A stretch of DNA of 47,672 nt, taken from positions 1 to 47,672 of the forward strand of contig WHST01000038.1 of the NCBI GenBank assembly GCA_009379955.1, written 5' to 3'. Position numbers and translations under genes: made by a program. Every line of letters begins with the position of its first letter. Positions within the stretch are counted from its first letter, which is position 1. Shown here piece by piece: positions 1 to 47,672 of the stretch. The DNA is from Streptosporangiales bacterium (GTDB lineage: Bacteria; Actinomycetota; Actinomycetes; Streptosporangiales; WHST01). The notes under the pieces are model-generated. The model was given only the letters and a program-made list of their open reading frames with translations. It made no database searches and was not told where the DNA came from.

Positions 1-9
1 CACGTGCAC

Positions 10-58
10 GTGATCAACGTGGACTTCACCTCGTGCCGGGACGAGGTGAAGTCCACGT
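10..58. repeat. Palindromic repeat, family B, copy 1
   Basis: Positions 17-34 and 41-58 form a perfect 18-bp inverted repeat around a 6-nt GC-rich loop. The unit, including the flanking GTGATCAACGTG, recurs with few changes near 38322-38369, so it is a dispersed element and not only a local hairpin. It lies beyond the 3' end of the minus-strand gene at 243-1031. A terminator role is possible, but there is no T-tract. Confidence 0.7.
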
Positions 59-99
59 CGGTGAGGTGAAGCTCCACCGACGACCCTCGCAGCGCACCC

Positions 100-147
100 G
101 TGAACGGCACCCTCACCATGCCCCGACACGGTGAGGGTGCCGTTCAC
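100..147. terminator. Long hairpin, palindrome family A (terminator-like)
   Basis: Arms 100-117 and 130-147 are perfectly complementary over 18 bp with a 12-nt loop. The arm motif GTGAAcGGCACCcTCACC recurs in three other intergenic hairpins of this window (11129-11178, 12950-12999, 22450-22503). It sits downstream of the MBL gene, whose stop is at 243, which fits a factor-independent terminator lacking a U-tract, as is common in high-GC actinobacteria. Confidence 0.6.
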
Positions 148-242
148 GTGTTGCGGCCGCGAAGCGACCGACACCACGACCGAGTCCACCCTTGTCACCC
201 GCCCCGGGGTCGCCGCACCAGCGGCGATGGATGACTGACAAC

Positions 243-1031
243 TCAGCCATGGCTGCGGAGGTAGTCGAGCTGGGCGCGGACGGACTGTTCGGCGGCGGGC
301 CAGACGGCGCGGTCGACGTCGGCGTAGACGGTGCGGACGACGTCCATCGGCGTCGTGTGGCCGGTGGCGACGGCCGCGCGTACCTGGTCGAGACGCTCGG
401 CCCGGTGGGCGAGGTAGCCGTCGAGCACGCCGACCGCGTCGGCGACGACCGGGCCGTGCCCGGGCAGCAGCGTGGCGACCGGCGCGGACCCGGCGAGCTC
501 GCGGAGCCGGTGGATCGAGGCGAGGTAGTCACCCAGGTCGCCCTCGGGATGCGTCACCACGGTCGTGCCGCGGCCCAGGACGGTGTCGCCGGTGAAGACC
601 GCCGAGTCGGCCGGCAGGTGGAACGACACCGAGTCGGCGGTGTGTCCTGGCGTCGCGACCACGTCGATCCGCAGGCCGTCGACGTCGATCGACTCACCGT
701 CGACGAACGGGTCCCCTCCGGTGCAGTACGCGGGCGCGAACGCACGGACGGGCGCGTCGACGAGCTCGGCGAACCGCGGTGCACCCTCGGAGTGGTCGAA
801 GTGCCCGTGGGTGAGCAGCACGACCGCGACCCGGCGACCCGAGCCGTGCACGTGGTCGGCGACCCGCCGCAGGTGGTCGTCGCCGGCGGGACCGGGGTCG
901 ATCACCACGACCCGCTCGGCGCCCGGCTCCGCGACCACCCAGGTGTCGGTGCCGTCGAGCGTCATCGGTGACGGGTTGGGCGCCAGCAGGCAGCGCGCCC
1001 GCGTCGTGCCGCTGCCGTCGATGGTGCTCAT
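243..1031 (-). CDS. MBL-fold metallo-hydrolase
   Basis: This 262-residue protein has the metallo-beta-lactamase signature THGHFDH at residues 74-80, which supplies H75, H77, D79 and H80 as metal ligands. A later PGHT and an FTGD motif fit the remaining ligands. Length and motifs match the glyoxalase II/LACTB2-like hydrolases. The position beside a RidA gene matches M. tuberculosis Rv3677c, so orthology to that uncharacterised hydrolase is likely. The substrate cannot be inferred. Its start overlaps the stop of the upstream NUDIX gene by 4 bp, so it is the last gene of the DUF4177-RidA-NUDIX-MBL operon. Confidence 0.9.
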   Translation of the reverse strand: MSTIDGSGTTRARCLLAPNPSPMTLDGTDTWVVAEPGAERVVVIDPGPAGDDHLRRVADHVHGSGRRVAVVLLTHGHFDHSEGAPRFAELVDAPVRAFAPAYCTGGDPFVDGESIDVDGLRIDVVATPGHTADSVSFHLPADSAVFTGDTVLGRGTTVVTHPEGDLGDYLASIHRLRELAGSAPVATLLPGHGPVVADAVGVLDGYLAHRAERLDQVRAAVATGHTTPMDVVRTVYADVDRAVWPAAEQSVRAQLDYLRSHG

Positions 1032-1885
1032 GCGCGCCCGCCTCCTCCCTCGGTCTCCTCGTGCCCGGGGACGAGCAGGTCGGCGCCGTCGTCGGTGAGC
1101 ACGACCTCGGGGAGGATCGGCTGCACCACGCGGGCGTCCGCCCCGGCGAGGACGGCTTCGGCCGTCGGGTACGTCGCCACCTCGGCCAGCGTCGTCGCCG
1201 TGGGCGGCAGCAGCTGCAGCTCACCGTGGTGGAACCGGTCGAGCGCGTCCGCCGGACGCAGCCAGGCGACGCGGTCGGCCTCCCCACCGACGTCCCTCGT
1301 GCGCTGGCCGGGGGGCAGTGCCGCGACGAAGAACCTCGTGTCGTAGCGCCGCGGCTCGACCTCGGGCGTGATCCAGTGCGCCCACGCGCGGAGCAGGTCG
1401 GCACGCAGCACGAGCCCGCGGCGGTGCAGCATCTCGGCGAACGCCAGCGACCGGTCGATGAGCGCGAGCCGGTCGGCCTCCCAGTCGTCGCCGGTGGTGT
1501 CGTCGACGACGGTCGTCGGGCCCGGACCCGCGAGCAGGACGCCCGACTCCTCGAACGTCTCGCGCACCGCGGCGCACACCAGCGAGGCCGCGAGGTCGGG
1601 CCCCGCCTCCAGCGTCGCCGCCCAGGCATCGCGCGGCGGCCCCGACCACGCGAGGTCCGCGTCACCGTCCCTGGCGTCGACCCCGCCGCCGGGGAAGACG
1701 TACATGCCGGCCGCGAACGACATCGACGTCTTGCGCCGCAGCAGGTAGACCTCGACGCCGTCGGCGCCGTCGCGCAACAGCACGACCGTGGCCGCGTCGG
1801 CCGCGGTCACGGTCGGCCGGGGCTCGACCTGTCGACGCCTCGCCTCCGCAACGAACTCGTCAGGAAGCCGCCAGCGCCGAGCCAC
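1028..1885 (-). CDS. NUDIX hydrolase
   Basis: The 285-residue product has the NUDIX fold start (MYVFPGGGVD at 61-70). The catalytic part of the box, REtfEESG, lies at 108-115, with E109, E112 and E113 as likely metal ligands. About 40 residues separate the GGG from the REtfEE element, an insertion seen in the NUDT19/CoA-pyrophosphatase-like branch. It therefore probably cleaves a nucleoside-diphosphate-linked substrate such as CoA or ADP-ribose, but the substrate is not decided by the sequence. It follows RidA after a 4-bp gap and overlaps the MBL gene by 4 bp, so it is translationally coupled to it. Confidence 0.88.
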   Translation of the reverse strand: MARRWRLPDEFVAEARRRQVEPRPTVTAADAATVVLLRDGADGVEVYLLRRKTSMSFAAGMYVFPGGGVDARDGDADLAWSGPPRDAWAATLEAGPDLAASLVCAAVRETFEESGVLLAGPGPTTVVDDTTGDDWEADRLALIDRSLAFAEMLHRRGLVLRADLLRAWAHWITPEVEPRRYDTRFFVAALPPGQRTRDVGGEADRVAWLRPADALDRFHHGELQLLPPTATTLAEVATYPTAEAVLAGADARVVQPILPEVVLTDDGADLLVPGHEETEGGGGRA

Positions 1886-1889
1886 GGGG

Positions 1890-2348
1890 TCACACCTCGA
1901 CGATCAGCTCGACCTCGACGGACGCGTTGAGCGGCAGCGCCGCGACACCGATCGCGCTCCGCGCGTGCTTGCCCGCGTCACCGAACACCTGGCCGAGCAG
2001 CTCGCTGGCGGCGTTCATCACCTGCGGCTGGGAGGAGAAGTCGGGTGCGCTGTTGACGAAGCCCACGACCTTGACCACGCGCTTGACCTTGCCCAGGTCA
2101 CCGACGACCGACTTCACCGCGGCGAGCGCGTTGAGCGTGCAGGCGCGGGCGCCCTGGCGGCCCTCGTCGATGTCGACGTCGATGCCGAGCTTGCCGCTCA
2201 CCGCCAGCTCACCGTCGACGAACGGAACCTGTCCCGAGGTGTACACGAACGAGCCGCTGACGACCGCCGGCACGTAGTCGCCCGCCGGTGGTGCGACGGG
2301 CGGCAGCTCGAGCCCGAGCTCGGCGAGCCTCTCCTCCGGGGCGCTCAC
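1890..2348 (-). CDS. RidA family protein (reactive imine deaminase-like)
   Basis: Starting at the GTG at 2348, the protein has 152 residues and spans the whole YjgF/YER057c/UK114 (RidA) fold, including SGSFVYTSGQVPF near the N terminus and a C-terminal VEVELIVEV strand. Members of this family hydrolyse enamine/imine intermediates, although the actinobacterial Rv3678c-type branch is uncharacterised. The GTG start overlaps the stop of the 52-residue DUF4177 gene (GTGA). A longer reading back to 2495 would run antisense-like through DUF4177 and is rejected. RidA beside MBL matches mycobacterial gene order. Confidence 0.88.
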   Translation of the reverse strand: MSAPEERLAELGLELPPVAPPAGDYVPAVVSGSFVYTSGQVPFVDGELAVSGKLGIDVDIDEGRQGARACTLNALAAVKSVVGDLGKVKRVVKVVGFVNSAPDFSSQPQVMNAASELLGQVFGDAGKHARSAIGVAALPLNASVEVELIVEV

Positions 2349-2503
2349 GACGGCAGCTCCCGTTTGAGGTAGCCCACGACGTTCTCCGGGTTCGGACCCG
2401 GGACGACGGCGACGAGCTCCCACCCGTCCACGCCCCAGGTGTCGAGGATCTCCTTCGTCGCGTGCACGAGCAGCGGCACGGTTGCGTATTCCCACTTGGC
2501 CAT
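2345..2503 (-). CDS. DUF4177-like small protein
   Basis: This 52-residue ORF starts with MAKWEYATVPLLVHATKEI and contains the WGVDGWELVAVVPG core typical of DUF4177 proteins (YATVPLL...LNQWGADGWELV...). It is the counterpart of M. tuberculosis Rv3678A, which also sits before the RidA gene. Its stop overlaps the RidA GTG start by 4 bp. The function of the family is unknown. The strong family-like pattern and the conserved position support it as real despite its size. Confidence 0.85.
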   Translation of the reverse strand: MAKWEYATVPLLVHATKEILDTWGVDGWELVAVVPGPNPENVVGYLKRELPS

Positions 2504-2562
2504 GGCGCGACCATATCGCCTACCCGCGCGGCTGCCACGGCGGCGAGACGCTCGTCACGGAG

Positions 2563-3816
2563 CTAGGCGTCGCCGGCGGTGACGGCGAGTGCCTCGTCGT
2601 GCGAACGCGACGGGACGCGATGGTCGTCGACGTGGGCGAGCGACCTGCGGCCGCTCGCCAAGACCAGCACCGCCACCAGCACGACACCGGCGCCGACCCA
2701 GAACGGCACGTGCGGGTTGATCGACTCGCCCAGCTTGCCGGCGAGCCACGGCGCGATCGCGCCGCCGGTGAACCTCACGAAGCTGTACGCCGCCGACGCG
2801 GTCGGACGCTCGACGGGTGCGGCCAGCATGACCGCCTCGGTGATGAGCGTGTTGTTGACGCCGCTGAGCAGGCCGCTCAGCACCACGCAGACGATGAGCA
2901 CCGCCTTGTGGTCGGTGCCGATGGCCATCACGACGAGCACGGCGGCGAACGCCGTCAGCACGCCGAGCAGCACCGGCACCGTGCCGCGCAGGCGTTGCAG
3001 GACGGGCGCGAGGAACACCGAGGTGACGGCGACTCCCACGCCCCAGCCGCAGAAGATGAGCCCGATCTCGATCGCCCCGAGCGCGAGCGGGAACGGCGTG
3101 TAGGCGAGCAGCGCGAAGAAGCCGAAGTTGTAGCAGAGCGCGGTGATGCCGACGGTCAGCAGCGACCGGTGGCGCAGCGCGCGGAACGGGTCGAGCAGCG
3201 AGCTGTGCCGCGCCGGTCGCGGGGTGCTCGGCAGCAGGACCGTCGTCACGATGAACCCGATCGCCATCAGCGCCGCGACGCCGAAGAACGGCCCGCGCCA
3301 GCTGACCTCGCCGAGCAGGCCGCCGAGGAGGGGGCCGCTCGCGATGCCGACGCCGAGCGCGGCCTCGTACAGGATGATCGCGCTCGCCACGCCACCGCTA
3401 GCCGAGCCGACGATCGCCGAGAGCGCCGTCGCGATGAACAGGGCGTTGCCGAGACCCCACCCCGCACGGAATCCGATGATCTGGCCGATGGTGTCGGACG
3501 ACCCCGCCAGCGCGCTGAACACCACGATGAGCACCAGCCCGATGAGCAGGGTGCGCTTCGCGCCGAACCAGCTGGAGACCACGCCGGTCACGAGCATCGC
3601 GAAGCCCATGATGAGCAGGTAGCTCGAGAACAGCAGCGACACCTGGGACGGCGAGGCGTCGAGCTGTTCGGCGATGGGCTTGAGGATGGGGTCGACGAGG
3701 CCGATGCCCATGAACGCGATCACGCACGCGAAGGCCACGGCCCACACGGCCTTGGGCTGACGGAGGATGCTCGAGCTCGCGCTCTCGGGTCGGTCGTCGG
3801 TGGGGTTCGCGCGCAT
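2563..3816 (-). CDS. MFS efflux transporter
   Basis: The 417-residue hydrophobic protein has about twelve predicted membrane segments. The first begins near residue 24 (AVWAVAFACVIAFMGIGLVDP), and the layout resembles the drug:H+ antiporter (DHA1) MFS branch. It is encoded directly after a MarR repressor, with the TGA of marR overlapping its ATG. This arrangement usually reflects a repressor-controlled drug or toxic-metabolite efflux pump. The substrate is unknown. The pair interrupts an otherwise conserved gene order between DUF4177 and the ArsA-like ATPases. Confidence 0.88.
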   Translation of the reverse strand: MRANPTDDRPESASSSILRQPKAVWAVAFACVIAFMGIGLVDPILKPIAEQLDASPSQVSLLFSSYLLIMGFAMLVTGVVSSWFGAKRTLLIGLVLIVVFSALAGSSDTIGQIIGFRAGWGLGNALFIATALSAIVGSASGGVASAIILYEAALGVGIASGPLLGGLLGEVSWRGPFFGVAALMAIGFIVTTVLLPSTPRPARHSSLLDPFRALRHRSLLTVGITALCYNFGFFALLAYTPFPLALGAIEIGLIFCGWGVGVAVTSVFLAPVLQRLRGTVPVLLGVLTAFAAVLVVMAIGTDHKAVLIVCVVLSGLLSGVNNTLITEAVMLAAPVERPTASAAYSFVRFTGGAIAPWLAGKLGESINPHVPFWVGAGVVLVAVLVLASGRRSLAHVDDHRVPSRSHDEALAVTAGDA

Positions 3817-4253
3817 CAGCTGGTCGGGTCCTCCATCAGCGTTCGCAGGATGTCGGCGTGCGCGACGAGCTGGTCGCGCTCCGACGGACTCAGCCGCTCG
3901 ATGCTCGGGACGAGCACCGCGGCCATCGAGGCCCGCGCGACGGAGAGCCGCCGTACGCCCTCGTCGGTGACCGCCACGAGGACCGCGCGGCCGTCGTCGG
4001 CGTCGCCACGCCGCACGACGAGGCCGGCGCGTTCGAGCCGGTCGACCGCAGCGGTCATGGACGGTTGCGTGCAGTGCTCGTGGCGAGCGAGCTCGGTGAC
4101 CCGCAGCGGGCCGCCGTCGCGCAGCCGCGCGAGCACCCGCGACTGCGTGGCCGACATCGACACGTCGGCCATCGCGCCGACCATCCGCACCAGGCGCGCG
4201 CTCAGCGCGATCAGGTCGTCGGCCAGCGCCTCCACCGGCCTCGTCTCGGTCAT
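3816..4253 (-). CDS. MarR family transcriptional regulator
   Basis: From the ATG at 4253 the product has 145 residues with a MarR winged helix. The recognition helix is in RVTELARHEHCTQPSMTAAVDRLERAGLVVRR, and the wing is RGDADDGRAVLVAVTDEG. An upstream ATG at 4271 lies inside the operator palindrome and is less likely. It is translationally coupled to the MFS gene and probably represses both by binding the palindrome at 4265-4283. Confidence 0.9.
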   Translation of the reverse strand: MTETRPVEALADDLIALSARLVRMVGAMADVSMSATQSRVLARLRDGGPLRVTELARHEHCTQPSMTAAVDRLERAGLVVRRGDADDGRAVLVAVTDEGVRRLSVARASMAAVLVPSIERLSPSERDQLVAHADILRTLMEDPTS

Positions 4254-4264
4254 CACCCCCACAA

Positions 4265-4283
4265 TATACATAGCCTATCTATA
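4265..4283. promoter_or_regulatory. MarR-type operator palindrome
   Basis: A 19-bp AT-rich palindrome, TATACATAGcCTATCTATA, has one mismatched pair. It lies 11 bp upstream of the marR ATG and about 47 bp before the divergent ArsA-like gene. Size, AT-richness and position are typical of MarR autoregulatory sites. It also overlaps -10-like sequences for both directions, so it could affect the ArsA-like operon as well. Confidence 0.7.
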
Positions 4284-4330
4284 CAACTGCCGAGCCGCCG
4301 GTGCCCGCGGACGCCTCCTACCCTGGAGGT

Positions 4331-5332
4331 GTGGCACGAGCGACGGGCTGGGGCGAGGTTCGCCTGCATGTCATCACCGGCAAGGGCGGCACCGGCAAGA
4401 CGACCGTCGCCGGTGCACTCGCGCTCGCCCTCGCCGCGGGCGGCAACCGCACGCTGCTCGTCGAGGTCGAGGGTCGCCAGGGCATCGCGCAGCTCTTCGA
4501 CGTCCCGCCGCTGCCGTACGAGGAGCGCAGGATCGCGGTCGCCCGCGACGGTGGCGAGGTCTACGCGCTCGCGGTCGACCCGGAGGCTGCCCTGCTCGAC
4601 TACCTCGACATGTTCTACAAGCTGGGACGTGCCGGGCGCGGACTCGAACGGCTCGGCGTCGTCGACTTCGTGACGACGGTGGCGCCGGGGCTGCGTGACG
4701 TGCTCCTCACCGGCAAGGCGGCCGAGTCCGTGCGCCGCCGCCGCGGCAGCGGGTACGCGTACGACCACGTCGTCGTCGACGCGCCGCCCACCGGGCGCAT
4801 CGCGCGGTTCCTCAACGTGTCGAGCGAGGTCGCGGGCATCGCCCGGATGGGCCCGGTGCGCACCCACGCCGATCTGGTGCTCGGCGTCATCCGGTCGGCG
4901 CAGACGGCCGTCCACTTCGTCTCGCTGCTGGAGGAGATGCCGGTGCAGGAGACCGTCGACGGGATCGGGGAGCTCGACCGCACCGGCATCGCCACCGGCA
5001 AGGTCGTCGTGAACATGACGCGCGAGCGGCTGCTCCCCGCCGACGAGCTCGCCAGGATCGCCGACGGCACGGTCGACGCCGCCTCGATCGAGGCGGGCCT
5101 CGCGGCCGCGGGCGTCGCCGCCGGCGAGCGCACCACCGAGGCACTCGCGCGGCAGCTCGTCGACCACGCCCAGCGCGTCCAGGCCGAGGACGAAGCCCTC
5201 GGCGCGCTGGAGAAGCTCGATCGGCCGCTCCTGCGGCTGCCGTTCGTCGCACACGGCATCGACCTCGGCGCGCTGTACGACCTCGCCGAGCACATCGAGG
5301 ACCAGGTCGCGACCGAGGCGGAGGACGCATGA
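4331..5332 (+). CDS. ArsA/Get3-like ATPase, first subunit (Rv3679-like)
   Basis: This P-loop ATPase of the SIMIBI ArsA/Get3 class has a deviant Walker A GKGGTGKTT just after the start, followed by VEVEGRQGIAQLFDVPPLPYEER and VVVDAPPTGRIARFLNV. It matches M. tuberculosis Rv3679, which pairs with Rv3680. With the GTG at 4331 it has 333 residues. A GGAGG lies only 2 nt upstream of this GTG, which is too close, so the GTG at 4301 (343 residues) is the alternative. It is coupled to the second ATPase by a 4-bp overlap. The family forms a dimeric ATPase linked to membrane or cell-envelope processes; an arsenite pump role is unlikely because no arsB is nearby. Confidence 0.9.
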   Translation: MARATGWGEVRLHVITGKGGTGKTTVAGALALALAAGGNRTLLVEVEGRQGIAQLFDVPPLPYEERRIAVARDGGEVYALAVDPEAALLDYLDMFYKLGRAGRGLERLGVVDFVTTVAPGLRDVLLTGKAAESVRRRRGSGYAYDHVVVDAPPTGRIARFLNVSSEVAGIARMGPVRTHADLVLGVIRSAQTAVHFVSLLEEMPVQETVDGIGELDRTGIATGKVVVNMTRERLLPADELARIADGTVDAASIEAGLAAAGVAAGERTTEALARQLVDHAQRVQAEDEALGALEKLDRPLLRLPFVAHGIDLGALYDLAEHIEDQVATEAEDA

Positions 5333-6531
5333 CGCGGGCGGCGAGCGGAGGAGAGAGCTCGGGAGCGAGCGGGCGCGTCAGGAGAGCACAGGCACCGCGG
5401 CTCGCGGTCGACACGCTGATCGGCGACCGGCGCACGCGGATCGTGGTGTGCTGCGGCTCGGGCGGCGTGGGCAAGACCACGACCGCGGCGGCGATCGGCC
5501 TCCGGGCCGCCGAGCTCGGCCGCTCGACGGTCGTGCTCACCATCGACCCGGCGCGGCGGCTCGCGCAGTCGCTGGGGCTTGCGGAGCTCGACAACGTGCC
5601 GCGCCGCATCGACTGCGTCGACACGTCGAACGGCGGCGACCTCTGGGCGATGATGCTCGACATGAAGCGCACGTTCGACGAGATCGTCGAGGCGCACACC
5701 GATTCCGGCAGGGCGAGCCAGATCCTGGCGAACCCGTTCTACCAGTCGCTGTCCGCCGGGTTCGCGGGCACGCAGGAGTACATGGCCATGGAGAAGCTCG
5801 GCCAGCTCCGCGCCGCCGACGAGTGGGACCTCATCGTGGTCGACACCCCGCCGAGCCGGTCGGCCCTCGACTTCCTCGACTCGCCCGAACGGCTCGGCCG
5901 GTTCCTCGACGGACGGTTCATCCGGTTGCTCGTCGGGCCGGCGAAGAGCGGCGGTCGGGCGTACCTGCGCATGCTCACGGCGGGGTTCGGACTCGTCGCC
6001 GGCGCGGTCACCAAGGTGCTCGGCGCCCAGCTGCTGAAGGACGCGCAGACGTTCGTCACCGCGCTCGACACGATGTTTGGTGGGTTCAGGGAACGCGCGG
6101 AGGCGACGTTCCGGTTGCTCCAGGCACGCGGCACCGCGTTCCTCGTCGTCGCCGCCCCGGAGCCGGACGCGCTGCGCGAGGCTTCGTACTTCGTCGAACG
6201 GCTGTCGCGGGACGACATGCCGCTCGGCGGGCTCGTCCTCAACCGCGTGCACCGCACGACCGGCACCGGGGGACGGATGCGGCTCGGCGCCGAGCGCAGC
6301 GTCGCCGCGGCGGAGACCCTGGAGGAGTCGGGCGAGCACCCGCTCGCGGCCGCGGCACTACGGTTGCACGCGGAGCGCCTCGTGCTGGCTGCCAGGGAGG
6401 GCCGGCTGCGGGACGGGTTCGTCTCCGCTCACCCTCGTGTCGCCATCGCCGAGGTGCCGGCACTGCCGGCGGACGTCCACGACCTCGACGGCCTCCGCGC
6501 GGTCGGCGACGCGCTGGCGGCGCGGAGCTGA
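5329..6531 (+). CDS. ArsA/Get3-like ATPase, second subunit (Rv3680-like)
   Basis: The 400-residue protein has a Walker A with the deviant lysine, GSGGVGKTT (43-51), then VLTIDPARRLAQSLGL and the switch region IVVDTPPSRSALDFLDSPERL. It is the partner of the preceding ATPase, as Rv3680 is of Rv3679 in mycobacteria, and a heteromeric complex is expected. Its ATG overlaps the TGA of the first gene. The N-terminal ~35 residues are Ser/Gly/Arg-rich and probably disordered. It ends 24 bp before the convergent WhiB gene. Confidence 0.92.
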   Translation: MTRAASGGESSGASGRVRRAQAPRLAVDTLIGDRRTRIVVCCGSGGVGKTTTAAAIGLRAAELGRSTVVLTIDPARRLAQSLGLAELDNVPRRIDCVDTSNGGDLWAMMLDMKRTFDEIVEAHTDSGRASQILANPFYQSLSAGFAGTQEYMAMEKLGQLRAADEWDLIVVDTPPSRSALDFLDSPERLGRFLDGRFIRLLVGPAKSGGRAYLRMLTAGFGLVAGAVTKVLGAQLLKDAQTFVTALDTMFGGFRERAEATFRLLQARGTAFLVVAAPEPDALREASYFVERLSRDDMPLGGLVLNRVHRTTGTGGRMRLGAERSVAAAETLEESGEHPLAAAALRLHAERLVLAAREGRLRDGFVSAHPRVAIAEVPALPADVHDLDGLRAVGDALAARS

Positions 6532-6554
6532 CGAGAGTCCGGTCGCGAGCGACG

Positions 6555-6848
6555 TCAGGCCGCGCCCGACGCCGTCTCCCAATCGGACTTGGCGGCCTCG
6601 AACAGGCTGCGCCAGGAGCTGACCTCGGTGCGCTGCCGCAACAACGACCTGCGCTCGCGCTCGGTCATGCCGCCCCACACGCCGTACTCCATCTCGTAGT
6701 CCAGCGCATAGGCGAGGCATTCGGCACGTACCGGGCAGTGTCGGCAGATCCGCTTCGCGTGATTCTGCTCGGCGCCCCGGACGAACAACTTGTCTGGATC
6801 GCCGCCCTTGCAGGCAGCGGACCCTGCCCACGACTCGTTCCACGTCAT
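6555..6848 (-). CDS. WhiB-family iron-sulfur regulator (WhiB4-like)
   Basis: The 97-residue protein has the four cysteines that bind the [4Fe-4S] cluster (C13, C35, C38, C44) in the pattern C-x21-C-x2-C-x5-C. The WhiB turn GVWGG is at 56-60, followed by the basic ERERRSLLRQR DNA-binding segment. Its position between the ArsA-like pair and ponA2 is that of M. tuberculosis whiB4 (Rv3681c), a redox-sensing regulator. It is transcribed convergently to the ATPases and divergently from the PBP gene. Confidence 0.93.
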   Translation of the reverse strand: MTWNESWAGSAACKGGDPDKLFVRGAEQNHAKRICRHCPVRAECLAYALDYEMEYGVWGGMTERERRSLLRQRTEVSSWRSLFEAAKSDWETASGAA

Positions 6849-7120
6849 CGGGTACGTCCCCGTCTTTCCCCCGTGTGTGCCGCCCCCGGTACCGACCCAA
6901 GCGTAAGAATCTCGCTCACCCTGTGTAATCCCTCGCCCCGACCATCTGGCGTAGCCAGAAATGACTAGTCACTCGAAGGTTCGCGTAGTGCTCAAGTACC
7001 ACGTACACGACGCTTCCCCTCCATTCGTGACATTGGCGGCATGTTGCCCCCTGCCTCAGCTAACGCTTGGCGCGTCCCCAGGTAACGCCCAGTCGTGTAC
7101 TGTTCCGCCGGTTACCGACC

Positions 7121-7182
7121 CGGCTCGGAAGTCGCCGTCCTGAGAGAGGGCGACTTGCGGTAATGATGCGCCTTCCGAGCCG
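7121..7182 (+). promoter_or_regulatory. Structured leader upstream of the PBP gene
   Basis: The 345-bp gap between whiB and the PBP gene contains nested inverted repeats. An outer 11-bp perfect stem pairs 7121-7131 with 7172-7182, and an inner 8-bp perfect stem pairs 7129-7136 with 7149-7156. The two stems share three bases, so they compete slightly or stack as one long hairpin. It ends 12 bp before the ATG at 7194. It could be an RNA leader or protein site controlling the PBP gene. I do not recognise a known riboswitch. Nothing else coding was seen in this gap. Confidence 0.5.
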
Positions 7183-7193
7183 ATCGATAATGG

Positions 7194-9602
7194 ATGGCGG
7201 GCGGCCACGGAACCACCGTGCCGGTGGCTTACCCTGGACCGGTGTCTGGCAACTTCGCACCGATCCACATCCTGCGTAATCTCGCGCTGCTCGTCGTCCT
7301 GAGCCTGGTGGCGGGCATTCTCGTGGCGGGCATCGCCCTGCCCGCGGTCGGTGGTGCCGGACTCGTCGGCAAGGCGGGAGCGGACAGCTTCGAGTCGCTG
7401 CCGAGCGAGCTGGCGACGCCGCCCCTGCCCGAGCGATCCCGCATCCTCGACAGGAGGGGCAACGAGATCGCGACCTACTACCGCGAGTACCGCGTCAACG
7501 TGCCGCTCGAGAAGGTCGCGCCCATCATGCGCAAGGCGATCGTCGCGATCGAGGACTACCGCTTCTACGAGCACGGCAGCCTCGACTTCAAGGGCACGCT
7601 GCGCGCGCTCGCGCGCAACCAGGCGGGCGGCAGCACCCAGGGCGGCTCGACGCTGACGCAGCAGTACGTCAAGCAGGTGCAGGTCGAGCAGGCGAAGTCG
7701 CCGGACGAGGTCCAGAAGGTCACCAACCGCGAGGGCGCGGAGGGATACGGCCGCAAGCTGCAGGAGCTCAGGTACGCCGTCACGATGGAGAAGAAGTACT
7801 CCAAGGACGAGATCCTCGAGCGCTACCTCAACATCATCTACTTCGGCGACGGCGCGTACGGCGTCGAGGCGGCCGCCCAGCACTACTTCAGCACCTCGGC
7901 GAGCAAGCTGACACTCACGCAGGCGTCCATGCTGGCGGGGCTCGTCCGCAGCCCGTACGCCTACGACCCGACCAAGCACGCGACGACGGCGAAGGCCCGC
8001 CGCAACACCGTGCTGCAGCGCATGGGCGAGACCGGCGCTATCTCGATGGCCGAGGCCGCGAAGGCCCAGAAGGAGTACCTCGAGCTCAAGGTCACCGAGT
8101 TCCCCAACAGCTGCGGCCAGGCCGGCAAGTACAACGGGTTCTTCTGCGAGTACGTCGCGCAGGAGATCCTGGGCAACCCGGCGTTCGGTAAGACGCGCAC
8201 CGACCGCTACAACCTGCTCGTCGGCGGCGGCCTCACGATCCGCACGTCGCTCGACCCGAAGGTCCAGCGGTCGGCCATCAAGGCGATGCGCAACAACGTG
8301 TCGAAGAAGTCGCCCATCGCGGGATCGCTCGTCACGGTGCAGCCGGGCACCGGCAAGGTGCGCGCGATGGTCGTGTCGCGCGACTTCACCACCGCGGGCA
8401 AGGCCAAGAAGGGCCAGCTCAACTTCAACACCGCGGTCGACCGCGCCCACGGCGGTGGCAACGGCGCCCAGTTCGGCTCCAACGCCAAGGCGTTCACCCT
8501 CGCCGCCGCGCTGCAGGACGGCATCCCGCTCGGCTACGAGATCAACGCACCCGGCAGCATCCACAACCTGGGCGGGTTCAAGGACTGCCAGGGCAGGCCG
8601 AACTTCTACCCGAGCGTCTTCAACGCCGACGGCGAGGGCGGCGGCGGCGGTGTGCTCGACCTCCCCCGCGGCACGATGAAGTCCGTCAACACCTTCTTCG
8701 TCCTGCTGGAGCACCGGGTCGGGCTGTGCAAGACCTGGAAGATGACCCGCTCGCTCGGCATGATCCGCAGCGACGGCACGCCGATGAAGCAATACCCGTC
8801 GCTGACCCTCGGCTCCGACGAGGTCGACCCGCTGCACGTGTCTGCCGCGTACGCCGCGTTCGCCGCCAAGGGCAAGTACTGCCGGCCCACGCCGTTCGAG
8901 TACGTCCTCGACACCAACGGCAAGAAGCTTCCCGGCATCGGGCCCGAGTGCAAGCAGGCGCTGAGCGCGGGCGCGGCCAACGCCGTCGCGTACGCGATGA
9001 AGAACGTGTTCTCGTCCGGTGGCACCGCCGCCGGTCTCGGCATCGGCCGGCAGGCCTACGGCAAGACCGGCACCACCAACGACGGCGCCGCCGGCTGGTT
9101 CACCGGGTACACGCCCGAGCTGGCGACCTCCGTCTCGCTCGCGTCGCCGAAGGGCGCCGCCGCCCAGCGGCTGCGCGGCGCCGATCTCGGGCCGCGGACC
9201 GCCTCCGGGTTCGGCAAGGACGCCGCGCCGATCTGGCAGCAGACCATGCAGCGCGCACTCAAGGGCGTAGAGCCGTCCCAGGTGCCGATGCCCCCGCCCA
9301 ACCTGATGCGCTCAGTGCACGTGCAGGTCGAGCTGCCCGACGTCAAGGGCATGCCCGTCGCCGCGGCGACCGACCTGCTGAAGAAGAAGGGCTTCGAACC
9401 CGTCGTCGACCCGACACCCGTCGACTCCACGGAGGCGAAGGGCACGGTCGCCCGCACGGAGCCGGGCGGCGGTCAGGCTCGGCCGGGCAGCAAGGTGACC
9501 CTCTTCGTCAGCAAGGGACCGCCGGGCGCCACTCCGACGGCCAGACCGTCGACCTGGCCGACGAAGAAACCCGAGTGCAAGCCGCCGTGGTGCAGACCCT
9601 AG
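7194..9602 (+). CDS. Bifunctional class A penicillin-binding protein with PASTA domain (PonA2-like)
   Basis: The 802-residue protein has one N-terminal membrane anchor (about 29-55). A glycosyltransferase domain follows, with catalytic E120 in AIEDYRFYEHG and the GGSTLTQQYVK signature. The transpeptidase domain has S429-x-x-K432, S497-V-N499 and K624-T-G. A C-terminal PASTA repeat (VELPDVKGMPVAAATDLLKKKGF...) and a Pro-rich tail complete it. It polymerises and cross-links peptidoglycan outside the membrane. Layout and position match M. tuberculosis ponA2 (Rv3682). The sequence around the nucleophile reads GSNAKAF where GSTFKxF is usual. A GTG near 7242 is an alternative start. Confidence 0.93.
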   Translation: MAGGHGTTVPVAYPGPVSGNFAPIHILRNLALLVVLSLVAGILVAGIALPAVGGAGLVGKAGADSFESLPSELATPPLPERSRILDRRGNEIATYYREYRVNVPLEKVAPIMRKAIVAIEDYRFYEHGSLDFKGTLRALARNQAGGSTQGGSTLTQQYVKQVQVEQAKSPDEVQKVTNREGAEGYGRKLQELRYAVTMEKKYSKDEILERYLNIIYFGDGAYGVEAAAQHYFSTSASKLTLTQASMLAGLVRSPYAYDPTKHATTAKARRNTVLQRMGETGAISMAEAAKAQKEYLELKVTEFPNSCGQAGKYNGFFCEYVAQEILGNPAFGKTRTDRYNLLVGGGLTIRTSLDPKVQRSAIKAMRNNVSKKSPIAGSLVTVQPGTGKVRAMVVSRDFTTAGKAKKGQLNFNTAVDRAHGGGNGAQFGSNAKAFTLAAALQDGIPLGYEINAPGSIHNLGGFKDCQGRPNFYPSVFNADGEGGGGGVLDLPRGTMKSVNTFFVLLEHRVGLCKTWKMTRSLGMIRSDGTPMKQYPSLTLGSDEVDPLHVSAAYAAFAAKGKYCRPTPFEYVLDTNGKKLPGIGPECKQALSAGAANAVAYAMKNVFSSGGTAAGLGIGRQAYGKTGTTNDGAAGWFTGYTPELATSVSLASPKGAAAQRLRGADLGPRTASGFGKDAAPIWQQTMQRALKGVEPSQVPMPPPNLMRSVHVQVELPDVKGMPVAAATDLLKKKGFEPVVDPTPVDSTEAKGTVARTEPGGGQARPGSKVTLFVSKGPPGATPTARPSTWPTKKPECKPPWCRP

Positions 9603-10057
9603 GCGCCGGTGAGACGGTCCCGGACCACCGCGGAGACGCGACCGCCGTCGGCCTGCTTGCCGACCCGGCCGAGCACGGCCTTCATCACCACGCCCATCTG
9701 CCTCGGTGACGACGCGCCCGTCTCGGCGATCACCTCGTCGACGATCGCCACGAGCTCGTCGTCGCCGAGCTGGCTCGGCAGGTAGTTCTCGAGCACGGTG
9801 AGCTCGAGCCGCTCCTGCTCGGCGAGATCGTCGCGCCCGTTCTGCGTGTAGACGTCGGCACTCTCACGGCGCCGCTTGGCCTCGGTGGCCAGCAGCGCGA
9901 GCACCTCCTCGTCGCTGAGTCGGCGGGCCGAGTCACCCGCGACCTCCGCGGTGGTGACCGCCGTCAGCGCCATGCGGATGGTGCGGCGCCGGACGTCGTC
10001 GCGCGCCCTCATCGCGTCGGTGAGGTCCTGCTGGAGACGATCCTTGAGCGATGTCAT
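9599..10057 (-). CDS. GatB/YqeY domain-containing protein
   Basis: This 152-residue single-domain protein reads like a YqeY: MTSLKDRLQQDLTDAMRARDDVRRRTIRM at the start, then ENYLPSQLGDDEL and MGVVMKAVLGRV. The domain is the tRNA-binding tail of GatB on its own, and YqeY proteins are thought to bind tRNA or assist amidotransferases, but the role is not established. Its stop overlaps the convergent PBP gene by 4 bp. Confidence 0.93.
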   Translation of the reverse strand: MTSLKDRLQQDLTDAMRARDDVRRRTIRMALTAVTTAEVAGDSARRLSDEEVLALLATEAKRRRESADVYTQNGRDDLAEQERLELTVLENYLPSQLGDDELVAIVDEVIAETGASSPRQMGVVMKAVLGRVGKQADGGRVSAVVRDRLTGA

Positions 10058-10202
10058 TGCGACAGTGTCCCAGGCGTGCCCCGCTACCCGCCGCCCTCCT
10101 CCGCTCCGCTCCTCGCTCGCTGGGCGGGTGGACGAGGCGTGCGCTTCGGACCGCTGCGATGCTCACTTTGGAGGACGGCTCGTGTCCTGAGACGATGACG
10201 GC

Positions 10203-11096
10203 ATGCGTGCCTCTCGTGCAGTTCCGCTGGGCGTCCTCGGTGCCGGCGCCGCGTGCTTCGCGTACGCCACGCTCGTCGAGCGCAATTCGTTCCGGCTGCG
10301 CCGGTGCGAGATCCCGGTGCTCCCGGCGGGGGCACGCCCGCTCAAGGTGCTGCACCTCTCCGACGCGCACCTCACACCCGACCAGCTGCGCAAGATCGAG
10401 TGGATGCACGACCTCGCGGAGCTCGAGCCCGACCTCGTCGTCAACACCGGCGACTCGATCTCGCACCCCGAGGCGCTGCCGGCGTACCTGTATGCCGTGG
10501 CGCCGCTCCTCGACGTGCCGGGCGTGTTCGTCCTCGGGTCGAACGACAGGTACGCGCCCGTGGCGAAGAACCCGTTGCGCTACCTGCTCCCCGGCGACAA
10601 GGGAGTCGAGCTGAAGCGGCCCCAGTCGCTGCCGTGGCGCGAACTCAGCGAGGCCATGACCGCGCGGGGCTGGCTCGACCTGGACAACCGGCGCGGGCGG
10701 CTCGAGGTCGGCGGGCTCACCGTGGAGTTCGGCGGCGTCGACGACTCGCACATCGACCTGGACAGGTACGACGACATCGCCGGAGCCGTCGACCCGGCCG
10801 CCGACGCCCACCTCGGCGTCCTGCACTCCCCCGAGCCGCGCGTCCTCGACAGGTTCGTCGCGGACGGCTACACGGCGATGTTCGCCGGACACACCCACGG
10901 CGGCCAGGTGTGCGTCCCCGGCTACGGCGCGCTCGTCACGAACTGCGGCATCGACCGGGCCAGGGTCAAGGGCCTGTCGCGCTACGGCAACGCCTGGCTG
11001 CACGTGTCCGCCGGCCTCGGCACCTCGCCCTACGCGCCGTTCCGGTTCGCGTGCCCGCCCGAGGCCACTCTCGTCACGCTCGTCCCGCACACCTGA
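10203..11096 (+). CDS. Metallophosphoesterase, membrane-anchored (Rv3683-like)
   Basis: The 297-residue protein has a hydrophobic N terminus (6-24) that could anchor it. Calcineurin-like motifs follow: LSDAHL (D54, H56), NTGD (D84), GSNDRY (N114, in place of GNHD) and GHTHGGQV. The GHTHGGQ type with GSND resembles YkuE/Rv3683 proteins. It probably hydrolyses a phosphoester, possibly a lipid or nucleotide substrate at the membrane. It is the last member of the mycobacterium-like block and lies beyond the inserted YqeY gene. Confidence 0.9.
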   Translation: MRASRAVPLGVLGAGAACFAYATLVERNSFRLRRCEIPVLPAGARPLKVLHLSDAHLTPDQLRKIEWMHDLAELEPDLVVNTGDSISHPEALPAYLYAVAPLLDVPGVFVLGSNDRYAPVAKNPLRYLLPGDKGVELKRPQSLPWRELSEAMTARGWLDLDNRRGRLEVGGLTVEFGGVDDSHIDLDRYDDIAGAVDPAADAHLGVLHSPEPRVLDRFVADGYTAMFAGHTHGGQVCVPGYGALVTNCGIDRARVKGLSRYGNAWLHVSAGLGTSPYAPFRFACPPEATLVTLVPHT

Positions 11097-11128
11097 CTGC
11101 GTTGCCCGTACGGCCCGAGCACGACGAC

Positions 11129-11178
11129 GTGTGAAGGGCACCGTCACCACACCATGGTGGTGACGGTGCCCTTCACAC
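11129..11178. terminator. 22-bp stem hairpin, palindrome family A
   Basis: Arms 11129-11150 and 11157-11178 are perfectly complementary over 22 bp with a 6-nt loop. It lies between two convergent genes, the phosphoesterase and the DivIVA-like gene, exactly where a bidirectional terminator is expected. Its arm motif GTGAAGGGCACCgTCACC is shared with three other hairpins in the window. Confidence 0.7.
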
Positions 11179-11199
11179 GTTCCGGGGACGGCAGGTGGG

Positions 11200-12147
11200 C
11201 TAGCTGCCCGCCCTGGCCGACTCCTTGTTCGCCGAGATCGCGTCGGACGGGTCGTCGTCGTCGACCGACGGCAGCTGGTCGAACAGGTCACTGGACTGCC
11301 CACCGAGCAGGGTGGACAGCATCTGCCTGACGTTGGCCAGCTGCGCGTTGATGCTGTCGCGGCGCTGGGCCACGGCGGCGAGCTCGCGCTCGGACTCGGC
11401 ACGCAGGCGCTCGGCACGGCCGGTCGCCTCGGTGACCATCTCGCGGGCCTTGCGCTGGGCGTCCTCGACGAGACGCTCGGACTTGCCGGTCGCCTCCTCG
11501 TAGATCTGCTCGGCGTCGGCACGCGTGCGCTCCGCACGCTCCTGCACGGAGACCAGGTGCGCCTCGGCCGCCTGCGTGCGCTCCGCGAGCGACTGCTCGG
11601 CACGCTCGCGGCGCTGGGCGAGGTTCGTCTCGAACTCCGCCGCGGCCTTCGCGGCCTTGGCACGCTGCTTCTCGAAGATCGCCTCGGCCTCACCCTTGCG
11701 GCTGGCGGCGTCACGCTTGGCCTGCTCGCGGATCTCCGCGGCCTTCTGCTTGGCCCCGGCGATGACCTCTTCGAACTCGGCCTCGGCCTGGAAGCGCTTC
11801 TCCTCGGCGTAACGGTCGGCCTCGTCGCGGACCTTGACCGCCATGCCCTCCGCTTCCTTGCGACACTGCTCGGCGTCCGCCGTCCCGCTCGCGCGGAGCT
11901 CGACGGCCTCCTCCTGAGCCATCGTCAGGATCTGTCCGATCCGGGCACCCAGGTCTGCGAACGTCGGCTCCGACGACTCGCCCGAACTCTGCTGGTGCGA
12001 CTCGAGCTCCTCCACCCGTCGAGCGAGCTCGACGGACTGGCGTCGAGCGACCTCGACGGCCTGGGTGAGCTCGCGGATGCGTTCATCGACCTGCGCGGGT
12101 TCGTAGCCCCGGCGGGCCATACGGAACTCGGTGGATGTGTTGCTCAT
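11200..12147 (-). CDS. DivIVA-domain coiled-coil protein
   Basis: From the ATG at 12147 (preceded by AAGAGG) the protein has 315 residues. A short DivIVA-like N-terminal motif, RRGYEPAQVDERIRELT, is followed by about 250 residues of Ala/Glu/Arg/Gln-rich coiled coil and an acidic tail (VDDDDPSDAIS). This architecture is that of actinobacterial polar-growth or cytoskeletal scaffold proteins (DivIVA/Wag31, Scy/FilP relatives). It probably self-assembles beneath the membrane. The longer in-frame reading to 12336 lacks DivIVA-like sequence and is rejected. Confidence 0.85.
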   Translation of the reverse strand: MSNTSTEFRMARRGYEPAQVDERIRELTQAVEVARRQSVELARRVEELESHQQSSGESSEPTFADLGARIGQILTMAQEEAVELRASGTADAEQCRKEAEGMAVKVRDEADRYAEEKRFQAEAEFEEVIAGAKQKAAEIREQAKRDAASRKGEAEAIFEKQRAKAAKAAAEFETNLAQRRERAEQSLAERTQAAEAHLVSVQERAERTRADAEQIYEEATGKSERLVEDAQRKAREMVTEATGRAERLRAESERELAAVAQRRDSINAQLANVRQMLSTLLGGQSSDLFDQLPSVDDDDPSDAISANKESARAGS

Positions 12148-12419
12148 TAGCCTCTTGTCCCTATCGGCGGCGCGTCGAACTGTGGGTCCTCGAAACGGTC
12201 CGGGACACTCGATTCGGCTGCGAACAGCCCGGTCGTCCCGGTGGCGGCGAAGCGCCGGCGCGGCCCGTCGCTCCCGCAACGAGCTCCCGGTCGGAGCAGC
12301 ACCATCAGCTCCAGCGTGTGGTAATGGGGCCAACACCCGGGCACGAGCGTTCGAGGGGCGAGACCCGTGCCCAGTCCCCGAAGATATTACTCGCCGTCCA
12401 TACCCGCTTACCAGGGGTA

Positions 12420-12478
12420 TGACCCGATCAATCGGGTCAGGCGTGCACTGAATGTCGCTCAGTGTCGCACGGTGCGAC
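12420..12478. repeat. Three consecutive short perfect palindromes
   Basis: The ~470-bp gap between the DivIVA-like gene and tRNA-Pro has no convincing gene. It contains three adjacent perfect inverted repeats: TGACCCGAT-N2-ATCGGGTCA (12420-12439), CACTGA-N7-TCAGTG (12446-12464) and GTCGCAC-N1-GTGCGAC (12464-12478). They could be operators for the divergent DivIVA-like gene, whose ATG is 270 bp away, or parts of a small structured RNA. No function can be assigned. Confidence 0.55.
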
Positions 12479-12621
12479 GATTGTCAGCGCAACGATGTCA
12501 CGCGACTCCACCGCCGACACGGCCGCGTCGCCGCGCGACCTCGCCGAACCCGGCAGGACCGCGGAGGGAAACCCCCGCGCAGGCTCCGGACCGCGACCGC
12601 TAGACTGCGGAAGGTTTTACA

Positions 12622-12695
12622 CGGGCTGTGGCGCAGCTTGGGAGCGCGCGTCGTTCGGGTCGACGAGGTCGTGGGTTCAAATCCCGCCAGCCCGA
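12622..12695 (+). tRNA. tRNA-Pro (anticodon CGG)
   Basis: The acceptor stem pairs CGGGCTG with CAGCCCG, with discriminator A at 12695. The anticodon stem CGTCG/CGACG encloses the loop TTCGGGT, giving anticodon CGG. The T arm GTGGGTTCAAATCCCGC is standard. The 3' CCA is not encoded. Confidence 0.95.
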
Positions 12696-12949
12696 CGTTG
12701 GGTCGTCGTGTTTGCCGCTTGTTGCGGCTGCACCGCGGCCTTTGCGTCTATGTGGGGGGCCCAGCCCCCCACACCCCCCAGGTTCCCTCACACGGAGGAA
12801 GCGCGCTCCGGTGGCTGCCTGCTCGCCTTCGGCTTCGCGGCTCTCCGCTCGCCGCTCGCCTTCGCTCGGCTCTCGCTCGCCTTCGGCTTCGCTGATCACC
12901 GTTGGTGCCGTTGACGTTCCTTCGAAAGTACGGCGGCGACCAGGCACCC
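12696..12949. other. Non-coding stretch with degenerate CTCGCCTTCGGCTTCGC repeats
   Basis: Between tRNA-Pro and the family A hairpin there is no convincing gene. Around 12822-12890 the sequence repeats variants of CTCGCCTTCGGCTTCGC and GCTCGCCTTCGCTCGG, a degenerate simple pattern common in high-GC actinobacterial intergenic DNA. A C-rich run follows near 12760-12780. Confidence 0.6.
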
Positions 12950-12999
12950 CGTGAGCGGCACCCTCACCGTGTCCAGGCACGGTGAGGGTGCCCCTGACG
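12950..12999. repeat. Palindrome family A hairpin
   Basis: Arms 12957-12971 and 12978-12992 pair perfectly over 15 bp with a 6-nt loop, extended by imperfect CCGTGAG/CTGACGG flanks. It shares the GGCACCCTCACC arm with the hairpins at 100-147, 11129-11178 and 22450-22503. It lies downstream of the minus-strand membrane protein gene and may terminate it. Confidence 0.65.
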
Positions 13000-13055
13000 G
13001 GTCCCGGCACGACCCCGCGGTCGTGCCGCGATGCCTCACCTCAACATTGACGCCG

Positions 13056-13505
13056 TTAGCGGGGGATCGGGCGGCCGGAACTCGGGTTGCGCATCGCGTG
13101 GGTGAACCTGAGCCACAGGATCGTGTGGGTCACGGCGCCGAGCAGCAGCATGAACCCGGTCATCAGCAGGGCCGTCCGCGGCGTGGTGGCGACGGCCGCG
13201 CGGTCGCCGAGTGCGCGGACCGCGACGTCCTCGCCCTCCTGGTCGAGATCCGCTCCCTCGACCCGGCCCGCGTGCCGTTCGCCGTCGAGCGTCCACGTGC
13301 CGTCGCAGTCGACCGACTCGGTCTGGTTGCCGTTGCTGTCGGTGCTGACCGACGTCACGCACCTGGTGACGTGAGCGGTGGTCTCGGCACCGAACACATA
13401 CGTGACGACCTGCGGCCCGAAGACGATGCACCACCCGATGACCAGCGAGCCCCACACGATCCATGGCGTGAGACGTCGTGCCGACCGGGCCGTCGCGGCG
13501 TTCAT
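13056..13505 (-). CDS. Small two-helix membrane protein
   Basis: The 149-residue protein has membrane helices at about 13-37 and 108-131. The ~70-residue region between them is polar, with C49 and C67 that could form a disulfide outside the cell. This layout resembles DUF3592-type membrane proteins, but I cannot confirm the family. It stands alone, divergent from the next gene. The function is unknown. Confidence 0.7.
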   Translation of the reverse strand: MNAATARSARRLTPWIVWGSLVIGWCIVFGPQVVTYVFGAETTAHVTRCVTSVSTDSNGNQTESVDCDGTWTLDGERHAGRVEGADLDQEGEDVAVRALGDRAAVATTPRTALLMTGFMLLLGAVTHTILWLRFTHAMRNPSSGRPIPR

Positions 13506-13691
13506 TAGCCAGGGACTATAACGGCGCCGAACTCTCCCGCACGTACTCCGTCGCGACGCCGAGGCCCTACCGGCCCACCATCAGAGCGGTGACAGCGTTT
13601 CGTCAAGGTTCCGCATTCTGCCGCGCGTTCGAAGCAGACGTGTCACATTGGGGAGACCGTCAGCTCTCAAATCGGGGTGGGAGCGGGTCCA

Positions 13692-14186
13692 ATGGCGCGC
13701 AAGAAGACGCGTGCAGGTTTCGCTGTACTCGTCGTGTCCACGCTCGTCGCGGTCATGCTGTGGGTCAACGGCGAGACGTTCTGGTTCGGCGTGTTCTTCC
13801 TCGTCTACGTCCCCACGCTCGTCGCGTTGTGGTTCGCGTTCTTCACGAAGACCAACTGCGGGGTGATCACCGCAACTCGCGGACGCCCGTGCAAGAACCC
13901 GGTACGCGGCCGACTCCGCGGCTGCCGGATCCACAGCAGGGAGAAATGGGCCGTGCAGCTCGCGCGGATCGGGATCACCAGTCCGGCTTCCCGGCTCGGA
14001 CACAGAGTGGCTCGACAGCGCGGGCCCGAGCCGGCAGCGTCGTCGCGTGAGACGACTGGTCCCGACCGCGAGAAGACGTTATCGACGGAAAGGCCGGTGA
14101 AAGAGACCGTCACGTTCGTGTGCACCGTGCTCGGCACGGCGGCGACCATTGTGAGTACTGGTGTCGGGGTCGTGGGCATCCTGTGA
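13692..14186 (+). CDS. Membrane protein with Cys/His-rich (zinc-like) motif
   Basis: From the ATG at 13692 the protein has 164 residues. Two N-terminal helices (about 10-29 and 32-52) and one at the C terminus (about 143-163) flank a basic cytoplasmic region. Directly after the second helix is C-x9-C-x12-C-x2-H, embedded in TRGRPCKNPVRG and GCRIH. This resembles the small Cys3His zinc-binding modules of DUF5763-like proteins (ITKKGTPCK...YCWQH). The role is unknown. A TGTCACATT element 50-60 bp upstream resembles one upstream of the ECF41-linked reductase. Confidence 0.65.
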   Translation: MARKKTRAGFAVLVVSTLVAVMLWVNGETFWFGVFFLVYVPTLVALWFAFFTKTNCGVITATRGRPCKNPVRGRLRGCRIHSREKWAVQLARIGITSPASRLGHRVARQRGPEPAASSRETTGPDREKTLSTERPVKETVTFVCTVLGTAATIVSTGVGVVGIL

Positions 14187-14194
14187 CGATGACT

Positions 14195-14797
14195 TCACCG
14201 CACGTACTCCGTCGCGGCATCGAGGAGCCAGCGACCGAGGTAGTCGGCGAACGACGCGCGCACCGCCAGGCGGTACGTCGGCACGTCGTCGAGCTGCTGC
14301 AGCACGACCTGTGCCTTGGCGAGCATCGTCTGCGCACACCGGCCGGGCGCGAACTCCCGCGGATGCAGGTCGAGCGAGCAGCCGTGCGCGAGGACGTCGC
14401 GCGCATGCGGTCCCGCCACGTCGATCGTCGTGCGTTGCGCGGAGACGTCGACCGCGGAAACGTCCTCGCCTCCGGACGCACGCAGCTCGCCGGCGAGCGC
14501 GCATTCCAGACGCACGTCCGGCTCTGGGACGTCGGTCACGAGCCACCACCGCGGGCCGAGGCACGACGCCTGCCGCTCCCCGGCGACTGCGAACGCACCG
14601 ACGCGCTCGGGCAACGCGAGACCAAGGACGTCCTCGAGCCCGCCGAGGTCCCCGTCGCGCGCCACGCGCAGCTCGACCTGCACGCGGAACGGCCACTCGG
14701 TGAACGTCACCGACCCCGGACCACCGGTCGCCGCAAGATCCCGTGCGAGGGCATCCAACGGACTCCGCCGCCGCCGTTCCTTGACGTCAGCCGTCAC
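14195..14797 (-). CDS. soxG: Sarcosine oxidase, gamma subunit
   Basis: The 200-residue protein matches SoxG: RSPLDALARDL at the start, FRVQVELRV, GPRWWLVTDVP, QRTTIDVAGPHARDVLAHGCSLDLHP and YRLAVRASFADYLGRWLLDAATEY. SoxG completes the heterotetrameric sarcosine oxidase and is related to the GcvT fold. It overlaps the 3' end of soxA by 11 bp and closes the operon that begins at 22312. Confidence 0.93.
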   Translation of the reverse strand: MTADVKERRRRSPLDALARDLAATGGPGSVTFTEWPFRVQVELRVARDGDLGGLEDVLGLALPERVGAFAVAGERQASCLGPRWWLVTDVPEPDVRLECALAGELRASGGEDVSAVDVSAQRTTIDVAGPHARDVLAHGCSLDLHPREFAPGRCAQTMLAKAQVVLQQLDDVPTYRLAVRASFADYLGRWLLDAATEYVR

Positions 14798-17438
14798 GGC
14801 GCTCCCCCTCCGGGTCGTAGAACACCGGCGACGTCACGATCACCGGCACCGCGTCGACGCCATCGACCGCGTACAGGCGTTCGCCGTGCCGCGACTCTCC
14901 GCGTTCGACGAGGGCGAGCGCGAACGGTCGGTCGAGCGGCACCGACCAGTAGCTCGACGTCACGTGCCCGGCCATCGGCACGGGCATCGGAGCCGACGGG
15001 TCCGCGACCACCTGCGCGCCTTCGGCCACCACGCGGTCGCCGTCGGGCAGCAGGCCCACCAGCTGCCTGCGGTCGTCACGCAGGTTGTCGTCGCGGGCGT
15101 ACGACCGCCTGCCCACGAACGACTTCTTCTTCGAGACCGCCCACCCCATGCCGAGGTCCTGCGGCGTGACCGTGCCGTCGGTCTCCTGCCCGACGATCGG
15201 AAAGCCCTTCTCCGCGCGCAGTACGTGCATCGTCTCGGTGCCGTACGGCGTGATGCCGTACGGCTCGCCCGCGCGCAGCACTGCCTCCCACAGGCCGAGT
15301 CCGTGCCACGCGGGCACGTTCACCTCGTACGCCAGCTCGCCAGAGAAGCTGATCCGCATGACCCGCGCGGGCAGGTCGGCGACCTCCGCCTCGCGCACGC
15401 TCATGAACGGGAACGCCTCTGCGCTCACGTCGAGGGCGGGTGCAAGCGCGGCGAGCACGTCGCGCGACCGCGGGCCGGCCAGCGCGATCGTCGCCCAGTG
15501 GTCGGTCACCGACGTGCACCTCACGTCGAGCTCGGGCCACTCGGTGGACAGCCACTCCTCCAACCAGTCGAGCACCGCCGCGGCGTTGCCTGTCGTGGTC
15601 GACATCAGCCACCGGTCCTCGGTCAGCCGCGCGGTCGTTCCGTCGTCGAACACCATGCCGTCGGCGTGACACATGACGCCGTACCGGATCCGGCCGACCT
15701 TCAACGTCGAGAACATGTTGGTGTACATGCGATCCAGGAACACACCGACGTCTCGCCCCTGCAGCTCGATCTTGCCGAGGGTCGACGCGTCCATCATGCC
15801 GACCGACTCGCGCACCGCCCTGCACTCGCGGCGCACAGCGGTGTCGATGTCCTCGCCGTCGCGCGGCACGTACCACGGGCGCTTCCACTGCCCGACGTCC
15901 TCGAACGGCACCTCGTGCGTGACGTGCCACGGCTGCATCGGCGTGACGCGCTCCGGGTCGGCGAGCCCGCCGCGGTCGCGCCCGGCGAGCAGGGCGAACG
16001 ACACCGGGACGTATGGCGGCCGCCGCGTCGTCGGCGCGAGATCGGCGAGCGGCGTGCCCGTCAGCTCCGCCAGCACGCCGAGCGTGACCGTGCTCGACGT
16101 CCGGCCCTGGTCGGCGCCGGTGCCGATCGTCGTGTAGCGCTTGACGTGCTCGGGGCTGCGCATCCCGACGGCGACCGCGCGTTCGACATCGGCGAGCGTG
16201 GCGTCGCGCTGCAGGTCGAGGAACGTCCGCTCCGCGGCCGTCTCGTCGCCGGGCACCCGCACCGCGAACAACGCCACCGGCGCAGCCCCCACTCCGTTGG
16301 GGTCCCCGGTGGGTGTGCCGGCACCGGCTGGGGTCCCCGGTCGTGCCCCCCACCCCCGCTGGGGACCCCGGCTGGGGTCGGGGCCGCCGGAGACCGCGAC
16401 GAGATCGCACGCCACCGTCTCGCGGTCGCCCACCACCGTGCCCGACGCGTCGACCGGCGCGACGTGCGCCGCGGCGACTCCGCCGTCGGTGTCGGGGGCG
16501 GTGCCGCACACGGCGAAGCCGGTGCGCACCTCGATGCCGCGCTCGCGCAGCCGGTCGACCTCGTCGCCGCCGACGTCCGGTCGCGCATCGACCACCAGGG
16601 CGACCCGGACGCCGGCGTCGGCCAGGTCGAGCGCGGAACGCAGCGCACCGTCGTGCGCGCCCGCCACCAGAGCGGCGTCGCCCGCACGGACGCCGTAGCG
16701 TCGCGCGTACACCGCCGCCGCACCGGCCAGCATGACACCGGGACGGTCGTTGTCGGGGAAGGCGTACGGGCGTTCGTGCACGCCGGTCGCGTACACCACC
16801 TGCTTCGCACGGATGTGCCACAACCGTTGCCGTGCAACGGTTGTGGAGACCACGCCGAGGTGGTCCGTACGGCGTTCGACCGCGACGAAGTAGCCGTGGT
16901 CGTACGCACCGACGACCGTCGTGCGGGAGAGTGCACGCGCCTCGGGCAGCGCCGCGACCTCACGAGCGGTCGAGTCGTCGAGCGTCGGAGCGGCGTCGCA
17001 GAGCAGCACGCGCCCCCCGCCGTGCGCGACCGCAGTGGCCATGCCGCCGTCACCCGCGCCGACGACGAGCACGTCGCAGTGGGTGTGCACGTGGTCGTGA
17101 CGTGCCTCGTCCGGCCCGTCGAGCAGCCGCCCCCTGCCCGCGAGCCCGGACGCCCGCAGACCGTCGTACGCCTCGACCACCGTGGCGGCCACCATCGGTT
17201 CGCCCACGCCGGACTCGACCTGGACGTACGCGCTCGGCTCCTCGATGCCGATGCCGGCGACACCGCGCGGCCGGCCAGAGTAGATGCCGCGCGCGACCGT
17301 GCGCACGCCATTCGCCAGCAGCGCGGACGCAAGCGTGTCGCCGACGTACGCCGGGTACGTGACGCCGTCGAACGTCACGGTGATCGGCCGCGACCGGTCG
17401 ATCCGACCGCCGCCCGCCGCGAGTCTCGTGCCGCTCAT
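14787..17438 (-). CDS. soxA: Sarcosine oxidase, alpha subunit (short form)
   Basis: From the ATG at 17438, which overlaps the soxD stop, the protein has 883 residues. An N-terminal Fer2-like segment (PITVTFDGVTYPAYVGDTLASALLANGV) is followed by a dinucleotide-binding domain (CDVLVVGAGDGGMATA). FVDLQ-like and VKRYTTIGTGADQG motifs then lead into a C-terminal GcvT/THF domain. Together with SoxB, SoxD and SoxG it oxidises sarcosine to glycine, H2O2 and 5,10-methylene-THF. The protein is about 80 residues shorter than usual. After DLVAVSGG a Gly/Pro-rich stretch replaces the segment that normally closes the NAD domain (see 16307-16390). Confidence 0.93.
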   Translation of the reverse strand: MSGTRLAAGGGRIDRSRPITVTFDGVTYPAYVGDTLASALLANGVRTVARGIYSGRPRGVAGIGIEEPSAYVQVESGVGEPMVAATVVEAYDGLRASGLAGRGRLLDGPDEARHDHVHTHCDVLVVGAGDGGMATAVAHGGGRVLLCDAAPTLDDSTAREVAALPEARALSRTTVVGAYDHGYFVAVERRTDHLGVVSTTVARQRLWHIRAKQVVYATGVHERPYAFPDNDRPGVMLAGAAAVYARRYGVRAGDAALVAGAHDGALRSALDLADAGVRVALVVDARPDVGGDEVDRLRERGIEVRTGFAVCGTAPDTDGGVAAAHVAPVDASGTVVGDRETVACDLVAVSGGPDPSRGPQRGWGARPGTPAGAGTPTGDPNGVGAAPVALFAVRVPGDETAAERTFLDLQRDATLADVERAVAVGMRSPEHVKRYTTIGTGADQGRTSSTVTLGVLAELTGTPLADLAPTTRRPPYVPVSFALLAGRDRGGLADPERVTPMQPWHVTHEVPFEDVGQWKRPWYVPRDGEDIDTAVRRECRAVRESVGMMDASTLGKIELQGRDVGVFLDRMYTNMFSTLKVGRIRYGVMCHADGMVFDDGTTARLTEDRWLMSTTTGNAAAVLDWLEEWLSTEWPELDVRCTSVTDHWATIALAGPRSRDVLAALAPALDVSAEAFPFMSVREAEVADLPARVMRISFSGELAYEVNVPAWHGLGLWEAVLRAGEPYGITPYGTETMHVLRAEKGFPIVGQETDGTVTPQDLGMGWAVSKKKSFVGRRSYARDDNLRDDRRQLVGLLPDGDRVVAEGAQVVADPSAPMPVPMAGHVTSSYWSVPLDRPFALALVERGESRHGERLYAVDGVDAVPVIVTSPVFYDPEGERRDG
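16307..16390. repeat. GC-rich tandem repeat inside soxA
   Basis: Four close copies of G(T/C)TGGGG(T/A)CCCCGG occur within about 80 bp of soxA. They encode a low-complexity segment rich in Gly, Pro and Thr between DLVAVSGG and VALFAVRVPG. They look like an in-frame invasion or slippage product that replaced conserved sequence. Confidence 0.7.
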
Positions 17439-17701
17439 GCCGGATCCCCGATCGGCCGCGGGTCGCGTATCTCGTTCGTCACCGTGTGCCGCTCGACGCT
17501 GAACCACTGTCGGCAGCCGGCGGTGTGCACCCAGCGCTCGTGGAACCAGCCCTCGGGGTTGGCGCGGACGAAGAGGAACTCGGCCCAGGCGGCGTCGTCG
17601 AGTGCGTCCGGGTCGGTCGGGTACGCGACACCGGCCTCGCCTCCGTTGCGGAACTCGGTCTCGTCGCGTGGCCCGCACCACGGGCACGGCAGGAAGAGCA
17701 C
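17435..17701 (-). CDS. soxD: Sarcosine oxidase, delta subunit
   Basis: From the GTG at 17701, with GGAGG 7-8 nt upstream, the 88-residue protein begins with VLFLPCPWCGPRDETEF and ends with HTAGCRQWFSVERHTVTNEI. The CPWCG pair and the later GC supply the zinc ligands of SoxD. It lies between soxB and soxA with a 4-bp overlap to soxA, the standard soxBDA order. A long 410-codon reading through this region is a shadow of soxB. Confidence 0.94.
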   Translation of the reverse strand: MLFLPCPWCGPRDETEFRNGGEAGVAYPTDPDALDDAAWAEFLFVRANPEGWFHERWVHTAGCRQWFSVERHTVTNEIRDPRPIGDPA

Positions 17702-17712
17702 TGACGGGCCTC

Positions 17713-18963
17713 CTAGTGCGCCACGGCCGCGGCGCCGTGCTCGTCGATGAGCGCGCCCGTACGGAACCTGTCGAGCGCGTACGGCTCGGCCAGCGGATGG
17801 GGCCGGCCGTGCGCGATCGTGTCGGCGTAGACCCAGCCCGCGGCTGGCGTCGCCTTGAAGCCGCCGGTGCCCCAGCCGCCGTTGACGTAGAGCCCTTCGA
17901 TCGGGGTGAGCCCGAGGATCGGCGACGCGTCGGGGCACACGTCGACGATGCCCGCCCAGGTGCGCAGGACGTGTGCGCGCGCGAAGATCGGGAACAGCTC
18001 GAGCGCGGCGGAGAGCTGGCGCTCGACGACGTGGAACGAGCCGCGCTGCCCGTAGCCGTTGTACCCGTCGACGCCGGCGCCGAGGACGAGCTCGCCCTTG
18101 TGCGCCTGGCTGACGTACACGTGCACGGCGTTGGACATGACGACGGTGTCGAGCACCTGTTCCAGGATCTCGGACACCAGTGCCTGCAACGGATGGCTCT
18201 GGATCGGCAGCCGCAGCCCGACCATGTCGCCAAGCACCGTGGTGTGCCCCGCGGCGCACAGGGCGACCCGTCCCGCGGCGATGGGCCCACGGGTCGTCTC
18301 GACCCCGGTGACGCGGTCGCCGTCGACGGAGATGCCCGTCACCTCGCAGTCCTGGACCAGCTGCACGCCGCGCTCGTACGCGGCGCGCGCGAAGCCCCAG
18401 GCGACGTAGTCGTGCTTGGCGATGCCCGCGCGCGGCTGGTACGTCGCACCGTGCACGGGGTAGCGGACGTCGCGCGAGGCGTCGATGATCGGGACGAGCT
18501 TCTTCACCTCGTCGGGCTCGAGCCATTCGGCGTCGACGCCGTTGAGCCTGTTGGCATTGACGCGTCGCTTCGCCTCGCGGACGTCGCCGAGGCTGTGCGC
18601 GAGGTTGAGCACGCCCCGCTGGCTGAACGCGAGGTCGTAGCCGAGGTCGTCCTCCAGGCCCTCCCACAGCGTCAGCGCGTGCTCGTAGATCGCCGCGCTC
18701 TCGTCCCAGAGGTAGTTGGACCTGATGATCGCGGTGTTCCTGGCCATGTTGCCGCCGGCGAGCCAGCCCTTGTCGAGCACGGCCACGTCGGTGATGCCGT
18801 GGTTCTTCGCGAGGTAGTACGCGGTCGCGAGGCCGTGCCCACCGGCGCCGACGATGACGACGTCGTACGTCCGCTTCGGCTCGGCGTCACGCCAATGCGC
18901 GACATCGTGGCGCGGCGGAACGTATGGCTCACTCCAAGCTGCGTTATCCCAAGAAATGATCAT
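17713..18963 (-). CDS. soxB: Sarcosine oxidase, beta subunit
   Basis: From the ATG at 18963 the protein has 416 residues. The FAD-binding motif [22 protein letters not shown] lies near the N terminus. [14 protein letters not shown] around residue 184 contains the His expected to bind FMN covalently in this family. [16 protein letters not shown] near the C terminus fits the second FAD-contact region. SoxB carries the sarcosine-oxidising site of the heterotetramer. Its start overlaps the 3' end of the CysK-like gene by 20 bp. Confidence 0.95.
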
Positions 18964-19870
18964 CGATGTACTTCTCGCCCTCATCGGAGAAGAAGGTGAC
19001 CACGTTGGCGCGGCCCTGCTCGCGCAGCCGCTTCGCCGCCACGAGGTGGGCACCGGAGCTGGGCCCGACGAACATGCCGTGCTCGCGGGCGATCCGGCGC
19101 ATCTCGGCGACGGCGGCGTCGCTGCTGACCGAGACGTACTCGTCGATCTCGTCGCGATGCCGCTCGACGATGCCGGGGACGAAGCCGTCGGCGATGCCCT
19201 CGATCAGGTGCTTGCACACCTCGCCGCAGAGGATGGTGCACGACTCGTCGGGCTCGAGCGCGACCACGCGGCAGTCCGGGTTGACCGCGCGGAGTCCCTG
19301 GCCGACGCCGATGACCGTGCCACCGGTGCCGATTCCGCACACGACGGCGTCGGGGATCACGCCCTGCGGCAGCTGTTGCAGGATCTCCCGCGCCAGCCAC
19401 TCGCGGTTCTCCTCGACGTTCCACTCGTTGTCGAACTGCTGCGGCGCGTAGTAGCCGGGCTGCTCGCCGAGCTCCCGCGCCAGCGCCAGCGCGTCGTTGA
19501 CGTGGAAGTCGCCGATCGATCGCACCTCCGCGCCGAACGCGCGCGAGATCGCCGTCCGTTCCGCGCTCATGCCGTTGGGCATCACGACGAGCATGCGGTA
19601 GCCCTTGACCGCCGCCACCATGCTCATCGCGTTGCCGGTGTTGCCGCTACTGGCCTCGACGATGGTGTCGCCGGGCCTCAGCAGGCCTTCCTGCTCGCCG
19701 CGCTCGATCAGGTACTTCGCCAGCCGCGCCTTGATGGAGCCGGAGGGGTTGAGGAACTCCAGCTTCACCCACACGCCCTCGATGTTCACCAGCGGCGTGT
19801 CGCCGATGGCGTCGAGAACGCTCGCCGACGTGGTCGCCCCTGCCGTCACCAGCCCTGTCATCGCCATCAC
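18944..19870 (-). CDS. CysK-like PLP-dependent beta-synthase
   Basis: The 308-residue protein is a fold-type II PLP enzyme. [11 protein letters not shown] contains the Schiff-base lysine, [16 protein letters not shown] binds the substrate carboxylate, and [15 protein letters not shown] holds the cofactor phosphate. It resembles cysteine synthase or cystathionine beta-synthase, but its place inside a dimethylglycine/sarcosine operon suggests a specialised role, for instance using serine made from glycine and methylene-THF. It starts 9 bp after the dehydrogenase and overlaps soxB. The substrate is not known. Confidence 0.88.
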
Positions 19871-19879
19871 CCCAGCGTC

Positions 19880-22312
19880 CTAGCCACGTAGCCGGGACAT
19901 CTCGGCGTCGAAGAGCGGCTCGGCCGCGACGCGGGCGGACACCCGGCGATCGAAGTATCCGATCTCGACGGTACTGCCGATCGTCGTGTACGTCGCGGGC
20001 AGCCAGGCGTACGCGATGCCGTGACCGAGCGTGTAGCCCCAGCCCGCGCTCGTGACGTATCCGACGCGCTCGTCACCGGAGTACACCGGCTCCTTGCCCA
20101 TGACGACCTCGTCGCCCGTCACCAGGCAGGTGAGCCGACGCTCCACCGCCTCGGGGTCGCGGCCGGCGAGGGCCGCTCTGCCGACGAAGTCGGGCTTGTC
20201 CATCCGCACCGCGAAGCCGACGCCCGCCTCGTACGGGTCGTGCTCCCAGGTCATGTCGGTGCCGAACGACCGGTAGCCCTTCTCCAGCCGCAGCCCGTTG
20301 AACGCCGCACGTCCGCCCGCGATGACGCCGTGCTCCTGGCCGGCGTCCCACAGCGTGTCCCAGAGCCTCAGGCCCATGTCCGCGGTGGTGTAGAGCTCGT
20401 AGCCGAGCTCGCCGACGTACGACAGCCGCAGCGCGGTGACCGGCACCATGCCGAGGTAGGTGTGCCTGCCGCGGAAGTAGCGGAGCCCCTCGTTCGAGAA
20501 GTCGTCACGCGAGAGCGACTGGACGAGGTCGCGTGCGCGTGGTCCCCACACGCCGATGCAGCAGGTCTCGGCAGTAGTGTCGCGGACGACAACGGAACCG
20601 TCCGCGGATGCGAGCCGGCGCAGCCGGTCGAGGTCGAGGTTGCCGTTCGCACCGAGCTGGAACAGCCGCGGACCGAGGCGCGCGACCGTGACGTCGCTGC
20701 GGATGCCCCCGGTCTCGTCGAGCAACAGCGTGTACGTGACCGCGCCGACGGACTTGTCCATCTTCCCGGTGGTGACGTGGTCGAGGAACGCGAGTGCGCC
20801 GGGGCCGGACACCTCCAGGCGCTTGAGCGCGGTCATGTCGTACAGGGCGACGCGCTCGCGGGTGACCTGGGCCTCGGCGGCGGCGATCGGCGACCAGTAG
20901 CGCACGCCCCAGTCGTCGGGCACGGGCACGTCACGGCCGTCGACGAGTCCGGCGTTGGCCTCGTACCAGTGCGGACGCTCCCAGCCGTTCGCCTCGAGGA
21001 ACACCGCCCCGAGCTCCTGCTGGCGTGCGTGGAACGGGCTGGTGCGCAGCGGTCGCGGGTCCTCCATCGGCTGCAACGGGTGCAGGATGTCGTACACCTC
21101 GACGAAGTTCTGGCAGTCGCGGGCGAGCAGGTAGTCGGGCGCGAGCTGGTGCTTCTCGAACCTGTTGACGTCGCACTCGTGCAGGTCGATCGACGGCACG
21201 CCGTCGACGAGCCACTCGGCCATCGCCCTCGCGACGCCGGCCGAGTGCGTGACCCAGACGGCCTCGGCGACCCAGAAGCCGCGGACGTCAGGCGACTCGC
21301 CGAGCAGCGGCATGTTGTCCGGCGTGAACGAGAACACGCCGTTCATGCCGTCGTCGACCTTGGCGTCACCCAGCGCCGGCAGCAGGCGCATCGACTCCGC
21401 CCACGCGGGCTCGAAGTCCTCCGCGGTGAAGCGCAGCACGCTCGGCATGACCTCCGCGTCGTCGTACGCGACGAGGTCGTCGGCCGACAGCGGCATCGGG
21501 CGGTGCCCGTAGTAGCCGACGCCGACCTGGTCGCCGCGCTCGCGGTAGTAGAGATCGTGGTCCTGGTGCCGCACGATCGGCCGTACGCTCTCCGCGGTCT
21601 GCCCCGCGAGCGCCGGCACCGGCGACGTCCACGCGAACTGGTGACCGAGCGGCGTCAGCGGCAGGGTCATGCCGACCATCCGCGTGACCTTCGGGCCCCA
21701 GATGCCCGCGCAGCACACGACGATGTCCGCGCGGAGGTCGCCGTGGTTGGTCCGCACGCCGGTGACCCGTCCGCCCTCGGTGAGGACGTCGAGCACCTCG
21801 TGCCGTTCGAGGAACCGGGCGCCGCGCTCCCGCGCGCGCCCGGCCTGCGCCTCGACCGCGCGGACGGCCTTGAAGATCCCGTCGGTCGGCGTCAGCAGCC
21901 CGCCGAGCACGACGTCGCCGTCGAGCAGCGAATGCAGCCGCACGCACTCGTCGGTGTCGACGACGCTCGCCTCGACCCCCCACGACCGCAGCCAGCCGTA
22001 CCGCCGGTGCAGCTCGGCGAGCCGCTCCGGCGTGGTCGCCACCTCCAGCCCGCCCACCGGCAGGTAGCACGGCTCGCCGTCGAGGAAGAGCGACGACGCC
22101 TTCTCGACGGTGTACCTGGCGAGGTCGGTCATCGCCTTGGACCCGTTGCACTGGAACACCAGACCCGGCGCGTGCGAGCTCGACCCGCCGGTGGCGTACA
22201 GCGGTCCCTGGTCGACAACGGTGACGTCGGTGCATCCGCGCGCGGTGAGCTCGTCGGCGAGCGCGGCACCGACCACGCCGGCACCGATGACGACGATCGC
22301 GGGAGAGGTCAT
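19880..22312 (-). CDS. Dimethylglycine dehydrogenase-like FAD/THF enzyme
   Basis: From the ATG at 22312 (GGAG five nt upstream) the protein has 810 residues. A DAO-type FAD domain begins at AIVVIGAGVVGAALADEL, with SSSHAPGL holding the His that carries covalent FAD in DMGDH/sarcosine dehydrogenases. An FAO-M linker and a C-terminal GcvT/THF-binding domain (GELGYELYT, RLEKGYRSFGTDM) follow. It probably oxidises dimethylglycine to sarcosine and transfers the methyl group as methylene to THF. As the first gene of the soxBDAG operon it feeds the next enzyme. Sarcosine is an alternative substrate. Confidence 0.9.
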   Translation of the reverse strand: MTSPAIVVIGAGVVGAALADELTARGCTDVTVVDQGPLYATGGSSSHAPGLVFQCNGSKAMTDLARYTVEKASSLFLDGEPCYLPVGGLEVATTPERLAELHRRYGWLRSWGVEASVVDTDECVRLHSLLDGDVVLGGLLTPTDGIFKAVRAVEAQAGRARERGARFLERHEVLDVLTEGGRVTGVRTNHGDLRADIVVCCAGIWGPKVTRMVGMTLPLTPLGHQFAWTSPVPALAGQTAESVRPIVRHQDHDLYYRERGDQVGVGYYGHRPMPLSADDLVAYDDAEVMPSVLRFTAEDFEPAWAESMRLLPALGDAKVDDGMNGVFSFTPDNMPLLGESPDVRGFWVAEAVWVTHSAGVARAMAEWLVDGVPSIDLHECDVNRFEKHQLAPDYLLARDCQNFVEVYDILHPLQPMEDPRPLRTSPFHARQQELGAVFLEANGWERPHWYEANAGLVDGRDVPVPDDWGVRYWSPIAAAEAQVTRERVALYDMTALKRLEVSGPGALAFLDHVTTGKMDKSVGAVTYTLLLDETGGIRSDVTVARLGPRLFQLGANGNLDLDRLRRLASADGSVVVRDTTAETCCIGVWGPRARDLVQSLSRDDFSNEGLRYFRGRHTYLGMVPVTALRLSYVGELGYELYTTADMGLRLWDTLWDAGQEHGVIAGGRAAFNGLRLEKGYRSFGTDMTWEHDPYEAGVGFAVRMDKPDFVGRAALAGRDPEAVERRLTCLVTGDEVVMGKEPVYSGDERVGYVTSAGWGYTLGHGIAYAWLPATYTTIGSTVEIGYFDRRVSARVAAEPLFDAEMSRLRG

Positions 22313-22334
22313 GGCAGCTCCGCAGAGTTTCTTC

Positions 22335-22354
22335 ATACGCAACGAGCGGCGTAT
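22335..22354. promoter_or_regulatory. Operator-like palindrome ATACGC-N8-GCGTAT
   Basis: A perfect 6-bp inverted repeat with an 8-bp spacer lies 23 bp upstream of the start of the dimethylglycine/sarcosine operon. The half-site with flank, ATACGCAA, also occurs at 38194-38201, upstream of the MTHFR-like gene. It is a likely regulator site for one-carbon genes, possibly for an IclR protein. Confidence 0.55.
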
Positions 22355-22449
22355 ACCGCAACACGAGACAGCGTGACCCCGCACCCGTCACGTGTCAAGG
22401 GACGCTGCTCCTGGGCGCAACACACGCCGGTCCGACCATCGCGACCGCA

Positions 22450-22503
22450 CCCGTGAGGGGCACCCCGACCGGACCAGGGCACGGTGAGGGCGCCCTTCAC
22501 GGG
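22450..22503. repeat. Palindrome family A hairpin (imperfect)
   Basis: The arms CCCGTGAGGGGCACCCC and GGGCGCCCTTCACGGG pair with a few mismatches around a ~20-nt centre. It belongs to the same family as the hairpins at 100-147, 11129-11178 and 12950-12999. Unlike those, it lies between two divergent genes, just upstream of the ECF sigma gene, so it is probably not only a terminator. Confidence 0.6.
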
Positions 22504-22559
22504 TGCGGACGCACGCGGTCCCCCTCCGGGTCGGTGCTCGGTCTGGGAGGCTGGCGGGC

Positions 22560-23468
22560 GTGAACCTCCGTTCGGTCGACGAGTTCGAGGGGCAGCGGTC
22601 GCGGCTGTTCGGGATCGCGTACCGGATGCTCGGCTCCGCCGAGGAGGCGGAGGACGTCGTGCAGGACGCCTTCCTGCGGTGGGACGGCGCCGAGCGCGAC
22701 GCGATCGTCGCGCCGTCGTCCTGGCTCGCGAAGGTCGTCACCAACCTCAGCATCAACCGACTGACCTCGGCGCGGGCGCGCCGCGAGCAGTACATCGGGC
22801 CCTGGCTGCCGGAGCCGGTGCTCACCAGCGACGGCGCGCTCTGGCCGGACGACGAGGCCGAGCAGCGCGACTCCGTCTCTCTCGCGCTGCTCACGCTGCT
22901 CGAACGGCTCACACCGACGGAGCGCGCCGTGTTCGTCCTGCGTGAGGCGTTCGCGTACTCGCACCGGGAGCTCGCGGAGATCCTCGAGCTGTCCGAGGCC
23001 AACTGCCGGCAGCTGCACCACCGCGCGACGCGACGGCTCGGCGAGTCGCCACCGCGATTCCGTCCCGACACCGACCAGTGGCATCGCCTCGTCGAACGGT
23101 TCCTGACGGCCGCGCGCGACGGTGACATGAGCGCGCTCGAGGACGTCCTCACCGCCGATGCCGTGGCGGTGGGGGACGGCGGCGGCAAGGCGACGGCGGG
23201 CACGCGGCCGGTCCTCGGTCGCACGCGCGTCGCACGCCTGCTCGTCGGGCTGCTCAGGAAGTACGCCACCACCCAGATGGAGCTCACGTTCGCCGAGGTC
23301 AACGGCCAGGCCGCGATCCTCGCCTGGCACCGCGCGACGCTGGCGGGCGTCATGGTGCTCGAGATCGCCGACGGCGCGGTCAGGGCGACCCGCACGGTCA
23401 CCAATCCCGAGAAGCTCGGCTACCTCGCCATGCAGCTGTCACATTCCGAGGTGCCGTCCGGTTCATAA
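22560..23468 (+). CDS. ECF41-group RNA polymerase sigma factor (SigJ-like)
   Basis: From the GTG at 22560 (GGGAGG 9 nt upstream) the protein has 302 residues. Sigma-70 region 2 (FGIAYRMLGSAEEAEDVVQDAFLRW) and region 4 (LLERLTPTERAVFVLREAFAYSHRELAEIL) precede a C-terminal SnoaL-like domain. The linker motif WLPEPV and the C-terminal NPEKL are hallmarks of ECF41, whose activity is set by the C-terminal domain and not by an anti-sigma factor. ECF41 factors typically control the neighbouring oxidoreductase, here the NAD-binding gene immediately downstream. Confidence 0.93.
   Translation: MNLRSVDEFEGQRSRLFGIAYRMLGSAEEAEDVVQDAFLRWDGAERDAIVAPSSWLAKVVTNLSINRLTSARARREQYIGPWLPEPVLTSDGALWPDDEAEQRDSVSLALLTLLERLTPTERAVFVLREAFAYSHRELAEILELSEANCRQLHHRATRRLGESPPRFRPDTDQWHRLVERFLTAARDGDMSALEDVLTADAVAVGDGGGKATAGTRPVLGRTRVARLLVGLLRKYATTQMELTFAEVNGQAAILAWHRATLAGVMVLEIADGAVRATRTVTNPEKLGYLAMQLSHSEVPSGS
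23437..23458 (+). promoter_or_regulatory. Candidate ECF41 promoter elements
   Basis: TGTCACA (23437-23443) and CGTC (23455-23458), at the 3' end of the sigma gene and just before the reductase gene, match the -35 and -10 words known for ECF41 promoters. The 11-bp spacing looks short, so this is tentative. Confidence 0.35.
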
Positions 23469-23500
23469 CGGGTGAGAGCGGCAATCCCGGAGGACGAACC

Positions 23501-24253
23501 GTGCGCAAGACGATCCTGGTCACCGGCGGCACCGGCGTGCTCGGCCGTGTCGTCGTGGAGCGGCTGCTCGACGCCGGCCACACGGTACGGCTCGCCAGCA
23601 GGCGGGAACGGCCGCCGGGCACCTCGTCACGGGCCGAGTGGTGCACCGTCGACTACCGCAGTGGCACGAGTCTGGCCGCCGCCGTCGATGGCGCGGACAC
23701 CGTCGTCCTCTGCACGTCGAGCTTCGGCGCCGACGTGGACCGCACGGTGGTCGAGGCGGCAGCCGCGAACGGCAGTTCGCACGTCGTCTACGTCTCGATC
23801 GTCGGTGTCGACCGGGTCCCGTTCGCCTACTACCGCCGCAAGCTCGCCAGCGAGCGGATGATCGAGCGCTCGGAACTGCCCTGGACCGTGCTCCGTGCCA
23901 CGCAGTTCCACGATCTCGTCAGGGGACTGTTCATCGCCGGCGCTCGGGCTCCCGTCATGCCGGTGCCGGCCTTCCACGTCCAGCCGATCGACGTCTCCGA
24001 GGTCGGTGCCCGGCTCGCCGAGCTCGCCGTCGCGCCACCCGCCGGCCGGGTACCGGACATGGGCGGGCCGACGATCCACCACTTCCGCGACCTCGCCCAC
24101 CGGTACCTCGAGGCGACCGGACGGCGCAGGCGCGTCGCGGCGTTGCGCCTGCCCGGCAAGACGTTCCGCCGCTTCGCCGCCGGAGAACACCTCGCACCCG
24201 ACCACGCCGTCGGCACGATCACGTTCGAGCAGTACCTAAGGAGCGCACGATGA
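23501..24253 (+). CDS. NAD(P)-binding NmrA/atypical SDR-family protein
   Basis: The 250-residue protein starts with the Rossmann motif ILVTGGTGVLGRVVVERLLDAGHTVRLASRR (TGGTGxLG). VVYVSIVGVDRVPFAYYRRKLASERMIE contains a YxxxK-like region, and LPWTVLRATQFHD is typical of NmrA/NAD-dependent epimerase-like proteins. The start is a GTG at 23501 with GGAGG upstream. It overlaps the next gene by 4 bp. It is the likely target of the ECF41 sigma factor. The substrate is unknown. Confidence 0.88.
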   Translation: MRKTILVTGGTGVLGRVVVERLLDAGHTVRLASRRERPPGTSSRAEWCTVDYRSGTSLAAAVDGADTVVLCTSSFGADVDRTVVEAAAANGSSHVVYVSIVGVDRVPFAYYRRKLASERMIERSELPWTVLRATQFHDLVRGLFIAGARAPVMPVPAFHVQPIDVSEVGARLAELAVAPPAGRVPDMGGPTIHHFRDLAHRYLEATGRRRRVAALRLPGKTFRRFAAGEHLAPDHAVGTITFEQYLRSAR

Positions 24254-24666
24254 CAATGGCACGATGGCTGCGGGCCGGGCTTGTCTTCCTCACGGTCACG
24301 CAGCTCGCGACCGGCGGCTGGCAGCTCATCTTCCCCCGGTCGTTCTTCACGTCTGGGCCGTTGCCGACCAACCCGTGGGTGGCGATGCTCCCGCCCTACA
24401 ACGAGCATCTGATGCGTGACGTCGGTGCGCTGAACCTCGCGCTCGCCGTGGTCTTCGTGGCCGCCACGGTCGCCATGGAACGCCGCCTCGTGCTCGTCGC
24501 GCTGACGGCGAACCTGACGTTCACCGTCGCGCACTTCACCTTCCACGCCACGCACCTGCACGGCTTCGACCTGGGCAACGCGATCGGTCAGACGATCGCC
24601 CTCGGCTTCGGCGTCGTGCTACCGGTGGTCCTGCTGGTCCTCGCGGTACGCCTGCCGCGTCGTTAG
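24250..24666 (+). CDS. Four-helix integral membrane protein
   Basis: The 138-residue protein has four hydrophobic segments at about 5-24, 57-75, 82-99 and 112-134. A His-rich stretch (AHFTFHATHLHGFDLGN) in the third loop could bind metal or heme. Its ATG overlaps the TGA of the reductase, so it belongs to the ECF41 operon. I do not recognise the family. Confidence 0.8.
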   Translation: MTMARWLRAGLVFLTVTQLATGGWQLIFPRSFFTSGPLPTNPWVAMLPPYNEHLMRDVGALNLALAVVFVAATVAMERRLVLVALTANLTFTVAHFTFHATHLHGFDLGNAIGQTIALGFGVVLPVVLLVLAVRLPRR

Positions 24667-24732
24667 CCGTACCGGCACCGTCATTCCCGGCGGTGCTTGC
24701 ACTCGATGACACGAGACGGAAGCTTCGCGGCG

Positions 24733-25620
24733 ATGGAGCTGCGCCAACTCAGGTACGTCGTCACGGTCGCCGAGGAAGGCACGTTCCGTCGCGCCGCGGA
24801 ACGGCTGCAGGTCACCCCGCAGGCGCTCAGCCAGCAGGTCGGCCGCCTCGAACGCGACCTCGGCACCGAGCTGTTCCTGCGCACCGCACACGCCGCCGAG
24901 CCGACGGACGCCGGACGCGCGCTCGTCGAGCAGGCGCGCCGGGTGCTCGCCGAGGCGACGCACGCGGAGTCCGTCGTCGCGCAGGCGGCACGCGGGGAGC
25001 TCGGCAGGATTCGGGTCGGCTTCGTCAGCTCGGCCGCGCTCGGCGTCATGCCGCGCATCGTCCTCGCCATGCAGCGGTCCTGGCCGGGGCTGCGGATCGA
25101 GCTCGAGGAGTCGGTCTCCGGCCGGCAGCTCGACGACGTCGCCGCGGGCAGGCTCGACGCCGGGATCGTCCGCGAGGTCACCAGCGCGCCTGGGTTGCGG
25201 GTCACGCCGCTGCTGCGCGAACGCCTGGTCGTCGCCGTCCACCGCTCGCACCCGCTCGCGAAGCGCAGGACCGTCCGCCTGCGCGAGCTCGGCAGCGAGC
25301 GGTTCCTCGCGTTCCCGCGCCGCCAGGTCTCCCGGCTGTACGACCACATCGCGGCGCTGTGCCACCGGGCCGGTTTCCACCTGGAGCCGGCGCAGGAGGC
25401 GATCCAGTTCCCCACCCTGCTCGGCCTCGTCGCCGCCAACATGGGCGTCACGATCGTCCCGGACTCCATGCGCGCCCTGCGCCTGCACGGCCTGCGCTAC
25501 CTGGAGCTCGACGACAGGGAGGCGTCGTCGACGGTCTCGGTGGTCAGCCGGCCGGACCGGGAGCAGAGCCCTGCCCTGCGCAGGTTCCTCGAGACCGCGT
25601 CGGCCGTCGCCCCGAGCTGA
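24733..25620 (+). CDS. LysR family transcriptional regulator
   Basis: From the ATG at 24733 the protein has 295 residues. The N-terminal winged helix MELRQLRYVVTVAEEGTFRRAAERLQVTPQALSQQVGRLERDLGTELFLR is followed by a LysR substrate-binding domain starting near GELGRIRVGFVSSAALG. An ATG at 24697 would add 12 residues and is less typical. It lies upstream of, and in the same direction as, the large membrane protein, which it may control. Confidence 0.92.
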   Translation: MELRQLRYVVTVAEEGTFRRAAERLQVTPQALSQQVGRLERDLGTELFLRTAHAAEPTDAGRALVEQARRVLAEATHAESVVAQAARGELGRIRVGFVSSAALGVMPRIVLAMQRSWPGLRIELEESVSGRQLDDVAAGRLDAGIVREVTSAPGLRVTPLLRERLVVAVHRSHPLAKRRTVRLRELGSERFLAFPRRQVSRLYDHIAALCHRAGFHLEPAQEAIQFPTLLGLVAANMGVTIVPDSMRALRLHGLRYLELDDREASSTVSVVSRPDREQSPALRRFLETASAVAPS

Positions 25621-25668
25621 GGATCGGCCGAAGGACCGAACGACGTCGGTCGGACGACGGAGGTCGCG

Positions 25669-25719
25669 GCCACCGTCGCCGGCGCATCGTGAGGACATCA
25701 CGATGCGGAGGCTCACATG
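25669..25719 (+). repeat. Duplicated leader with hairpin, copy 1
   Basis: The segment holds GCCGGCGCATCGTGA, a hairpin (GCATCGTGA-N5-TCACGATGC), the ribosome-binding site GGAGG and an ATGATCA start. A near copy occurs at 26875-26925. In copy 2 the TCGTGA is the end of the 391-residue membrane gene, so copy 1 looks like the 3' end and spacer of a lost preceding paralogue. Confidence 0.7.
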
Positions 25720-26892
25720 ATCATGTCGACGCGACGGCCTTGGGTGCTCTCTCTGTTCGCCTCGCTGGCCGCGGCGTCCGTCGCCGTGACCTGGCTGGCG
25801 GCGCCGGACACCTATCCCTACGGGTCGGGGGACAACGTCAGAGCGGGCGTCAACCATCTGATCGAGCGCGCACCGGCCTCGGCGATGTTGCTGACGTTCG
25901 CCGCGGTGGGGATCCTGCTGACGGTCATCGCCCTGCGGGGCGGCGCGAGCCGAGCGGCTCTTCGGGTCGCCGGCGCCGGCGCCGGCGCGGAGACGCTGTT
26001 CTTCGCGTTCGTCATGGCCGACGGCTCGATCATGTCGAGCTTGGGGTACGTCGCCGCCCTGACCGCGCCGGTCGGCGTCGCCGTGGTGGTGGTGCTGGCC
26101 TGCCGGAGATGGCGTCCTGCCGGACTCGTGGTGGTGTCGCTCCTGCTGGTCCTGGGCGCCGCCGGGTTCGCGTCAGGGGCTCTGAACACGTTGGGCGAGG
26201 CCGTCGCCACCTACCTGGGCAGCTTCACGAGTGACCCCGAGGGCTACTACGTCCGCATCGTCTGGTCGTGGGGTATGGCGGCCGCGGCGGCATGCTGGGC
26301 GTGGACAGCGGTCGCGTCGCTGCTCAGGCTGCAGTCGCACGACCGGGCCGCGGAGGCGTCGGCATCATGGGCGAGGCCGGCATCAGTACGACGGTGGGGC
26401 CGGGTGGTCACCATCGCCGCGGCGCTGGGTCCCGTCCCCTACGGTCTGGCCCGGTTGACCTGGCTGACGCCGTGGCCGCTCGGCGGCCCCGGCGTCGACG
26501 AGCTCGTGATATCCATGAGCTTGGACGCGGCCACGAGGCTTCGGGGGAGCTTGTTCGCGCTCCCCTGTGCCCTGGGCGTGATCCTGACCCTCGGGCTGAT
26601 CAGCCGCTGGGGCGAGGTCTTCCCCCGGTGGGTCCCGGTCCTGAGCGGACGCGCCGTCCCGGTGAGGCTGGCGGTCGTCCCCGGCACGCTGATGGCGGCC
26701 GTCATCACCATCTCCGCACCCGGCTTTCTGCTGGGTTCCATCGAGTCGGGCGACCCGCGCGAGGTCGCCTACAGCTTCTTCGGCATGCCCTTCCCCGTCT
26801 GGGGTCCGTTACTGGGCGCCGCAGTGTTCGCCTACTGGCTGCGACGGACCCGAGAGCCGGCCGCTCCGGTCACCGCTGCCGGCGCATCGTGA
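25717..26892 (+). CDS. Multi-spanning membrane protein
   Basis: The 391-residue protein has about nine to ten hydrophobic segments. The first is at 8-28 and the last, in GMPFPVWGPLLGAAVFAYWLRR, is near the C terminus. I do not recognise a functional family. A duplicated hairpin leader precedes it, and a decayed paralogue with the same C-terminal motif (FPxWGxxLGxAxxAYxxRR) follows it. The upstream LysR gene may regulate it. Confidence 0.82.
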   Translation: MIMSTRRPWVLSLFASLAAASVAVTWLAAPDTYPYGSGDNVRAGVNHLIERAPASAMLLTFAAVGILLTVIALRGGASRAALRVAGAGAGAETLFFAFVMADGSIMSSLGYVAALTAPVGVAVVVVLACRRWRPAGLVVVSLLLVLGAAGFASGALNTLGEAVATYLGSFTSDPEGYYVRIVWSWGMAAAAACWAWTAVASLLRLQSHDRAAEASASWARPASVRRWGRVVTIAAALGPVPYGLARLTWLTPWPLGGPGVDELVISMSLDAATRLRGSLFALPCALGVILTLGLISRWGEVFPRWVPVLSGRAVPVRLAVVPGTLMAAVITISAPGFLLGSIESGDPREVAYSFFGMPFPVWGPLLGAAVFAYWLRRTREPAAPVTAAGAS

Positions 26893-26925
26893 GGGCACCA
26901 CGATGCGGGAGGCACACATGATCAC
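26875..26925 (+). repeat. Duplicated leader with hairpin, copy 2
   Basis: This second copy of the 25669-25719 segment has GCATCGTG-N6-CACGATGC, GGGAGG and the ATG at 26918. Its TGA ends the 391-residue gene, so the hairpin spans the stop codon. It supplies the start region of the short decayed paralogue. Confidence 0.7.
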
Positions 26926-27194
26926 GTCGACTCCACGCTCACCAGCAGCCGAGCCGGCACCGCGCGGGCGGCTCGTCCACCTGCCGGCACTGATCGCCAT
27001 CTGGGCGGCCGCGCACACGCTGTTCGGTGTGTGGTGGCTCGTACACCCGGCCGCCCGGCCGTTCCAGCGCCACGAGGGTCCCGAGGCGCCGTCGGCTCTT
27101 CCCGTTCCCGCTGTGGGGCGCGACGCTCGGCCTGGCGACCCTGGCGTACTACTACCGGCGCCGCGGCCGCTGCCGGGTCTGCACCGCGGCGTGA
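26918..27194 (+). pseudogene. Short frameshifted paralogue of the upstream membrane protein
   Basis: The frame from the ATG at 26918 encodes a plausible N terminus with one helix (LPALIAIWAAAHTLFGVWWLV). Near 27075-27090 the sensible reading moves by one base into a frame encoding RRRRLFPFPLWGATLGLATLAYYYRR and CRVCTAA, ending at 27194. That second part resembles the C terminus of the 391-residue neighbour (MPFPVWGPLLGAAVFAYWLRR). With the frame restored it would be about 90 residues with two helices and would lack the neighbour's central region. Either a real frameshift or a sequence error is possible. Confidence 0.6.
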
Positions 27195-27209
27195 CGGCCG
27201 GCCGTGCGG

Positions 27210-28157
27210 TCAGGACCTCGGCGGGAGCCAGGTGCGCCAGGCGTCGGGATGCGCCTCGACCCACTTCTTCGCGGCCTCCTCGTTCGAGAGGCCGTCGACG
27301 GCGATCGACCTGGCGACCTCGTTCTGGTCGTCGTTGGTCCACCGGAACTTCTTGATCAGCTGGTACGCGGCGTTGTCGTCCTCGGCGAACTCCGCGCTCA
27401 CGATCTTGTCGAGCTTCAGCTCCGGGTAGTCGCAGTCGACCTTCTGCGGGTCGGCGTCACAACCGGTCTCGTACGGCGGCAGCTTCACGTGCGCGAGCTT
27501 CATGTCGGAGAAGAACCAGTGCGGCTCGTAGAAGTAGCCGAGCATCGGCTTCTTGCCACGCTCGGCCTGCCGGAAGCCCTGGATGAGCGCGGCCTCGCTG
27601 CCCGCGTACACCACCTTGTAGTCGAGCTCCAGGTTCTGCACGAGCGCGGCGTCGTTGGTGACGAACGCGGGATCGCCGTCGAGCAGCTGGCCCTTCTGCC
27701 CCGACTCCGACGTGCGGAACAGCTTCGCGTACTTGTTCAGGTTGCGGTAGTCGAGGATGTCCGGGTACTTCTTCACCATCCACGGTGGGACGTACCAGCC
27801 GATCTGACCAATGTTGCCGGTCCAGCCGGCCTCGACCGCGACCTTCTGCTCCTTGATGTAGCGCTGCTTGAGGTCGTCGTGGCCCCAGTTCTCCAGGATC
27901 GCGTCGACCTCACCCGTCGCGAAGCCCTGCCACGCCACCTCCTCCTTGAGGTTCTTCTGCGTGACGATGCAGCCGAGCTCGTGCTCGGCGATGTACGACA
28001 CGACCGCGGCGTCGGCGTAGTAACCCACCCAGTCGTTGATCGCGAGGTTGAGCTGGCAGTCGGCGGCGTTCGGCGGTGTCACCTCCGACACCTTCGTGCC
28101 GATGCAGCCGGTCGCGGCCAGCGCGACCGCCGCGAGCAGGGCGACGATCCTCGTCAT
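27210..28157 (-). CDS. Glycine betaine/quaternary-amine ABC transporter, substrate-binding lipoprotein
   Basis: The 315-residue protein has a lipoprotein signal (ALAATGC, C18) and an OpuAC/ProX fold. NLAINDWVGYYADAAVVSYI, WQGFATGEVDAILENWGHD and GYFYEPHWFFSDMKLAHVKLP contain the Trp/Tyr/Phe residues that form the aromatic cage for quaternary ammonium groups in this family. It would deliver betaine, choline or a related compound such as DMSP to the permease. GGAGG precedes the ATG, which overlaps the permease stop. It is the last gene of the choline/betaine operon. Confidence 0.92.
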   Translation of the reverse strand: MTRIVALLAAVALAATGCIGTKVSEVTPPNAADCQLNLAINDWVGYYADAAVVSYIAEHELGCIVTQKNLKEEVAWQGFATGEVDAILENWGHDDLKQRYIKEQKVAVEAGWTGNIGQIGWYVPPWMVKKYPDILDYRNLNKYAKLFRTSESGQKGQLLDGDPAFVTNDAALVQNLELDYKVVYAGSEAALIQGFRQAERGKKPMLGYFYEPHWFFSDMKLAHVKLPPYETGCDADPQKVDCDYPELKLDKIVSAEFAEDDNAAYQLIKKFRWTNDDQNEVARSIAVDGLSNEEAAKKWVEAHPDAWRTWLPPRS

Positions 28158-30169
28158 CACACACCTCCGGGACGTGCGCTCGCGCGGGCCGCGGCTCGTT
28201 GCGTGATCCGGTCGAGCATGATGCCGAGCAGCACGATCGCGATGCCGGCCGCGAGTCCCTTGCCGTACAGCTCGAGCTGGGAGAACCCGGCGACGACGTC
28301 GTAGCCCAGCGCACCGGCACCGACGAGACCGCCGACCACCACCATCGACAGGACGTAGATGAGGCCCTGATTGGCGGCGAGCGTCAGCGCGCGGCGGGTC
28401 ATGGGCAGCTGCACCTTGGTGATGGTCTGCCAGGTCGTCGAGCCCGCCGACTTCGCGGCCTCCATGACACTCGCGGGTACCCCGCGGATGCCGTCGGCCA
28501 CCAGCTTGATGCTCACCGGCGCGGCGTACGCCACGGCCGCCACGATCGCCGTGAACCTCGTCGCACCGAACAGGCCGAGGAACGGCACGAGGTAGACGAA
28601 CGCGGGCATCGTCTGCAACGCGTCGAGCACCGGACGCACCACCTGGTCGAGCCTGGCGCTCCTGCCCATCGCGACGCCGACGACGACGCCGAACAGCATC
28701 ACGATGACCGTCGCGACCAGGCTCGCCGCGAGCGTCACCATCGAGTCGCCCCACAGGCCCGTCACGAGGATCAGGGCGAGGCACCCGGCCGCGACGATCA
28801 CGGCGCGGATGCCGGCGAGCGCGAAGGCGATGGCCAGGATCGCGAGAGCCGTGACGAACCAGGGGGACCCGCCGAGCAGCGCCTGCAGCGGGTTGAGCAG
28901 GGCGTACGTGACGGCGTCCTTGACGGCGGTCGTGACGCCGGCGAGGTTCTCCTGGATCCAGGTGACGACGGCGGTCGTGACGTTCACGATCCCCGTGCCG
29001 AGGTCGAGCGAGAACCGCACCGGTCCGACGTCGACCTCGCTCGGGAAGCGCGCCGACCACAGGTACGTGCGCGACTGCCAGATCGCCCAGATCACCGCGG
29101 CGGCGCCGACCCCGAGGATCACCCGGCGCCTGCGGAGGTGGCTCGCGTCCGCCCGCCGGACGCGCTCGGTGCGGCGGCTCGCCGCCGTCGTCACGCGGTC
29201 GAGCACGATCGCGATGACGACGATCGCCAGCCCCGCGTTGAACGCCGTGCCGACGTCGAGCGCCTGCAGCGCGTTGATCACCGTCTGGCCCAGGCCGGGC
29301 GCCGCGATCAGCGCGGCGATGGTCGCCATCGACAGGGCCGCCATCATCGTCTGGTTGACGCCGACGACGATCGTCTGCCCCGCCAGTGGCAGCTGCACCT
29401 TCAGGAGCTTCTGCCAGCGGGTCGCACCGAGCGACGTGGTCGCCTCGAGCGCCGCCGGCGACACCGTGCGGATGCCGTGCGCGGTGATGCGGATGACCGG
29501 CGGCAGCGCGTAGATCAGCGTCGCGATCGTCGCCGCGGCGGGACCGATGAGGAAGAACAGGGTGAGCGGCGCGAGATAGACGAACGTCGGCATCGTCTGC
29601 ATGAAGTCGAGTACCGGGGTGACCACCCGCTCGATACCCTTGCGCAACCCCGCCAGCACGCCGAGCGGGATGCCGATGAGGAGCGCGAGCACGACCGCCG
29701 CGATCGTCAGGCTCAGCGTGTACATGCTGTCCTCCCACAGGCCCTGCAGGCCGAGGAAGGTGAAGCCGACGGCGGCGAGGATCGCCATGCGCACGCCGGC
29801 GAGGGCGTACGCGAGCCAGGTCGCGATCGCGACGACGCCGAGCCAGCCGATCACCGGCACCGGACGACCGTAGGCGGGACGCGCGAGCAGGTCCTGCAGC
29901 AGCGAGACGAACGCGTCGATCGCGGCGCGGATGGCGTCGAAGAAGTATGCGAACACGGGGCTCGTGGCGCGGCTCGCGTCGACGGTCGAGCGCAGGTCGT
30001 TGAGCCACCCGTGCACCGTCGTCAGCTGCGCGGGCTCGAGAGCGAGCGTGAACCTGTTGCGCAGCACCGCCCACAGCACGATCCACGCGACGATCACGCC
30101 GGCGACGAGCCACCGGGTCCTGACCCGTCGCAGTCCCCGCCCGCCGGTCGCCACCGTGGCGGTCGCCAT
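28157..30169 (-). CDS. Fused double permease of the glycine betaine ABC transporter (ProW-like, two domains)
   Basis: From the ATG at 30169 the protein has 670 residues and carries two complete ProW/OpuAB-type permease domains. The first EAA loop is at 242-261 (LEATTSLGATRWQKLLKVQL) and the second at 570-589 (EAAKSAGSTTWQTITKVQLP). Each is preceded by the same QTMPTFVYL/QTMPAFVYL motif. The typical permease is half this length and works as a homodimer, so this protein should form the whole channel alone. Its start and stop overlap the neighbouring ATPase and binding-protein genes. Confidence 0.93.
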   Translation of the reverse strand: MATATVATGGRGLRRVRTRWLVAGVIVAWIVLWAVLRNRFTLALEPAQLTTVHGWLNDLRSTVDASRATSPVFAYFFDAIRAAIDAFVSLLQDLLARPAYGRPVPVIGWLGVVAIATWLAYALAGVRMAILAAVGFTFLGLQGLWEDSMYTLSLTIAAVVLALLIGIPLGVLAGLRKGIERVVTPVLDFMQTMPTFVYLAPLTLFFLIGPAAATIATLIYALPPVIRITAHGIRTVSPAALEATTSLGATRWQKLLKVQLPLAGQTIVVGVNQTMMAALSMATIAALIAAPGLGQTVINALQALDVGTAFNAGLAIVVIAIVLDRVTTAASRRTERVRRADASHLRRRRVILGVGAAAVIWAIWQSRTYLWSARFPSEVDVGPVRFSLDLGTGIVNVTTAVVTWIQENLAGVTTAVKDAVTYALLNPLQALLGGSPWFVTALAILAIAFALAGIRAVIVAAGCLALILVTGLWGDSMVTLAASLVATVIVMLFGVVVGVAMGRSARLDQVVRPVLDALQTMPAFVYLVPFLGLFGATRFTAIVAAVAYAAPVSIKLVADGIRGVPASVMEAAKSAGSTTWQTITKVQLPMTRRALTLAANQGLIYVLSMVVVGGLVGAGALGYDVVAGFSQLELYGKGLAAGIAIVLLGIMLDRITQRAAARASARPGGV

Positions 30170-31236
30170 CACGCGTCCTCGGCGACCACGACGCGCAGGA
30201 TCTCGTCGTCGTCGACGACACCGAGCAGCGTGCCGTCCTCGACGACCCGTACGGGCGCGTCGGCGGCGAGGACGGCGGGTGCCGCCGCACGGATGACCTC
30301 GTCGGGCCCCATCTCCGGGCCGTCGAGGCGGTCGTCCTCCCTCGGCTCGCGCATCACCCATCGCAGGGTGAGGACGTGCGACTTCGGCACCTCGCTCACG
30401 AAGTCGCGTACGTAGTCGCCCTGCGGCGCACCGACGACCTCGTCGGGACGGCCCACCTGCACGACCTCGCCGTCGCGCATGATGAGGATGCGGTCGCCGA
30501 GCCTCAGCGCCTCCTGCAGGTCGTGGGTGATGAACACCATCGTCTTGCCGACCTCGTGGTGCAGGCGGATGACCTCGTTCTGCATGTCGCGCCTGATCAG
30601 CGGGTCGAGCGCGGAGAACGGCTCGTCGAAGAACAGCACCTTCGGGTCGACCGCGAGCGCCCTGGCCAGGCCGACGCGTTGCTGCATGCCGCCGGACAGC
30701 TGGTCGGGGTACGAGTCCTCGTTGCCGGACAGCCCGACGAGGTCGACCACCTCCTTGGCCTTGGCCAGCCGCTCCGCCTTGCCGACACCACGGATCTCCA
30801 GCCCGTACGCCACGTTGTCGAGCACGCGCCGGTGCGGGAGCAGTCCGAAGTTCTGGAACACCATCGCGAAGGTGTGCCTGCGTAGCTCACGCAACCGCGC
30901 CTCGGACGCCCCGCGCACGTCCTCGTCGTCGAGGCGCATCGCGCCCGCGGTCGGCTCGACGAGGCGGGTGAGGCAACGGACGAGCGTGGACTTGCCGGAG
31001 CCGGACAGCCCCATGACGACGAAGACCTCGCCCGGCGCCACGTTGAACGTGACGTCCTTCACCGCGCTGACGCAGCCGGTGCGCTCGCGCAGCTCGTCTC
31101 TGGCCAGGTCGGCCTCCGCGCTGCCGGGGATGCGTTCCGGGTGCGGGCCGAACACCTTCCACAGCCCCTCGACGTGCAGCGATGCCCCAGACGCCTCACG
31201 GCGCGGACGCTCGGTTTCCACTGTGGGCACGGCCAT
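30169..31236 (-). CDS. Glycine betaine ABC transporter ATPase (ProV/OpuAA-like)
   Basis: The 355-residue protein has Walker [10 protein letters not shown] (76-84), signature [16 protein letters not shown], Walker [14 protein letters not shown] and the switch ITHD. The insert after LWKVFG and the length are typical of ProV-type ATPases. The C terminus has a partial CBS-like part ([22 protein letters not shown]), a domain that senses ionic strength in OpuA. It is coupled to the permease by overlapping TGA/ATG, and lies 1 bp after the dehydrogenase stop. Confidence 0.93.
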
Positions 31237-31237
31237 G

Positions 31238-32761
31238 TCAGACGCCCTTCACGAGATCGGCGGCCCGTTCCCCGATCATGAAGACTGCGATCATCGGGTT
31301 GACCGTCGGCATGGTGGGGAAGATCGAGGCGTCTGCGACCATCACGCCGTCGACGCCGCGGAGCCTGAGGTCCGGCGTGACGACCGCGAGCCGGTCGTCG
31401 TCCGCGCCCATCCGGCACGTGCCGGCGGGGTGGTAGACGGTGTGGTGCGACCGCCGGACGAACTGCTCGAGGTCGGCGTCGTCGACGACGTCGGGTCCCG
31501 GTGCGATCTCGCGCGCGATCCAGTCGCGGAACGGCGCGGTGGCCGCGACCTCCCGCGCGATCCGCACGCCGTCGACGAGCGTGCGCGCGTCGTAGCCGCC
31601 GGGATCGCTGAGGTAGCGGAAGTCGAGCGCCGGCTTGTCGTCCGGGCTCGCGGACGTGAGGGACAGCCGCCCGACACTGCGCGGGCGCGGGATGTTCGGC
31701 GTCATGCCGAACCCGTGCTCGGGCACCGGGTAGCCGAGTCGTTCGGTGTTGACCGTGAACGGGATCATGTAGAGGTGGAACATCAGGTCGGGCGCGGTCT
31801 CCTCCGTGTCGCGCCTGACGAACAGCCCGGCGTCGGACTGCATGACCGACGGCTCCGGCACCGGTCGTGACGCCTCCCACAGCACCAGCGCCTCGGGATG
31901 GTCGAGCAGGTTCTCGCCGACGCCCGGCAGGTCGACGACCGGCTCGATGCCGAGGCCGTCGAGCTCACCAGCGGGCCCGATGCCGGAGAGCAGCAGGAGG
32001 CGCGGGGTGTCGACGGCTCCGGCGGCGAGCACCACGGTGCCGCCGGGCGCGAGCGGGACGGTGTACTCCCCGCCCGTCGTCGAGGACCTGACCCGTACGC
32101 CGGTCGTCCGGCCCTCGTCGGTCTCGAGACGCACCGCGCGGGTCTCGAGGAGCATCGTGAGGTTGTCCCTGTCGAGCACGCCGTGCAGGTACGACACCGA
32201 CGACGACGACCGCACACCCGACGCCGGGTCGTAGCCGACCGGCAGGTATCCCGCGCCCTCGACGAACGGCGCGGCGTTGAAGTCGGTGACGAGCGGCACG
32301 CCCAGCGCGGTGCCGCACGACGACACGAAGGCGTCGCACAGCGGGTTGTGGTGCACGTCGTCGACGGGCTGGAAGCGGTTGAGCAACCGCTCGCCGTACG
32401 GTTGCATGTCGGCGGGCGACCAGCCCTTCGCGCCCGCGGCCACCCACGCGTCGAAGTCGCCGGGCATCGGACGGAGGCTGATCATCGTGTTGTGCGACGA
32501 GCAGCCGCCGAGCACCCGGGCGCGCGCGTGCCTGATGTGGCTGTTGCCGTGCGGCTGCTCGACGGTGCCGTAGTCGAAGTCGAGCTCACCGCCGAGGAGG
32601 TCGAGCCAGCGGCTCAGCTGGAGTACGCGCTGGTCGCCGACATCGCTCGGGCCCGCCTCGATCACGCAGACCCGGCGCTCGTCGTCGACCAGACGCCGCG
32701 CGACGACCGCACCCGCCGTACCGCCACCGACCACGATGACGTCGTAGTCGTGCTGCCTCAA
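31238..32761 (-). CDS. GMC oxidoreductase, choline dehydrogenase-like
   Basis: The 507-residue protein has the FAD-binding [15 protein letters not shown] near residue 10 and the GMC signature [12 protein letters not shown]-terminal catalytic [10 protein letters not shown] (H444) and VNPM (N488) complete the site. Co-transcription with a betaine aldehyde dehydrogenase and a betaine transporter points to choline -> betaine aldehyde oxidation. GMC substrates are hard to predict, so another alcohol is possible. It is about 50 residues shorter than classical BetA. Confidence 0.85.
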
Positions 32762-32780
32762 TTTTCACCCTCCCGGTCGG

Positions 32781-34277
32781 TCAGCCCCCGTCGACCTCCG
32801 CCTTCTCGCCGGCGCCGAACCAGTGGTCCGGCTTCACGTCGAGACGTCGCCAGACGTGCTTGGGCTCGAGGTACTCGGCGAGCCCGGTGGGCCCGAGCTC
32901 GCGACCGAACCCCGACTGCTTGAATCCGCCCCACTCCGCCTGCGGGACGTAGGGGTGGTAGTCGTTGATCCAGATGGTGCCGTGCCGCAGGGCGCGTGCC
33001 ATCCGCTCCGCCCTGGCGTCGTCGCCCGTCCACACGCCGCCGGCGAGCCCGTACCGCGTGTCGTTGGCGATGCGGACGGCGTCGTCCTCGGTGCGGAACG
33101 TCTCGACGGTGAGCACCGGACCGAACGACTCCTCCTGGGTGACCGACATGCCCGCGTGGCAACCATCGAGGATCGTCGGCGGGTAGTAGAAGCCGCTCGC
33201 GAGCTCGGGATCGTCGGGACGACGACCGCCGCACCGCAGGAGCGCGCCCTCGGCGAGGCCGGCGGCGACGTACTGCTCGACCTTCGCGAGATGGGCGGCG
33301 GAGATGAGCGGACCAGTTTCCGCGCGCTCGTCGAACGGCCCGCCCAGCCTGATGTTCCCGGCTCGCCTGACGAGCTCGTCGACGAACGTGTCGTGCAGGC
33401 TCTCCTCGACGATCAACCGCGCACCGGCCGAGCAGACCTGGCCGGAGTGCAGGAAGACGGCGGTGAGCGCGAAGTCGACGGCTGTCTCGAAGTCGGCGTC
33501 GGCGAACACGACGTTGGGGTTCTTGCCGCCGAGCTCCAGCGCGACCTTCTTGACGCCCGCGGCCGCGGTCGCCATGATCCGCTGTCCCGTCGCCAGGCCG
33601 CCGGTGAACGACACGAGGTCGACGCCGGGATGCTCGACGAGCGCCGCGCCCGCGTCACCGCCGGCGCCGAGCACGAGGTTGGCCACACCGGGCGGCAGCC
33701 CGACCGCCTGCAGGATGCGGGTGAGCAGGATCGCCGACGAGGGTGTCAGCTCGCTGGGCTTGAGGCAGAACGTCGCGCCGGCCGCGAGCGCGGGTGCGAC
33801 CTTCCAGGAGGTCTGCAGCAGCGGGTAGTTCCACGGGGTGATCAGCGCACAGACACCGACAGGCTCGCTGAGCACGCGACTGTGCACGTCCGACCGGCCG
33901 GTGTCGACCGTCCGCTCACCCACGGTCGCGGCGAGGTCGGCGTAGTAGCGGAACACGCCGACGACGTCGGACACGTCGATGCGGCTCTCGACGATCCGCT
34001 TGCCGGTGTCGAGCGACTCGGCCCGCGCGACCTCCTCGGTGTCGGCCTCGAGGAGGTCGGCGACCCGGTGGAGCAGCTTGCCGCGCTCGCTCGCGGGCCA
34101 GTCGCGCCACGGACCGTCGTCGAACGCGCGCCTCGCCGCGACGACCGCCGCGTGCGCGTCGGCACGGTCGCCCTCGTCGACGGTGGCCACGAGGGCGCCG
34201 TCGGCCGGGCATCTGATCTCACGGGTCCTGCCGGCCGCGGCCGGCACCCACTCACCGTCGACGTACATCTCGGGCAT
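32781..34277 (-). CDS. Betaine-aldehyde dehydrogenase-like ALDH
   Basis: The 498-residue protein is a complete NAD(P)-dependent aldehyde dehydrogenase: TPWNYP (N150), K173 in LKPSE, the general base E248 in LELGGKNPN and the nucleophile C282 in GQVCSAG. The GbsA/BetB-like sequence and operon position support betaine aldehyde -> glycine betaine. It starts 3 bp after the IclR gene and ends 19 bp before the GMC gene, all on one transcript. Confidence 0.9.
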   Translation of the reverse strand: MPEMYVDGEWVPAAAGRTREIRCPADGALVATVDEGDRADAHAAVVAARRAFDDGPWRDWPASERGKLLHRVADLLEADTEEVARAESLDTGKRIVESRIDVSDVVGVFRYYADLAATVGERTVDTGRSDVHSRVLSEPVGVCALITPWNYPLLQTSWKVAPALAAGATFCLKPSELTPSSAILLTRILQAVGLPPGVANLVLGAGGDAGAALVEHPGVDLVSFTGGLATGQRIMATAAAGVKKVALELGGKNPNVVFADADFETAVDFALTAVFLHSGQVCSAGARLIVEESLHDTFVDELVRRAGNIRLGGPFDERAETGPLISAAHLAKVEQYVAAGLAEGALLRCGGRRPDDPELASGFYYPPTILDGCHAGMSVTQEESFGPVLTVETFRTEDDAVRIANDTRYGLAGGVWTGDDARAERMARALRHGTIWINDYHPYVPQAEWGGFKQSGFGRELGPTGLAEYLEPKHVWRRLDVKPDHWFGAGEKAEVDGG

Positions 34278-34280
34278 CGC

Positions 34281-35081
34281 TCACCTCCGATCCACCGAAC
34301 CTACCGCGGTGGACGAGTGCCAGCCGAGGCGTCGCGAGATCGCCTCGCCCGCCGCGACGACGGACGCCGCGACCTGGTCGATCCTGCCCTCCAGCCGGAA
34401 GCCGGGACCCGACGCGCTGACCGAGGCGATCACGTGACCGCGCGAGTCGTACACCGGACCCGCGATCGCCGTCAGGCCGAGCTCTAGCTCGTTGACCGCC
34501 ACCGCGTATCCGGTCTCCCGCACGGTCGCGAGCTGGCTCTCCAGCTGGCGCAACGACGAGACCGTGTGCTCGGTGAAGCGCTCCAACGGCGAGCGCACCA
34601 CGTCGGACAGCCGGCGGTAGGAGTGGAAGGCCAGCAGCACCTTGCCGTTCGACGTGGCGTGCAACGGGATGCGCCTGCCGACCCAGTTGTGGATCTGCAG
34701 CGCGGACGGGCCTGCGGCCTGGTCGATGTACAGGGCGGCGCCGTCGGACATCACCGTCACGTTGACGGTCTCGCCGACCTCGACCGCGAGCCGCTGGGTC
34801 ACCACCCGGCTCTCCTGCACCAGGTCGAGCTGCTTCTGGGTGGCGCCGGCGAGCCTGAGCAGGGCGACCCCGAGGCGGTACTTGCCCCGGTCGCTGTCCT
34901 GCTCGACGAGGCCGCGGCGTTCGAGCGTGTTCACGAGCCGGAACGCCGTGGACTTGTGCACCCCGAGCTCCGCCGCGATCTCGGTGACACCCACGTCGCC
35001 CTCGCGCGCCATGATCTCGAGGATCGTGACCGCGCGATCGACCGACTGCACGCCCGCGCTGTCCGCGCCGGTGTTGCCCAT
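34281..35081 (-). CDS. IclR family regulator (first gene of the choline/betaine operon)
   Basis: From the ATG at 35081 the protein has 266 residues: an N-terminal winged helix (VQSVDRAVTILEIMAREGDVGVTEIAAELGVHKSTAFRLVNTLERRGLV) and the IclR effector domain (PLHATSNGKVLLAF, GYAVAVNELELGLTAIAGPV). An ATG at 35099 would add six residues. It lies 3 bp upstream of the aldehyde dehydrogenase and so is probably a co-transcribed local regulator sensing choline, betaine or a breakdown product. Confidence 0.92.
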   Translation of the reverse strand: MGNTGADSAGVQSVDRAVTILEIMAREGDVGVTEIAAELGVHKSTAFRLVNTLERRGLVEQDSDRGKYRLGVALLRLAGATQKQLDLVQESRVVTQRLAVEVGETVNVTVMSDGAALYIDQAAGPSALQIHNWVGRRIPLHATSNGKVLLAFHSYRRLSDVVRSPLERFTEHTVSSLRQLESQLATVRETGYAVAVNELELGLTAIAGPVYDSRGHVIASVSASGPGFRLEGRIDQVAASVVAAGEAISRRLGWHSSTAVGSVDRR

Positions 35082-35123
35082 GCCGCAACCGTAGTGCACC
35101 TGACGCGACCGCGGAACGCCGAA

Positions 35124-35150
35124 GATCCGGCCGCCTGAGGCGACCGGATC
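35124..35150 (-). terminator. Terminator-like hairpin after the DmdA/GcvT-like gene
   Basis: GATCCGGcCGCC and GGCGaCCGGATC pair with one internal mismatch around a 3-nt loop, directly after the minus-strand gene ending at 35174 and before the IclR operon. There is no T-tract. It probably separates the two transcripts. Confidence 0.6.
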
Positions 35151-35173
35151 CCCGGGTGCGTACCGGCGCGCGG

Positions 35174-36385
35174 TCAGGCCGGCGCAGCGGTCACGAGCTG
35201 CTGCTTCGGGATCGCCTTCTCCTTGTCAACGAACGGCTTCTCCACCACCACCGCGGGCACGCGGGCCGACGGCGTCTCGACCTCGAGCTGCGTGCCGAGC
35301 TCGGTGTGCTCGACGGAGACCATCGCCATGCCGATGTTCCGGTCGAGCGACGGCGAGTGGCAGGCCGAGGTGACCTTGCCGGCGAGCACGCCGTTGGCGT
35401 ACAGGGGGAAGACGTCGATCATCGAGCCGTCGTTGTACGAACCGAGGCGGTCGCCACCGATCTCGAGGCCGACGATCTTGCGCTTCACGCCCTCGGCCTT
35501 GATCCGGGTGAGGGCCTCCTTGCCGATGAAGTCGGCCTCCTGGTCGACGTCGACCATCCAGTCGTAGCCCATGCCGACCTCGTACGGGTTGGTGTCGAAC
35601 CACATGTCGGAACCGAAGGCGAGGATGCCGCCCTCGATCCGACGGATGTGGCAGGGCCCGATGACCTCGAGACCGTGCGGCCTGCCCGCCTCGAGCACCT
35701 TCGCCCAGAGGCGGTCGGCGTTGCCGTTCTTCGTCGCGTCGTAGAGGTAGATCTCGTAGCCGAGCTCGCTCGTGTACCCGGTGCGGGACACCAGCACGCG
35801 CAACCCGTCGATCTCGTAGCGACGCAGGTAGTAGTACGGCACCTCGCGGATGCTCTCACCGAACAGGTCGACCATCACGTCGATCGACTTCGGGCCCTGC
35901 ACCTGCACGGGCGCAATGTCGACCTCCTTGATCTCCACGTTGAAGTTCGACCGGTACGCGACACCGCGTGCCCAGAGCTCGACGTCGCTGTCGGCGAGGG
36001 ACAGCAGGAACCGGTTCTCCTCCAGCCGCAGCAGGACGGGGTCGTTGATGATCCCGCCGTCGGGCAGCGTGAGGAACACGTACTTGCACTGCTCGACGCG
36101 ACACTTGCCGAGGTCACGGGGGATCAGCAGGTTGGTGAACTCGAACGCGTCGGGTCCGCTGATCTCGATCTGCCGCTCGACACCGACGTCCCACAGCGTC
36201 ACGCCGTTCAGCAGGTGCCAGTACTCCTGCACGGGGTCGCCATAGTGCCGCGGGTGGTACGTGTGGTTGTAGACGCTGTACAGCTGCACCCCGTGCTGAC
36301 GGGACGAGTAGAAATACGGCGACTTCCGGATACGCGAGTACTGCAGTACACCTGGATTCTCGTTCACCTGAGACAACGTGCTCAC
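35174..36385 (-). CDS. Stand-alone DmdA/GcvT-like tetrahydrofolate methyltransferase
   Basis: The 403-residue protein is a single GcvT-fold THF enzyme without an oxidase domain. Its landmarks are those I recall from the DMSP demethylase (DmdA) branch: an N-terminal RIRKSPYF, SVYNHTYHP, YGDPVQEYW, VTLWDVGVERQIEI, GGIINDPVLLRL (110-121), LADSDVELWARGV, VQGPKS, SRTGYTSELGYEIYL and RRIEGGILAFGSDM. DmdA moves an intact methyl group from DMSP to THF. Here the setting is betaine/dimethylglycine breakdown, so betaine is an equally good candidate. The GTG at 36385 abuts its ribosome site (AAGGAG); the TTG at 36376 has better spacing. Confidence 0.85.
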   Translation of the reverse strand: MSTLSQVNENPGVLQYSRIRKSPYFYSSRQHGVQLYSVYNHTYHPRHYGDPVQEYWHLLNGVTLWDVGVERQIEISGPDAFEFTNLLIPRDLGKCRVEQCKYVFLTLPDGGIINDPVLLRLEENRFLLSLADSDVELWARGVAYRSNFNVEIKEVDIAPVQVQGPKSIDVMVDLFGESIREVPYYYLRRYEIDGLRVLVSRTGYTSELGYEIYLYDATKNGNADRLWAKVLEAGRPHGLEVIGPCHIRRIEGGILAFGSDMWFDTNPYEVGMGYDWMVDVDQEADFIGKEALTRIKAEGVKRKIVGLEIGGDRLGSYNDGSMIDVFPLYANGVLAGKVTSACHSPSLDRNIGMAMVSVEHTELGTQLEVETPSARVPAVVVEKPFVDKEKAIPKQQLVTAAPA

Positions 36386-36506
36386 TCCTTCCTGCTACGG
36401 TGGAAATTCAGGGGTCGCGGACAGAACGTCCGACTGACTTATGGGGGCATTTCGAAACTGATGGCCAGCCGAGCGGCTTGACCTCTCTATCCTGGGAGCC
36501 TACCCT

Positions 36507-36533
36507 CATTATGTGGGATGTGGTCTCATGATG
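36507..36533 (+). promoter_or_regulatory. Operator-like inverted repeat upstream of iclR-2
   Basis: CATTATGTG and CTCATGATG (7 of 9 pairs complementary) flank a 9-bp spacer, 24 bp before the TTG start of the second IclR gene and in the divergent region facing the DmdA/GcvT-like gene. A second small inverted repeat, CGGAC-N5-GTCCG, lies near 36417-36431. These are plausible sites for IclR autoregulation and control of the divergent gene. Confidence 0.45.
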
Positions 36534-36556
36534 TAGAACTCTGAAGGGGGCCTTTC

Positions 36557-37324
36557 TTGCCGCCGCCAGCGACCGGCACGCAGGCCGTCGACCGGGCCGC
36601 CGAGCTGCTCAGCCTCGTCGTCGAGTCGACAGAACCGCGCAGCTTCACCGACCTCGTCCGGGAGACCGGCCTCGCGAAGTCGACCGCGTCCCGGCTGCTC
36701 CAGGCACTGGAGCGCCACGGTCTGTTGCTGCGCGACGACGCCGGGCAGTTCCGGCCCGGTGCCCAGTTCTCGCTGTACGCACTGCGCCACGAACCGACCG
36801 ACGGGCTCGTCGACATCGCCGGCAAGACGCTGCGGCGCCTCGGTGAGGAGACCGGCGAGACCGTGAACCTCGCCGTCCCGCGCGCCGGCCTGGTCGTCGA
36901 GGTCGCGCAGATCGACTCCGCGTACCTGCTCGGCGCGACCAACTGGGTCGGCACCCACGTGCCCGCCCACTGCTCCGCCCAGGGCAAGGTGCTGTACGCG
37001 TACGGCGCGCTCGCACAGCCGGAGGAGCCGCTCGAACCACTCACGCCGCATACCATCACCGAGCCCTCGATGCTCGGGCGCGAGCTGCGTCAGGTGCGGC
37101 GACAGGGCTATGCGATCTCCAACGAGGAGCTCGAGGCGGGACTCGTCGCGGTCGCCGCCCCGATCAGGACCCGCGGCGCCGCGACGGTCGCGGCCATCGG
37201 TATCACGGGGCCATCGCCCCGCATGATCGACCGCACCGCGGCGCTCGGCCGGCTCCTCGTCGCCGAGGCTCGCCGGCTGTCGCGTCAGCTCGGCTACCGA
37301 CCCGAACACGACTCCACCTCCTAG
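36557..37324 (+). CDS. IclR family regulator 2
   Basis: From a TTG at 36557 (AGGGGG about 6 nt upstream) the protein has 255 residues: IclR winged helix (TQAVDRAAELLSLVVESTEPRSFTDLVRETGLAKSTASRLLQALERHGLLL) and effector domain (HVPAHCSAQGKVLYAYGAL, GYAISNEELEAGLVAVAAPI). It is divergent from the DmdA/GcvT-like gene and convergent (4-bp overlap) with the MTHFR-like gene. It probably controls these two, which it physically separates. Confidence 0.92.
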   Translation: MPPPATGTQAVDRAAELLSLVVESTEPRSFTDLVRETGLAKSTASRLLQALERHGLLLRDDAGQFRPGAQFSLYALRHEPTDGLVDIAGKTLRRLGEETGETVNLAVPRAGLVVEVAQIDSAYLLGATNWVGTHVPAHCSAQGKVLYAYGALAQPEEPLEPLTPHTITEPSMLGRELRQVRRQGYAISNEELEAGLVAVAAPIRTRGAATVAAIGITGPSPRMIDRTAALGRLLVAEARRLSRQLGYRPEHDSTS

Positions 37325-38175
37325 TGTTGGGCCTCGGCGAGCAGACGCTGCCGCCACCGCTCGGTCTCCGCCACCTGGTTGAACGTGAAGATATGCAGGC
37401 CGGCCACCGGCGTCTGCTGCCGCGCCAGCGCCGTGGTCGTACGGCGCAGGTACCGCTCGGGCGAATAGCCGCCGGGGCCTGCCATACGCAGGAACCAGCT
37501 CGGGTGCTTGCCGAGGAACCTCGTCGACTCCCCGACGCCGATCTTGGCGGCCATCGACACGAGCTTGGCGCGCTCGACCGGACCGGCCACCCCGAGGTAG
37601 AGGGGTAGCCCGACACCGCGTGCCCGCATCCGCTTGACCCAGCGCGCGACGACCGTGTGGTCGAAGCACAGGTTGCTGACGACGTAGGTCGCATGGCCGC
37701 GCTTGTCCCACATCGCCTGCACGACGATGTCGTCGGAGAGCGTCGGGTGCGACTCCGGGTACCCGGTGATGCCGACCTGCCGGAACGGGCGCCCGAGGTC
37801 GGTCAGCCGCCGGAGCACGTCGAGTGCCGCGGTGAACTCACCCACGGGTGGATCGGCGTCGCCCGCGGGGACGAACACGTCGGAGACGTTCGCCTCGCGC
37901 AGCCGCGCGACGAGGTCGGCGAGGTGGACGTCGTCCTCGACGAGCCTGGCCGACAGGTGCGGCACGACGTGGTAGCCGGCGAGCGCCAGCCTGGTCGCGA
38001 CGTCGACCGTCGGGCCGAGGCCCTTGGTCGGCGACGCGGTCACGGCCACACTGACGTCGAGCGGCACGTGCGCGCGGATCGCCTCCTCGGCGGCGGCCGT
38101 GGGGATGATCTCGTACCTGGGCGCGGCGAGCAGCCCGGTGAGCACGGTGGGACGAACCAGCACACTGTTGCGCAT
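37321..38175 (-). CDS. Methylenetetrahydrofolate reductase family protein
   Basis: The 284-residue protein has a MetF-type TIM-barrel layout: YEIIPT with the conserved Glu near the N terminus, VTASPTKGLGPTVDVATRLALAGYHVVPHLSAR, VSDVFVPAGD and the C-terminal GLHIFTFNQV. It would interconvert 5-methyl-THF and 5,10-methylene-THF using FAD. In this setting the oxidative direction is likely, taking 5-methyl-THF from a methyltransferase. The sequence is divergent from housekeeping MetF, so a specialised catabolic role is inferred. Confidence 0.85.
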   Translation of the reverse strand: MRNSVLVRPTVLTGLLAAPRYEIIPTAAAEEAIRAHVPLDVSVAVTASPTKGLGPTVDVATRLALAGYHVVPHLSARLVEDDVHLADLVARLREANVSDVFVPAGDADPPVGEFTAALDVLRRLTDLGRPFRQVGITGYPESHPTLSDDIVVQAMWDKRGHATYVVSNLCFDHTVVARWVKRMRARGVGLPLYLGVAGPVERAKLVSMAAKIGVGESTRFLGKHPSWFLRMAGPGGYSPERYLRRTTTALARQQTPVAGLHIFTFNQVAETERWRQRLLAEAQH

Positions 38176-38187
38176 CAGGCAACCAAT

Positions 38188-38214
38188 CTCTCAATACGCA
38201 ATATGTGGTGAGAG
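38188..38214 (-). promoter_or_regulatory. Operator-like inverted repeat upstream of the MTHFR-like gene
   Basis: CTCTCA-N15-TGAGAG is a perfect inverted repeat beginning 13 bp upstream of the MTHFR-like start. Its interior holds ATACGCAA (38194-38201), shared with the palindrome before the dimethylglycine operon, and TATGTGG, shared with the region upstream of iclR-2. It is a plausible regulator site. Confidence 0.45.
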
Positions 38215-38303
38215 TAGCTCGGCCACCCGACGTCGACACCGGCGCGTTTCACTCAGTGCAACACCAATATGCGGTGCACCCTTAATCGCTGGCCCGCCCC
38301 TTT

Positions 38304-38364
38304 CACGTTGATCACGTTAACGTGATCAACGTGAACTTCACCTCGTCCGGGGACGAGGTGAAGT
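38304..38364. repeat. Palindromic repeat, family B, copy 2
   Basis: A perfect loopless 30-bp palindrome (38304-38333) is followed at once by a 14-bp perfect stem, 38335-38348 with 38351-38364. The second hairpin and its flank match the element at 10-58. It lies between the MTHFR-like gene and asd, downstream of asd on the minus strand. It could be a terminator or a miniature repeated element. Confidence 0.75.
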
Positions 38365-38413
38365 CCAGCTTCACGAGGTTAACGTGTTCAATCGGGACAG
38401 GGCGGGGACCGAC

Positions 38414-39486
38414 CTACAGGTCGGCGGCGACCAGCTCGGCGATCTGCGCCGCGTTGAGTGCGGCGCCCTTGCGCAGGTTGTCGCCGCAGCAGAACATGTC
38501 GAGCGACCGCGGGTCGTCGAGCGCGCGGCGGATGCGGCCGACCCAGGTCGGGTCGGTGCCGGTGGCGTCGACGGGCGTCGGGAAGTCGCCGGCGGCCGGG
38601 TCGTCGCACACCACCACGCTGGGTGCGTCGGCGAGCACGCGGCGCACCTCGTCGACGTCGACCTCGTCGCGGAAGCCGGCGTGGATCGCGAGGGCGTGCG
38701 TGCGCATGACGGGCACCCGCACGCAGGTCGCGGACACGCGCAGGTCGGGACGGTCGAGGATCTTGCGCGACTCGTTGCGCACCTTGAGCTCCTCGGAGCT
38801 CCAGCCGTCGTCCTTCAGCGAGCCGGCCCACGGTACGACGTTGAGCGCCAGGGGCGCCGGGAACGGGCCGAGGTCGTCGCCGACGACGCGCCGGACGTCG
38901 CCGGGCGCGGTGCCGAGCGTACGGTCGCCGGCCACCTTCTCCAACTGCGAGTACAGCGTGTCGATGCCCTCCTGACCGGCACCCGACGCCGCCTGGTACG
39001 AGGCCACGACGAGGTCCTCGACGTGGTAACGGCGGTCGAGTGCGCCGATGACGACGATCATCGAGAGGGTGGTGCAGTTCGGCGTGCTGATGATGCCGAG
39101 CGGGCGGTCGGCCGCGGCGCTCCCGTTGACCTCGGGTACGACGAGAGGCACGTCGGGGTTCATCCGGAACGCACCGGACTTGTCGACGACGACGGCACCG
39201 CGCGAGGCCGCGATCGGCGCGTACTGCGCCGCCACCTCGTCGGGCACGTCGAACACCGCGACGTCGACACCGTCGAACACCTCGGGCGCGAGCGCCTCGA
39301 CCTCGACCTCGACGCCGCGTACGTCGATGCGCCGGCCGGCGGACCTCGGCGAGGCGACCAGCCGGACGTCGCCCCAGACGTCGTCGCGCGTGGACACCAG
39401 GTCGACCATCACCGTGCCGACGGCACCGGTGGCCCCGATCAGCGCGAGAGTCGGCTTGCTCGCACTCTGTGTTCCCATGCGACCGC

Positions 39487-39490
<4 letters not shown>
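38414..39490 (-). CDS. asd: Aspartate-semialdehyde dehydrogenase
   Basis: The 358-residue protein has the NADP-binding [17 protein letters not shown], the catalytic C139 in [26 protein letters not shown] and the base His in RTHALAIH. It converts aspartyl phosphate to aspartate semialdehyde for lysine/DAP, threonine and methionine. Its ATG overlaps the lysC stop by 4 bp, the usual actinobacterial lysC-asd operon. An ATG four codons later (39478) is the alternative start. Confidence 0.96.
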
Positions 39491-40773
<1,283 letters not shown>

Positions 40774-40876
40774 GCCTCCGCGGACAGGGACACCAGGAAT
40801 CCCCAGTCTACGTACGGCACCAGGCGTCCCTCACCTGGAATACGCGTCTCGGCATCCGGACGCCGAGGCCCCTCGG

Positions 40877-41437
40877 TCAGAGGACGCCGACCTCGTCGGC
40901 GGCCTCCACCGTGAGGTCCTCCGCGACGTCGAGGCGCGCGTGCGCCACGACGGCCTGCAGGGCGCGCAGCGCCGCGCCCGCGTGGTTGCCCCAGTGGTTG
41001 AAGTAGGAGTACTGCCACCACCACAGCGCCTCGATGCGGTTGCCCTCCTCGTAGTGGCGCAACCCGTGGGTGAGGTCGGCGGCGATGTCGGCGAGGTCGT
41101 CGGACAGGCGGTACGCCTCGAGCTCCGGCTTCTTGGAGAAGGGGTCGAAGACCTCGACGTAGTCGTCGACGTCCGCCAGGCGGGCCGCGAGTCCCTGACG
41201 GAGCGCGTCGACGTCGCCCTCCAGCGCGTGGGGCGGCTCGATGTTGCCCTCGGGGACGACGTCCTCGTTGGCGCCGAGCTGCGCGCCGATGAACGAGATC
41301 TGCGACACCTCGAGCAGCAGGAAGGGCACCACGCCCTCCTCGCCGTCACCGAGCGCGACCCGTTCCAGGCCGTCGAGGTAGTTGGCGATGTGCTGCGCCA
41401 CCTGGTCGGCGAACGCTTCGAGATCGGTAGTGCTCAT
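40877..41437 (-). CDS. DUF5063-like protein
   Basis: The 186-residue soluble protein is acidic, with LLLEVSQISFIGAQLGANEDVVP, FDPFSKKPELEAYRLSDDLADIAADLTHGL and ALWWWQYSYFNHWGNHAGAALRAL, which I recognise as DUF5063. Genes of this family regularly lie between recR and lysC in actinobacteria, as here. The function is unknown. Its ATG overlaps the stop of a possible 41-residue ORF. Confidence 0.85.
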   Translation of the reverse strand: MSTTDLEAFADQVAQHIANYLDGLERVALGDGEEGVVPFLLLEVSQISFIGAQLGANEDVVPEGNIEPPHALEGDVDALRQGLAARLADVDDYVEVFDPFSKKPELEAYRLSDDLADIAADLTHGLRHYEEGNRIEALWWWQYSYFNHWGNHAGAALRALQAVVAHARLDVAEDLTVEAADEVGVL

Positions 41438-41559
41438 GCGCGACCGCCTCCTCCCGCACCTCCGGCAGGTGTCGCGACAGCCACCGCGCTACGAGAGGTC
41501 GCATCGCGACCCCTACCTGCGGTGCGCTCGTCGAGCTCCATCGCTTCGGTACTCATCAT
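41434..41559 (-). CDS. Possible small protein between recR and DUF5063
   Basis: A 41-residue ORF begins with a doubled ATG at 41559, preceded by GGGGGAG, and ends with a TGA that overlaps the DUF5063 start. It encodes an acidic start (MMSTEAMELDERTAG) and a Gly/Ala-rich tail. The ribosome site and the overlap suggest translational coupling, but there is no recognised family and it may be only a leader peptide. Confidence 0.35.
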   Translation of the reverse strand: MMSTEAMELDERTAGRGRDATSRSAVAVATPAGGAGGGGRA

Positions 41560-41598
41560 CTCCCCCGTCCAACAGCAGCAAGATCACGGGCAGTCAGG

Positions 41599-42204
41599 TC
41601 ACGAGCCATCGAGCTGCCTCCGTCCCTCGAACGCGCGACCGAGCGTGACCTCGTCCGCGTACTCCAAGTCGCCCCCGACCGGGAGGCCACTGGCGATCCT
41701 GGTGACCCGCAGCCCGAGAGGCTGAAGTACCTCACGATAGAGGTAGGTCGCCGTCGCCTCACCCTCCCAGTTCGGATCGGTGGCCAGCACCACCTCGGTG
41801 ACCGCACCGGGCGTGAGCCGGTCGCGCAGTCCCGCGATCCGCAGGTTGTCGGGGCCGATGCCGTCGATCGGGCTGATCGCGCCGCCGAGCACGTGGTACT
41901 TCCCGCGGAACGCGCGGGTGCGTTCGATGGCGAGGACGTCCTTGGGCTCCTCGACCACGCAGATCACCTGGGTGTCGCGCCGCGCGTCGGTGCAGATGCG
42001 GCACTCCTCCTGCTCGGACACGTTGCCGCAGGTGCGGCAGAACCGCACCTTCTCGGTGAACGCGACGAGCACGTCGGCGAGCCGCCTGGTGTCGATCGGG
42101 TCGCCGGCGAGCATGTGGAACGCGATGCGCTGGGCGCTCTTCGGCCCGATGCCGGGCAGCCTGCCGAGCTCGTCGATGAGGTCCTGGATCGCGCCCTCGT
42201 ACAC
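41599..42204 (-). CDS. recR: Recombination mediator RecR
   Basis: The 201-residue protein has a helix-hairpin-helix ([19 protein letters not shown]), a four-Cys zinc finger ([17 protein letters not shown]) and a Toprim domain ([17 protein letters not shown]...[17 protein letters not shown]). It loads RecA together with RecF/RecO on gapped DNA. It lies in the classic dnaX-ybaB-recR cluster, 21 bp after ybaB. Confidence 0.97.
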
Positions 42205-42225
42205 GTGGAGTCTGCCCGAGCCCGC

Positions 42226-42564
42226 TCAGGCGCCGAGCATGCCGGTGCCCATGCCGCCGCCCAGCGCCTGGGCGAACGGACCGAGCCGCTGGGTCTGCAG
42301 CTCCTGGGCGTTGGCGGAGGCGTCGCGCACCGCGGCCACGACGAGGTCGGCCAGCGTCTCGGTGTCGTCGGGGTCGACGGCCTTGGGGTCGATGAGCAGC
42401 GCCTTGAGCTCACCCGTGCCCGACACGGTCGCCTTGACCAGCCCGCCGCCGGCGGAGCCGTCGACCTCGGCCTCGGCCAGCTCCTGCTGGACCTCCACCA
42501 TCTGTTGCTGCATCTGCTGGGCCTGCTGCAGCAGCTCGTTCATGTCCGGGTTGCCTGGTATCAC
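42226..42564 (-). CDS. YbaB/EbfC nucleoid-associated protein
   Basis: The 112-residue protein has the N-terminal Gln-rich helix ([29 protein letters not shown]), the [22 protein letters not shown] strand region and a Gly-rich tail, all typical of YbaB/EbfC. It binds DNA as a dimer. The start is a GTG at 42564; the ATG at 42543 is an alternative. It sits between dnaX and recR. Confidence 0.95.
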
Positions 42565-42641
42565 GGGCGCTCCTGCGTCTTCGATGGGTCACGCCGCCCG
42601 CCATGGGTCGACGACGTCCTCACGGGCGAGCCTACGACTCG

Positions 42642-44573
42642 TCAGGGCTCGTCGATGACCCGGGCGCCGAGCTCGCGTTCGAGCAGTGGGAGGCCGGTGA
42701 GGTCGCCGTCACCGGAGTCGGCGACCACGTCGTCGGTCTCCTCGTCGGGCAGGTCGGCGGGTGGGGTGGGGTCCGGCGGGACGGGGGGCTCGTCGCGTCG
42801 CGGTGCCGGCGCGGGCGTGGCGGCCGGCGAGGCCGCCGGGGCGTCGCCGCCCTGCGACGCGGGCGCGGGGCCGGAGCTCGCCTCGATCCGCCAGTCGACG
42901 CCGAGCACCTCGGCGAGTGCCTCGCGGAGCACGGTGTCGCAGCCGTTCTGCGCGAAGCCCTTGGCGTCGCCCTCGCGGGGGAAGACCAGGCGGAGCACGC
43001 CGCCCTCGGCGCCGGCCACCTGCGCCTTGCCGTCGAGCACCATCCAGGCGAACCTGCGCCTGGCCTTGACGGCCTCGAGCACCTCGGGCCAGAGCCGGCG
43101 CAGCTCACCGACGTCGGCGACGTCGCGTGCCCGCGCGTCGCCGGACGGCGCGACCGGGCTCGAGGCGGGGGTCGCCTCAGCGGGCGGTGGCGCGGAGGCC
43201 GCGGGCGCCGGCTCCTCGACAACGGGAGGCGCGGTCGGCACCTCGGGCGCCCGGGCCTCCGTGGGAGGCGTCGGGACGTCGGCGGGCGGAGCCTCGACCA
43301 CCGGGTCGGGAGCCGGTGCCGGTGCCGGCGCCGGCGCCGGGGTGGACGGGACGGGCTCGGCGCGCGCAGGGGCCGGCGGCGCCTCGGACCCCGTGTCGGG
43401 CGCGGAGCCGACCATGCGCAGCCGGCGTTCCATCCGGTCGAGCCGGGCGGCGAGCGCGGCCTCGCCGCCGAGCGCCTCGGGCAACAGCAACCGGGCGCAC
43501 ATCAGCTCCAGCAACAGCCGGGGCGCGGTGGCCCCGCGCATCTCGGTGAGCGCGTCGCTCACGATGTCGGCGGCCCTGGTGAGCGCGGCGGCTCCCCCGC
43601 GGTCAGCCTGGCCGCGCATGCGCTCGAGCCGGTCGGGCGGCGCGTCGAGCAACCCGCGGTGCTCGACGTCGGGGACCGCGGCGAGGACGACGAGGTCGCG
43701 GAGGCGCTGCAGCAGGTCGGCGGCGAACCTGCGCGGGTCATGGCCGCTGGAGATCACCTGGTCGACGGTCTCGAAGACGGTAGCCCCGTCACCCGCGGCG
43801 AGGGCGTCGACGACCTGGTCGAGGAGGTTCTCGTCGGTGTAGCCGAGCAGCGCGACGGACTGCTTGTACGACACGCCCTCGGCGCCCGCGCCGGCGAGCA
43901 GCTGGTCGAGCACGGACAGGGCGTCGCGTGCGCTGCCGGCGCCCGCGCGTACGACCAGGGGCAGCACCGCGGACTCGACGGCGATGCCCTCGTCCTCGCA
44001 CATCCGGGCGAGCAGCGACCGCAGCACCTGCGGCGCGATGAGCCGGAACGGGTAGTGGTGCGTGCGCGACCTGATCGTGCCGATGACCTTCTCCGGCTCG
44101 GTCGTGCAGAAGATCAGCTTGACGTGCTCGGGCGGCTCCTCGACGAGCTTGAGGAGGGCGTTGAAGCCGTCCTTGCTCACCATGTGCGCCTCGTCGATCA
44201 CGTAGATCTTGAAGCGCGACGACACGGGCGCGAAGAACGCGCGCTCGCGCAGCTCGCGGGCGTCGTCGACCCCGCCGTGCGAGGCGGCGTCGATCTCGAT
44301 CACGTCGATGCTGCCGGGGCCGTTGGGCGCGAGCGCGACGCAGGAGTCGCAGGTGCCGCACGGCTCGGGGGTGGGACCCTGAGCGCAGTTGAGCGAGCGG
44401 GCCAGCACGCGGGCGCAGGTCGTCTTGCCGCAGCCGCGCGGGCCGCTGAACAGGTAGGCATGGTGCACCCGGCCGTTGCGGATCGCCTGCTGGAGCGGCT
44501 CGGTCACATGCTCCTGGCCGACGACCTCGGCGAACGATCCGGGGCGGTACTTCCGGTACAACGCGAGGGACAC
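42642..44573 (-). CDS. dnaX: DNA polymerase III subunits gamma/tau
   Basis: From the GTG at 44573 the 643-residue protein reads MSLALYRKYRPGSFAEVVGQEHV. It has Walker A GPRGCGKTT (44-52), a zinc module with CGTCDSC, Walker B VYVIDEAHM-like and the SRTHHYPF sensor. A long Pro/Ala-rich linker (about 400-490) and a C-terminal tau domain follow. It is the clamp-loader motor. No obvious slippery site for a programmed frameshift was seen. In-frame sequence upstream of 44573 is non-homologous and rejected. Confidence 0.95.
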   Translation of the reverse strand: MSLALYRKYRPGSFAEVVGQEHVTEPLQQAIRNGRVHHAYLFSGPRGCGKTTCARVLARSLNCAQGPTPEPCGTCDSCVALAPNGPGSIDVIEIDAASHGGVDDARELRERAFFAPVSSRFKIYVIDEAHMVSKDGFNALLKLVEEPPEHVKLIFCTTEPEKVIGTIRSRTHHYPFRLIAPQVLRSLLARMCEDEGIAVESAVLPLVVRAGAGSARDALSVLDQLLAGAGAEGVSYKQSVALLGYTDENLLDQVVDALAAGDGATVFETVDQVISSGHDPRRFAADLLQRLRDLVVLAAVPDVEHRGLLDAPPDRLERMRGQADRGGAAALTRAADIVSDALTEMRGATAPRLLLELMCARLLLPEALGGEAALAARLDRMERRLRMVGSAPDTGSEAPPAPARAEPVPSTPAPAPAPAPAPDPVVEAPPADVPTPPTEARAPEVPTAPPVVEEPAPAASAPPPAEATPASSPVAPSGDARARDVADVGELRRLWPEVLEAVKARRRFAWMVLDGKAQVAGAEGGVLRLVFPREGDAKGFAQNGCDTVLREALAEVLGVDWRIEASSGPAPASQGGDAPAASPAATPAPAPRRDEPPVPPDPTPPADLPDEETDDVVADSGDGDLTGLPLLERELGARVIDEP

Positions 44574-44732
44574 GCCAGTGACCCTACCCCGCACCCCCGA
44601 CACCCAGCAGGCCCGTTCCGCCACCGCCGGATCCAGCGCACGCCAGCGGCGAAACCGCCGACGTGTGAGCGAGGGACGAAGGACCGAAGCCCCCAACCAG
44701 AGGCATTCCACAGGGAGCCGGGAACGGGGGGT

Positions 44733-44751
44733 CCGGGGGCTCGGCCCCCGG
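44733..44751 (-). terminator. Terminator-like hairpin downstream of the SRP RNA
   Basis: CCGGGGGC-TCG-GCCCCCGG is a perfect 8-bp GC stem about 55 bp beyond the 3' end of the minus-strand SRP RNA and upstream of dnaX. There is no U-tract. Confidence 0.5.
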
Positions 44752-44803
44752 GTAGATACGAGGCACCGGGGAAGGTGCGTCTGCCAGCACCGAACAAGGG
44801 CTG

Positions 44804-44899
44804 CCGGGACCCCTCACGCACCCGACAGAGCCTGCCGACCCTTGCTGCCTTCCGGCCCTGGGGGAGTTGAGCTGGGTGACGCCGCGTGAGGGGCCTGAA
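44804..44899 (-). ncRNA. ffs: Signal recognition particle RNA (4.5S type)
   Basis: On the minus strand the conserved domain IV hairpin AGGGCCGGAAGGCAGCAAGGG, with the GGAA tetraloop, lies in the middle. The ends close through a perfect 10-bp stem, CCCCTCACGC with GCGTGAGGGG. The size of about 95 nt is that of the small bacterial SRP RNA. It pairs with Ffh to target membrane proteins. The location beside dnaX and a tRNA-Ser is common in actinobacteria. Confidence 0.92.
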
Positions 44900-44938
44900 A
44901 GCAGGCTAACAGGTGGCCGGTACGCTCGGATCACACCG

Positions 44939-45026
44939 GGAGGATTCGCCTAGTGGCCTATGGCGCACGCTTGGAAAGCGTGTTGGGGGCAACCCCTCGA
45001 GAGTTCGAATCTCTCATCCTCCGCCA
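44939..45026 (+). tRNA. tRNA-Ser (anticodon GGA)
   Basis: The acceptor stem is GGAGGAT/ATCCTCC with discriminator G and an encoded CCA (45024-45026). The anticodon loop TTGGAAA gives GGA. There is a long class II variable arm around TTGGGGGCAACCCCTC and a normal T arm. From position 44970 its 3' part is duplicated at 46721, so it served as an integration site. Confidence 0.96.
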
Positions 45027-45041
45027 GCCTGACCAGGCAAA
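44970..45041. repeat. Direct repeat, left copy (attL-like, inside tRNA-Ser)
   Basis: This 72-bp segment runs from the anticodon loop of tRNA-Ser to 18 bp past the tRNA end. It is identical to 46721-46792. Perfect repeats of a tRNA 3' half are the product of site-specific integration by tyrosine recombinases. Confidence 0.9.
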
Positions 45042-45047
45042 ACGCAC

Positions 45048-45073
45048 AGGGCCGGCCCGCTCGGGCCGGCCCT
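45048..45073 (+). terminator. Rho-independent terminator after tRNA-Ser
   Basis: AGGGCCGGCCCG and CGGGCCGGCCCT form a perfect 12-bp stem with a 2-nt loop, followed by GCTTTCT. It lies 22 bp after the tRNA and would end its transcript. It is just inside the left boundary of the integrated segment and absent after the right repeat, so it may have arrived with the element. Confidence 0.8.
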
Positions 45074-45147
45074 GCTTTCTGTGGGTAGTCTCAGTTGATC
45101 TCGATCAGGCCGGGATCCGACGCCTGTCGAACCATCATCGTCGCGTC

Positions 45148-45309
45148 ATGAACGCCTGGTTCATGTCCAACCACGGCGCGCCCTTCGCGACGTCCTGGTC
45201 ACTGGAGTACGACCCCGACGGCACGCCCCCGGCGCGGGCCGCGGCAGGCGTCATACTCACCCCCGTCGAGGGAGAAGACGACTGGTGGTTCCCCTGCTGC
45301 GCGGACTAA
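45148..45309 (+). CDS. Small hypothetical protein
   Basis: From an ATG at 45148 a 53-residue frame encodes a Trp/Pro/Asp-rich peptide (NHGAPFATSWSLEYDPDGTPP, then EGEDDWWFPCCAD). The longer frame running back into tRNA-Ser is an artefact. No family is recognised and no strong ribosome site is present, so it may not be expressed. Confidence 0.35.
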   Translation: MNAWFMSNHGAPFATSWSLEYDPDGTPPARAAAGVILTPVEGEDDWWFPCCAD

Positions 45310-45342
45310 CAACGGCGACCTCATCACGACTGACGACCGGGT

Positions 45343-45585
45343 TCACTGCACGGTGGATGTCGCGTCGCGGACTTCGCGCCAGCCGGGGTTTGTGAGCCAC
45401 CGGTCGGCGATGTGGACCGTCGGCGAAATCTCGTTGCCGTCGTTCACGTCGCGGACCCGGGCGGCACCGTCCTCATCGTCCCGAAACCGCACGGAGCGGT
45501 GGGGGATCCGGTGCAGGGTCAAGGCAGTCCGCAACCTGATGCCAAACGGACATCCTGGCTTGAAGTACACGACCGGCTCTTCCAT
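45343..45585 (-). CDS. Glutaredoxin-like protein with a monothiol CPFG motif
   Basis: From the ATG at 45585 (AAGGGGAAG upstream) the 80-residue protein has the thioredoxin-fold layout VVYFKPGCPFGIRLRTALTLHRIPHRSVRFRDDE, then the cis-Pro region EISPTVHIADRWLTNPGW. It resembles NrdH/mycoredoxin proteins. The active site reads C-P-F-G, having lost the second cysteine of CPYC/CPWC, so a two-thiol mechanism is excluded. It is divergent from the TetR gene with an operator-like palindrome between them. The longer frame to 45747 runs into tetR and is rejected. Confidence 0.78.
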   Translation of the reverse strand: MEEPVVYFKPGCPFGIRLRTALTLHRIPHRSVRFRDDEDGAARVRDVNDGNEISPTVHIADRWLTNPGWREVRDATSTVQ

Positions 45586-45611
45586 GTGACTTCCCCTTGA
45601 TAGGAATCCCA

Positions 45612-45628
45612 TCATAGCCTTACTATGA
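45612..45628. promoter_or_regulatory. TetR-type operator palindrome
   Basis: TCATAG-N5-CTATGA is a perfect inverted repeat in the 66-bp space between the divergent glutaredoxin-like gene and tetR, 24 bp before the tetR GTG. It is a good candidate for autoregulation and control of both genes. Confidence 0.6.
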
Positions 45629-45651
45629 CGAACATACTGGTACTGTGACGT

Positions 45652-46260
45652 GTGGCCGTCAAGGGATCGACCGGACATCGCCAGCGCCAGGCCGAAGCCA
45701 CCAAGCGGGAGGTGGCACGCATCGCCCGGGCGCTGTTCGCAGAGCACGGCTACGTCGCCACCACGATCAGCACCATCTCCGCCGAGGCAGACATCCCGGT
45801 CCAGACGATCTACTCGGCCTTCGGATCGAAGGCGAAGATCCTCGACAAGATCACCGAGCTCTGGATGAGCGAGACTCAGACGACGTCACGTGCCGCCGCG
45901 TATCTAAACGAGCCAGACCCCGCCCGGCAGCTGAGGATGCTCGCCGAGCTCAACCGGCGCCAGATGGACGTCGGCTCCGACGTCGTCGTGATCTACCAGG
46001 AAGCGGCGGCGTCGGACCCGCAGATGGCCGAGACCCTGCGCAACGTCTTGGCCGCACGCGAGCGCGAGATCCGCAAGCTCATCGACGCCCTCGCCCCGCG
46101 GCTCCGCTCTGACCTCACGGTCGACTCGGCCCTCGACCTCACGCTGGCGCTCACCCTGCCCGAACTCTTTCACTTGCTCGTCGTCGAGCGGGGATGGAGC
46201 CCCCTCCGCTACGAGGCGTGGCTGGGAACCACCCTGGTCAGCCAACTCCTCCGAGACTGA
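45652..46260 (+). CDS. TetR family transcriptional regulator
   Basis: From a GTG at 45652 the protein has 202 residues. The N-terminal helix-turn-helix (TKREVARIARALFAEHGYVATTISTISAEADIPVQTIYSAFGSKAKILDKI) is typical of TetR, and the C-terminal ligand domain is all helical. It is divergent from the glutaredoxin-like gene, its probable target. It appears intact and is the best preserved gene of the element. Confidence 0.9.
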   Translation: MAVKGSTGHRQRQAEATKREVARIARALFAEHGYVATTISTISAEADIPVQTIYSAFGSKAKILDKITELWMSETQTTSRAAAYLNEPDPARQLRMLAELNRRQMDVGSDVVVIYQEAAASDPQMAETLRNVLAAREREIRKLIDALAPRLRSDLTVDSALDLTLALTLPELFHLLVVERGWSPLRYEAWLGTTLVSQLLRD

Positions 46261-46263
46261 CCC

Positions 46264-46395
46264 GCGGCCGCACGTCGGGCGGCGATCATCGCCGCCCGCG
46301 AACTCGAGGTCGAACGCATCCGATCGGCAATGCAGCGAGCCCAGGAGCTCACCGATGGGGCCGGCGAAGCACTCGAAGCTGCTGCCGCAGGCTGA
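46264..46395 (+). pseudogene. Coding-like remnant after tetR, no start
   Basis: Directly after the tetR stop, and in the same frame, 43 codons read as a helical Ala/Arg/Glu-rich sequence (RRAAIIAARELEVERIRSAM, then QRAQELTDGAGEALEAAAAG) ending in TGA at 46393. It has no start codon of its own near the beginning. It looks like the C-terminal end of a lost gene. The family is not recognised. Confidence 0.45.
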
Positions 46396-46455
46396 GAACC
46401 CTTCGTTGCAGGAGCCGCTGACCCCGAGCCAGACTGAAGGAGCACAAGTCGACCG

Positions 46456-46590
46456 ATGCACCTGGAAGACGAGACCGCGCTGCTCGTCGACGGCCGGCTC
46501 GAACGCGCCGACGGCGCCGTCAACCTCGTTGCCGAACGGCTCACCCCGGTTGCACGTCGGGACACGGTCACGTGCCGCGATTTCCGGTAG
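46456..46590 (+). pseudogene. Remnant of the 3' end of dnaE2 (error-prone DNA polymerase)
   Basis: The 44-codon frame MHLEDETALLVDGRLERADG...VNLVAERLTPV...CRDFR matches the extreme C terminus of DnaE2-type polymerases: HLEDETGL, then LLVRGRLER-GVVNVVAERL and the final RDFR. The segment between DET and LLV is deleted and everything upstream is missing. It is a genomic fossil brought in by or trapped in the element. Confidence 0.7.
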
Positions 46591-46720
46591 AACCTCGTTA
46601 CGCCTTGGTCTCAGTCTTGGTCTCATCCACCACCGTCCGGTGGCGTACGCCTCGTCCCGCAGTCCGACGATTCCTGCGAGTGAGTACACAGCGGAACGTC
46701 GGCGAACTACGCCGTGCGGA

Positions 46721-46792
46721 CTTGGAAAGCGTGTTGGGGGCAACCCCTCGAGAGTTCGAATCTCTCATCCTCCGCCAGCCTGACCAGGCAAA
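46721..46792. repeat. Direct repeat, right copy (attR-like)
   Basis: This is a perfect 72-bp copy of 44970-45041. It contains the anticodon stem 3' side, variable arm, T arm and acceptor 3' strand of tRNA-Ser(GGA) with CCA, but lacks the 5' half, so it is not a functional tRNA. Confidence 0.9.
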
Positions 46793-47024
46793 CGTCGAGG
46801 CCGACCCAAATGGGTTCATCGTCGCCACCAAGGCTGCGCCTAGCTGTTCAGGCTGCCGAATTCTCGGTGCGAGGAACGGGAGCTAAGAAGGTGGACGAGA
46901 CCGGCCGCCTCGCTCTCAGGTAGGTCACACACTGCCGCTGTCGTACTAGACCTGTTTCGGTTGAGGATCGTCCTGCGGAAATTCGGTTGGGGCGCGGCTT
47001 GGCGCTTGGTTACCGTCGGCCACT
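46793..47024. other. No gene seen
   Basis: Between the right repeat and the sulfotransferase gene I see no convincing coding sequence, RNA or palindrome. The base composition is more even than in the core genes. Confidence 0.5.
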
Positions 47025-47624
47025 GTGACCCATCCAGGCTTCGATTCGTACCTGATCTGCGCGACGCCACGCTCTGGAAGTACCCTGCTGTGCGGTCTGC
47101 TGGAGTCGTCCGGAGTCGCTGGCCGCCCAGCCTCCTACTTTAACCGTCGGGCTCTGCATGACTACGCCGACGATTGGCGGATAGCTCGACCTCGTGACGG
47201 ACGGATCGACGAAGCGTACGTTCGAGCGGCGCTGGCCGCCGGCAAGACATCGAATGGTGTCTTCGGCGGAAGGATCATGGCCGAGACGCTGCCGGAACTG
47301 ATCGGTGACCTTGCCGCCGATTCTGGATCAGCGGTGACCGATGTAGAGCTGTTGAGCGCCCAGTTGGGTCGGCTCAGATTCGTTCACCTGCGACGACGTG
47401 ATGTCGTGGCCCAGGCGGTGTCGTGGGCGAAGGCGCTGCAAACCCACTATTGGCATCCGGGTGAGGCCGTCAAACCCGGAGGTCAACATCCTCACTATGA
47501 CGAAGAACTGATTGGCCGGCTGGTCGCCGCAGAGCAATTGTCAATACCTGTGGATAGGTGTGTCATGCAGCTTGCTGCTGACTCGGTTGGTCGTCGGGTC
47601 GTTCGACGAGTTTGCCTTTCTTGA
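47025..47624 (+). pseudogene. Stf0-type sulfotransferase, truncated
   Basis: From a GTG at 47025 the frame begins with FDSYLICATPRSGSTLLCGLLESSGVAGRPASYF, the 5'-PAPS-binding and trehalose-recognition start of Stf0 sulfotransferases. LRFVHLRRRDVVAQAVSWAKALQTHYWHPGE follows. The family usually goes on with EEHNAAWRxWF and a second half. Here, after IGRLVAAEQ at about 47540, the sequence becomes unrelated and overlaps the antisense end of an IS-like gene. An insertion thus removed the C-terminal third. Confidence 0.7.
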
Positions 47625-47672
47625 AGGTCGCTCCTGTTCGGACGAGGGCGACGAGGTGGGGTGCGTTGACGG
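47563..47672 (-). CDS. Partial transposase-like gene, C-terminal end
   Basis: The minus strand from the window edge reads VNAPHLVALVRTGATFKKGK, then LVERPDDQPSQQQAA, and stops at 47563. This is the style of C-terminal tail I recall from actinobacterial insertion-sequence transposases, but I cannot assign the IS family. It breaks the sulfotransferase frame, supporting an insertion. The rest lies outside the window. Confidence 0.5.
   Translation of the reverse strand, partial: VNAPHLVALVRTGATFKKGKLVERPDDQPSQQQAA

Follow-up and report, generated by a model that had tools for sequence, protein, structure and literature searches.

What placed an exact copy of the 3' part of a tRNA gene 1.75 kb downstream of that gene, and how did the DNA between the two copies come to lie there? 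The window analysed here (47,672 nucleotides) is the entire contig C38 (G000:C38) of a 6.6-Mb draft genome of a Streptosporangiales bacterium, assembled in 225 contigs and 97.4% complete. The answer that we favour, and consider very likely, is that a 1.75-kb module without an integrase was put into tRNA-Ser(GGA) by site-specific recombination, with the 72-bp repeat at its two ends, and that this module is the first unit of an accretion array, the second being a sulfotransferase module later struck by an IS.

The duplicated tRNA end and its arm sites

An intact tRNA-Ser(GGA) gene (44939-45026, plus strand; ARAGORN), the attachment target, lies downstream of dnaX and of an SRP RNA gene (44802-44898, minus strand). 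Its 3' part belongs to the first copy of the att core (44970-45041, plus strand; attL side), and the second copy (46721-46792, plus strand) is at once the attR of module 1 and the left boundary of module 2. A repeat search confirmed the exact duplication described in a first-pass annotation of this DNA, with 72/72 identical bases at an offset of 1751 bp, and a chance origin of such a repeat is ruled out. The repeat starts at the anticodon stem/loop and takes in the remainder of the tRNA and about 15 bp of flank, so that the tRNA portion of the earlier description stands while its figure of 18 bp for the flank does not. Only one further copy was found in the genome, at C62:719-807 (copy 3; 87% over 89 bp). 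In an alignment of the three copies, identity begins at a C followed by the anticodon loop TTGGAAA (C+TTGGAAAGCG), and the DNA to the left of this point is unrelated. The T-stem reads GAGAG/CTCTC in copies 1 and 2 and GCGAG/CTCGC in copy 3, the latter as in genomes G002, G003 and G054, with G001 different again; copies 1 and 2 thus have one lineage-specific T-stem state in common and copy 3 has another.

The cores are accompanied by short repeats at set distances. Upstream of copies 2 and 3, GTCTCA-N6-GTCTCA is located at -113 and -101; before copy 2 this P-arm pair, GTCTCAGTCTTGGTCTCAT, occupies 46608-46626 (plus strand), and a search of the whole 6.6-Mb genome for the 19-base motif, allowing up to two mismatches, returned only the occurrences before copies 2 and 3. 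Within the P arm lies a second conserved repeat pair (46633-46650, plus strand; consensus CGTcCgg..ccGTtC), possibly an excisionase site. A set of 137 distinct P arms gives the consensus GTCTCAGTTctgGTCTCATTC and then this second pair, with the first GTCTCA placed 113-115 bp before TTGG in 132 of them. On the other side of the core, the P'-arm motif GTCTCAGTTG, which contains GTCTCA, is found at +118 from the start of copy 1 (45088-45097, plus strand) and at +117 downstream of copy 3; across relatives it is located at +113 to +122, with the consensus GTCTCAGTT...gTCtCagt. Copy 1 retains a single intact P' repeat, the second of the pair being degenerate, whereas two are common in relatives, and no P' arm is recognisable at copy 2, so that the att sites of the array may be partly decayed.

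The motifs recur with unchanged spacing in elements at the same tRNA in G054, G057 and G035, which represent other genera of the order; the nearest genomes, G001 and G002, are without arms. From established knowledge of tyrosine integrases, we take the GTCTCA repeats to be arm-type sites and the core to lie in the anticodon loop. Arm motifs at fixed distances, shared with the integrase-bearing elements at this tRNA, show the copies to be sites of attL/attR type, which bears out the earlier suggestion that the repeats are the ends of an integrated element. The locus combines an intact tRNA, a distal copy of its 3' half and arm-type direct repeats around the core, and on this sequence anatomy we assign the core copies, with considerable assurance, as attachment sites of a tRNA-targeting tyrosine integrase.

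Module 1 (45042-46720) has a G+C content of 66%, as against 71% in the rest of the window. It encodes a glutaredoxin/mycoredoxin-like ORF of 83 aa (45343-45594, minus strand), whose matches are below the curated cut-offs (Pfam Glutaredoxin 1.7e-4; NCBIfam mycoredoxin 7e-14) and which resembles (39% over 77 aa) a glutaredoxin-like ORF of an att-bounded module in G081. This is followed by a TetR-family regulator of 202 aa (45652-46260, plus strand; Pfam TetR_N 5e-11), with best relatives within the order of just 33-42%, and by a C-terminal fragment of a DnaE2-like error-prone DNA polymerase (46456-46590, plus strand; tblastn 57% over 37 aa, E 8e-4, to an annotated error-prone DNA polymerase). 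The first-pass description of accessory genes and gene fragments was therefore apt, as was its statement that no intact integrase lies between the repeats: ORF inspection, Pfam and a local integrase HMM found no integrase, replication or transfer gene in 45042-46720. Contig C22, which has a 44-bp match to the region of the polymerase fragment, was considered as the site of a chromosomal dnaE2 and dropped, as the surrounding ORFs are unlike dnaE2. A phage origin of module 1 was rejected since the module has no match in the phage collection.

Module 2 and the contig junction

Beyond copy 2, the window holds the 5' part of a gene for an Stf0-type sulfotransferase (47025-47531, plus strand; Pfam PF09037), the 3' part of which is located at C62:142-375; the two parts cover profile positions 1-164 and 168-243, respectively. 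The last nine bases of the first part, GTCGCCGCA (47523-47531, plus strand), recur at C62:142-150 and form a target-site duplication on both sides of an IS. The left end of this IS, with the imperfect terminal repeat GAGCAAT..TC...ACCTGTGGAT, extends over 47532-47672 (plus strand), where the contig ends inside the element. Both contigs run into the ends of a multi-copy IS, C38 with its final 141 bases and C62 with its opening 141 (C62:1-141); the IS is also common to the ends of C50 and C201. The IS accounts both for the break in the assembly here and for the split in the sulfotransferase gene.

Relatives show a conserved order of dnaX, tRNA-Ser, a variable region, ybaB and recR, and the ybaB and recR homologues of the present genome are on C62; these gene names follow the well-established dnaX-ybaB-recR cluster. 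In L059 (G002:C41), from a genome of the same genus, the orientation of tRNA-Ser(GGA) appears to be reversed relative to dnaX and ybaB. Given the 9-bp target duplication, the two sulfotransferase halves that continue each other, and the dnaX/ybaB-recR synteny, C38 and C62 are assigned as neighbours joined by one copy of the IS. The order of the locus is then tRNA-Ser, module 1 (1.75 kb), copy 2, module 2 (the sulfotransferase gene with its IS), copy 3 and further variable DNA.

With copies 1 and 2 in the window and the third on the joined contig C62, the locus is a tandem array of the accretion type. The first-pass reading of a scar left by one integrated element is accordingly retained for an integrated, integrase-less unit and revised as to number, the unit being the tRNA-proximal module of the array. 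Neither module 1 nor module 2 has an integrase in the available sequence.

Elements at the same tRNA in other actinomycetes

Integrases are found at this site in relatives. Close to the tRNA and on the other strand, G054 and G035 encode Phage_integrase proteins of 416-417 aa that share 61% identity; the G054 element combines its integrase with DnaB/DUF3987 and FtsK proteins, and that of G035 with a DUF3631 protein. With the same tRNA-Ser and the same arms, these elements are AICEs (actinomycete integrative elements), and the window modules do not possess the AICE combination of integrase, Rep and TraB/FtsK. In G057 (L062-L063), some 22 kb separate tRNA-Ser from a distal P-arm core; this interval holds large methylase/helicase-like ORFs, and no integrase was found in it.

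A search for a related integrase elsewhere in the genome, as had been proposed, gave no intact close homologue of the cognate enzyme; as the assembly is 97.4% complete, an undetected copy is possible. The best relative (C14:22130-23497; L215:4134-5447) is a frame-broken tyrosine integrase gene, reaches 39% identity to the tRNA-Ser integrases and has no tRNA in the surrounding 12 kb, and a candidate on C138 (29%) lies beside tRNA-Lys; as neither fits, both were rejected as resident integrases. Going by the assembly, a newly arriving element would need to supply the integrase.

The P arm and core pattern matched at least 120 stretches in public genomes; going by record titles, nearly all of these are from actinomycetes, with hosts that include Streptomyces, Kitasatospora, Nonomuraea, Actinomadura, Kribbella and Amycolatopsis. 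Within the order, 24 of the 347 genomes searched have it. This survey took intact P arms only and is a biased, phylogenetically dependent sample in which related species are non-independent; since loci were cut at 8-20 kb, large elements are under-represented in it, and nominal test values calculated from its counts are not to be read as probabilities. An integrase ORF, whole or partial, was found in 17 of 31 tRNA-adjacent segments and not in the other 14, and the internal segments sampled had none (0/32), counts that exclude duplicates, removed by hand, and a pair of long internal segments of 36 and 43 kb. The 43-kb segment has a weak 107-aa integrase match, and a 49-aa integrase relic was detected by tblastn in internal segment L149. 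The Pfam scan of 103 module ORFs listed 25 of 77 families and could by itself have missed a rare integrase, so absence of integrase was judged by the local integrase HMM. Full integrase-bearing elements have a median size of 14 kb and integrase-less segments of about 3-3.6 kb.

Arrays extend to about nine core copies, e.g. in Saccharothrix sp. ST-888 and A. bryophytorum. Contigs with about five to nine att copies were seen in G352 (Saccharothrix sp. ST-888; L242-L243), G354 (Actinacidiphila bryophytorum; L244-L247), G356 (Kitasatospora humi; L251) and G081 (L219), and in these long arrays nearly all internal segments have no integrase ORF. Their cargo, among the matches listed, includes PIN/VapB, histidine kinase, GAF/SpoIIE, helicase/WYL and type I methylase genes.

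Two Actinacidiphila species provide a direct comparison. The locus of A. cocklensis (L248) has the order tRNA-A-B and that of A. bryophytorum (L244) the order tRNA-A-C-B; modules A and B are 90% and 92% identical over their full length, and module C, an integrase-less segment of 1,958 bp lying exactly between cores, is found in A. bryophytorum only. By sequence comparison, the two loci differ by a single integrase-less module that was gained or lost precisely at its boundaries. Whole module-sized segments are also common to different genomes, with 98.5% identity over 4.55 kb (L114/L108) and 97.7% over 3.5 kb (L076/L118).

The first-pass annotation had named the same arrangement in distant genera as a sign of an old vertical duplication. 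Distant genera do have the same att layout, but their cargo and spacing differ; this favours repeated insertion over a single old duplication. Its suggestion that perfect identity of the repeats indicates a recent event fared less well. Even where an array has many modules, many distal copies in other genomes match the tRNA at 95-100%, and insertion swaps the tRNA 3' half for that of the element, so that repeat identity is no clock; we rejected it as a sign of recency.

Origin, mobility and known counterparts

The alternative that survives best is that module 1 is a decayed AICE whose integrase, replication and transfer genes were removed by internal deletion, leaving the ends and a segment with no life of its own. 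Gene fragments such as the dnaE2 end in module 1 are in keeping with it, as are integrase relics of 99-120 aa at the expected place in modules of L140, L231 and G352 and the size gap between integrase-bearing and integrase-less elements. We give this reading appreciable though less than even credence; it is a sub-case of the integrase-less module reading and differs from it on whether the module moves as a unit. Against decay, the window module has no recognisable integrase relic, and the whole segments common to L114/L108 and L076/L118, together with the one gained or lost precisely between cores, imply that at least some integrase-less units move or vanish as discrete units. It is highly improbable that copy 2 or the C38-C62 link was made by transposon-mediated duplication or is an assembly artefact, for although the draft is in 225 contigs and the contig breaks in the IS, copies 1 and 2 lie within one contig and the link is backed by the duplicated target site, the continuous sulfotransferase profile match and synteny. 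That the tRNA 3' half was simply duplicated as a segment, through replication slippage or unequal crossing over and without site-specific recombination, can be practically dismissed: the window at first sight offers just a direct repeat around unrelated DNA, but identity begins at the anticodon loop in the genomes examined, the arm motifs keep fixed distances, and integrases adjoin the same site in relatives.

For the insertion of an integrase-less module by site-specific recombination, the following course can be proposed. An element of the same family would have provided the integrase in trans; alternatively, the modules formerly had an integrase and lost it through deletion. Strand exchange at the anticodon loop would join the 5' half of the tRNA to a 3' half supplied by the element, regenerating the tRNA and displacing the old 3' half outwards together with its arms, and repeated insertion would build up the array. 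With its complete P arm, a single good P' repeat and identical cores, module 1 could still be mobile: excision in trans as a circle of about 1.75 kb is plausible, given the entry of a cognate integrase and excisionase.

Cis-mobilizable elements (CIMEs) and accretion arrays have been described for streptococcal ICEs. Module 1 resembles them in having AICE-related attL/attR sites, by core and arm geometry, and no integrase, replication or transfer genes, in standing in tandem with a related element at one site, and in its potential for mobilisation in trans. It differs in that the target is an actinomycete tRNA-Ser(GGA), the units are very small at 1.3-1.8 kb, no integrase-bearing partner was found in the genome, and mobilisation in trans is putative. 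The precise module difference in Actinacidiphila bears on such mobilisation indirectly and involves other modules. The window modules fit best among cis-mobilizable-type modules of an accretion array, and the window represents a further instance of an established type of passenger island.

Comparable arrangements are known from other bacteria. In Dehalococcoides, multiple tandem islands at ssrA are delimited by direct repeats of the 3' end of the RNA gene, and 15 islands without an integration module were proposed as cis-mobilizable elements (PMC3146451); these involve a serine recombinase and a tmRNA target, in contrast to the tyrosine-integrase arm layout and tRNA-Ser of the window. Accretion of up to three AICEs and a traB-less remnant has been reported at a Streptomyces tRNA-Arg (PMC9513070), and tandem AICEs, which excise singly and together, in Frankia and S. 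avermitilis (PMC3218068). AICEs share with the present locus the kind of integrase and the 3'-tRNA target, whereas the window modules have no int, rep or tra and the target is tRNA-Ser(GGA). According to the Synteruptor report (PMC11195616), distinct islands adjoin a tRNA-Ser gene, possibly a different one, in several Streptomyces; as far as consulted, it does not describe att arrays, arm motifs or integrase-less modules.

Integron cassette arrays are similar in having small integrase-less cargo units between recombination sites, with cargo of toxin-antitoxin type (PIN/VapB matches here). The present arrays differ in their double-stranded tRNA-derived att cores with arm sites and in their multi-gene units in both orientations. 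Integrons have IntI beside attI, whereas neither modules 1 and 2 nor internal segments of the related arrays showed an integrase gene. We tentatively suggest that tRNA-Ser(GGA) could serve in actinomycetes as a cassette-style capture site, at which small integrase-less modules for defence, toxin-antitoxin, signalling and regulatory functions, with full arm-core ends, would be inserted, lost and stacked by visiting AICE integrases, giving integron-like arrays without a resident integrase, of which the window would be a small example. Going by a limited search of the open-access literature, long integrase-less arrays at one tRNA may form a large, little-described actinomycete set that merits a separate study. 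Mobilisation of such modules in trans would mean that much of the cargo of actinomycetes travels with no mobility gene of its own.

The arm-core geometry (GTCTCA-N6-GTCTCA, about 100 bp, then TTGGAAAGCG) is a simple DNA signature for integrase-less islands overlooked by integrase-based tools. The actinomycete arm-core pattern is also present in L163 (JASIAO010000208.1), from a MAG labelled Acidobacteriaceae, which may reflect either misbinning or a wider host range.
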